From Acidobacteriota bacterium (GTDB lineage Bacteria > Acidobacteriota > Terriglobia > Terriglobales > Acidobacteriaceae): a stretch of 34,922 nucleotides of DNA. The position numbers were made by a program, and so were the translations under genes. Position 1 is the first letter of the stretch, and each line of letters begins with the position of its first letter. Positions 1 through 34,922 of this stretch are shown here, in pieces. The stretch spans positions 1-34,922 of the forward strand of contig QIAB01000067.1 of NCBI GenBank assembly GCA_003225455.1, given 5' to 3'. Under the pieces are notes generated by a model that was given only the letters and a program-made list of their open reading frames with translations, searched no databases and was not told the origin of the DNA.

Positions 1-228
1 TCGCTGCTGGTAGAAGCGGCGCAGGTGGCGGTGCGCTGCGATGCGGGATTGCGCAAGCAGTATCTGCACCGCTGTCATCAAAAACCCAAGGCGGTGGCCA
101 AAGTGGCCATCGCCCGCAAATTAGCCGTACGACTCTACTGGATGCTGCGCACCCACACCGCGTATCCAGAGATCGTTCGCATCGAGAGCAGCTCGGGGCT
201 GGCCCTGGTCGTCCGCCACGGCGGATAG
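1..228 (+). CDS. IS110-family transposase, C-terminal end (5' truncated by window)
   Basis: The reading frame is open from base 1 and ends at 228; about 75 C-terminal residues remain. The stretch AKVAIARKLAVRLYWMLRT is the conserved tail after the Transposase_20 domain of IS110-type DEDD recombinases, and the HCHQK segment just before it is typical of the acidobacterial members. The catalytic DEDD part lies outside the window. IS110 recombinases make no conventional terminal inverted repeats and are guided by a structured RNA from the element's noncoding end. Because the tail is clean and in frame, the element could be intact to the left. Whether it belongs to the IS110 or IS1111 subgroup cannot be told from this fragment. 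Confidence 0.75.
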   Translation, partial: SLLVEAAQVAVRCDAGLRKQYLHRCHQKPKAVAKVAIARKLAVRLYWMLRTHTAYPEIVRIESSSGLALVVRHGG

Positions 229-497
229 ACCGCAGGTGTTGATTGGGCGCTCTCGCATCCCGTAACGACGGGATGTTCGCATAGAAGAATCATGGTTGAT
301 GTTTAGGCCGAATCGATGGTTGGTGGAACGAGTTCCACCGCAGAGTGATTCAGCGTGAGATTTCCAGGGTCTTGGTCCTCAACCTCTCTGGCAAACTCAC
401 CCGGTGCTCCGCACCGGCAAGGAGAACTATGCCTTGACAAAGCCTTCGCTCTTATCGAGGGGCAGCCATTTTTGTAGCTGAGTCAGAGCAAGTCAAA
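229..497. other. Noncoding stretch after the IS110 transposase, with three hairpins
   Basis: No gene is visible. Three perfect inverted repeats lie close together: ATCCCGT/ACGGGAT (257-263 with 268-274, loop AACG), GGTGGAAC/GTTCCACC (322-329 with 332-339, 2-nt loop) and CCGGTGC/GCACCGG (401-407 with 411-417, 3-nt loop). This is where the right end of the IS110 element should be, and such ends can encode the structured guide RNA. Neither the element boundary nor a promoter can be fixed from one copy. There is no convincing terminator for the gene that ends at 498 on the other strand. Confidence 0.45.
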
Positions 498-1520
498 TTA
501 CCGGTTCTCGTCCAAGTAGAACATGTCTAGAATGCGGCTGCGATTGTCAATCAGCAGCACTCTGCCGTTATAAACGACCCGTTCGAGGTCGCCGGACAGC
601 TTTGGAAGCTGCTCTTCGCAGGCAAGCGGCAGCGACTGCACTTGCCTTTGCACATCGGCAGATAAAGTCTCGCCACGGCGTATTTGGCGCTCGGAGCCGG
701 AAGGCAGTTCGGGCCGCTCGGTTGCACCCGCGGGAAAGTCCGCAGCATGTTCATTCACGCAGCTGCGGATGATGCGGCGGTCACGCAAGGTAAACAAAGG
801 CGTGTCATCGGCGCTCGGAGGCGCAGAATCGGGCGGCGTTTCGCGCTCACTTGCGGAATCTCTCGCACGTCCAGGCTCGGGAGCCTTGTTGGACGCTTCT
901 GCGCGATTCTCGGCAGAAGATGGCGGTGGCGTAGTTGGCGAGCCCGGAGCAGAAGTCGTAAACGTCAGAACGGCTTCCGGATCGACCAGCGCAGGCTTCT
1001 TCCCTGTTGCGGCGGCGGCGCCGGTACCAGCCCCAGCGCCGGCGACGGTCCCGATCGCAGCGCCTTTTCCCCCGCCCGCAATTCCTCCAATAATCGCTCC
1101 CAGCACAGCACCTCCGCCGATCTTGGTAGCGTTGCTCTTCGTGTGGGACTCGCCTTTGATCACCAGCGGCTGAACGTGAACGGATTCCGCGACTGTGCCT
1201 GAGCTGATGGTTACTAGAACAAGATCCAGTTCTCCCGGCTCACTGAGCCGCCCGGTGCGATGAACATCAGTTACGCGACCCATCACATCGGAGCCCTTAG
1301 GGAAGAGCACCTTGTCGCTCACTTCAATCGGCTCATCCAGGGTGCCGTGAAACGTGTCGCCCACTTGAGCCTCTTCGCTGCTGAGCCGGTCGATAACGCG
1401 AACTCTGATGGTAGCGCCGACTGGTATCTCAAGGTTTTTCTGAGCCCACGCGAAAGTTGTCGGCAGGACTATCATCGTCAGCAGAATTGCGCAAATGAGA
1501 GTGCGGTTTTTGCGATTCAT
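498..1520 (-). CDS. Exported protein with glycine-zipper segment (hypothetical)
   Basis: About 340 residues. The N-terminus has a basic start, a hydrophobic core (LICAILLTMIVLPTTFAWA) and an AQ-type cleavage site, so export is likely. A region up to about residue 125 resembles small beta-rich modules common in acidobacterial envelope proteins (IPVGATIRVRVIDRLSSE). It is followed by a glycine-zipper stretch around 137-175 (GGGAVLGAIIGGIAGG, AAIGTVAGAGAGTG), then a low-complexity Pro/Ser/Glu linker and a charged C-terminal part. The ATG at 1520 is preferred because GAGGA lies six bases upstream; a TTG at 1526 is the other option. Glycine zippers often insert in or associate with membranes. The specific role is unknown. 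Confidence 0.75.
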   Translation of the reverse strand: MNRKNRTLICAILLTMIVLPTTFAWAQKNLEIPVGATIRVRVIDRLSSEEAQVGDTFHGTLDEPIEVSDKVLFPKGSDVMGRVTDVHRTGRLSEPGELDLVLVTISSGTVAESVHVQPLVIKGESHTKSNATKIGGGAVLGAIIGGIAGGGKGAAIGTVAGAGAGTGAAAATGKKPALVDPEAVLTFTTSAPGSPTTPPPSSAENRAEASNKAPEPGRARDSASERETPPDSAPPSADDTPLFTLRDRRIIRSCVNEHAADFPAGATERPELPSGSERQIRRGETLSADVQRQVQSLPLACEEQLPKLSGDLERVVYNGRVLLIDNRSRILDMFYLDENR

Positions 1521-1629
1521 AACCAATCCTCGTCTGTGACCAAAAATCGAATTACTGCAAGCAGTGCCCTTTATTTTGGGATGCGAGTCTACCCATCCGG
1601 CTGCACAGGAATTTTACAAGCTTGGCGCA

Positions 1630-3135
1630 CTACAGATGACCTTCCATGAAGACGAAATACGAACATGTCCACAGCACCGTCGGAATGCTGGCGCGCGGGC
1701 GAGATGTCAGAATTATGTTGTATTCATCGCAGATGTCAATGCCCTCGATGGGCGATGCCGACGCTCGTGGCTCGACCAAGGCAAGATAGGACAAAAAATC
1801 ATAAACGTCATTTACCCGGTTTAAGTCCGGCACCGCGAAAGATAACGTGGTGTTTTCCGCTGCGAAATGCCATGCCAGCGATGCTGCAAGCGTAACTGCA
1901 CTTTCATACGCCGCTTCCGGCACCACTCCAGGCGGAGGATTATCGAAAACGATTCGCAATTTGCGATCGTCCTCACGGCTGAACTCGCGCACTTTGAGTG
2001 AACCCGATTTGGCGGTCGCCTTCCAATCCACGTGGCGAGCCGAATCTTCCGGCATGTATTCGCGGATGCGGTATAAGTCCGATCCTCGTCCTCGCGTGAA
2101 GCTTTCGAACTCGCCGGTGATCAGCGGAAGCATCTGAAAGAACTCATCAGCCGGCTCGACAGACGGATACACGATGATTTCGCGGGCTAGCGCAACGCGC
2201 CGTGTCTTCCGCAGAAAAGCGAAAGGAAAGCGCGTCGCTACTCCAAGCTTGTCCTGCTGATAACGTCCGCGGCGATCAAAGCGTAGTTCGAGATCTGCGG
2301 TGAGTTCGTTCTTTGCCGGAACGTACGGAAAATACGCCGCGCCTTGGAAGATACCTGGCGGAGGCAGAGCCTTCGACACGCGCCGTAGCTGGCGATCTGG
2401 AATTTGCAACCACTGCTTTTCCGCCGGGCGGCCGGGAGGGAATGAGAACTTCGCAGGTGTCCATTGCCAGTGCTTTGAAGCCCGCTCTTTCTTCAAGGCC
2501 AAGACGCTGATCGAGAAGGCGGGCGCCCAGCGCCGGCGATTTCGCAACACGATGGCCCCCGAAAACGCCGTACCAGCGAATACATGGTCCGGCAGCCGGA
2601 GCTCGACTTCCAGATCGCGTAGCATCGCCGCAGAAGCGATCCCGGAGATAAGAACCGCCGCCAGCATGGCTGCAACGATGATGTAGAGCAGGTTGTTGCC
2701 GGTATTAAGGGCTGCGATGCCAATCAGCAGCACTGTAACCACGTAGATGATTCCCACCGGGGTCACGTCATAGTCGACGGCGTCGCGAACGCGCGAAGTC
2801 GCCACGCGGCGGGCGAGATAAGGAACTGTCGTTAGCCCGACAATTGTCGCCAACAGCAACGCCAGCGAAGCGAAAATCAGGGTGGCCCAAAGATTGCCCG
2901 ACTCGCGCGAGACCGTGGAAAACATCGCGGCCCCGAAAGCCAACGTCAGCCCGACGATCGCCAGGAGGAAACGCACCCATGCTTCAGGAATTTCCAATTT
3001 CAGCCAGCGCGGAAGGCGTTTCTCAGTAGAGGACACCTGCGCCGGTGCTGTCCAGAGGTCAGGCATTTGGGGGGCTGGTATCAGGTTAACACCCATCGCT
3101 ATGCCCAAGGGAGGCACTCCTTTGAGGCTGGACAT
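1630..3135 (-). CDS. DUF58 domain-containing membrane protein
   Basis: About 500 residues with several hydrophobic helices in the first third (around residues 50-75, 80-105 and 125-170). The conserved DUF58 core follows in the last third (RGSDLYRIREYMPEDSARH, then VDWKATAKSG). DUF58 proteins have a von Willebrand A-like fold and are usually encoded beside MoxR AAA+ ATPases and transglutaminase-like proteins; no MoxR gene is seen here. The start is uncertain: 3135 (ATG), an in-frame TTG with AAAGGAG eight bases upstream, or the ATG 13 codons in. It is the downstream neighbour of the DedA gene (24-base gap), so co-transcription with it is plausible. Family assignment is secure, function is not. 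Confidence 0.85.
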   Translation of the reverse strand: MSSLKGVPPLGIAMGVNLIPAPQMPDLWTAPAQVSSTEKRLPRWLKLEIPEAWVRFLLAIVGLTLAFGAAMFSTVSRESGNLWATLIFASLALLLATIVGLTTVPYLARRVATSRVRDAVDYDVTPVGIIYVVTVLLIGIAALNTGNNLLYIIVAAMLAAVLISGIASAAMLRDLEVELRLPDHVFAGTAFSGAIVLRNRRRWAPAFSISVLALKKERASKHWQWTPAKFSFPPGRPAEKQWLQIPDRQLRRVSKALPPPGIFQGAAYFPYVPAKNELTADLELRFDRRGRYQQDKLGVATRFPFAFLRKTRRVALAREIIVYPSVEPADEFFQMLPLITGEFESFTRGRGSDLYRIREYMPEDSARHVDWKATAKSGSLKVREFSREDDRKLRIVFDNPPPGVVPEAAYESAVTLAASLAWHFAAENTTLSFAVPDLNRVNDVYDFLSYLALVEPRASASPIEGIDICDEYNIILTSRPRASIPTVLWTCSYFVFMEGHL

Positions 3136-3159
3136 TCATGAGTGCTGCGTCATTTTCGA

Positions 3160-3768
3160 TTAAAGTTGAACACGCCGGCGACGCCTCCACCATAGGATGG
3201 CTAGTAAAATGCAAACCCCGGCCACGACCGCGACATTGGCATCGCGCAAAATCTCTACCAGGTCATCCCAGTGCTTTCCAAAGAGAAAGCCAGCGCTCGA
3301 GATTACCGTTACCCAAAGAGCAGCGCCCAGAAAATTGAAAATCACAAACTTCCGCCAATCCATGCGCAGCACGCCGGCCAATGGCCCGGCAATTACTCGC
3401 ATTCCAGTGATAAAACGCGCGACGAAGACTGTTGCGGCACCGTAGCGACGGAACAAATCCTCCCCGCGACTAATTGTTGCTGGGCGTATGCGCAGAGTTT
3501 TTCGATAGCGTTCCAGCAAGGGCCGGCCGCCATAAACACCGACGGCGAATCCAATGTTGTCACCTATGGTGGCAGCGAAAATGCCAACTAGAATGATGTA
3601 AGGAAGCCGCAGTCGATGTTCCGAAAAAGCCAGAAAGCTGGCCAGGAGCAACACGGTTTCGCCGGGCACTGGCAACCCGGCGTTTTCCAGCAACAGAGCA
3701 CCGGCAACTGCCCCATAGCCGTAATGCGCGAGGAGGCTGCGGAGCAGGTCAACCAGATGTTGTGCCAT
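3160..3768 (-). CDS. DedA/SNARE-associated (VTT domain) membrane protein
   Basis: The 202 residues have the DedA layout: an N-terminal amphipathic segment, the signature region around LLENAGLPVPGETVLLLASF (about residues 26-45), the GDNIGFAVG reentrant segment, FVARFITGMRVIAGPLAG (about 115-132) and a basic C-terminal tail after the last helix. DedA/VTT proteins sit in the inner membrane and are linked to undecaprenyl-phosphate or lipid flipping. AGGA five bases before the ATG supports this start. Its first 20 bases overlap the 3' end of the alpha/beta-hydrolase gene, which suggests translational coupling. A second VTT protein lies at 17500-18147. Confidence 0.9.
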   Translation of the reverse strand: MAQHLVDLLRSLLAHYGYGAVAGALLLENAGLPVPGETVLLLASFLAFSEHRLRLPYIILVGIFAATIGDNIGFAVGVYGGRPLLERYRKTLRIRPATISRGEDLFRRYGAATVFVARFITGMRVIAGPLAGVLRMDWRKFVIFNFLGAALWVTVISSAGFLFGKHWDDLVEILRDANVAVVAGVCILLAILWWRRRRRVQL

Positions 3769-4582
3769 TCTTTCCTGACTTGCTTGCCAGCAGAAACTCG
3801 ATCACTGTGCTGTTGAACTGCTCGGGAACTTCCTCGTAAGGCAAGTGGCCGACGCCCTCAAAGATTACCAAACGGCAGTCCTCGAAACTTTCGCGCAAGC
3901 GAGCGGCGGACACGGGATCTACGGCAGCATCCAGCTTGCCCCATATCAGCAGAGTAGGAATATGAGCGATACGCGGCAACATCGATCGCAATTCTCGAAG
4001 GTCCCGGACCCAGGAGCGCAACGCTGACAAGCCATACTCGAAAGCGCCTGCCATCGCCAATGGGGCGGAGTACCCTTCGAGTGTGCCGGGGCGAATGCGC
4101 GCAGTATCTCCATAGAGCCGGCGTAGTACGAGGCTGTGTGCAATTTGAAAATGAGGGGCGGCGCGCAGGAAAATCGGCGCGATCAAGCGGTTGCTGAGAA
4201 GCGCAGCCATCAATCTGCCGTGAGCGGACCACGGATTCACCGGCGCGACCAAAATCAAGCGGAGAATCCGTTCAGGGGCCAGCGCCGCGGCCATCATCGC
4301 GACTGCGCCACCGTGTGAAGTTCCCAGCAGATCGCACTCTGCAACACCCACCGCATCCAAAAAACCGAGCAGGCGTGCGGCATTAGCGCGCAGGCAGCAG
4401 TCGAGTCCTCGAGGCCGGTCGGAAAATCCCACGCCCGGCATATCTACGGCGTGTACGTTCGCATAGCGTGCCAGGGTTGGAATGGTGTAGCGCCATGAGA
4501 ACGAATATCCCAGTAGGCCATGGAGCAGAAGCAGCGGCGCACCAACTCCATCTCGCAGGTAGCGCATGCGGACGCCGTCCAA
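3749..4582 (-). CDS. Alpha/beta-fold hydrolase
   Basis: About 277 residues with the complete hydrolase pattern: oxyanion loop LLLLHGLLGYSFSW (about residues 17-30), nucleophile elbow LLGTSHGGAVAMM (Ser near 91), acid in IWGKLDAAVDP and catalytic His in GVGHLPYEE near the C-terminus. The substrate cannot be inferred. The start is doubtful. The first listed codon is TTG at 4582 with no good ribosome site, yet the frame stays open upstream and continues as HWITLDGVRMRYL, a stretch that looks like normal family sequence. No ATG or GTG lies between it and the upstream stop (about 4683). Overlap with DedA suggests one transcript. Confidence 0.8.
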   Translation of the reverse strand: MDGVRMRYLRDGVGAPLLLLHGLLGYSFSWRYTIPTLARYANVHAVDMPGVGFSDRPRGLDCCLRANAARLLGFLDAVGVAECDLLGTSHGGAVAMMAAALAPERILRLILVAPVNPWSAHGRLMAALLSNRLIAPIFLRAAPHFQIAHSLVLRRLYGDTARIRPGTLEGYSAPLAMAGAFEYGLSALRSWVRDLRELRSMLPRIAHIPTLLIWGKLDAAVDPVSAARLRESFEDCRLVIFEGVGHLPYEEVPEQFNSTVIEFLLASKSGKNGTTSG

Positions 4583-4730
4583 CGTGATCCAGTGGTCTTG
4601 GATGGAATATGAAGATTGCAGAATGTCAGGCCCTTCACGATTTTTGCGCAGTTTTCTTTTGTAGCTTGGACAACTTTTGTTTCCGCTTCAACCCTCTATA
4701 TAAGTGATATCGCCTCTGTCGCTTCTGTGA

Positions 4731-4756
4731 AGGGGAGCTTCGGCTCCCCTATTTTT
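4731..4756 (+). terminator. Rho-independent terminator reading on the plus strand
   Basis: AGGGGAGC/GCTCCCCT forms an 8-bp stem (4731-4738 with 4743-4750) closed by a stable TTCG tetraloop and followed by ATTTTT. The U-tract is on the plus strand, but both flanking genes are on the minus strand. On the minus strand the hairpin follows the argD stop without a T-tract. It could end a short plus-strand RNA or protect argD from antisense transcription. Confidence 0.7.
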
Positions 4757-4758
4757 AG

Positions 4759-5979
4759 CTAGCTCGCGGCGGCGTCGCGCGCCTTTCTGGCGTTCCTCAG
4801 CAGCTTCTTCAGCACACGCAGACCTTTGTCTACGTGCTTCTCTTCGAGCAGAAACGGAGGGAGAAAGCGCAGAACAGTATCCTGCGTGCTATTGAAGAGC
4901 ACGCCCTCGCCTAACGCTTGCTCCACGATGGGTCGCGCCGGGATAGCGAGTTGAAGCCCCTGAATGAAGCCGCGTCCACGGATTTCAAGCGCCGCTGCCG
5001 ACTTTCCCGCGAGCAATTTCAACTCTTCTTGCAGATGCTGGCCCACGCGAGCAACGTTCTCCAACAGCTTCTCTTCCTCGACTACAGCCAAATATTCAAG
5101 AGCGACGCGACAGGCCAGAGGACCGCCGCCGAAAGTAGTTCCGTGCTGACCTGCCGAAATCGCCGACGCGAATTCCTCTTTAGCCAGGAATGCTCCCAGC
5201 GGCAGGCCGGCGGCTATCGGTTTGGCAATCGCCACAATGTCCGGTGTCACGCCAAATGACTGAAAAGCGAACATGGTGCCGGTGCGTCCGAGACCACATT
5301 GGATTTCGTCGAAGATAAGCGCGGCGCGATGGCGGTCGGCTAAGGCTCGGCACTCTTTAAGAAACTCGACCGAGCATTCGTGAATTCCGCCTTCCCCGAA
5401 GATTGGTTCGAGAACGATGGCACAGGTATTGTCATTCACGGCGGCGCGCAATGCTTCGAGATCGTTGCGCGGCACAAACTTCACATCTTCCAAGAGTGGC
5501 TCGAAGCCCTTGCGGTACTTATCCTGGCCGGTCAGCGACATGGCGCCGAAAGTTCGTCCGTGATATGAGCCTTCCAAGCCAACCAGTTGACTTTTGGCTT
5601 CGCCGCCAACACGATGCCCCGCCAGACGCGCCAGCTTAATCGAGCCTTCAATGGCTTCAGTACCGCTGTTGGAGAAGAACGCGCGCTGCAAGCCGGATAA
5701 TTTACAGAGCTTTTCGGCGAGCAGCCCTTGAAACTCGTTGTAATAGAGATTCGAAAGGTGGATGACTCGCCCAGCTTGCTCCCGGATTGCCTTCACAATG
5801 CGCGGATGCGCGTGGCCCAGCGCGTTCACGCCGAGGCCTGCAACAAAGTCCAAATAGCGCTTGCCATCCAGGTCGTAGAGAAAAACGCCTTTCCCGCGTT
5901 GGAGAACCAGTGGGTATCGGCTGTAGGTCTGGAGCAAGAACTGGCGCTCGCGTTCGATGATTTCGTCCGTGATTGGCAT
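4759..5979 (-). CDS. argD: Acetylornithine/succinyldiaminopimelate-type aminotransferase
   Basis: About 406 residues from the preferred ATG. It is a class III PLP aminotransferase converting N-acetylglutamate semialdehyde to acetylornithine in arginine synthesis; the family may also act in lysine synthesis. Visible signatures are FFSNSGTEAIEGSIKLAR (phosphate-binding region), GSYHGRTFGAMSLTG, IFDEIQCGLGRTGT (PLP-ring Asp) and the Schiff-base Lys in IVAIAKPIAAGLPLG, followed by GQHGTTFGGGPLACR. Length is normal. The upstream TTG start (6021) adds residues that do not look like family sequence, so MPITDEIIER at 5979 is chosen. No other arg genes are next to it; the hydrolase follows after 176 bases. 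Confidence 0.9.
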   Translation of the reverse strand: MPITDEIIERERQFLLQTYSRYPLVLQRGKGVFLYDLDGKRYLDFVAGLGVNALGHAHPRIVKAIREQAGRVIHLSNLYYNEFQGLLAEKLCKLSGLQRAFFSNSGTEAIEGSIKLARLAGHRVGGEAKSQLVGLEGSYHGRTFGAMSLTGQDKYRKGFEPLLEDVKFVPRNDLEALRAAVNDNTCAIVLEPIFGEGGIHECSVEFLKECRALADRHRAALIFDEIQCGLGRTGTMFAFQSFGVTPDIVAIAKPIAAGLPLGAFLAKEEFASAISAGQHGTTFGGGPLACRVALEYLAVVEEEKLLENVARVGQHLQEELKLLAGKSAAALEIRGRGFIQGLQLAIPARPIVEQALGEGVLFNSTQDTVLRFLPPFLLEEKHVDKGLRVLKKLLRNARKARDAAAS

Positions 5980-6156
5980 ATAGCCAGAAAGACCGATTGT
6001 ACCGAACAGCGACAACCACAACCGAACCTACAGTGGAGAGCTGCAGAAAAATAGTCGGGGCGGGTTGATGACTGCGGGTAACCTTCTGGTACGAGTGGGC
6101 TTACCAAATGCGAGAGAATCCTTCCAAAAATCATAGCCTTAGCTGGACCGGGCTTC

Positions 6157-6162
6157 TATAAT
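6157..6162 (+). promoter_or_regulatory. Likely -10 box for the histidine kinase gene
   Basis: A perfect TATAAT lies on the plus strand; no good -35 is visible 16-18 bases upstream. Transcription would begin near 6169, which rules out the in-frame ATG at 6164 as a start and favours one of the later ATGs (6203, 6230 or 6284). Confidence 0.4.
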
Positions 6163-6283
6163 CGTGGAAGTCAAGTTTTCCACGGCACTTAGAAGTACCC
6201 TCATGTCCCAGCGCGTGGCAGCGAAAATGCTCAACTCACCTCGCGAGAGTGTTCTGCCGAGGTCTGCTTCTGCGTTGCGGCCC

Positions 6284-8569
6284 ATGAATCGGGAGTTCCA
6301 ACTTCGTTTCACCGCTGGCCTGTTGATCCTTCTGACCACGGCTGCCGTAGTTCTTGCCTGGATCAATTTCCAGAAAGAGCCTGAGTTCCAGATTCCTTAT
6401 GATGGCGTCTCCTGGATCGAGCACAACGGGAGCCTGCTGGCCAGCCGCGTCGATTTGTCCGGTCCGGGCGCCAGAGCTGGTGTCAAGGACGGTGACACAT
6501 TAGTTGCGGTAAATGAGCACGAGGTTAAAGCTGAGCCCGGGTTGATGCGCGAGCTTTATCGTGTCGGCCCCTGGTCCAAAGCCAAATACTCGCTGTTGCG
6601 GCAGTCCGTGCCTCTGGATACAACGGTTATCCTCGTCCCCGCTGATCGGTCGTTGAATAGTTGGCTGCGGTTAATTGCCCTCATCTACCTCGGCATCGGA
6701 ATCTATGTTCTTCTGCGGCGCTGGACCGCCCCGGGCTCAACCCATTTCTACATTTTCTGCCTGGTATCGTTTGTTTTTTATGCCTTCAAATACAGCGGCA
6801 AGCTCAACGACTTTGACTGGATAATCTACTGGGGCAACGTTACGGCCTGGCTCCTGCAGCCGGCATTGTTTCTGCATTTTGTTCTGACCTTTCCTGAGAA
6901 GCGACAGCTTGTTCGCAAACACTCCTGGTTGATTCCACTGGTCTACATCCCTGGATTTGTGCTTTTGCTGAGGCAGATTCTGGCGATCAGGCTCGTGCAG
7001 GCCAGCGAGAGCCTGCGTTGGAGCCTGGATCGCTCACAGATGGCGTACCTCGCCGCCTATTTCATCGCAGCTGCGGTTGTTCTGGTGTACAGCTATCGCC
7101 GTGCCAGGACGCCGATTCTGCGCCAGCAGCTCAAGTGGGTGACCCGTGGAACCATCCTGGCGGTCGTCCCGTTCACGCTGTTTTACGTCATTCCGTATCT
7201 GACGGGCGCGATGCCGACCACAGCCATGAAAGTGTCGGTGCTATCCCTGGGTTTACTGCCACTGACCTTCGGCTACGCCATTTTCCGCTACCGCTTGATG
7301 GATGTGGACCTCATCTTCAAGCGAGGCATGGTTTACACGCTGGCGGCAGGTGCAATCGTAGGAGCGTACTTTACAGTTGTTGCTGCTGTGGCTGAATTGG
7401 TCCACGCTCGCGTGCCCAGCTCCGGTCCTGCGGGCATGATCCTGGCAATTGTCGTTACGGCGCTGCTATTTGATCCGGTCCGCAAATGGATTCAGGAGCG
7501 CATCGATCAGTTCTTTTACCGCACCCGCTACGACTACAGAAAAACACTCATTGAGTTCGGCCGCGAACTGAGTTCTGAGACGGATTTGGACAAGATGCTT
7601 AGTTCGGTTGTGGACCGGCTTTCACGGACTCTGATGGTCGACCATCTGGCAATTTTTCTGTCCGCCGATGCACCGCAGCGCTTTGTGCTGGCTAAGTCAT
7701 TCGGTTTCACCCATGCGGGCCTGGACTTGGGATTCCTGACCAGCCCACGACCGGAGATGGAAGCTGGTCACTTGTTCTTCGACAATACCCATCTCGTTCC
7801 TCGCGAAGCGCCCTCCGCGCAGGAAGCTATCGCAAAGCTGGATCTGAACTATTACATTCCCTGCCGCGCCCAGCAGAGAACCATCGCGTTTCTGGGACTG
7901 GGCAAGACCGCGGAAGGGGATTTTCTCTCGAGCGAAGATATCGAGTTACTTGAGACTCTGGCTGGAAACCTCAGCATTGCCATCCAGAATGCGCGCTTGT
8001 ATGCCTCGCTCGAACAGAAAGCCGCCGAGTACGAGCGTCTGAAGGACTTTAACGAAAACATCGTCGAATCCATCAATGTTGGCGTGCTGGCGGTCGACTT
8101 GGCTGACCGCATTGAGTCCTGGAACTCGCAAATGGAAGTGATGTATGCGCTGCCGCGCTGGCAGGCGTTGACACGTCCGTTGAGCGAAGTCTTCCCTGCT
8201 GCATTCGTCGAAGAGTTTTACCGCGTGCGGCAGAATCCTGGCATTCACAATCTGTACAAGTTCCGGCTCGATGCACCTACAGGTGAGACCCGCACCGCGA
8301 ACGTTGCCATTGCGCCGTTGGTCACGAAGAAATTCAACGTGATCGGCAGGCTGATCATCATGGACGACATCACCGAGCGTGTGGAACTCGAATCGCAGCT
8401 CTCGCAAGCTGACAAGCTATCTTCGATTGGCCTGCTGGCCGCAGGTGTCGCGCATGAGGTGAATACGCCCCTTGCCGTCATTTCGTCGTATGCGCAAATG
8501 CTGTCCAAACAGTTGCAGGGAGATCCCCAGAAAGGAGCATTGCTCGAAAAAATTACGCGGCAAACCTAA
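6284..8569 (+). pseudogene. Membrane sensor histidine kinase, N-terminal part (frame broken in the DHp domain)
   Basis: From MNREFQLRF the protein has one N-terminal helix, an extracytoplasmic PDZ-like segment (DGVSWIEHNGSLLASRV, then GARAGVKDGDTLVAVNE), about seven membrane helices, a GAF domain (around SETDLDKMLSSVVDRLSR to the SLEQKAAEYERL linker), a PAS domain (FNENIVESINVGVLAVDLAD) and a HisKA domain with the phospho-acceptor His in LLAAGVAHEVNTPL (8453-8455). The frame stops at 8567-8569 directly after EKITRQT. In this kinase group that is followed by a few residues and then NNLLNFSR, which is found immediately downstream in another frame. Frame and residue count fit a deletion of about 20 nt. 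Pairs with the response regulator at 9076. Confidence 0.8.
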
Positions 8570-9083
8570 CAATCTTCTGAATTTCTCGCGTACCAGTGGC
8601 ACGGAGTTTACCGACGTCAATGTGAACAAGATCATCCACGACACTTTGGCTTTGCTCGAGCACCAGTTCAAGACGGCGAAGATTCGGGTCGAGGACGAAC
8701 TTGCTGACCATCTTCCGTTTATCAACGGCAATGCCGGACGATTGCAGCAGGTGTTTCTGAATCTGTTCCTGAATGCTCGCGATGCCATGCCGACGGGTGG
8801 AACTCTGCGTGTCGCAACATCAAACGGTGATGGCGTCAGCGTGATGGTCTCTGACAGCGGCAGCGGTATCGCTCAGGAACACATCCATCGTATTTACGAC
8901 CCGTTCTTCACCACCAAGGTCGCGCCACGCGAGGGCCAAAGCAAAGGCACGGGCCTGGGGCTTTCTGTGACGTACGGAATTATTCAGGAGCACGCCGGGA
9001 AGATTCGCGTTGAGAGCAGACCCGGCGAAGGCACCACGTTTTATCTCGATTTTCCTCTGATGAGGAAGGTAGTGAATGTCTGA
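8568..9083 (+). pseudogene. Sensor histidine kinase, catalytic ATP-binding part (second frame)
   Basis: Continues the kinase in another frame from NNLLNFSR. It is a complete HATPase_c domain: N-box FLNLFLNARDAMPTGG (about 8755-8800), G1 box VSDSGSGI, F-box YDPFFTTK, G2 box KGTGLGLSVTYGIIQEHAG, and a final GEGTTFYLDFP. No stop codon interrupts about 170 codons, so the break is either recent or an artefact. It cannot be a functional start by itself because it lacks the His. The last 8 bases overlap the ATG of the response regulator (ATGTCTGA), the usual tight coupling of such pairs. Confidence 0.8.
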
Positions 9084-10509
9084 AGCTGCGGTCATAATGC
9101 GCCATCCAAACGAAGCCCAAGCTTCGCCTTTGGGTGCGGTGTTGATCATCGACGATGAAGCCGCTATCCGCGAGTCGCTGGAAACTCTGCTGGAGTTAGA
9201 GGGCTACGCAGTGGACTCGGCCAGCAGCGGTGAAGATGGACTGGCTCGCCTGGGCGACCGCAGCTTCGATCTGGTGCTGCTCGATCTGGCGCTGCCCGAC
9301 CGCAACGGCATTGACCTTCTCCCCGAGATTCACGCTCATGACCCGCAGCTTTCGGTAATCATGATTACGGCTTACGGCACGGTCGAAAACGCAGTCAAGG
9401 CGATGCAGGCGGGAGCGACGAATTTCGTCCAAAAGCCCTGGGATAACGAAAAACTGCTGGCCGACGTGCGGACTGCAGTCGCGCGGCATCGCGCAGAAGA
9501 GGAAAACGTCCAGCTCAAGCGCGCTCTGAAGCAGCGCTACAACTTCGAAAACATCGTGGGCAAGAGCGAGCCCATGCTGAAGATTTTCGATCTGGTGGCG
9601 CAAGTCGCCGCCAGCCGTTCGACAGTGCTTCTGCAAGGCGAAAGCGGGACTGGTAAAGAACTCATCGCCAAAGCCATTCATCTAAACTCACCCCGTCGCG
9701 ATCGTCCCTTCGTTCCCGTGAACACCGGCTCCATGCCGCCCGACTTGCTCGAATCGACGCTCTTCGGCCACGTCAAGGGCGCATTCACCAGCGCCATCGC
9801 CTCGAAAAAAGGCCTGTTCGAGATCGCTGATCGTGGAACCCTGTTCCTCGACGAGATCGGCACAATGAGCCTGGACACGCAAAGCAAAATTCTGCGCGTT
9901 CTCCAGGACCGGAAATTTATGCACCTCGGCGGCGTACACGAAATTCAGGTGGACGTGCGCATCATTGCCGCCACTAACATCGATCTTAAGCAACATGTGC
10001 GTGAAGGCAAATTTCGCGAGGATCTGTTCTATCGGCTCAACGTAATTACCATCGATCTCCCGCCACTGCGCCAGCGCAAAGAAGACATCCCTTTACTGGT
10101 CGATTTCTTCCTGAGCAGATACTCGGAAGAGAATGAACGCCCGGTGCGCCGTATTACTCCCGAGGCCTTACGTCCTCTGCTGACCTACTCATGGCCGGGC
10201 AATGTTCGCGAACTGGAGAACGTGATCGAACGCGCCGTAGTTCTTTCCTCAGGCATAGACATCGGGCCCGAACTGCTTCCGGACCAGATCGCCGGTCGCG
10301 GCACTACGTTCCCTCTGCTCGAGCACCGCGGAGACTCCTCTCTGTTCGACATCATGGAGGACTGTGAGCGGCACATCATCGTAGACATGCTGGAAAAATG
10401 CAACTGGAATCAGACTGAGGCTTCTGAGCGCTTTCACGTTCCGCTATCGACTTTGAATCAAAAGATTAAGCGGCTGAACATCGAGATTAAGCGCAAAGGG
10501 CGGGAGTAG
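9076..10509 (+). CDS. Sigma-54-dependent response regulator (NtrC family)
   Basis: 477 residues with three domains. The receiver domain (about 20-135) has D26/D27, phospho-acceptor D70 (LVLLDLALPD), T98 and K120. The AAA+ sigma-54 activator domain (about 158-390) has Walker A GESGTGK (188-194), Walker B LFLDE (256-260) and FREDLFYRLNV with arginine-finger-type residues. The C-terminus is a Fis-type helix-turn-helix (about 425-470). The loop that contacts sigma-54, normally GAFTGA, reads GAFTSA here (235-240). The gene overlaps the kinase 3' end by 8 bases. Targets are unknown; the MlaEF pair follows after 130 bases. Confidence 0.92.
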   Translation: MSEAAVIMRHPNEAQASPLGAVLIIDDEAAIRESLETLLELEGYAVDSASSGEDGLARLGDRSFDLVLLDLALPDRNGIDLLPEIHAHDPQLSVIMITAYGTVENAVKAMQAGATNFVQKPWDNEKLLADVRTAVARHRAEEENVQLKRALKQRYNFENIVGKSEPMLKIFDLVAQVAASRSTVLLQGESGTGKELIAKAIHLNSPRRDRPFVPVNTGSMPPDLLESTLFGHVKGAFTSAIASKKGLFEIADRGTLFLDEIGTMSLDTQSKILRVLQDRKFMHLGGVHEIQVDVRIIAATNIDLKQHVREGKFREDLFYRLNVITIDLPPLRQRKEDIPLLVDFFLSRYSEENERPVRRITPEALRPLLTYSWPGNVRELENVIERAVVLSSGIDIGPELLPDQIAGRGTTFPLLEHRGDSSLFDIMEDCERHIIVDMLEKCNWNQTEASERFHVPLSTLNQKIKRLNIEIKRKGRE

Positions 10510-10567
10510 GAGCAGTCTACCTGCATTCCCCTCTTCAATTTGAATATTCAGCGCTCGTGCCAACCCA

Positions 10568-10589
10568 GGCTCAGCACCATGCCTGAGCC
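10568..10589 (+). terminator. Possible weak terminator hairpin after the response regulator
   Basis: GGCTCAG/CTGAGCC (10568-10574 with 10583-10589) forms a 7-bp stem with an 8-nt loop, followed by CTAATCCTTAT rather than a solid T-tract. It sits between the regulator and the permease gene and may partly separate them. A TATATT at 10613-10618 could be the -10 box of the permease. Confidence 0.35.
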
Positions 10590-10639
10590 CTAATCCTTAT
10601 AGACTTCTCTGCTATATTTTCTTGAGCGTACGCTTTTTC

Positions 10640-11422
10640 ATGGAACTGACTTCTCCCACCGATTTCGCGAAGGACATAGTTCAATCTGTCCAGGATTACT
10701 CGTTGCTCGCGGGGCGCTCGCTCGCCAATCTCTTTCGCCATCCACGCTACTTTGCCGACATGATGCAGCAGGCAGATCTCATTGGCGTTGGCTCGCTTCC
10801 GATCGTTGTGCTAACTGGTACGTTCACCGGCGCGGTGCTGGCGCTGAACAGCGCGCACACGCTCGAGAGATTCGGCTCTCTCAGCTTGATTGGACAACTG
10901 GTTTCCGTCGGCATGGTGACAGAGCTAGGGCCGGTTTTGACTGGTCTCATGGTGGCGGGCAGAAATTCTTCCGGCATGGCCAGTGAACTGGGCTCCATGG
11001 TGGTCACGGAGCAGATTGACGCCATGCGCGCTCTCGGCACCGATCCCACGAAAAAATTGATCACGCCACGAGTGATCTCAACCATCTTTATGCTTTTCTT
11101 CCTAACCATCATCTCCGACTTCGTCGGATTGATCGGCGGCGGCATAGTGTCCAGCCTTATGTTCGGCATGGACTGGCATCAATATTGGAGCTCAGCCTGG
11201 CAGACCTTAAAGTTTCAAGACGTCTTTACGGGGTTGTTGAAGCCTGTACTGTTCGGGTTCATCATTGCCACTGTCGGATGCTATTACGGAATTTCTGCGC
11301 GTGGAGGAACCCAGGGAGTAGGGAGAGCGACGACGCAGGCAGTGGTTGCCTCTTCGGTTCTCATAATCGCAGTGGATTTCTTCGCTACACGACTGATCCT
11401 GTCTATTTTCGGTTACCGCTGA
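10640..11422 (+). CDS. mlaE: MlaE-family ABC transporter permease
   Basis: About 260 residues from the ATG at 10640 (an in-frame TTG at 10622 is the alternative). The MlaE signature is clear: GPVLTGLMVAGRNSSGMASELG and VTEQIDAMRALGTDP followed by KKLITPRVIS. There are five or so hydrophobic segments, and the C-terminus has GCYYGISARGGTQGVG. MlaE permeases work with an ATPase and an MCE-domain substrate protein to move phospholipids or other lipids between the membranes. No MlaD/MCE gene follows in this window, so the substrate-binding partner must be elsewhere. The ATPase gene starts 4 bases after the stop. Confidence 0.9.
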   Translation: MELTSPTDFAKDIVQSVQDYSLLAGRSLANLFRHPRYFADMMQQADLIGVGSLPIVVLTGTFTGAVLALNSAHTLERFGSLSLIGQLVSVGMVTELGPVLTGLMVAGRNSSGMASELGSMVVTEQIDAMRALGTDPTKKLITPRVISTIFMLFFLTIISDFVGLIGGGIVSSLMFGMDWHQYWSSAWQTLKFQDVFTGLLKPVLFGFIIATVGCYYGISARGGTQGVGRATTQAVVASSVLIIAVDFFATRLILSIFGYR

Positions 11423-11425
11423 GTC

Positions 11426-12274
11426 ATGGCCGCTCCTCCCACCGCCGTCGAGAATCGGCTCCGAACCACGGAACAGATTCAATCACCCGTGATCGCCTTC
11501 GAAGATGTTTCTATTGCGTTCGAAGCCAACTCTGTTCTGGAGGACATCTCGTTTCATCTCAATCGTGGTGAGACCAAGGCGATCTTTGGAATCGCAGGGT
11601 CGGGCAAGAGCACCATTCTCAAGCTGGCAATGGGACTTGTGAAGCCCGACAGTGGACGCATTGACGTGCTGGGAAATGACATCACACAGATGCGCGAGGA
11701 GGATTTGTTCGAACTACGCCGGCAAATTGGAATGGTATTTCAAGAGAGCGCGCTGTTTGACTCATTGACGGTTCGGGAGAATGTAGCCTTCCGCCTGATG
11801 GAGGAGCACCAGATTAGCGAGGAGGAAATCGAGCGGCGTGTGCGCGAATCCTTAAGGTTCGTGGAACTCGAGCGCACCGTGGACATGTTTCCATCCGAGC
11901 TTTCCGGTGGAATGAGGCGGCGTGTCGCGATTGCGCGCGCAATTGTTACGCGTCCCGAAATTCTGCTTTATGATTCACCGACTGGCGGGCTTGATCCGGT
12001 CACTTCAACCACGATCATTGAGCTGATCGTAAAACAGCGTGATGTCTACAAAACCAGCTCATTGCTGGTGAGCCATCGCCTGCAAGATGCCTTCGTCATG
12101 GCGTCCCACTATTTCGATCGGGACAAAGGCCGAATGCTCCCGCTGCCGCCTGGGGCGCGTGGAGATGTGCCAATGACGTTTCTTATACTGCGCCAGGGAA
12201 AGATTATCTTCGACGGCGACATCCACGAATTGGCCCACTCTAAAGACGAGTACATCCGGGAATACATTTCTTAA
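11426..12274 (+). CDS. mlaF: ABC transporter ATP-binding protein, MlaF type
   Basis: 282 residues. It has Walker A GIAGSGKST, a Q-loop in GMVFQESALFDSLTVREN, the ABC signature LSGGMRRRVAIARAI, Walker B EILLYDSPTGGLDP and the switch His in LLVSHRL. The Walker B residue after LLYD is Ser, where most ABC ATPases have the catalytic Glu (DE); many Mla/Ttg2A-type ATPases keep Glu, so this is worth noting. The Walker A opening GIAG replaces the usual GPSG. It energises the MlaE permease encoded just upstream. Length and order are normal for the family. Confidence 0.88.
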   Translation: MAAPPTAVENRLRTTEQIQSPVIAFEDVSIAFEANSVLEDISFHLNRGETKAIFGIAGSGKSTILKLAMGLVKPDSGRIDVLGNDITQMREEDLFELRRQIGMVFQESALFDSLTVRENVAFRLMEEHQISEEEIERRVRESLRFVELERTVDMFPSELSGGMRRRVAIARAIVTRPEILLYDSPTGGLDPVTSTTIIELIVKQRDVYKTSSLLVSHRLQDAFVMASHYFDRDKGRMLPLPPGARGDVPMTFLILRQGKIIFDGDIHELAHSKDEYIREYIS

Positions 12275-12292
12275 GCGACAAGGCCGTGAACT

Positions 12293-12744
12293 CTAGCTGG
12301 CCTTCGCTGCAGCCATTGCGGACTCTGCCATCGCCTTGCGCCGTGCGGCGACGCGGGCTTCGACCATCTTCAGACGTTCGCGCCCGGCCTCAAACTGCAT
12401 AATCACTTTCTCGACATTGCTGAATAGACCGGGACTCTGCACGGCTGGATCTTGGCATACAGAAAAACCATTTCCCCGCTCACCCCGCCCTCAAGAAACA
12501 GGTCGGCGTTAATGATCCCATGTAACACGAGTGACGCCGCCATATCCCAATATCCAGCCACCTGGCGGAGCCAGGCGTTTTCCTGAGTTCCGAGCGCAGA
12601 CGCTATCTTGATGAAGTCCTCGGGTGTTTGCGGCCAGAAATCTACCAGCCACCAGTTGCGGGCTTTGCGCATTTCAGCTTCGCGGCGGAGATCATAGAGC
12701 TTGAGAATCAGTTCAGCATCAGTGGCAGTCGGCTTGTTGGGCAT
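12293..12744 (-). pseudogene. Conserved hypothetical protein, frame disrupted
   Basis: The first frame (12744 down to 12403) encodes about 113 residues starting MPNKPTATDAELILKLYDL, with a Trp-rich middle (ARNWWLVDFWPQTPEDF), and ends abnormally as CRVPVYSAMSRK. The next frame over continues as a charged, helical, Ala/Arg-rich tail (NVEKVIMQFEAGRERLK, then MVEARVAARR and AMAESAMAAAKAS) ending with TAG at 12293-12295. Together they make one plausible protein of about 145-150 residues, broken near 12440-12455. I recognise the family only as a conserved hypothetical of acidobacteria. Whether bases are missing cannot be told without a homologue. Confidence 0.6.
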
Positions 12745-12786
12745 CGCGAGCTCCAGAGGTATTTAGTAAATACGCCAGCGGACAGT

Positions 12787-15257
12787 TTACCCTACCGGCG
12801 CGGCTTCTACCGCAGCCAGTCGCTCATAATCACATTCTTTGTTTGGGCATGCGATCACCGGACCAGCCTTCAACGTCTTTTCAACCAAAAAGGCGTTTCC
12901 ACAGCTTGGACATTTCTCCGCGATCGGCCGATTCGCAGAGGTAAATTTGCACTTGGGATAATTTGAGCAGCCATAGAACGTATTGCCCTTGCGCGCCCGC
13001 TTTTCAACTAGTTCTCCGTCTTCGCACTGCGGACATTTCACACCGATAAAGTTCTGCTTCACATACTTGCATTCAGGATATCCGCTGCATGAAGTGAATT
13101 CGCCAAAGCGGCCATGACGGATCATCATGTTCCGGCCGCACTTCGGGCAAAGCTCGTCAAGCGGGATATCCGGGACCTTCTTCCCCTGATCGAGGCGGCG
13201 TGTCGTTTTGCAATCCGGATATCCCGTGCACGCCATGAACTGCCCAAAGCGCCCACGCTTTAGCACCATCACCCGACCACAGTTTTCGCAGTACTCCTCT
13301 TGCGAGGTCTCCTGCAAGTCTGCGGAGTCAAGATCAGGCAGATTGATTGGATTTTCTTTCGTAAACTTGCACGTGTTCGGATCGTCTTTGTCGTAGGTGC
13401 TGCAGGCATAGAACGATCCGTGTTTGCCCCACTTGATCACCAGCGGCGCACCGCACAGTTCGCACTTTTCATCCGTCGGCTTCTCCATGCGCTTGATGTT
13501 TTCCATGATATTTTCCATATGCTTTTGCGCATAACGGAGATCCTTCTCGAATTTTTTGTAGAACTCGGCAAGAGCGTCGGTCCACTTCTCCTTGCCTTCT
13601 TCGATTTCGTCGAGCTCTTCCTCCAGGCGCGCAGTGTATTGAACGTCGAAGATATCCGGAAAGTTTTCGACCAAAAGATCGGTGACGACCAGGCCGATTT
13701 CCGTGGGAACGAATTTGCCGCCCAGCTTCTGCACGTACTGCCGCTCCTGAATAGTGCTCAGAATCGCTGAGTACGTCGAGGGCCGCCCGATTCCACGCTC
13801 TTCCAGCTCTTTCACCAATGACGCTTCGTTATAGCGCGGCGGCGGCTCGGTAAAATGCTGCTCCGGCTTCAGTGCACGCAAGGTCAACTTCTGTCCCGGC
13901 TCGAGCGGGGGGAGCTTGTGCTCTAGCTCTTCCTCCTCTTCATCTTTGCCCTCTTTGGATTCTTTATAGACCTTAAGGAACCCATCAAACTTCTGCACCG
14001 ATCCGGTCACCCGGAACCAGAAGGCATCAGATGCCGTCTTCGCATCGATATCGACGGTTGTCTGGTCGAATACCGCCGGCGTAATTTGCGAAGCCACGAA
14101 GCGCTGCCAGATCAGCTTGTAAACTTTGTATTCATCTTCCTTTAAATACTGCTTGATCTGGTCGGGATGTCGCATAGCCGAAGTCGGACGGATCGCTTCG
14201 TGAGCAGCCTGGGCTTCCTTCTTCTCCTTATAGGTGTTCGGCGATTCAGGAAGATATGGATCGCCATACTGCGACTTGATGAACTCGCGAACTTCGGCCA
14301 ACGCCTCATTTGAGACACGCGTCGAATCTGTTCGCATGTAGGTGATGAGGCCGACGGAGCCTTCCTCGCCCAGCTCAACGCCTTCATAGAGCCGCTGCGC
14401 GATCATCATGGTCCGTTTCACGCTGAAACGCAGTTTGCGGGAAGAATCCTGTTGCAGCTTGCTGGTGGTGAATGGCGGAGTCGCATTGCGGCGCCGTTCT
14501 TTGCGATCTACGGTGCGAACCAGCCAGTCGGCATTCTCCAGCGCGACGCGGATTTTATCAGCCTCGTCGCCATTCGGAATCTCGATCTTTTCTTCGCCCT
14601 TGCCGAGAAAGCGAGCATCGAAAGCCGGTGGCTTGGCGGCGGCAAGATGCGCATCAATGGTCCAGTATTCTTTCTTCTCGAACGCCTTGATTTCGCGTTC
14701 GCGCTCGACGATCAGCCGCAGAGCGACGGTCTGCACGCGTCCCGCTGACAAACCACGGCGCACTTTATCCCAAAGCAGCGGCGAAACCTGGTACCCGACT
14801 AGCCGATCCAGCACACGCCGCGCCTGCTGCGCGTCCACAAGATTTTCGTCGATATCACGCGGGTGCTCGAAGGCCTCCTGCACGGCGCGCTTCGTAATCT
14901 CGTTAAAGCTCACGCGGCGGATGCGCTCGGCTTCTTCTTTCCTCTTTTTCTTTGATTTCGAGCCGTTGCCCAATTCGTCAGCCAAGTGCGCAGCGATAGC
15001 CTCGCCTTCGCGGTCCGGGTCAGGAGCGAGATAGATCATGTCCGCAGACCCGGCCAGCTTCTTCAGCTTGGCGACAACCTTCTCTTTCCCAGGAATGACG
15101 ATGTATTCGGTCTCGAAATCGTTATCCGTGTCGACCCCAAGCGTGCTTTTGGGCAGATCTTTCACGTGGCCGAGCGAAGCTTCGACCGTGTACCCCTTAC
15201 CCAGATATTTTTGGACGCCTTGGCTGGCGACTCGACAATTACTAAACCTTTGGCCAA
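12787..15257 (-). CDS. topA: DNA topoisomerase I (frame broken close to the start)
   Basis: Type IA topoisomerase relaxing negative supercoils. The long frame (from 15165) has the TOPRIM acidic motif YLAPDPDREGEAIAAHLADE, the catalytic Tyr in SVGLITYMRTDSTRVS, and five C-terminal Cys4 zinc ribbons (for example CENCGRVMVLKRGRFGQF and CPKCGRNMMIRHGRFGEF). The missing N-terminus lies just upstream in another frame: TTG at 15257, preceded by GAGGA, gives AKGLVIVESPAKA; the main frame then resumes as QKYLGKGYTVEASLGHV. Between them the usual KTI is lost, fitting a 7-nt deletion between 15215 and 15216. As written the gene would not give full TOPRIM. It lies 92 bases after dprA on the same strand, a common dprA-topA order. 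Confidence 0.9.
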
Positions 15258-15349
15258 TGTGTCCTCAATGGATGTTTTCTGATTGTGAAGCTAGCACGAA
15301 TGGCAAGCTGCTGGCAAAATGCCCTCTGCTCGTGGTCGGCAAGTTATAG

Positions 15350-16516
15350 CTAAAAGCTCTTCACAAAATTCTTCCCCGGCAACTGCTTCACCTTGCCTGC
15401 CAGCTCCAGTTCAAACAGCGCGGCGAATATCTCTGAGGATGAGAGTTGTGGTTCCAGTCGCTCGACGATTTCGTCAATCTGAGTGGCCTCGTCGGCCTTG
15501 AGCACTGCCATGATCTTGCGTTCGTGCGGGCTCAACTCCGCTTCCCCGAATAGAGATGCGGTCTGACCCGCCTGCGATTCAGCGCCCTTCGCGGGCTCCA
15601 GCGCAAGTCGTACATCTGGCGGGAGTTCCTCCCACACGTCCTCCCAGGTTGCGACCAGCTTCGCGCCCTGTTTAATGAGCGTGTTCGGACCCCAGGAATT
15701 CTTGTTGGTGACATTGCCGGGCACCGCGAAAACTTCGCGATTCTGCTCTAGCGCGCAGCGCGACGTAATTCTCGTGCCGCTGTATTCAGCCGCTTCGACG
15801 ACAAGAACACCGATGGAAATGCCGCTGATGAGGCGGTTACGAATGGGAAAATTCTGCGGCGCGGGAAATGTTTCTAACGCAAATTCTGAGATCAGCGCGC
15901 CTCCGAGCGCGAGAATTTGATCCACAAGCCGGGTGTTCTCCTTGGGATAAATCTGGTCCACGCCAGTGCCGAACACCGCTACGGTCTTCCCTTTGCCTGC
16001 CACCGCGCCCCTATGCGCAGCGCTGTCCACGCCGCGGGCGAGCCCACTGAAGATCACCAAACCCCGCGCTGCCAGATCGCATGCCAACCTCTCCGCCATC
16101 CCCATCCCGTACGGCGTGGGATGACGGGTCCCTATGACCGCGATTCCGGGTTTCGAGATCGCCTCAGCATTCCCGCGCAAATATAGAACGAGCGGCGGAT
16201 CGTAGATTTGCTTCAACTGCTGGGGATATGCGGCGTCATCAAAAGACATCACGTTAATGCCCGCGCTCGTCGCGCGTCCCAGTTCCTCATAGGCAAGCTC
16301 CATAGAGCGCCCGGTTCCAAGGGATTGCGCGGATACCGTCTGAATGCCGGTTGCTTCCAGTTCCGTGAGCGTCGCCTTGAAAACATGTCCAATCGCACCA
16401 AAATGCTCGACCAACTTGCGCCCCTTCGTCGGGCCCAAACCCGGGGTCAGGTTGAGCGCCAGCCAGTGCAGGCTCGCTTCGTCCGTGGGCTTAAAACTCA
16501 CAGCGGCTTCGGCCAC
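15350..16516 (-). CDS. dprA: DNA processing protein DprA/Smf
   Basis: Loads RecA on incoming single-stranded DNA during transformation. Visible signatures: the N-terminal helix-hairpin-helix-like region (LTPGLGPTKGRKLVEHFG), the Rossmann-like core AVIGTRHPTPYG, IFSGLARGVDSAAHRGA, SEFALETFPAPQNFPIRNRL and EYSGTRITSRCALEQNREVF with AVPGN, and a C-terminal winged-helix module. The GTG at 16516 is preferred because GGAGG lies five bases upstream and a good promoter sits at 16545-16572; longer versions would begin within the promoter. About 388 residues, normal length. Shares a short divergent control region with mqnA and probably a transcript with topA. Confidence 0.92.
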   Translation of the reverse strand: MAEAAVSFKPTDEASLHWLALNLTPGLGPTKGRKLVEHFGAIGHVFKATLTELEATGIQTVSAQSLGTGRSMELAYEELGRATSAGINVMSFDDAAYPQQLKQIYDPPLVLYLRGNAEAISKPGIAVIGTRHPTPYGMGMAERLACDLAARGLVIFSGLARGVDSAAHRGAVAGKGKTVAVFGTGVDQIYPKENTRLVDQILALGGALISEFALETFPAPQNFPIRNRLISGISIGVLVVEAAEYSGTRITSRCALEQNREVFAVPGNVTNKNSWGPNTLIKQGAKLVATWEDVWEELPPDVRLALEPAKGAESQAGQTASLFGEAELSPHERKIMAVLKADEATQIDEIVERLEPQLSSSEIFAALFELELAGKVKQLPGKNFVKSF

Positions 16517-16544
16517 ACACACCTCCGCATGCAACTTGCCGGAC

Positions 16545-16572
16545 TGTATACATGCGCCAAAATCGCTGTCAA
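16545..16572 (-). promoter_or_regulatory. Sigma-70-type promoter for dprA
   Basis: On the minus strand TTGACA (16567-16572) and TATACA (16545-16550) are separated by 16 bases. Transcription would begin near 16538, about 22 bases before the GTG start. This is the best promoter in the window. On the opposite strand, TAAAAT at 16596-16601 could be the -10 of mqnA. Confidence 0.65.
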
Positions 16573-16614
16573 GGTTAGATGACACACTGCTTTGTTAAAA
16601 TCGGACAGAGCCGC

Positions 16615-17451
16615 ATGACACGCTTGCGCATCTCCGCCATTTCCTACCTTAATACTGCGCCGCTGATGTGGGATTTCGAGCATGGCGGGATCGGACGGGA
16701 GTTCGAGATTTCTTACACAATTCCTTCGCAATGTGCGGCGGCTTTGCGCGAAGGTTCAGCCGATATCGGCATTATCCCCGCGGCCGCTTACGCGACGATT
16801 TCCGGCCTCTCAATTCTTCCCGGCGTGGCCATAGCGTCACGGCGTGCAGTGCGCTCCATCCTGCTCGTGAGCAAGGTGCCTCTTGAAAAGATCCGCTCAG
16901 TGGCCCTCGATAATTCGTCGCTAACTTCCGTCGCATTGCTCAAGGTTTTATTTGCGAAGTGGTGGCCGGGAAAGCGGGCTTTCAGTGACATGCCACCCGA
17001 CCTCGAAAGAATGCTGGCCGGCCATGACGCCGCGCTGCTGATCGGCGATCCTGCGCTGAAGGTGGATCGGTCGCGATATGTGGCCTACGACCTAGCCGAG
17101 GAGTGGATCCGGTTCACAGGTAAGCCGTTTGTGTTTGCCTTTTGGGCGGTTCGGCAAGCCGCGCTCAAAGAGGCGCCGTTGTCATTGGATCTGACTACCG
17201 TGTTTCAGGAGTCTCGCGACCATGGTCTGGAGCCTCGCAGCCTCGATCAAATCGCTCGCCAATGGGGTCCGCGCACCGGTTTGAGCGAAGCCGGAGTCAA
17301 AGATTATTTAACTGAGAACATCCATTACTATCTCGATGCGGACTGCCTCGATGGATTGAATCTCTTCTACTCTTATGCCCGCGAATGTGGCGTGTTGCCC
17401 GACTGCCCAGCATTGCAATTCCTGGAAATCGCGAAGCCAATTGCCAGTTAG
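16615..17451 (+). CDS. mqnA: Chorismate dehydratase MqnA (futalosine menaquinone pathway)
   Basis: Converts chorismate to 3-[(1-carboxyvinyl)oxy]benzoate, the first step of the futalosine route. About 278 residues with a periplasmic-binding-protein-like fold. Typical segments are ISAISYLNTAPLMW near the start, GSADIGIIPAAAYATI, VALDNSSLTSVALLKVL, AALLIGDPALK and the C-terminal YYLDADCLDGLNLFYSYARE. The ATG at 16615 is chosen because it begins right before RLRISAISYLN and the earlier in-frame ATG (16579) would lie upstream of the likely -10. Forms a run with the VTT protein (48-base gap) and mqnC. Confidence 0.92.
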   Translation: MTRLRISAISYLNTAPLMWDFEHGGIGREFEISYTIPSQCAAALREGSADIGIIPAAAYATISGLSILPGVAIASRRAVRSILLVSKVPLEKIRSVALDNSSLTSVALLKVLFAKWWPGKRAFSDMPPDLERMLAGHDAALLIGDPALKVDRSRYVAYDLAEEWIRFTGKPFVFAFWAVRQAALKEAPLSLDLTTVFQESRDHGLEPRSLDQIARQWGPRTGLSEAGVKDYLTENIHYYLDADCLDGLNLFYSYARECGVLPDCPALQFLEIAKPIAS

Positions 17452-17499
17452 CTTTGTACTGGGCCACTCCGCCTGCGAAAACGGCCTCTAACCTAGACC

Positions 17500-18147
17500 A
17501 TGTTTCTGCACATCCACACGCTGGCCGCGACATCCACCATGGTGTGGCTTCGCCGCCTCGGCGGACCCGGCCTGATTCTGCTTGGCATTGCCGACAATTC
17601 GGTGATTCCGCTGCCAGGCAGCATGGATGTTCTCACCATCTGGCTATCAGCCCGCCAGCGAGACTTGTGGCCTTATTACGCGGCGATGGCCACCGTCGGC
17701 GCGCTGCTCGGGGGCTACATCACTTACGCTCTAGCCAAAAAAGGTGGGAAACAGGCATTGGAAAGAAAGTTTTCCCGAAGCAAGGTTGAAAAACTTTATC
17801 ACCGTTTCGAACGCTGGGGGTTCTGGACAGTCACAGTACCGGCACTCCTACCGCCCCCGTTTCCCATGGTGCCGTTTCTGATCGCTGCCGGCGCCTTGCA
17901 GTATTCGCGTAAAAAGTTTCTGGGATCGCTTGCGCTGGGCCGCGGAATTCGTTTCTTTATCATTGCGTTCCTCGGCCAGGCGTACGGCAGAGCCATTGCC
18001 TCATTCTTTTCCAAGTACTACAAACCTGCGCTGTTTACGCTGATTGGACTAGCAGTCCTGGGCGGAATATTGGCATTCGCTGAATACATGCGAATGCGCA
18101 AAAAGCCGCGCCAATCCCCGGCTACCTCGCGCCCCAAAGCCGCATGA
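17500..18147 (+). CDS. VTT/DedA-type membrane protein
   Basis: 215 residues with about five hydrophobic segments. The DedA-like core includes GIADNSVIPLPGSMDVLTIW (about residues 29-48), GALLGGYITYALAKKGG, and PPPFPMVPFLIAAGALQYS followed by a conserved Arg (LGRGIRFFIIAFLG). The C-terminus is basic (MRMRKKPRQS). It belongs to the DedA/VTT superfamily but is distinct from the copy at 3160-3768. It sits between mqnA and mqnC on the same strand with gaps of 48 and 45 bases, so co-expression with menaquinone synthesis is likely. What it moves is unknown. Confidence 0.85.
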   Translation: MFLHIHTLAATSTMVWLRRLGGPGLILLGIADNSVIPLPGSMDVLTIWLSARQRDLWPYYAAMATVGALLGGYITYALAKKGGKQALERKFSRSKVEKLYHRFERWGFWTVTVPALLPPPFPMVPFLIAAGALQYSRKKFLGSLALGRGIRFFIIAFLGQAYGRAIASFFSKYYKPALFTLIGLAVLGGILAFAEYMRMRKKPRQSPATSRPKAA

Positions 18148-18192
18148 GTTGGAAGCGGGCGTTCTGTTCGATAGAATTAAGTCGGTTGCGGA

Positions 18193-19239
18193 ATGCCCCT
18201 CACAAAAGAGCAAGCTCTCGACCTGTTTCGCTCCGATGATCTGATCGGCATCGGCATGGAAGCCGACGCCGCCCGCCGCAAGCTGCATCCCGAGGGCGTG
18301 GTTACGTACATCATCGATCGCAACATCAACTACACAAATTTCTGTACGGAATATTGCACCTTCTGCGCGTTTTATCGGCCATTAAAGGGACCAAAAGCCA
18401 AAGAGGGATACATCCTCGAGTTCGAAACTATTTACGACAAGATTCGCGAGACGGTCGAACTGGGCGGTACTGGAGTGCTGATGCAGGGCGGGCTGCATCC
18501 GGACCTGAAAATCGACTGGCATGAAAAGATGTTGCGCGGCATCAAGCAGCGGTTTCCGAAGATTCATCTGCACTGCTACTCAGCTTCAGAAATCATCGCG
18601 ATTGCCGAATACAGCGGCCTGACGATTCGCGATACCATCGCTCGCTTGCGCGATGCTGGATTAGATTCCATTCCCGGCGGCGGCGCCGAGATTCTCGACG
18701 ACGAGGTTCGCTACCGCATCGCGCGGCTGAAATGCCTGACGGACGACTGGCTTAATGTGCATCGCACCGCGCACCAGCTTGGCATGCGCACCACGGCGAC
18801 GATGATGTTCGGCGTGGGCGAAACCTACGAGCACCGCGTCAATCACTTTCAGCGGCTCTACGATCTGCAGGAAGAAACCGGCGGATTCACCGCTTTCATC
18901 CCGTGGAGTTTCCAGCCGGCAAACACCGCGCTGGGAGGACGCCACTGGGATGAAGCAACCGCCGTTGAATACTTGAAAGTTCTGGCCATCTCGCGACTGT
19001 GTCTCTCGAATTTCCTCAACGTCCAATCAAGCTGGGTCACTCAAGGATTGAAGGTCTGCCAAATGGGCCTGCGCTTTGGCGGCAACGATGTCGGCTCGGT
19101 GATGCTGGAAGAGAACGTCGTTCGCGCTGCGGGCGTGACCAACTGCACAACGGAAGAAGAATTACGACGCATCATCCGCGACGCGGGGTTCAAGCCGGCG
19201 CAGAGGGACACGCTGTATAGGACGTATTTCCTGAATTGA
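18193..19239 (+). CDS. mqnC: Cyclic dehypoxanthinyl futalosine synthase (radical SAM)
   Basis: 348 residues. It cyclises dehypoxanthine futalosine in the futalosine menaquinone pathway. The radical-SAM cluster motif is C51-xxx-C55-xx-C58 (NFCTEYCTFCAFYR), followed by GGTGVLMQGGLHPDLKIDW and GGGAEILDDEVR. The form of the Cys motif and the GGLHP segment favour MqnC over MqnE. The C-terminus ends DTLYRTYFLN. Two partial, degenerate copies of its 3' end lie downstream (19614-19687 and 20006-20213). mqnB, mqnD and mqnE are not in the window. Confidence 0.93.
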   Translation: MPLTKEQALDLFRSDDLIGIGMEADAARRKLHPEGVVTYIIDRNINYTNFCTEYCTFCAFYRPLKGPKAKEGYILEFETIYDKIRETVELGGTGVLMQGGLHPDLKIDWHEKMLRGIKQRFPKIHLHCYSASEIIAIAEYSGLTIRDTIARLRDAGLDSIPGGGAEILDDEVRYRIARLKCLTDDWLNVHRTAHQLGMRTTATMMFGVGETYEHRVNHFQRLYDLQEETGGFTAFIPWSFQPANTALGGRHWDEATAVEYLKVLAISRLCLSNFLNVQSSWVTQGLKVCQMGLRFGGNDVGSVMLEENVVRAAGVTNCTTEEELRRIIRDAGFKPAQRDTLYRTYFLN

Positions 19240-19330
19240 AAGAGTGTGTGTGCCGGACGGTCACGCATGCGCTCGACTAGATGATCGCGGATCGCCGAAG
19301 GCAGATGCGACCAGGTTTCGATCTGCGGCA

Positions 19331-19585
19331 CTATTCACCAAAGACGAAACGGCCGAGTTCGTCACCGAGTTGCTTAGACTCGATCGGATCTTTCGAAGCA
19401 CGGAAGCGTTCCGCGAGTTCAAAGAAGGCTTTTTCTTTTTGCTTGCTGGCTTCGATTCCCAACTCAATCAACTCGACCAGAACGCGGTTGTCGCTCAGCC
19501 GACGCCGGCTCGCGATCGACTCGACTTGCTTAGCTAGCGGCTTCGGTAGAGTCACACTCCGCCGAACCTGTTTTGTGATTGCCAT
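19331..19585 (-). CDS. Ribbon-helix-helix (CopG-like) DNA-binding protein
   Basis: 84 residues from MAITKQVRRSVTLP. The N-terminal beta strand (RRSVTLPKPLAKQVESIA) and the helix pair ending in NRVLVELIELGIEAS fit a MetJ/Arc/CopG dimeric DNA-binding fold. The charged C-terminal tail resembles antitoxin tails that bind a toxin. No toxin gene is adjacent, so it is an orphan antitoxin or a stand-alone regulator. Start at 19585: a TATAAT ends seven bases before the ATG (19592-19597), giving an mRNA with almost no leader; a GTG at 19600 is the longer alternative. It lies between the real mqnC and the first degenerate mqnC tail. Confidence 0.7.
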   Translation of the reverse strand: MAITKQVRRSVTLPKPLAKQVESIASRRRLSDNRVLVELIELGIEASKQKEKAFFELAERFRASKDPIESKQLGDELGRFVFGE

Positions 19586-19586
19586 G

Positions 19587-19611
19587 GCACCATTATACAC
19601 CGTTATGGTGC
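19587..19611 (-). promoter_or_regulatory. Promoter-operator of the RHH gene
   Basis: GCACCAT (19587-19593) and ATGGTGC (19605-19611) form a perfect inverted repeat with an 11-base spacer. A perfect TATAAT on the minus strand (19592-19597) overlaps it and is followed directly by GGTGCC-ATG. RHH proteins typically bind short inverted repeats over their own promoter, so autorepression is a natural reading. No good -35 is visible. Confidence 0.45.
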
Positions 19612-19613
19612 AA

Positions 19614-19687
19614 CGCGGAGTTATTCGCGATGCGGAGTTCAGGCCGGCGCGGTGGGATACGCTGTATAGGACTTATTTTCTGAATTG
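19614..19687 (+). repeat. Degenerate copy of the mqnC 3' end (copy B)
   Basis: About 74 bases resemble the last part of mqnC (about 19166-19239), including GACGC/GATGCGGAGTTCA and ACGCTGTATAGGAC and ending CTGAATTGA. Read in the same frame it gives VIRDAEFRPARWDTLYRTYFLN and a stop, so the frame is preserved. It is followed by a GGCCTC hairpin that mqnC itself lacks but copy C also has. Confidence 0.8.
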
Positions 19688-19703
19688 ATGCGCCAAAAGG
19701 AAA

Positions 19704-19721
19704 CGGCCTCATTCGAGGCCG
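19704..19721 (-). terminator. Hairpin terminator downstream of the tRNA-like gene
   Basis: CGGCCTC/GAGGCCG (19704-19710 with 19715-19721), 4-nt loop. On the minus strand it is followed by TTTCCTTTTGG, a fair U-rich tail. It would end a minus-strand transcript that begins at or before the tRNA-like gene at 19857-19928. Confidence 0.55.
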
Positions 19722-19724
19722 CCC

Positions 19725-19741
19725 CAGCACTCCGTCAAAGT
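19725..19741 (+). repeat. 17-nt inverted copy of the tRNA anticodon arm
   Basis: CAGCACTCCGTCAAAGT here is the exact reverse complement of 19889-19905, which is the anticodon arm of the tRNA-like gene. The spacing is 147 bases. The corresponding place in unit C (near 20256) has a related but different sequence, so this segment belongs to the repeated unit. Confidence 0.85.
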
Positions 19742-19856
19742 CAGTTTAATTATCCTGCCGAGTCAGCATGTAATCAAGAGTTTTCGGAAGGAGAACCTCG
19801 CTCCGTCACCGGGCTCCCCCATAATGGAGCGCCTTCGCGAGCACCTGCTGAAGACA

Positions 19857-19928
19857 TGGACCTGACGGGAGTCGAACCCGCACCTGCCACTTTGACGGAG
19901 TGCTGTGCTGCCATTACACCACAGGCCC
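19857..19928 (-). tRNA. tRNA-like gene with abnormal anticodon loop
   Basis: Read on the minus strand: acceptor GGGCCTG/CAGGTCC (one G-U pair), D-arm GTG-TAATGGCAG-CAC, T-arm GCGGG-TTCGACT-CCCGT, discriminator A, no encoded CCA. These parts are sound. The anticodon stem is GCACT/AGTGG with a mismatch at its base, and the loop is CCGTCAA, which would give anticodon GTC (Asp) but has C instead of the near-universal U at position 33. The D-arm style is more like Gln-type genes. The amino-acid identity is therefore left open. The whole anticodon arm is duplicated in inverted form at 19725-19741. Confidence 0.7.
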
Positions 19929-20005
19929 ATTCCGGCGACGCTACGCAGTCTAAAGCCTAGAGTCACGGTCATGTGTCACACCCTTATCTGTGGATTCCTA
20001 AAACG

Positions 20006-20213
20006 GGTCTGCCAAGCTTGGCCTGCGCTTCGGCGGCAACGATGTCGGCTCGGTGATGCTGGAAGAGAACGTCGTCCGCGCGGGCGTGACTAATTGCACG
20101 ACTGAAGAAGAACCGCGACGCATCATTCGCGACTCAGGGTTCAAGTCGGTGCAGATGGGTACACTGTATAGGACGTACTTTCTGAATTAGCAGAGTCTGT
20201 GTGGGCCGGACAT
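20006..20213 (+). repeat. Degenerate copy of the mqnC 3' end (copy C)
   Basis: About 205 bases match mqnC from 19053 to just past its stop (GGTCTGCCAA through GCCGGAC) with scattered substitutions and one 3-base loss (GCTGCGGGC to GCGGGC). The frame stays open and reads LRFGGNDVGSVMLEENVV, then RAGVTNCTTEEE, ending TLYRTYFLN and TAG. There is no start or Cys cluster, so it cannot be a functional MqnC. It is followed by a second GGCCTC hairpin. Confidence 0.85.
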
Positions 20214-20233
20214 TCTTTTGTGACAAAAGAAAA

Positions 20234-20251
20234 CGGCCTCATTTGAGGCCG
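20234..20251 (-). terminator. GGCCTC hairpin after copy C
   Basis: CGGCCTC/GAGGCCG (20234-20240 with 20245-20251), 4-nt loop. On the minus strand it is followed by TTTTCTTTTGTC; on the plus strand by CTTGTTTCT. It may work in both directions. It is the counterpart of the hairpin at 19704. Further on in the same unit GGAGAGCC/GGCTCTCC (20327-20334 with 20348-20355) makes another hairpin. No gene is visible between 20252 and 20420. Confidence 0.5.
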
Positions 20252-20420
20252 CTTGTTTCTAGCACCCCCATCAAGGTCAAGTACATTATCGTGCTATAAG
20301 AGGCTGGAATCAATAATTGTTGTGCAGGAGAGCCACGCCCCGTCATCGGCTCTCCCGTTCTGAAACTCCCCGATCGCTGGATCTTCCGCTTAACATCGTC
20401 AGCACGCCTAGACGGGATTC

Positions 20421-20550
20421 CGTGGAAGAGCGGCTTTTCAAAGCCACGATAGCGTCCGTCCAAATGGCCCCGCCCTTTAGGGCCGTGGCGGGCTGAAGCC
20501 CGCCGATCTTATCTTGACTGTACGCGGCCGTGAATGGCCGCTCTTCCACG
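20421..20550. repeat. REPIN (paired REP palindrome), copy 1
   Basis: Ends are perfect 14-bp inverted repeats CGTGGAAGAGCGGC (20421-20434) and GCCGCTCTTCCACG (20537-20550). Inside are GCCCTTTAGGGC and GCGGGCTGAAGCCCGC palindromes and GCGGCCGTGAATGGCCGC. The same pieces recur at 22018-22193 and 22722-22786, and a RAYT gene lies nearby, as expected for REP elements. The following TTTCATAAA...GGAATTTCCACAG also recurs after copy 2. Confidence 0.85.
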
Positions 20551-20593
20551 AGGTTTCATAAACCCCATCTATGGAATTTCCACAGGAGGCTGG

Positions 20594-20623
20594 CCCAGCC
20601 TTTGCGGTTTTTCAAAGGCTGGG
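20594..20623. repeat. Perfect 11-bp hairpin downstream of the AIPR gene
   Basis: CCCAGCCTTTG (20594-20604) and CAAAGGCTGGG (20613-20623), 8-nt loop. In the direction of the AIPR gene it follows the stop by about 33 bases but has no T-tract, so it may be an mRNA 3' end stabiliser or weak terminator. Confidence 0.5.
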
Positions 20624-20655
20624 GATCCCGGAATCTGTCGAATTGGTTTACGTAT

Positions 20656-21843
20656 TCACGAACGGCTTAAGTAAGCCACTTGGGCGGCCTGATAGCATGC
20701 TTGCCACACGAGTGGTGACTTACCCGTTTTTGAAGGATTTCGCGCGTCGAGGGCGAAATTCCCAATAGTATCCGCGAGCGTCTCGCCTAGTTGCCCTTTA
20801 AGTAAAGTAAGAGGATCAACCCCTTTGCCCCATGCGTAGCGCCCAGACTTTTCCACCAGAAGTGCACGGAAAGCCGCCAAAACCGGGTAAACGAATCCAG
20901 CTGGCACTCCGTATTTCGATTCCTGGCCGATAAACAGCAATTGAGCCCTGCGCTTGCCATCGTAGGTTGTGACCCCTGTAAGTTTTCCGAATTTGCCACC
21001 AGCCACTTCGCCGCTTTTACCCCGTACCCTGTTGTAAAGATCTGGAAGCATCAACTGCACATGGTCGTATAGTTCGAGAATGTCCGAGGCGAGAGTATAG
21101 ATCTTCTCGTAGTTGGCCTTGTGATCGGAGAAGTGCTGAAGACAGGCCGATTTGGAGCGATATGCGTTAATTGGATGAACCCGCTCGCTGAAGTAGGCGC
21201 GATCGAAGCACGTGAGAATTGCAATAACTTCTCGGACGTCGATCGGCTTAGAGCCGCCGTCGTCGAGAAGTTCATGTTCTTTATAGGCAATCAGGCCTGA
21301 GTAGTGGTGTAGCGCGAGTGCCCTCTTGAGTTTCTCGAACTCGCCCTGCAGGTTCATCAGACTCTGGTCACGTACTTGGTTCGAGGTGTTCCGGGCGTCA
21401 ACAAGCGTCGGGATCTCTTCTTGCTTAAAACCCTCGAGGATTTCAAGCTTCACGTATTGGGGCTCCTGCAATGTTTCCCGTTCCTCCAGCAGGATATTGT
21501 AGGTGTGGCCTCCATCGAGCAATCCGTGCAGATCCGGATCCGCCAGCGTTAGCGTAAGTTGAGAAGTTTGATTGTTGAAAGAAACCGACTCTGCGGCAAG
21601 CACGATCCCGCGATTCAGGAAGACAAACAGCTCGGGGTTATCGTGCACGCTCTCCCTGATTGCCTTAGGCACCGCCCCTGAGAGCTTTGGGTCGCGGACG
21701 TTGATTTTTCGCCACGCACTCAAATCCGGCAAATCGCGCACGTCCACCACGGCTATGTAATCGCGGTAACCTTGCTTAAGGAACGGGGTTTCTACGTGAC
21801 GGAAAGAAGATACGGGCAGCACAAAACGAGTAGACTTGTTCAT
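20656..21843 (-). CDS. AIPR-like (abortive infection phage resistance) family protein
   Basis: 395 residues. The middle shows the AIPR pattern: NPELFVFLNRGIVLAAESV (about 69-87), a Gly-rich GLLDGGHTYNIL (about 107-118) and DARNTSNQVRDQSLMNLQ (about 149-166). AIPR proteins occur in phage-defence settings, but the mechanism is not well established and the match is judged from motifs only. A related DGQHR/DndB-like assignment is possible. The ribosome site is weak (AAAGGT before ATGTATGAAC). It stands alone on the minus strand between two REPINs, with no restriction or toxin partner visible, and is probably acquired DNA. Confidence 0.65.
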   Translation of the reverse strand: MNKSTRFVLPVSSFRHVETPFLKQGYRDYIAVVDVRDLPDLSAWRKINVRDPKLSGAVPKAIRESVHDNPELFVFLNRGIVLAAESVSFNNQTSQLTLTLADPDLHGLLDGGHTYNILLEERETLQEPQYVKLEILEGFKQEEIPTLVDARNTSNQVRDQSLMNLQGEFEKLKRALALHHYSGLIAYKEHELLDDGGSKPIDVREVIAILTCFDRAYFSERVHPINAYRSKSACLQHFSDHKANYEKIYTLASDILELYDHVQLMLPDLYNRVRGKSGEVAGGKFGKLTGVTTYDGKRRAQLLFIGQESKYGVPAGFVYPVLAAFRALLVEKSGRYAWGKGVDPLTLLKGQLGETLADTIGNFALDARNPSKTGKSPLVWQACYQAAQVAYLSRS

Positions 21844-21856
21844 ACATACCTTTCAG

Positions 21857-21873
21857 TAAAGGGTTGACCTTTA
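21857..21873 (-). promoter_or_regulatory. Inverted repeat just upstream of the AIPR gene
   Basis: TAAAGG/CCTTTA (21857-21862 with 21868-21873) separated by GTTGA, 14 bases from the start codon and beside a third ACCTTT. It is placed like an operator or a leader hairpin. The rest of 21874-22017 holds no gene; a short CTG repeat lies at 21985-21998. Confidence 0.3.
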
Positions 21874-22017
21874 ACCTTCCACCGAGGGGGGATCCCTACG
21901 ATGGACGGCCGCCATTACTAGCTAGCCGTATGCGGTCTACCACGGACGGGGAGCGTCGCCCACGGATAGTCCGCCGCAAATTGAGCTGCTGCTGCTGCTT
22001 CTCGCGCTGACCGAGTA

Positions 22018-22193
22018 CGTGGAAGAGCGGCTTTTCAAAGCCGCGTACGCGCACGCAAAAATGGCCCGCCCTTTAGGGCCTGCACCGGGCTTAAGCCCGG
22101 TGATCTTAGTCTCGACTGTACGCGGCCATAAATGGCTCTCCCACGGCTTTTAGGACATGCTTATGCGGCCATTTTAAATGGCCGCTCTTCCAC
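22018..22193. repeat. REPIN, copy 2 (longer)
   Basis: Begins CGTGGAAGAGCGGC (22018-22031) and ends GCCGCTCTTCCAC (22181-22193). Inside are GCCCTTTAGGGC, CCGGGCTTAAGCCCGG and two GCGGCCAT-type half palindromes, so it appears to contain an extra internal REP unit compared with copy 1. 22194-22304 holds the shared GGAATTTCCACAG flank and no gene. Confidence 0.85.
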
Positions 22194-22304
22194 AAGATTC
22201 CATAAATCCATCCACGGAATTTCCACAGAACGGCGAGCCACACACGCCTTCGCATCGTGATGAACGTCACTTACACGTCTGATGGTCCATCCTAGGATTT
22301 CGCG

Positions 22305-22769
22305 GTGGATTTCCGTCGAATGTTCTTCGTTACGACCGTGACTTGGCAGCGCACGCCATTATTCCGCAATCAGGAGAAAGCCGAGCTGATGTTGGACGTG
22401 CTGGCGCACTATCAGGGCCGGAGAAAATATCTTCTTCACGAGTTCGTGATCACGCCTGATCATCTCCATCTGCTGATTACGCCGGCAGAAGGTATCTCGT
22501 TGGAGCGTGCGCTCCAGCTAATCAAAGGCGGTTTTTCGTACAGGCTTGGAAAATCGAAGAGAGGGTTGGTGTGGCAGGAGAGCTTCACCAACCATCGAAT
22601 TCACGATGAACATGATTTCGAAAAGCACGCGGAATACATTCGAATGAATCCAGTGCGGGCGAGAATGGCGGAGTGGCCAGGTTTGTATCCGTCCTCGTCG
22701 GCTGGTGTGACACGGGGCTGCAGCGGGCTGAAGCCCGCTTGTCCGAATCTCGATCTTACGCGGCCATAA
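22305..22769 (+). CDS. REP-associated tyrosine transposase (RAYT)
   Basis: 154 residues of the TnpA_REP / Y1 (HUH) family, single-strand DNA nucleases that bind REP hairpins. The N-terminal MFFVTTVTWQRTPLF and HEFVITPDHLHLLITP contain the HUH metal site (H-L-H), and HAEYIRMNPVRARMAEWPG carries the presumed catalytic Tyr. The gene begins with GTG at 22305 (ATG at 22320 possible). It lies 111 bases after REPIN copy 2, and its own last 20 or so codons run into a REP sequence (CSGLKPACPNLDL is encoded by the REP palindrome). It is therefore the likely source of the REPs here. Confidence 0.88.
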   Translation: MDFRRMFFVTTVTWQRTPLFRNQEKAELMLDVLAHYQGRRKYLLHEFVITPDHLHLLITPAEGISLERALQLIKGGFSYRLGKSKRGLVWQESFTNHRIHDEHDFEKHAEYIRMNPVRARMAEWPGLYPSSSAGVTRGCSGLKPACPNLDLTRP

Positions 22770-22786
22770 ATGGCCGCTCTTCCACG
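22722..22786. repeat. Half REPIN overlapping the RAYT 3' end
   Basis: AGCGGGCTGAAGCCCGCT (22722-22739) and GCGGCCATAAATGGCCGCTC (from 22760) followed by TTCCACG. It is the right half of the REPIN seen at 20421-20550. The RAYT stop codon lies within it. Confidence 0.8.
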
Positions 22787-22827
22787 AAACACCAACATGC
22801 ACGTGCCTTCTCGAGGAATCGCGCAAA

Positions 22828-23145
22828 TCAAACCAAGGGCCTCACGCGCTTCGGGATCCAGTCGACGATTTTTGCGAAGCGGAACTCATGCCGGTCCATC
22901 GAGCCCTGATCTATCGCGCCAGCGATGAACTCGAAACCATCTAGCCCGTCCACTTCGATGTAAAAACCATTGCGGCGCAAGAAGACGGCGGCGGCGGTGA
23001 AAGCGATGTGTTTATTGCCCTCCGGGAAGCCGTGGTTGTTTATCCCACTTCTGCCAACATCCGGCAGAAATGGGGCACCCCCGAGCGACTCCATCAGGGC
23101 GGCCGCTTCTTCTCGCGCTGACCGAGTACGTGGAAGAGCGGCTTT
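22828..23145 (-). pseudogene. Doc-type (death-on-curing, Fic fold) toxin, N-terminally truncated
   Basis: The frame is open from the REP sequence at 23145 to the stop at 22828, with the only ATG at 23094. It shows the Doc/Fic core NHGFPEGNKHIAFTAAAVFL, close to the usual NHPFxDGNKRTA, then RRNGFYIEVD and a C-terminal FRFAKIVDWIPKRVRPL typical of Doc proteins. The N-terminal half is missing: the frame runs upstream only to EEAAALMESL and then into REP sequence. Fourteen or so extra residues (GGAPFLPDVGRSGI) interrupt it and correspond to a palindrome at 23044-23074. No antitoxin is present. Likely inactive. Confidence 0.7.
23044..23074. repeat. Palindrome inserted in frame in the doc remnant
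   Basis: CCCACTTCTGCC (23044-23055) and GGCAGAAATGGG (23063-23074) pair at 11 of 12 positions around a 7-nt loop. It encodes residues that ordinary Doc proteins lack, directly before the active-site motif. Confidence 0.7.
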
Positions 23146-23146
23146 T
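23109..23146. repeat. 38-bp perfect direct repeat (second copy) containing a REP arm
   Basis: Identical to 21998-22035. Both begin CTTCTCGCGCTGACCGAG and run into the REP arm CGTGGAAGAGCGGCTTTT. The last base overlaps the stop codon of the penicillin-binding protein gene. Confidence 0.9.
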
Positions 23147-24366
23147 TACTGAGTTGTCTCCACCGTCTTCACATCTGCCGTATTCGTCGGCACCGCGGGG
23201 CGGGCTATGAAGAAATTGTGGTCATAGAGATTGCGGTAGAGGTGTCCAGCGATTTCAGCGGCTTTGGGGCCGTAGGTTGGCCGGCCACCTTGCAGAAAGA
23301 CTACGGTCACGATGCGGCCAACATCAGTTTTTGCGTAGGAAGCGAACCACCCGAAACGTGTGCCATCCTTCGAGCAGGTTCCGGTCTTGCCGAGGATCTC
23401 TTCTTCGTTAAAGTTCAGCCGAACACTGCGCGCGGTGCCGTACGTCACCGCGCCAGCCATACCGTCGGAAATCTCCGGAATGAGCGAAGCGATGTCGAGA
23501 TGGCGTTTCACGCGCGGCTGGAAGTTGGCGACATCGTCTGCCGTGGTGGGGTGCTGCAGATAATACAGAGTTCCGCCGTTGGCGATAGCCGAAACCATGG
23601 CGCCCAGCTGCAGCGGGGTCATGGAGACACCCTCGCCGAACGAGCACATCTTGCCTACGCCGCCAAGTTTAGAGGGAATTTCTTCGTCAGGATAAGCCCC
23701 GAGCTGCTCGCCGGGGATGTTGTATCCGGCAAGCTCTCCCAAGCCGAACTGATGAGCGTAATAGCTGACTTTTTCAAAACCGAGCTGGCGGCCAAGAGAC
23801 TCAAAGTAGGCATTATTAGAATGCGCCAATGCTTCGGTCAAATTCATGCGACGCCGGCGGCCAAGCCTGATTTCTGTATCTTTTGTGATCAGGTCCTCAC
23901 TCAGCGCGGCCAGAGCGACCGAGAGCTTGATGGTCGAGCAAGGTTGAGCGCCGCTTGACAGTGCCAATTTCTGGTTAACCATGGCCAAAATGCGGCCACT
24001 GGTTGGCTCGATGGCGAGCACCGTGCCGTTCATATTTCCGAGCGCGTCGGCGGCTGCCTGGCGCACCACGGGATCTTCACCGGCCGTTGAATCGCCAGTG
24101 GTTGCATCCGAATCAATAAACGAGTTGGCAGTAAAGTGCTCGTAATAACGATGCCGCCGGCGATGACTGGCGTACACCACGCGCCGACGGGTGCGTGCTA
24201 ACCTCCGCATGCGCTTGCGGGTACGCGCAGTCTCGTTTACTTTCTGGTTCTTGGAAGATTTAGAGGTCAGCGTATGAGTGCTGACGCTGGCGGCGATCCC
24301 AGACGCGGAAAGCAGCACAATTAAGGCAAGCATTGTGCCAACAAGGGTGAAATAATTTTTGGCTCT
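23146..24366 (-). CDS. Penicillin-binding protein, transpeptidase domain
   Basis: About 406 residues. A single N-terminal membrane helix (LVGTMLALIVLLSASGIAAS) is followed by a very basic Arg/Lys-rich stretch (around RKRMRRLARTRRRVV) and then a D,D-transpeptidase domain. The active-site motifs are S-T-I-K (in PCSTIKLSVAL), S-N-N (LAHSNNAYFESLG) and K-T-G (ILGKTGTCSKDG). There is no glycosyltransferase or PASTA domain, so it is a single-domain PBP, or a penicillin-binding relative of class D beta-lactamases. The GTG at 24366 puts the helix at the N-terminus; an ATG at 24429 is the longer choice. Its stop abuts REP DNA. Confidence 0.85.
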   Translation of the reverse strand, partial: RAKNYFTLVGTMLALIVLLSASGIAASVSTHTLTSKSSKNQKVNETARTRKRMRRLARTRRRVVYASHRRRHRYYEHFTANSFIDSDATTGDSTAGEDPVVRQAAADALGNMNGTVLAIEPTSGRILAMVNQKLALSSGAQPCSTIKLSVALAALSEDLITKDTEIRLGRRRRMNLTEALAHSNNAYFESLGRQLGFEKVSYYAHQFGLGELAGYNIPGEQLGAYPDEEIPSKLGGVGKMCSFGEGVSMTPLQLGAMVSAIANGGTLYYLQHPTTADDVANFQPRVKRHLDIASLIPEISDGMAGAVTYGTARSVRLNFNEEEILGKTGTCSKDGTRFGWFASYAKTDVGRIVTVVFLQGGRPTYGPKAAEIAGHLYRNLYDHNFFIARPAVPTNTADVKTVETTQ

Positions 24367-24842
24367 CACTTGTGCCCGTCCCCGGAGCTTACAGCTACTT
24401 ACGATGCACGAGACTTGCCACTGGTCCATAGCCCGCGGCCAGAATCCGGCAACTCTGCGATGGTATGAGACTTAGCAGCAGTTCGCAATAGAAAAGTGGA
24501 TTTCTGCTGAATTTCTTGCGTTCCACGTACTCTCATCAAAGAAAAAGAGTTAAGTGGTATCTGGGAGGGGTTCGGGGCCTTTGGTAATCAAGTCATCATT
24601 GCTTCGATGAAAGATATTTAACGGAAAATTTATTCCTTTCTGAAGAACAGCTATTCAAAGCGATTTCGCTTCGGGAACTGTCTGCCATGGCCGCTACACT
24701 CGCCGGAGTGGCACTCCGGGCGGGCTGTGTAAACTTCGCAACTACCACTCGAATCAAGCAGCGAGTATATTACCCATGCGCTTCCCCGGCGCTTGGGCCC
24801 AGTGTTGTCGTAGGACTGAAAAATCTTAAGACTGGACCTCTC
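24367..24842. other. Intergenic region between divergent PBP and HIT genes
   Basis: No convincing gene on either strand. It must hold both promoters; a TATATT at 24766-24771 on the plus strand is a candidate -10 for the HIT gene without a clear -35. The part around 24530-24660 is A/T-richer than the rest. Confidence 0.4.
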
Positions 24843-25184
24843 ATGAAAGACTGTCTGTTTTGCCGTGTTGTGAGTGGAGAAATACCCGCAAAAAAAGTCT
24901 ACGAGGACGAGCACACGTTTGCGTTTGAGGACATCAACCCGCAAGCGCCGACGCATGTGCTGATCGTCCCCAAAAAACACATTCGTGGTTTGAAAGAAGC
25001 GTCGCAGGAAGATGCGGACGCAATCGGGCGCTGCCATCTTACAGCTGCGCACATTGCCCGCCAGCGCAGCATCGAGGATGGATATCGCACGGTGTTGAAC
25101 GTTGGCGCCAAAGCCGGCCAATCAGTCTTTCACCTGCATGTGCACTTGATCGGAGGACGGAATTTACAGTGGCCGCCGGGATAG
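24843..25184 (+). CDS. HIT (histidine triad) family nucleotide-binding protein
   Basis: 113 residues, the usual HINT size. N-terminal zinc-type Cys pair C4/C7 (CLFCRVVSGEIPAK), PTHVLIVPKKHI in the middle and the triad H97-x-H99-x-H101 in SVFHLHVHLIGGR, ending QWPPG as in HinT-like purine nucleoside phosphoramidases. It hydrolyses nucleoside phosphoramidates in the cytoplasm. An in-frame extension to 24687 is rejected because family members begin at this Met. Single gene, convergent with the receiver-like gene. Confidence 0.92.
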   Translation: MKDCLFCRVVSGEIPAKKVYEDEHTFAFEDINPQAPTHVLIVPKKHIRGLKEASQEDADAIGRCHLTAAHIARQRSIEDGYRTVLNVGAKAGQSVFHLHVHLIGGRNLQWPPG

Positions 25185-25279
25185 AAAGCGGTTCCTGAAC
25201 GTCATCGGGCACAAAGACCCAGAGAAAAGGCGAACAATTAGTGACCTCCGTGACTGAATGTCCCGGCGGCCGAGGAAAC

Positions 25280-25954
25280 CTAGCTTACGCTCTCCTCTTC
25301 CGGGGCGCCGTGCCGGCGCAGCAACTGCGGAAGATTCTGAGAGAACGCCGAGCGCGGCAGCACCATGTCACATCCCACTTCGTGCGCCTTCTGCTTCAGA
25401 TCGCCCTGTACGTGGGAGAGAAATCCAATAATCGAAGTGCCTTTTTTCAGCTTGGATTTGAGCTTGGGAATCAGCGCGAGCGGCTTGGCGTTGGCGTTGT
25501 TCAGATCGAAGATGATGAGCGACGGCTTCTCATCGCCGTTCTGATTCATGCGGTCGAGCAGATCTTTTTCGGTCTTGACGAATTCAACCTTCACGTTCAG
25601 CTTGCGCGCGGTCTCCTGAATTTTCGCTAGGAAAAATAGATCGTCGACGAACGCGAAGATGCGCGAATTGGCGTCTTCCCGTTGTGGCAGCGGCTCGGGT
25701 TCCGCCTGCGCATACGATGGGGCAAAGCCGGGGCGCTGGCGTCCCGGCCGCGGTCCATTGCCGCCAAACGCCGCACGGTAACTGTGATCCATGGGGGCGG
25801 TGTAAATGCCACCATGCTGCTGGCGATCACGGCCGCTGCCATGCCCGCCACGGTTGGGTGGACGACGGCCACGCCGCCGCCTGTTTCTCCCTCCTCCATC
25901 GGAGGGTCGTCCGGGTCCTGCATTCATATTGTTCTCGTTGCACCCTGCATTCAT
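25280..25954 (-). CDS. Receiver-like protein with Arg/Gly-rich N-terminal region
   Basis: About 225 residues from MNAGCNENNMN (an ATG nine codons later is equally possible). The first 80 or so residues are disordered and very basic (GGGRNRRRRGRRPPNRGG), like RNA- or DNA-binding RGG tails. The rest looks like a CheY-type fold: RIFAFVDDLFFLAKIQE, a possible acceptor Asp in PSLIIFDLNN, and a switch residue in SIIGFLSHV. The spacing DDxxFL and lack of the usual conserved Lys suggest a degenerate receiver. No kinase is adjacent. Function unknown. Confidence 0.65.
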   Translation of the reverse strand: MNAGCNENNMNAGPGRPSDGGGRNRRRRGRRPPNRGGHGSGRDRQQHGGIYTAPMDHSYRAAFGGNGPRPGRQRPGFAPSYAQAEPEPLPQREDANSRIFAFVDDLFFLAKIQETARKLNVKVEFVKTEKDLLDRMNQNGDEKPSLIIFDLNNANAKPLALIPKLKSKLKKGTSIIGFLSHVQGDLKQKAHEVGCDMVLPRSAFSQNLPQLLRRHGAPEEESVS

Positions 25955-26250
25955 CCCGCCCGACAGGCGGAACGCGAATCTGATTTCCTTACTTGCCGCT
26001 CTCTGGATGGTGCCTTGTGCCACGCACATTCAACCTGCGCGGAAACCCCAATTCGAGTGGAATTCTCGCTTGATCTTTGTCCGTTAGGCGCCAGGAGCCA
26101 GTGGGCGCGGAGGGCCAGCTAGGGAGCATGGCCGCTGGGAACAAGAAGATGTTACCGCCCACGCGGTAAAGAACGCAAGTGCAAAGTCAAGGTAGATTTG
26201 CACAGAAGTAACTGGAGGGCGTGGGCTCACTATCGGGTGGAAGCTGCGCT

Positions 26251-27510
26251 CTACTCCGAATTCACCTGCCGTGCCCACTGCATGGCCTGCCAGTAAACTT
26301 CCGCCACTTCACTTTCACTGAGGCGCATTGATCGGGTGAGATGGCCCGTGTCCTGCCACTCGCCGGATTCCCGCGCCAGCATCAGTTGATAGAGCGGTCG
26401 CAGCGGGCTGGCAGCGCCTGATAACACCGCCTTGGTCTCCTGATCCAGCGGAACATTGTCGAGTACTTCGGGCATAGAGATTTCCAGGATCGCGTCCATC
26501 AGCGAGAGCAGGCCCATGAGGAACAGATCGGAGGAACCGTGGGGAACCTTGCCCGCCAGCAACTCGCAGAAACGCGCCCGCACCAGCGCAGAAAGCACGA
26601 GTTCGCTCGATTTGCCTTGACCGGCGCCGAGGGTGGCAATCAGGCGCACCCAGCGGCGCACTTCACGCTCACCGAGAATAGAGAGGGCGTGCCGTACCGA
26701 ATGAATCTCGCTGGGAAATCCGAAAACCGCGGAATTTAAATATCGCAGCAGACGATAGCAAATTGATGCCTCGCTTTTAATCACACCTTCGATTTCCCGC
26801 GAATCCAATTCCGGCTTAGAGACGGCCTGTAGCATGCGCAAATAATTAATGCGATTGGCGGGAATGTCCCGCGCCGTCATCAATTCTGGGCGGCGGAAAA
26901 AATATCCCTGAAAGTACACAAATCCTGCTTTGCGCGCTTCCAGGAACTCCTGCCGAGTTTCGACTTTTTCGGCCAGTAACCGGGAACGCCAGGGCCCATA
27001 ACGTTTAATCATGGCAGCCTGTTCCGCGACCGGAACCTGGCGGATGTCCACCTTGATAATGTCCGCAAATTCGGTCAGAGACTCACGTGCGTCATTCGGC
27101 ATGAAATCATCGAGAGCAATCATGAACCCAGCTTCCTTCAGCCGGGCACACGCCGCCTTCACCAGGTCATCCCCAGGAACGCTCTCTAAGATTTCGGCAA
27201 CCGCTTGATTCGGAGGCAGCAGCGTCATGTAGTCCTTGAGCAGCACTTCCCGCGTGCAGTTGATGAACGCCCGCTGGCCACCGCAGAGAACATCCAGCCC
27301 CAGGAGGATGGAACTGTCCAGGGTGTTGCGCGAGGCTGCGTCTGGGTCCGTCGCACGAAAGTAATCTTCCACGCCATCCCGGAAAAGCAATTCGTAGCCG
27401 AAGACCTTCTCTTCTTTCGTGAGGATCGGCTGGCGAGCAACAAAACGGGTATGAGGAGAAACCGGTGGCTTGGCTTCTCCACGGGCTTGGGCAGAGGATA
27501 ATGGGTCCAC
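26251..27510 (-). CDS. EAL-HDOD signalling protein (YuxH type)
   Basis: 419 residues. The N-terminal half is an EAL-like domain beginning FVARQPILTKEEKVFGYELL, in which the motif reads ELLFR instead of EAL; other parts are LDDFMPND, IIKVDIRQV and AEKVETRQEF. The C-terminal half is HDOD (ISKSE-type segment IKSEASICYRLLRYLNSA, then RHALSILGEREVRRWVRL). Such proteins bind or sense cyclic-di-GMP and often control motility or biofilm; catalytic activity is doubtful given the degenerate EAL. It is upstream of the receiver-like gene on the same strand (about 300-base gap). 26030-26250 holds no gene. Confidence 0.88.
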   Translation of the reverse strand: MDPLSSAQARGEAKPPVSPHTRFVARQPILTKEEKVFGYELLFRDGVEDYFRATDPDAASRNTLDSSILLGLDVLCGGQRAFINCTREVLLKDYMTLLPPNQAVAEILESVPGDDLVKAACARLKEAGFMIALDDFMPNDARESLTEFADIIKVDIRQVPVAEQAAMIKRYGPWRSRLLAEKVETRQEFLEARKAGFVYFQGYFFRRPELMTARDIPANRINYLRMLQAVSKPELDSREIEGVIKSEASICYRLLRYLNSAVFGFPSEIHSVRHALSILGEREVRRWVRLIATLGAGQGKSSELVLSALVRARFCELLAGKVPHGSSDLFLMGLLSLMDAILEISMPEVLDNVPLDQETKAVLSGAASPLRPLYQLMLARESGEWQDTGHLTRSMRLSESEVAEVYWQAMQWARQVNSE

Positions 27511-27596
27511 GGTTGATCTATCGGCAGGCGAGCGGGAAAGGTTACTGTTGACTTAAGGACTTTTCGGGCAAGCAGACAAGCGAATCCGTCGGATTT

Positions 27597-28331
27597 CTAG
27601 CGGGGACTGTTCAACTGCTGCAATTTTGCCGAGGCCATCTGCGCGGCGTCGCTGGAGGGATTTTCCTTCTGAATCTGCTCGTAAATGTGCTTGGCTTCCA
27701 GCGGCTGCTGGCTGGCCTGATACGTTTCCGCCAATTCTAATTGCGCGGCGACTTTGCCTACGGTGCGGGTGGGTTTTTCAGCTAGTCTTTTGTATAACTC
27801 GATCGCATCTTTATTTCGATTCGTATTGCGGTAAACCGAAGCCAGGGCAAATTTGGCCAGCGCAGCAAAGTCTGCATTGCGGGAATCGGCAACGCTCTTA
27901 AGCTCGCGCTCCGACGCAGCATAGTCGCCGAGCTGCGATGAAGTCAGGCCGAGAAAATAGCGCGCGATCTCTCCCGAGCGCGTATGCGGATACTTGCTGA
28001 CGATTTCCTGAAACTGCTTATGCGCCGCGGTGGCGCGTTCTTTGCTGGAAGCAAAGCTGGGTTCATCCGGCTGGGCCGGCATACCAGCGGGACGAACGGG
28101 AGTGTCCAGGGTCCGCACTGCCTGGCTGAGCTCTACGCTGGCTTTCTCATCCTGCTGACTGATGTGGTACCAGCCGCCAAGCAGCGCTGCGACTGCGACG
28201 AGCAAAACGATCGCTCCGACGAGCAGCTTCGACTGATGTTCGACCGTCCAATGGACGGTTTTTTCGGCGACATCGATTGTGGCCCTGCTGAATCGGTCCT
28301 GTTTCAGTTGATGACGGGTTTCTGCGCGCAC
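27597..28331 (-). CDS. Tetratricopeptide-repeat membrane protein, YfgM-like
   Basis: 244 residues. A short cytosolic N-terminus is followed by one membrane helix (LLVGAIVLLVAVAALLGGWY, about residues 35-54), then helical TPR-like repeats (for example SEIARYFLG-type GEIARYFLGLTSSQLGDY and AAQLELAETYQASQQPLEAK). This matches the TPR_21/YfgM group, which associates with the Sec translocon and periplasmic chaperones. The start is GTG at 28331 with AGGGGAG just upstream. A 7-base tandem repeat lies 15 bases before the start. Partner proteins are not seen nearby. Confidence 0.8.
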   Translation of the reverse strand: MRAETRHQLKQDRFSRATIDVAEKTVHWTVEHQSKLLVGAIVLLVAVAALLGGWYHISQQDEKASVELSQAVRTLDTPVRPAGMPAQPDEPSFASSKERATAAHKQFQEIVSKYPHTRSGEIARYFLGLTSSQLGDYAASERELKSVADSRNADFAALAKFALASVYRNTNRNKDAIELYKRLAEKPTRTVGKVAAQLELAETYQASQQPLEAKHIYEQIQKENPSSDAAQMASAKLQQLNSPR

Positions 28332-28345
28332 GAACTCCCCTTCGG

Positions 28346-28380
28346 GTTAGTCGTTAGTCGTCAGTCGTCGGTCGTCGGTC
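28346..28380. repeat. Five tandem copies of a 7-base unit
   Basis: GTTAGTC, GTTAGTC, GTCAGTC, GTCGGTC, GTCGGTC in a row, a consensus of GTYRGTC. It sits directly upstream of the ribosome site of the TPR gene. The gradual change from the first to the last copy suggests stepwise slippage. Confidence 0.85.
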
Positions 28381-28703
28381 CTTAGCAAGTCTTCGGGCCG
28401 GGAAATGGGCTGACGCCTGGACTAATTGTGGGCTGACAATCATTCAGTCTAACAGGCAAAAATCAGCATCGTCAAAACTCAGACCGTTCTGGCGTCCTCG
28501 TCCGCGTGGCAGAAATGGTGGAGTGCAAGATGTGCGCGGTAGAAAAACCGGGGCTCAGCGCGATGCATTGAAGAGGCTGAATGGAGCAGAACGCGAAGCC
28601 CCGGTGGCACGCAGTTCTTTTAACATGGATGCGAAGATTCTGGGTGCAATTTTCCATCTTGTTCGGATTTCAGAACAACGGCAGATCGAGAGCGAAGCGG
28701 GTT
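28381..28703. other. Noncoding stretch between pabA/trpG and the TPR gene
   Basis: I see no gene, tRNA or clear terminator on either strand. Both neighbours are on the minus strand, so it should hold the promoter of the TPR gene. Confidence 0.4.
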
Positions 28704-29279
28704 CTACATCGCGAGGAAATTGGCGACCAGTTTCTTGCCGTGATTGGTTAACACGCTTTCAGGATGAAACTGCACGCCCTCTACCTGGAATTTGCGGTGG
28801 CGCAGACCCATGATGACTCGCGTGCCGTCGCGTTCGGTCGTCCAGGCACTCACTTCCAACTCGGCTGGCAGGTTTTCCTCCTCGACAATCAACGAGTGAT
28901 AGCGGGTAGCTGTCATCGGGGAAGAGAGCTCGCGGAAGATGGTTTTGCCGTCGTGCTGCACTTGGCTGGTTTTACCGTGCATCAGATGCTTCGCGCGGCT
29001 GATCCGGCCGCCGAAGGCCGCTCCGATGGCCTGATGTCCAAGACAAACGCCGAGCACAGGAATTCTGCCAGCAAAATGGCGGATTAGCTCGATACTAATG
29101 CCTGCTTCATTGGGAGTACAGGGTCCTGGAGAGAGGACGATGCGCTCCGGTTTCATGGCTTCTACGTCGGTGACGGTTATCTGGTCATTGCGGCGAACTA
29201 CGACCTCTGCCCCCAATTCGCCCAGATATTGGACGAGGTTGTAGGTGAAGGAATCGTAGTTGTCGAGGACGAAGATCAT
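28704..29279 (-). CDS. trpG: Glutamine amidotransferase, anthranilate/aminodeoxychorismate synthase component II
   Basis: 191 residues, class I glutamine amidotransferase. Signatures are [20 protein letters not shown] at the start, [16 protein letters not shown] (oxyanion region), the nucleophile Cys in [17 protein letters not shown] (near residue 79), and His-x-Glu in [14 protein letters not shown]. It supplies ammonia to TrpE or PabB; the two roles cannot be separated from sequence and one protein often serves both. No trpE/pabB is adjacent. Length and start are standard. Confidence 0.9.
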
Positions 29280-29424
29280 CGCTCAGGCCCAGTAGAACAA
29301 GGTACATCATAAAGGCTGGCCGGGTTGCCCTGCACGAGGACCGCCGAAGGTCCCGTTTCTTTGACAGAGACCTGAAAAAACAAGGTTTGTCTTGACACAC
29401 TGGACGCAAAAGGCCATTCTTACA

Positions 29425-29442
29425 GGGCTTTTTTCGGAGCCC
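29425..29442 (+). promoter_or_regulatory. Small hairpin covering the ribosome site of the PilZ gene
   Basis: GGGCT (29425-29429) pairs with AGCCC (29438-29442). The likely Shine-Dalgarno GGAG (29436-29439) is partly in the stem, five bases before the ATG. A TTGACA at 29392-29397 could be the -35 of this gene; the -10 is weak. Confidence 0.35.
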
Positions 29443-29444
29443 CC

Positions 29445-29774
29445 ATGGCCGAGACCGGACAGGAAAAGCGGGCGACGCGGCGATTTGCGCTGCGGCTGCC
29501 TGTTTCTGTTACATACAACGAAAATGGATCGCAGGAAAAAACCGCCCAAACCCGCGACGTAAGCGCGCGTGGCATTTGCTTTTATTTGGATTCTGCCATT
29601 ACCGCCGGATCGTCAATCGAATTTACGCTTACCCTCCCACCTGAGATTACCTTGACCGAAAGCATCCGTGTGCGTTGTAAGGGCAAGGTCGTGCGCGTGG
29701 ACAATGGTGCAGTTGAAGGCAAGGTTGCCGTCGCTGCTGTGATCGACGAGTACGAATTCCTCTCTGAAGCCTGA
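29445..29774 (+). CDS. PilZ domain protein
   Basis: 109 residues forming essentially one PilZ domain. The c-di-GMP binding signatures are present: an Arg-rich RATRRFALRLPVSV near the N-terminus (RxxxR) and TRDVSARGICFYL (D/N-x-S-x-x-G). The C-terminal strand part is VRCKGKVVRVDNG. It probably acts as a small cyclic-di-GMP receptor. Another c-di-GMP-type protein (EAL-HDOD) is encoded 2 kb away, but there is no sign of an operon. Confidence 0.88.
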   Translation: MAETGQEKRATRRFALRLPVSVTYNENGSQEKTAQTRDVSARGICFYLDSAITAGSSIEFTLTLPPEITLTESIRVRCKGKVVRVDNGAVEGKVAVAAVIDEYEFLSEA

Positions 29775-29859
29775 CGTTTCCAGCCTTCGTTGTGCTCGAT
29801 CTGGCGTGGTTCGACGCAATCATTGTCTTTTCGTGTAAATTTAGGTAGCAGGAACTCTC

Positions 29860-30666
29860 TTGTCGTCGCCGCCGAACCCGTGGGTCGAGCCATCTCCACC
29901 GCCTGAGCCGTTCCCCTCGGCTCCCGTTCCAATTGCGGAGAGTCCATCGTGGACAGGCTGGGACGTGCTGCGTATCGCATTCGCCACAATGGGCTCAATC
30001 GTCGCCTTCCTTCTGCTGGTTGCGTATATGGCACATCGGCTGCTATATCCCGCACTGCCCCTCGCCGAGGTAAGTAAGTACCCGTTGGTTACGGTTATCG
30101 CGCAGTTTCTAGCGTATCTGGTTGTGTTCGCGTACATGATTTCGCTCCTCGAACGTAAGCGCGGCGCAAGCTTTTGGCATGCGATTCACTGGAATTGGCC
30201 GCGGAACTGGCCGGCATACGTAATGGGCGGCGTGGTCCTGGCGTTCGGCCTGCAAGCCTTCGCTCATTTTCTCCCTATGCCTAAGGAACTGCCCATAGAT
30301 CGTTTCTTTCAGACGCCCGCCGAGGCATGGATGTTGTCGCTATTCGGCGCCACCTTTGCGCCTCTGATTGAAGAGCTCTTTTTTCGCGGATTTCTTTATC
30401 CGGTGCTGGCCCGGCGGTTGGGGCTTTTTGTCGGGGTTCTTCTGACGGCGGCGGGATTTGGCCTGATCCACTCTCCACAGCTGGGGCGCGCCTGGGCGCC
30501 CGTTTTGGTGGTGTTCCTCGTCGGATTGGCCCTGACGATTACGCGGGCGGTGACAAACTCTGTAGCGACCGGAGTCATCATGCACACCACGTATAACGCG
30601 ACCCTATCCGTTTTGATCTTTGCGGCGACCGGCGGCTTCCGGCACTTTGAAAAGTTGACGCAGTAA
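29860..30666 (+). CDS. CPBP-family intramembrane glutamic protease (CAAX protease-like)
   Basis: 268 residues starting at TTG (AGGA six bases upstream). A Pro-rich N-terminal tail is followed by about seven hydrophobic segments. The catalytic motifs are EELFFRGFLYPVLARR (E-E-x-x-x-R) and the His in FGLIHSPQLG, with a late H in GVIMHTTYNA. These are the Abi/CPBP (Rce1-like) motifs. Bacterial members can process or protect peptides, for example bacteriocin immunity, but the substrate cannot be told. No bacteriocin or Rce1 substrate gene is adjacent. Confidence 0.88.
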   Translation: MSSPPNPWVEPSPPPEPFPSAPVPIAESPSWTGWDVLRIAFATMGSIVAFLLLVAYMAHRLLYPALPLAEVSKYPLVTVIAQFLAYLVVFAYMISLLERKRGASFWHAIHWNWPRNWPAYVMGGVVLAFGLQAFAHFLPMPKELPIDRFFQTPAEAWMLSLFGATFAPLIEELFFRGFLYPVLARRLGLFVGVLLTAAGFGLIHSPQLGRAWAPVLVVFLVGLALTITRAVTNSVATGVIMHTTYNATLSVLIFAATGGFRHFEKLTQ

Positions 30667-30678
30667 GGGTTGCAAGCT

Positions 30679-30720
30679 GGTCAGGCGGGACGCCTGACCG
30701 ACAGCCGGCAAGATGCCGGC
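30679..30720. repeat. Two adjacent hairpins in the intergenic region
   Basis: GGTCAGGCG/CGCCTGACC (30679-30687 with 30691-30699) and GCCGGCA/TGCCGGC (30704-30710 with 30714-30720). No T-tract follows. The pair looks like one of the short dispersed palindromic units of acidobacterial genomes. Confidence 0.65.
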
Positions 30721-30798
30721 GCTACAGCCTCGCCGATCTGTTCTGCTCCGCGATTCATGCCCAGTCACTAATGTGCTGTCATGTTATCTTGGAATTTC

Positions 30799-31467
30799 AT
30801 GACTGCCGCGCGACAGGAACTGCTGCGGCTGCTGGCGTCCAAGTCATTCCGATTGGGGGATTTCAAACTCTCATCGGGCGCCAGCAGCGACTATTACGTG
30901 GACTGTCGCACCACTACACTTGATGGCAAAGGCGCGCGCCTGACAGGGCAGGTTTTTCTGGAAGAGATTCGAGCGCAAGGGTGGAAGCCACAAGCCATCG
31001 GCGGACTTACCCTGGGTGCTGACCCCATTGTGACGGCGGTATCGGTCACCAGCGGCGAGGTGGACGGATTTTTGGTCCGTAAGGCGGAGAAGCAGCACGG
31101 TACGGGACAACGAATTGAGGGCTTCCGGGAAAAAGGGGCACGGGTCGTAATCGTAGATGATGTTTGTACCACGGGAGCTTCTACGGTTCAGGCGATTGAA
31201 GCCGCCCGAGATTTCGGTTTCGAGATTGTCGGCGTGATGTGCCTGGTTGAGCGCCAAGAAGCACGCGGACGAGCGAGCGTGGAGAAGGCGTCGGCACCGG
31301 CCCGTTTTGTTGCAATCTTTAACGCGGACGAAGTGCGGCAAGAGCATGCATTACAGAACGACGAAACCTCACCGTCTGTTCTCGCCGTGGGTGCAGGATG
31401 CGAAATTTGCGGACGTCCGGCGATCATGAATCGCCCCCGGGTCCGCTGCGAAGAGCACAGAGTATGA
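30799..31467 (+). CDS. pyrE: Orotate phosphoribosyltransferase
   Basis: About 222 residues. It makes orotidine 5'-phosphate from orotate and PRPP in pyrimidine synthesis. It shows the LSSGASSDYYVDCRTTTLDG segment near the start and the PRPP site VVIVDDVCTTGAST. The start MTAARQELLRLLASKSF at 30799 fits the family; ATG at 30781 is possible. Unlike most OPRTases it has an extra tail with C-E-I-C and C-E-E-H (CEICGRPAIMNRPRVRCEEH), a possible zinc knuckle. It heads a plus-strand run with mtnA and the dienelactone hydrolase. No other pyr gene is here. Confidence 0.9.
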   Translation: MTAARQELLRLLASKSFRLGDFKLSSGASSDYYVDCRTTTLDGKGARLTGQVFLEEIRAQGWKPQAIGGLTLGADPIVTAVSVTSGEVDGFLVRKAEKQHGTGQRIEGFREKGARVVIVDDVCTTGASTVQAIEAARDFGFEIVGVMCLVERQEARGRASVEKASAPARFVAIFNADEVRQEHALQNDETSPSVLAVGAGCEICGRPAIMNRPRVRCEEHRV

Positions 31468-31555
31468 GTGAGTCAGTGAATCGTTGAGACATTTTGTCAC
31501 TGAATATCGAGCTCCCAATCGCTCAGTGACTCAATTCCTCAACGAATCAATTCTT

Positions 31556-32611
31556 ATGGTTCAAACACTTCAATGGACCGATTCCGGCGTGCGCTTTATC
31601 GACCAGACCAAGCTGCCGACTGAAGAGGCTTATGTCACCTGCAAGACTTATCAGCAAGTTGCGGATGCGATCCGCAACATGGTAGTGCGTGGCGCGCCCG
31701 CCATTGGAGTTGCGGCCGCGATGGGAATCGCTCTTGGAATCAAGAACTCCAAGGCGGAAACCGTTGGCGAGTTGAAGCCGGAGTTCGACAAAATCTGCGA
31801 TGCGATTGGCAACACCCGGCCCACGGCGGTCAATTTATTCTGGGCGATTCGCCGCATGCGCGAGAAATTTGAGCAGCTCAGAGTCAGGCCGCTGCCTCAA
31901 CTGAAGCAGGCGCTGATCGAAGAGGCGCAGCGCATGCATGCCGAAGATATTGCCGGCAACCAGGCGATGGGCCGGCACGGCGCCACGCTTATGCCCGCGA
32001 GTGGCGGCGTGCTCACGCACTGCAATGCCGGCGCCCTGGCAACTTGTGGCTACGGCACGGCGTTAGGGGTGATTCGTGCGGCGGTCGAGCAAGGAAAAAA
32101 ACTTCACGTCTACGCCGACGAGACTCGCCCTTTTCTGCAAGGCTCGCGGCTGACGGCTTGGGAGCTAATGAAAGATGGCATTCCGACCACGGTTATTTCC
32201 GACAACATGGCTGGCGCCATGATGAAGCAGGGGAAGATTGGCGCGATCGTGGTCGGGGCTGATCGCATCGCGGCTAATGGCGATGTCGCCAACAAAATCG
32301 GGACGTACACGCTCGCTGTGTTGGCGAAGGAACACGGCATCCCGTTCTATGTAGCGGCGCCGTTTTCCACGGTCGATCTGGATACTCTCGATGGCAACAG
32401 CATTCCCATCGAGCAGCGAAATCCGCGCGAAGTGACCCACATTGCAGGCAAGCAGATGGTCCCTGATGGAACTGAGGTGGAAAATCCTGCGTTCGACGTG
32501 ACACCTGCAAAATATGTCAGCGCCATCGTCACAGAAAAAGGAATTGCGCGCGCGCCCTATGGGGAATCGCTACGGAAGCTTTCAGAGGACGTAGCGGTGC
32601 TGCAGCGATAA
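31556..32611 (+). CDS. mtnA: S-methyl-5-thioribose-1-phosphate isomerase
   Basis: About 351 residues, member of the eIF2B-related isomerases of the methionine salvage pathway. Key parts are [19 protein letters not shown] (about 43-61), the catalytic Cys in [17 protein letters not shown] and the catalytic Asp in [22 protein letters not shown] at 31556 is preferred over the ATG at 31484, which would add a non-conserved head. The 90 bases before it contain several TGAATCA/CTCAGTGA-like words. Other mtn genes are not in view, so the pathway role is from family knowledge. Confidence 0.92.
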
Positions 32612-32647
32612 GGCAACAACGGCCGGATTCGTACGAGGACCAACTCT

Positions 32648-33331
32648 TTGGCCTACCTTGTCACCCAATCTCGAGTCAGCTTCAAATCGGGCGGAAAAAA
32701 AGTCGGCCTGGATTGTTTCCTCCCCTCTGCCAACGGAAATAAATTTCCCGCCATCATCGGGCTGCACGGTTCGGGAGGGGGTCATGCCAGCATGTTCAGC
32801 CCAGCGGACCTGTTGGCAGCAAACGGATTCGCCGTGTACGTGCTGCATTATTTCGACCGCACCGGCACTGCCGAAGCTGATCGCGAAACCATCTTTCGCC
32901 ATTTCCCATTGTGGATGAAGACGCTGTGGGATTCGGTAAGCTTTGTGGCTGGACAGCCCCAGGTCGATCCCGAACGAATCGGATTGCTGGGATTTTCTCT
33001 AGGTGCGTATATTTCCCTTTCTAATGCTGCGATTGACTCGCGCATTCAGGCGGTGGTCGAATTTTTTGGAGGCTTGCCTAAAGAGGTGAAGTTTTTCACG
33101 CGACGGCTCTGCCCAGTGCTCATCCTCCATGGTGAAGCCGACCCGACCGTTCCCGTGGAAGAGGCTTATCATTTGCAGCAAGTTCTAGAAAAAAAGCAGA
33201 TCCCTTACGAAATGCAGATTTATCCGGAAACCGGGCACAGCTTCGAAGGAGCGATCTGGCAGGATGCGGAAATGCGAACGCTGGAATTTCTTAAGAAATA
33301 CCTGGCAGCTAATTGCCGGAACTTTCGCTAA
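32648..33331 (+). CDS. Dienelactone hydrolase family protein
   Basis: 227 residues. Alpha/beta hydrolase with oxyanion motif IIGLHGSGGGHASMF, nucleophile elbow GLLGFSLGAYISLS, acid in LILHGEADPTVPVEEAY and catalytic His in PETGHSFEGAIW. Whereas classic dienelactone hydrolases use Cys, the nucleophile here is Ser, so it is more likely a general esterase or peptidase-like hydrolase. The start is TTG at 32648 without a strong ribosome site. It follows mtnA by 36 bases and may be co-transcribed. Confidence 0.85.
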   Translation: MAYLVTQSRVSFKSGGKKVGLDCFLPSANGNKFPAIIGLHGSGGGHASMFSPADLLAANGFAVYVLHYFDRTGTAEADRETIFRHFPLWMKTLWDSVSFVAGQPQVDPERIGLLGFSLGAYISLSNAAIDSRIQAVVEFFGGLPKEVKFFTRRLCPVLILHGEADPTVPVEEAYHLQQVLEKKQIPYEMQIYPETGHSFEGAIWQDAEMRTLEFLKKYLAANCRNFR

Positions 33332-33372
33332 CCAAGTGTCGTACTTGATAATTAAAGTCGCGAGAAACTCCG

Positions 33373-33573
33373 ATGATCAGCTTTCTTCTCTGGTGCGTGC
33401 TGTTCGTGCTGTGCTGGCCGGTGGCGCTGGTCGCGCTGGTGATTTATCCGCTGGTCTGGCTATTTCTGCTACCGTTCCGTGTGATCGGGATCGCCGTACA
33501 TGGCGCGCTGGCCTTGGTGCGAGCAGTCATCCTGTTCCCGGCGCGGCTTTTGAGTGCGCCCTTTCGTATTTGA
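33373..33573 (+). CDS. Small two-helix membrane protein
   Basis: 66 residues, almost all hydrophobic, with two helices (LLWCVLFVLCWPVALVALVI and LVRAVILFPARLL plus the middle WLFLLPFRVIGIAV) joined by short basic turns. No enzymatic motif. It begins with ATG 41 bases after the hydrolase gene. It is a small protein of unknown function. Confidence 0.6.
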   Translation: MISFLLWCVLFVLCWPVALVALVIYPLVWLFLLPFRVIGIAVHGALALVRAVILFPARLLSAPFRI

Positions 33574-33725
33574 TTTAAAAAAGGTACGCCGTACGTGCTT
33601 TTCTTCATGTTCAGCCTTGCGCTGGTTCGAGCATTTTTCGCGGTTCCTTTAGAGTTACAACCCATTCCTGGAATCAAAGCGCCTGCTGTCGAAATCCCGA
33701 GCCTGACGCAGAGGGACCTCAAAGA

Positions 33726-33770
33726 TGGTGGGCGCTATAGGATTCGAACCTATGACTTCCACCGTGTGAA
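33726..33770 (-). tRNA. 3' half of a tRNA-Val gene (possible attachment site)
   Basis: On the minus strand the sequence carries the anticodon loop TTCACAC (anticodon CAC, Val), the 3' side of the anticodon stem GGTGG, a perfect T-arm ATAGG-TTCGAAT-CCTAT, the 3' acceptor strand AGCGCCC, discriminator A and an encoded CCA. The 5' half (acceptor, D-arm and 5' anticodon strand) is absent: homology stops exactly at the 5' edge of the anticodon loop and AT-rich unrelated DNA begins. This is the usual footprint of integration into a tRNA gene by a tyrosine recombinase. Confidence 0.75.
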
Positions 33771-34126
33771 TTTTGAATTCAACGAATTAAAACCCTTTGC
33801 CTGCTTTGCTTTTCCGCCTCCTATGGGACTCCAAAATCGCCAGAAACCGCCTAGTTTTGGTGACGAATTGGTGACGAGTTTTTGCGCTCGTGCCGAAAGG
33901 CAATCTTTTCGGCTCAGTTTCCGGATAGCCGACTATCCAGGAGGTACTGCGTCGTCGGTGAAATCGAAATGCCATGCTTGTAGGTCCCTCGACAATTCTC
34001 GGTGATCGTGCTGAGCGCCCCTCGGTCCGTTCCGAAGCGTCTAACGTCTGCGAATCGCAATGCGGCGAAAGGCTAATTTGACGCTTTGCCCTGCCGGACC
34101 TAGGATTGGCCTTTAGAATTCGGGCG
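33771..34126. other. Stretch between the half-tRNA and the multicopper oxidase
   Basis: No convincing gene. An AT-rich start (TTTTGAATTCAACG) is followed by TTTTGGTGACGAATTGGTGACGAG, a short direct repeat of TTGGTGACGA (33855 region). Reading frames on both strands look non-coding. If an integrase once lay here, nothing recognisable remains. Confidence 0.35.
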
Positions 34127-34922
34127 GTGGATGTGCTCAAGCTTCGCCTTTTCTCCTGTCTCGTGTTGATGTATTCCTTTGCTGGCGGGCAGCCGCAAGG
34201 GACTATGCCTGCCGGGCGAGTTCGCACCTACTACATCGCGGCCGACGAGGTGGATTGGGATTACGCTCCTTCCGGCAAGGATCTGATCCATGGGGAGAAA
34301 TACCACCTTCAAGATGATCCCGCTTCCAAGGGAACGCTCGACCCAAACGCAACCGTCTATCGTAAGGCCCTCTTCCGGGAGTACACGGATGCGGATTTCA
34401 AAACCTTAAAGCCCAGTTCCGAAGGTGGGCGCATCTCGGCATCCTCGGGCCCCTCATCCGCGCGGAGGTTGGGGACACCATCAAGGTCGTTTTCAAGAAC
34501 AATACATCGCGCGATGTTAGCGTTCATCCGCATGGTGTGTTTTACGGAAAGTCTTCGGAAGGTGCCGACTATCAAGACGACACGAGCGGCAACGACAAGG
34601 CCGACGACAGCGTAGCACCGGGTGGAACCCACACTTACACATGGTCGGTTCCGGAACGAGCTGGCTCCACCGAACATGAAGGGAGTAGCGCCTTCTGGGT
34701 GTATCACTCTCATGTAAATGAGAGTAAAGACATCAACTCCGGTTTGATCGGTCCCATCATCATCACCCGCCGAGGTATGGCCCGTGATGACGGTTCCCCA
34801 AAAGACGTGGACCGGGAGTTCGTCACTCAGTTCGGACTCTATGACGAGCACCTGAGTTGGTATTGGGACGGCAATCTAAGACGACTCTACGGCGACCCCA
34901 AGAATTATGACGGGAGCAATGT
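34127..34922 (+). pseudogene. Ceruloplasmin/hephaestin-like multicopper oxidase, frameshifted, 3' cut by window
   Basis: A short hydrophobic leader (LRLFSCLVLMYSFAGG) suggests export. Then follow RTYYIAADEVDWDYAPSG and YRKALFREYTDADFKTLKP, typical of the first domain of ceruloplasmin and factor V/VIII relatives. At about 34424-34426 the frame is lost; the next frame continues as WAHLGILGPLIRAEVGDTIK, VSVHPHGVFYGKSSEGADY (copper ligands H-P-H) and FWVYHSHVNESKDINSGLIG (H-S-H), open to the window end. The shift equals one missing base. The start is uncertain (GTG at 34127, TTG at 34106). Probably copper-dependent oxidase or iron-oxidising protein; likely on acquired DNA right of the half-tRNA. 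Confidence 0.75.

What the first reader, a model, noticed from the sequence alone, without database searches (positions are those of the whole stretch)
19725..19928. tRNA-like gene whose anticodon arm is duplicated in inverted form 147 bases away
Acceptor, D- and T-arms are sound, but the anticodon loop CCGTCAA has C at position 33 and the stem has a basal mismatch. Exactly this 17-nt arm occurs inverted at 19725-19741, a place that belongs to the repeated B/C unit. One explanation is that the arm was overwritten by template switching from the neighbouring inverted sequence. Also, the primary minus-strand transcript up to the hairpin at 19704 could form a 17-bp duplex that masks the anticodon arm.
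Basis: partly seen in the sequence, partly recalled or inferred. Interest (0 to 1): 0.65.

Follow-up and report, generated by a model that had tools for sequence, protein, structure and literature searches.

The report
Rogue tRNA muzzled by antisense RNA
In a group of soil bacteria, and in at least one phage contig, a tRNA gene that looks built to carry alanine but to read another amino acid's codons is followed by a small antisense RNA gene complementary to its anticodon, so it looks like a genetic-code-breaking tRNA kept switched off by its own dedicated silencer.

Summary
The tRNA (window 19928-19857, minus) has an acceptor stem identical to the genome's own tRNA-Ala(GGC), including G3:U70 and A73, but carries anticodon GUC (Asp) and no encoded CCA. 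I found 47 members, all in Terriglobia (Acidobacteriota) apart from one phage contig, with anticodons GUC, GCG, GCC, GCA or AUC and never an Ala anticodon. About 75-120 nt downstream of each tRNA lies a complement of its anticodon arm that changes in step with the arm: mean 13.7 nt exact, against 6.7 with swapped tails, 5.9 shuffled or upstream. Over 46 modules, positions 34-36 are Watson-Crick paired in 100%. A near-consensus sigma70 promoter usually precedes it and a terminator follows, so it is probably a separate ~50-75-nt antisense RNA. In genomes with several modules each antisense fits only its own tRNA. The tRNA trailer also carries a hairpin repeating the anti-anticodon. The window holds a second cassette without a tRNA. 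Template switching is refuted; masking of the anticodon is supported. Best reading: an RNA-only module in which a missense (Ala) tRNA is held off by an antisense RNA, probably a toxin-antitoxin or inducible-mistranslation device. Function is untested.

The parts
19857..19928 (-). tRNA-like gene: alanine-type acceptor (G1-C72, G2-C71, G3:U70, A73), anticodon GUC, loop CCGTCAA (C33), no encoded CCA
   Evidence: ARAGORN/Rfam; acceptor 15/15 identical to own tRNA-Ala(GGC); family model R2 92.5 bits
19889..19905 (-). tRNA positions 24-40, the stretch covered by the antisense RNA (17 nt exact)
19789..19820 (-). trailer hairpin (HP2); apical part UGACGGA (19808-19802) is complementary to the anticodon loop
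   Evidence: fold z -2.4; family-wide own complement 6.4 vs 4.4 nt in shuffles; hairpins
19749..19777 (-). sigma70 promoter of the antisense RNA: TTGATT (19777-19772), 17 nt, GATAAT (19754-19749)
   Evidence: one of only two promoter-like sites in 19600-20600; conserved position in the family
19692..19743 (-). predicted antisense RNA of about 52 nt; 5' part (19741-19725) complementary to the anticodon arm
   Evidence: start inferred from promoter spacing, not measured
19693..19721 (-). intrinsic terminator of the antisense RNA (CGGCCTC-GAAT-GAGGCCG then TTTCCTTTT)
   Evidence: sequence, fold; terminators found in 40 of 45 family tails vs 2% of shuffles
20327..20356 (-). orphan second cassette: trailer-type hairpin with anti-anticodon-like loop
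   Evidence: alignment with the intact module; no tRNA above 5.3 bits
20285..20313 (-). orphan second cassette: promoter TTGATT-17-GATAAT
20221..20281 (-). orphan second cassette: anti-arm-like sequence (20281-20259) and terminator (stem 20254-20231)

Best explanation
This is a two-RNA module. Gene 1 makes a tRNA with alanine identity (G3:U70, A73) but an anticodon for another amino acid (here Asp), so AlaRS should charge it with Ala and, if free, it would insert Ala at the wrong codons. Gene 2, transcribed in the same direction from its own promoter in the downstream spacer, makes a short antisense RNA whose 5' part pairs with tRNA positions about 27-38, always including all three anticodon bases, and so keeps the tRNA out of decoding. 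A hairpin in the pre-tRNA trailer repeats the anti-anticodon and may lock the unprocessed precursor in cis. When the presumably short-lived antisense RNA is lost (locus loss, phage shut-off, stress), the stable tRNA would be released and mistranslate. That is an RNA-only toxin-antitoxin logic, or inducible mistranslation. Shown here: anatomy, covariation, pair specificity, alanine identity elements, distribution. Inferred: expression of both RNAs, charging by AlaRS, use by the ribosome, toxicity, different RNA lifetimes.
For: Own downstream complement mean 13.7 nt (n=47) against 6.7 for swapped tails, 5.85 upstream, 5.85 shuffled; own canonical tRNAs 5-9; 122 phage tRNAs with the same D-arm at most 9. 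Per position over 46 modules: 34-36 100% Watson-Crick, 27-33 91-98%, 37 96%, falling off on both sides; 27 distinct 30-39 sequences and several anticodons. Promoter score at least 9/12 in 42 of 46 vs 4.6% of shuffles; terminator in 40 of 45 vs 2.4%. Within-genome specificity in 10 genomes: own complement 14.0 nt and -35.5 kcal/mol, cross 5.3 nt and -18.3; same for the window genome's two modules. G3:U70 and A73 in all 45 aligned members, 14 of which (with two more outside the alignment) were found by BLAST or covariance model without imposing them. No member has an Ala anticodon. tRNA fold with covariation in all helices. An orphan antisense cassette is present without a tRNA, while no tRNA was seen without an antisense element (46 of 46, one locus with an assembly gap set aside).
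Against: No RNA, charging or toxicity data. C33 (11 of 45) or A33 (1) and the bulged anticodon stem should weaken decoding. Anticodon identity drifts at an orthologous locus (GUC, GCC, AUC near mqnC), which does not demand one specific recoding. Antisense RNA length, start and instability are predicted from sequence. The tRNA gene's own promoter was not clearly identified. Modules sit beside housekeeping genes, not in evident defence islands or on plasmids.
Confidence: 0.6

Rival explanations
1. Antisense-controlled, non-ribosomal Ala-tRNA. The RNA is charged with Ala and donates it to lipid, cell wall or peptide synthesis; the anticodon arm is only the handle by which the antisense RNA controls its level.
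For: Charging elements are invariant while the anticodon drifts; C33, A33 and the bulge would lower ribosome use.
Against: No common neighbouring enzyme among the loci. The antisense is centred on the anticodon, 100% paired. Ala anticodons are absent, which a neutral handle would not require. T-loop and D-loop landmarks of an elongator tRNA are kept.
Confidence: 0.14
2. Sponge or decoy. The short RNA is the real effector with other targets (for example canonical tRNA-Asp or an mRNA) and the tRNA-like RNA soaks it up.
For: tRNA fragments are known to act as sRNA sponges (general knowledge); the anti-loop of the second own module shares 6 nt with the canonical tRNA-Asp loop.
Against: Pairing extends into module-specific stem sequence; duplexes with the canonical tRNAs tested are background (-15 to -30 vs -36 and -42 kcal/mol). 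GCG members have no usual bacterial tRNA counterpart. A sponge would not need invariant G3:U70 and A73.
Confidence: 0.1
3. The complement acts only in cis, as part of one long pre-tRNA transcript, as a folding or processing clamp released by 3' maturation.
For: Trailer hairpin with the anti-anticodon loop lies in the precursor; all elements lie on one strand ending in one terminator.
Against: A conserved near-consensus promoter sits just ahead of the complement; a cis clamp does not need one. Both could hold together.
Confidence: 0.12
4. One reading: the arm was overwritten by template switching from the neighbouring inverted copy, or the tRNA is a decaying pseudogene.
For: Exact inverted repeat; a second degenerate unit nearby.
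Against: Same loop in orthologues; compensatory changes in stems and in the tRNA-antisense duplex across many species.
Confidence: 0.01

Closest known systems
tRNA-ProX family of Streptomyces/Kitasatospora (dual-identity, mistranslating tRNAs; reviewed in PMC11415595)
   Same: A tRNA body with the identity of one amino acid and the anticodon of another; several anticodons on one body; sporadic in soil bacteria
   Different: There Pro identity, and (from memory) often beside a ProRS isoform; no antisense RNA described. Here Ala identity and a dedicated antisense RNA gene
Type VIII (RNA toxin, RNA antitoxin) systems such as SdsR/RyeA and CreTA (PMC12737573, PMC9458426)
   Same: Both partners would be small RNAs; CreT toxins also act on translation
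   Different: CreA acts through the CRISPR effector by transcriptional repression; no known toxin of this type, to my knowledge, is an aminoacyl-accepting tRNA and no antitoxin is known to target an anticodon. Toxicity is not shown here
Allo-tRNAs and other non-canonical tRNAs (PMC7609411)
   Same: Also reported in Acidobacteria; suggested suppressors
   Different: Those have 8/4 or 9/3 acceptor branches and Ser identity elements; this family is 7/5 with Ala identity
Pseudo-tRNA tRNAOther of Bacillus cereus (PMC3399842)
   Same: tRNA-like gene not part of the normal set, with a regulatory role
   Different: No antisense partner described in its abstract, other phylum
tRNAs with 4-bp anticodon stems (PMC13092985)
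   Same: The canonical fold here has an open terminal anticodon-stem pair
   Different: Here 27-44/28-43 with a bulged 42 is supported by covariation

Membership tests
tRNA (Rfam RF00005) | cloverleaf scoring above the gathering cut-off | tested here: met
   54.4 vs 29 bits; covariation in all four helices
alanine tRNA (AlaRS substrate) | G3:U70 with A73 | tested here: met
   all 45 aligned members; acceptor equals own tRNA-Ala(GGC). U70 and A73 were imposed in the pattern, not
alanine tRNA (AlaRS substrate) | Ala anticodon (NGC) | tested here: not met
   GUC 33, GCG 6, GCC 4, GCA 1, AUC 1
aspartate tRNA | G73 discriminator as in the genome's own tRNA-Asp | tested here: not met
   A73 here, G73 in own tRNA-Asp and in a similar phage tRNA-Asp
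dual-identity mistranslating tRNA (tRNA-ProX kind) | identity elements and anticodon disagree | tested here: met
dual-identity mistranslating tRNA (tRNA-ProX kind) | misincorporation shown with reporters | not testable with these tools
   needs expression
RNA-RNA toxin-antitoxin (type VIII) | two adjacent RNA genes, one complementary to the other | tested here: met
   by sequence; transcription itself not shown
RNA-RNA toxin-antitoxin (type VIII) | toxicity of one RNA relieved by the other | not testable with these tools
   no expression data
RNA-RNA toxin-antitoxin (type VIII) | antitoxin without toxin tolerated, toxin without antitoxin not seen | tested here: inconclusive
   one orphan antisense cassette in the window; 46 of 46 tRNAs have the partner, but orphans were not searched for systematically
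allo-tRNA | 8/4 or 9/3 acceptor branch | tested here: not met
   7/5 in the family
CreTA | CRISPR-repeat-like antitoxin beside cas genes | not tested
   no recurrent neighbour family was seen, but cas genes were not searched for

The most novel reading that the evidence does not exclude
A new kind of RNA-only addiction or abortive-infection module: a chargeable alanine tRNA with a foreign anticodon is the toxin, by statistical missense translation, and a short antisense RNA against its anticodon is the antitoxin. Modules diversify their anticodon arms so that pairs in one genome do not cross-talk, and at least one phage contig carries one.
Probability: 0.45. Interest if true: 0.94.

Novelty: categorically new. 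Interest (0 to 1): 0.88.

Why it matters
A genome that keeps a code-breaking tRNA under a dedicated antisense lock would show that mistranslation is a regulated or weaponised activity. It would add a tRNA to the list of toxins and an anticodon to the list of antisense targets, and it offers a natural, orthogonal, switchable missense suppressor for synthetic biology. The pairing is so strict (46 of 46 anticodons) that the prediction can be tested directly in a laboratory strain.

Tried and rejected
Template switching and pseudogene decay (rejected by orthologues and covariation). Ordinary tRNA-Asp (A73, G3:U70). Allo-tRNA (7/5 branch). Actinomadura and archaeal pattern hits: ordinary tRNA-Ala with Ala anticodon, the Actinomadura ones mostly in tRNA clusters, without the conserved module, although L088 has a lone 10-nt match falling in its neighbouring tRNA. 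Phage tRNA-Asp genes similar by BLAST (Streptomyces phage BRock, Microbacterium phage Cece): ordinary G73 discriminator, no complement. A conserved protein partner: none; loci are beside mqnC, glutaminyl-tRNA synthetase, rimM/trmD or a UvrD-like helicase in different subgroups (these gene names from reading the sequences, only mqnC checked by Pfam). First anticodon-stem model with 27-43: poorer than 27-44. Rfam at permissive threshold gave no convincing RNA family for the antisense part. Literature: no report of an antisense RNA against a tRNA anticodon of this kind seen in the held library; one key paper on Acidobacteria tRNAs, Mukai 2017 (10.1093/nar/gkw898), is not held, so its content is known to me only from memory and from reviews.

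Full report
Observation. The tRNA gene at 19928-19857 (minus strand) is called by ARAGORN as tRNA-Asp(GTC) and by Rfam with 54.4 bits. The 17-nt inverted copy 19725-19741 / 19889-19905 is exact. Loop CCGTCAA has C33.

What the tRNA is. Among the 30 loci of its own genome's tRNAs that I read out, its best match is tRNA-Ala(GGC): 74% overall, and 15 of 15 acceptor positions plus discriminator, including G3:U70 and A73. The genome's real tRNA-Asp has G73, no G3:U70 and an encoded CCA; 28 of the 30 loci carry an encoded CCA, this gene does not. G3:U70 with A73 is the classical identity of alanine tRNA (established knowledge; G3:U70 see also PMC11415595). So the acceptor says Ala and the anticodon says Asp.

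A family. A BLAST search of 61 genomes, covariance models built from the hits, and one pattern scan of GTDB genomes gave 47 distinct members. Apart from one viral contig, those with the module lie in genomes labelled Acidobacteria, Terriglobia, Candidatus Sulfotelmatobacter, Acidobacteriaceae and the like, all or nearly all metagenome-assembled; 11 of 399 class genomes pass the strict cut-off, one of them (G158) being an ordinary tRNA-Ala, and a phylum-wide draw adds no further genome. All 45 aligned members keep G3:U70 and A73 while other acceptor pairs covary. The GTDB pattern imposed U70 and A73, but 16 members were found by BLAST or model without that and agree. Anticodons are GUC 33, GCG 6, GCC 4, GCA 1, AUC 1, never an Ala anticodon; position 33 is U in 33, C in 11, A in 1. 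The anticodon stem is best described with pairs 27-44 and 28-43 and a bulged nucleotide 42: 43 of 45 standard pairs at 27-44 in three types, against 12 of 45 at 27-43.

The downstream complement. In nearly every member an exact complement of its own anticodon arm lies about 75-120 nt after the tRNA. Mean exact length is 13.7 nt, against 6.7 when tails are swapped between members, 5.85 upstream and 5.85 in shuffled tails; canonical tRNAs of the same genome reach 5-9 nt, 122 phage tRNAs with the same D-arm at most 9. Position by position over 46 modules, 27-33 pair in 91-98%, 34-36 in 100%, 37 in 96%, 38 in 80%, and pairing fades on both sides. There are 27 different sequences at 30-39, so this is strong covariation, centred on the anticodon. 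The register was chosen to maximise pairing, which the swap control allows for; one locus (L104) was left out because of an assembly gap. Modules with the same upstream flank near a glycosyltransferase or mqnC show GUC in some species (L111, L134) and GCC in others (L097, L114), with the complement changed in step.

It looks like a gene of its own. Between tRNA and complement lies a sigma70 promoter (TTGAC or TTGAT, 17 nt, GATAAT or TATACT); the complement starts a few nucleotides after the -10 box. At least 9 of 12 promoter bases match in 42 of 46 modules, against 4.6% of shuffles, and an intrinsic terminator follows in 40 of 45 against 2.4%. In the window an independent scan finds only two promoter-like sites in 1 kb, minus 19777-19749 and minus 20313-20285, each placed ahead of a complement-like sequence. 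The predicted window antisense RNA is about 52 nt (19743-19692). The pre-tRNA trailer forms one or two hairpins; the second presents the anti-anticodon in its loop (own complement 6.4 nt against 4.4 in shuffles).

Specificity. Ten genomes hold two or three modules. Each antisense fits its own tRNA (mean 14.0 nt, -35.5 kcal/mol) and not the other one (5.3 nt, -18.3 kcal/mol). In the window genome the antisense RNAs bind their own tRNA at -36 and -42 kcal/mol and the other module's tRNA at about -18 to -19, within the background of canonical tRNAs. Such insulation is typical of antisense-controlled addiction pairs (general knowledge).

The repeated unit. Copy C (20356-20221 minus) keeps hairpin, promoter, anti-arm and terminator, but no tRNA is detectable; an inverted repeat at 20421-20550 lies where it should be. 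Its two anti-loops no longer agree with each other, as expected of a cassette without a partner.

Mechanism. Invariant charging identity together with an antisense RNA that always covers the anticodon suggests that the danger is decoding: an Ala-charged tRNA reading Asp, Arg, Gly or Cys codons. A stable tRNA and a short, strongly transcribed antisense RNA would give toxin-antitoxin behaviour or inducible mistranslation. What is shown is the anatomy, the covariation and the pair specificity. Charging, expression, misincorporation, toxicity and lifetimes are inferred. C33 and the bulge could weaken decoding, which leaves room for a non-ribosomal use of Ala-tRNA.

Novelty. Hybrid mistranslating tRNAs are known (tRNA-ProX, PMC11415595) and RNA-RNA toxin-antitoxin pairs are known (type VIII, CreTA; PMC12737573, PMC9458426). 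I found no report of a tRNA whose anticodon is the target of a dedicated antisense gene, nor of a tRNA as the toxin, in the library held here. Mukai 2017 on Acidobacteria tRNAs could not be read; a review describes its allo-tRNAs as 8/4 or 9/3 with Ser identity elements, unlike these.

Noticed in passing
window 19066-19252, 19623-19688, 20020-20203: Three copies of the 3' end of mqnC (true gene end 19239): repeated duplication of the gene tail together with the downstream RNA module.
   Followed up: partly
window 19334-19585 (-): Small ORF (84 aa) between the first two mqnC tail copies that resembles a ribbon-helix-helix antitoxin by eye, preceded by a promoter-like sequence; no Pfam match.
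   Followed up: partly
window 20659-21843 (-): AIPR family protein (PF10592, E 2e-30), a family named after abortive infection phage resistance, next to the RNA modules; a relative of it (family F38) lies about 4 kb from another module (L133).
   Followed up: no
L129 (IMGVR_UViG_3300021181_000441), 2943-3014: A viral contig with a phage major head protein carries one of these modules, with matching antisense element.
   Followed up: partly
loci L076, L096, L121, L122, L123, L132, L135: One subgroup of modules sits next to, and mostly tail-to-tail with, what reads as the glutaminyl-tRNA synthetase gene; another beside rimM/trmD-like genes (L072, L082, L104).
   Followed up: partly
upstream of many family tRNAs (e.g. 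L082, L104, L131): A recurring TGTGA(C) motif, sometimes as TCACA-N7-TGTGA, lies about 40-55 nt upstream of the tRNA, with a weak promoter; possibly a regulator site.
   Followed up: no
window 20421-20550: Inverted repeat of 28-nt arms with 74 nt between them (REP or MITE-like), at the place where the second module's tRNA is missing; a Y1 (IS200-like) transposase lies at 22305-22769.
   Followed up: no
Actinomadura contigs (L073 and others): Their tRNA-Ala(UGC), mostly in a tRNA cluster, shares the body pattern GGGCYYG-TGGTGTAA of this family; it may point to the source of the body or to convergence.
   Followed up: partly
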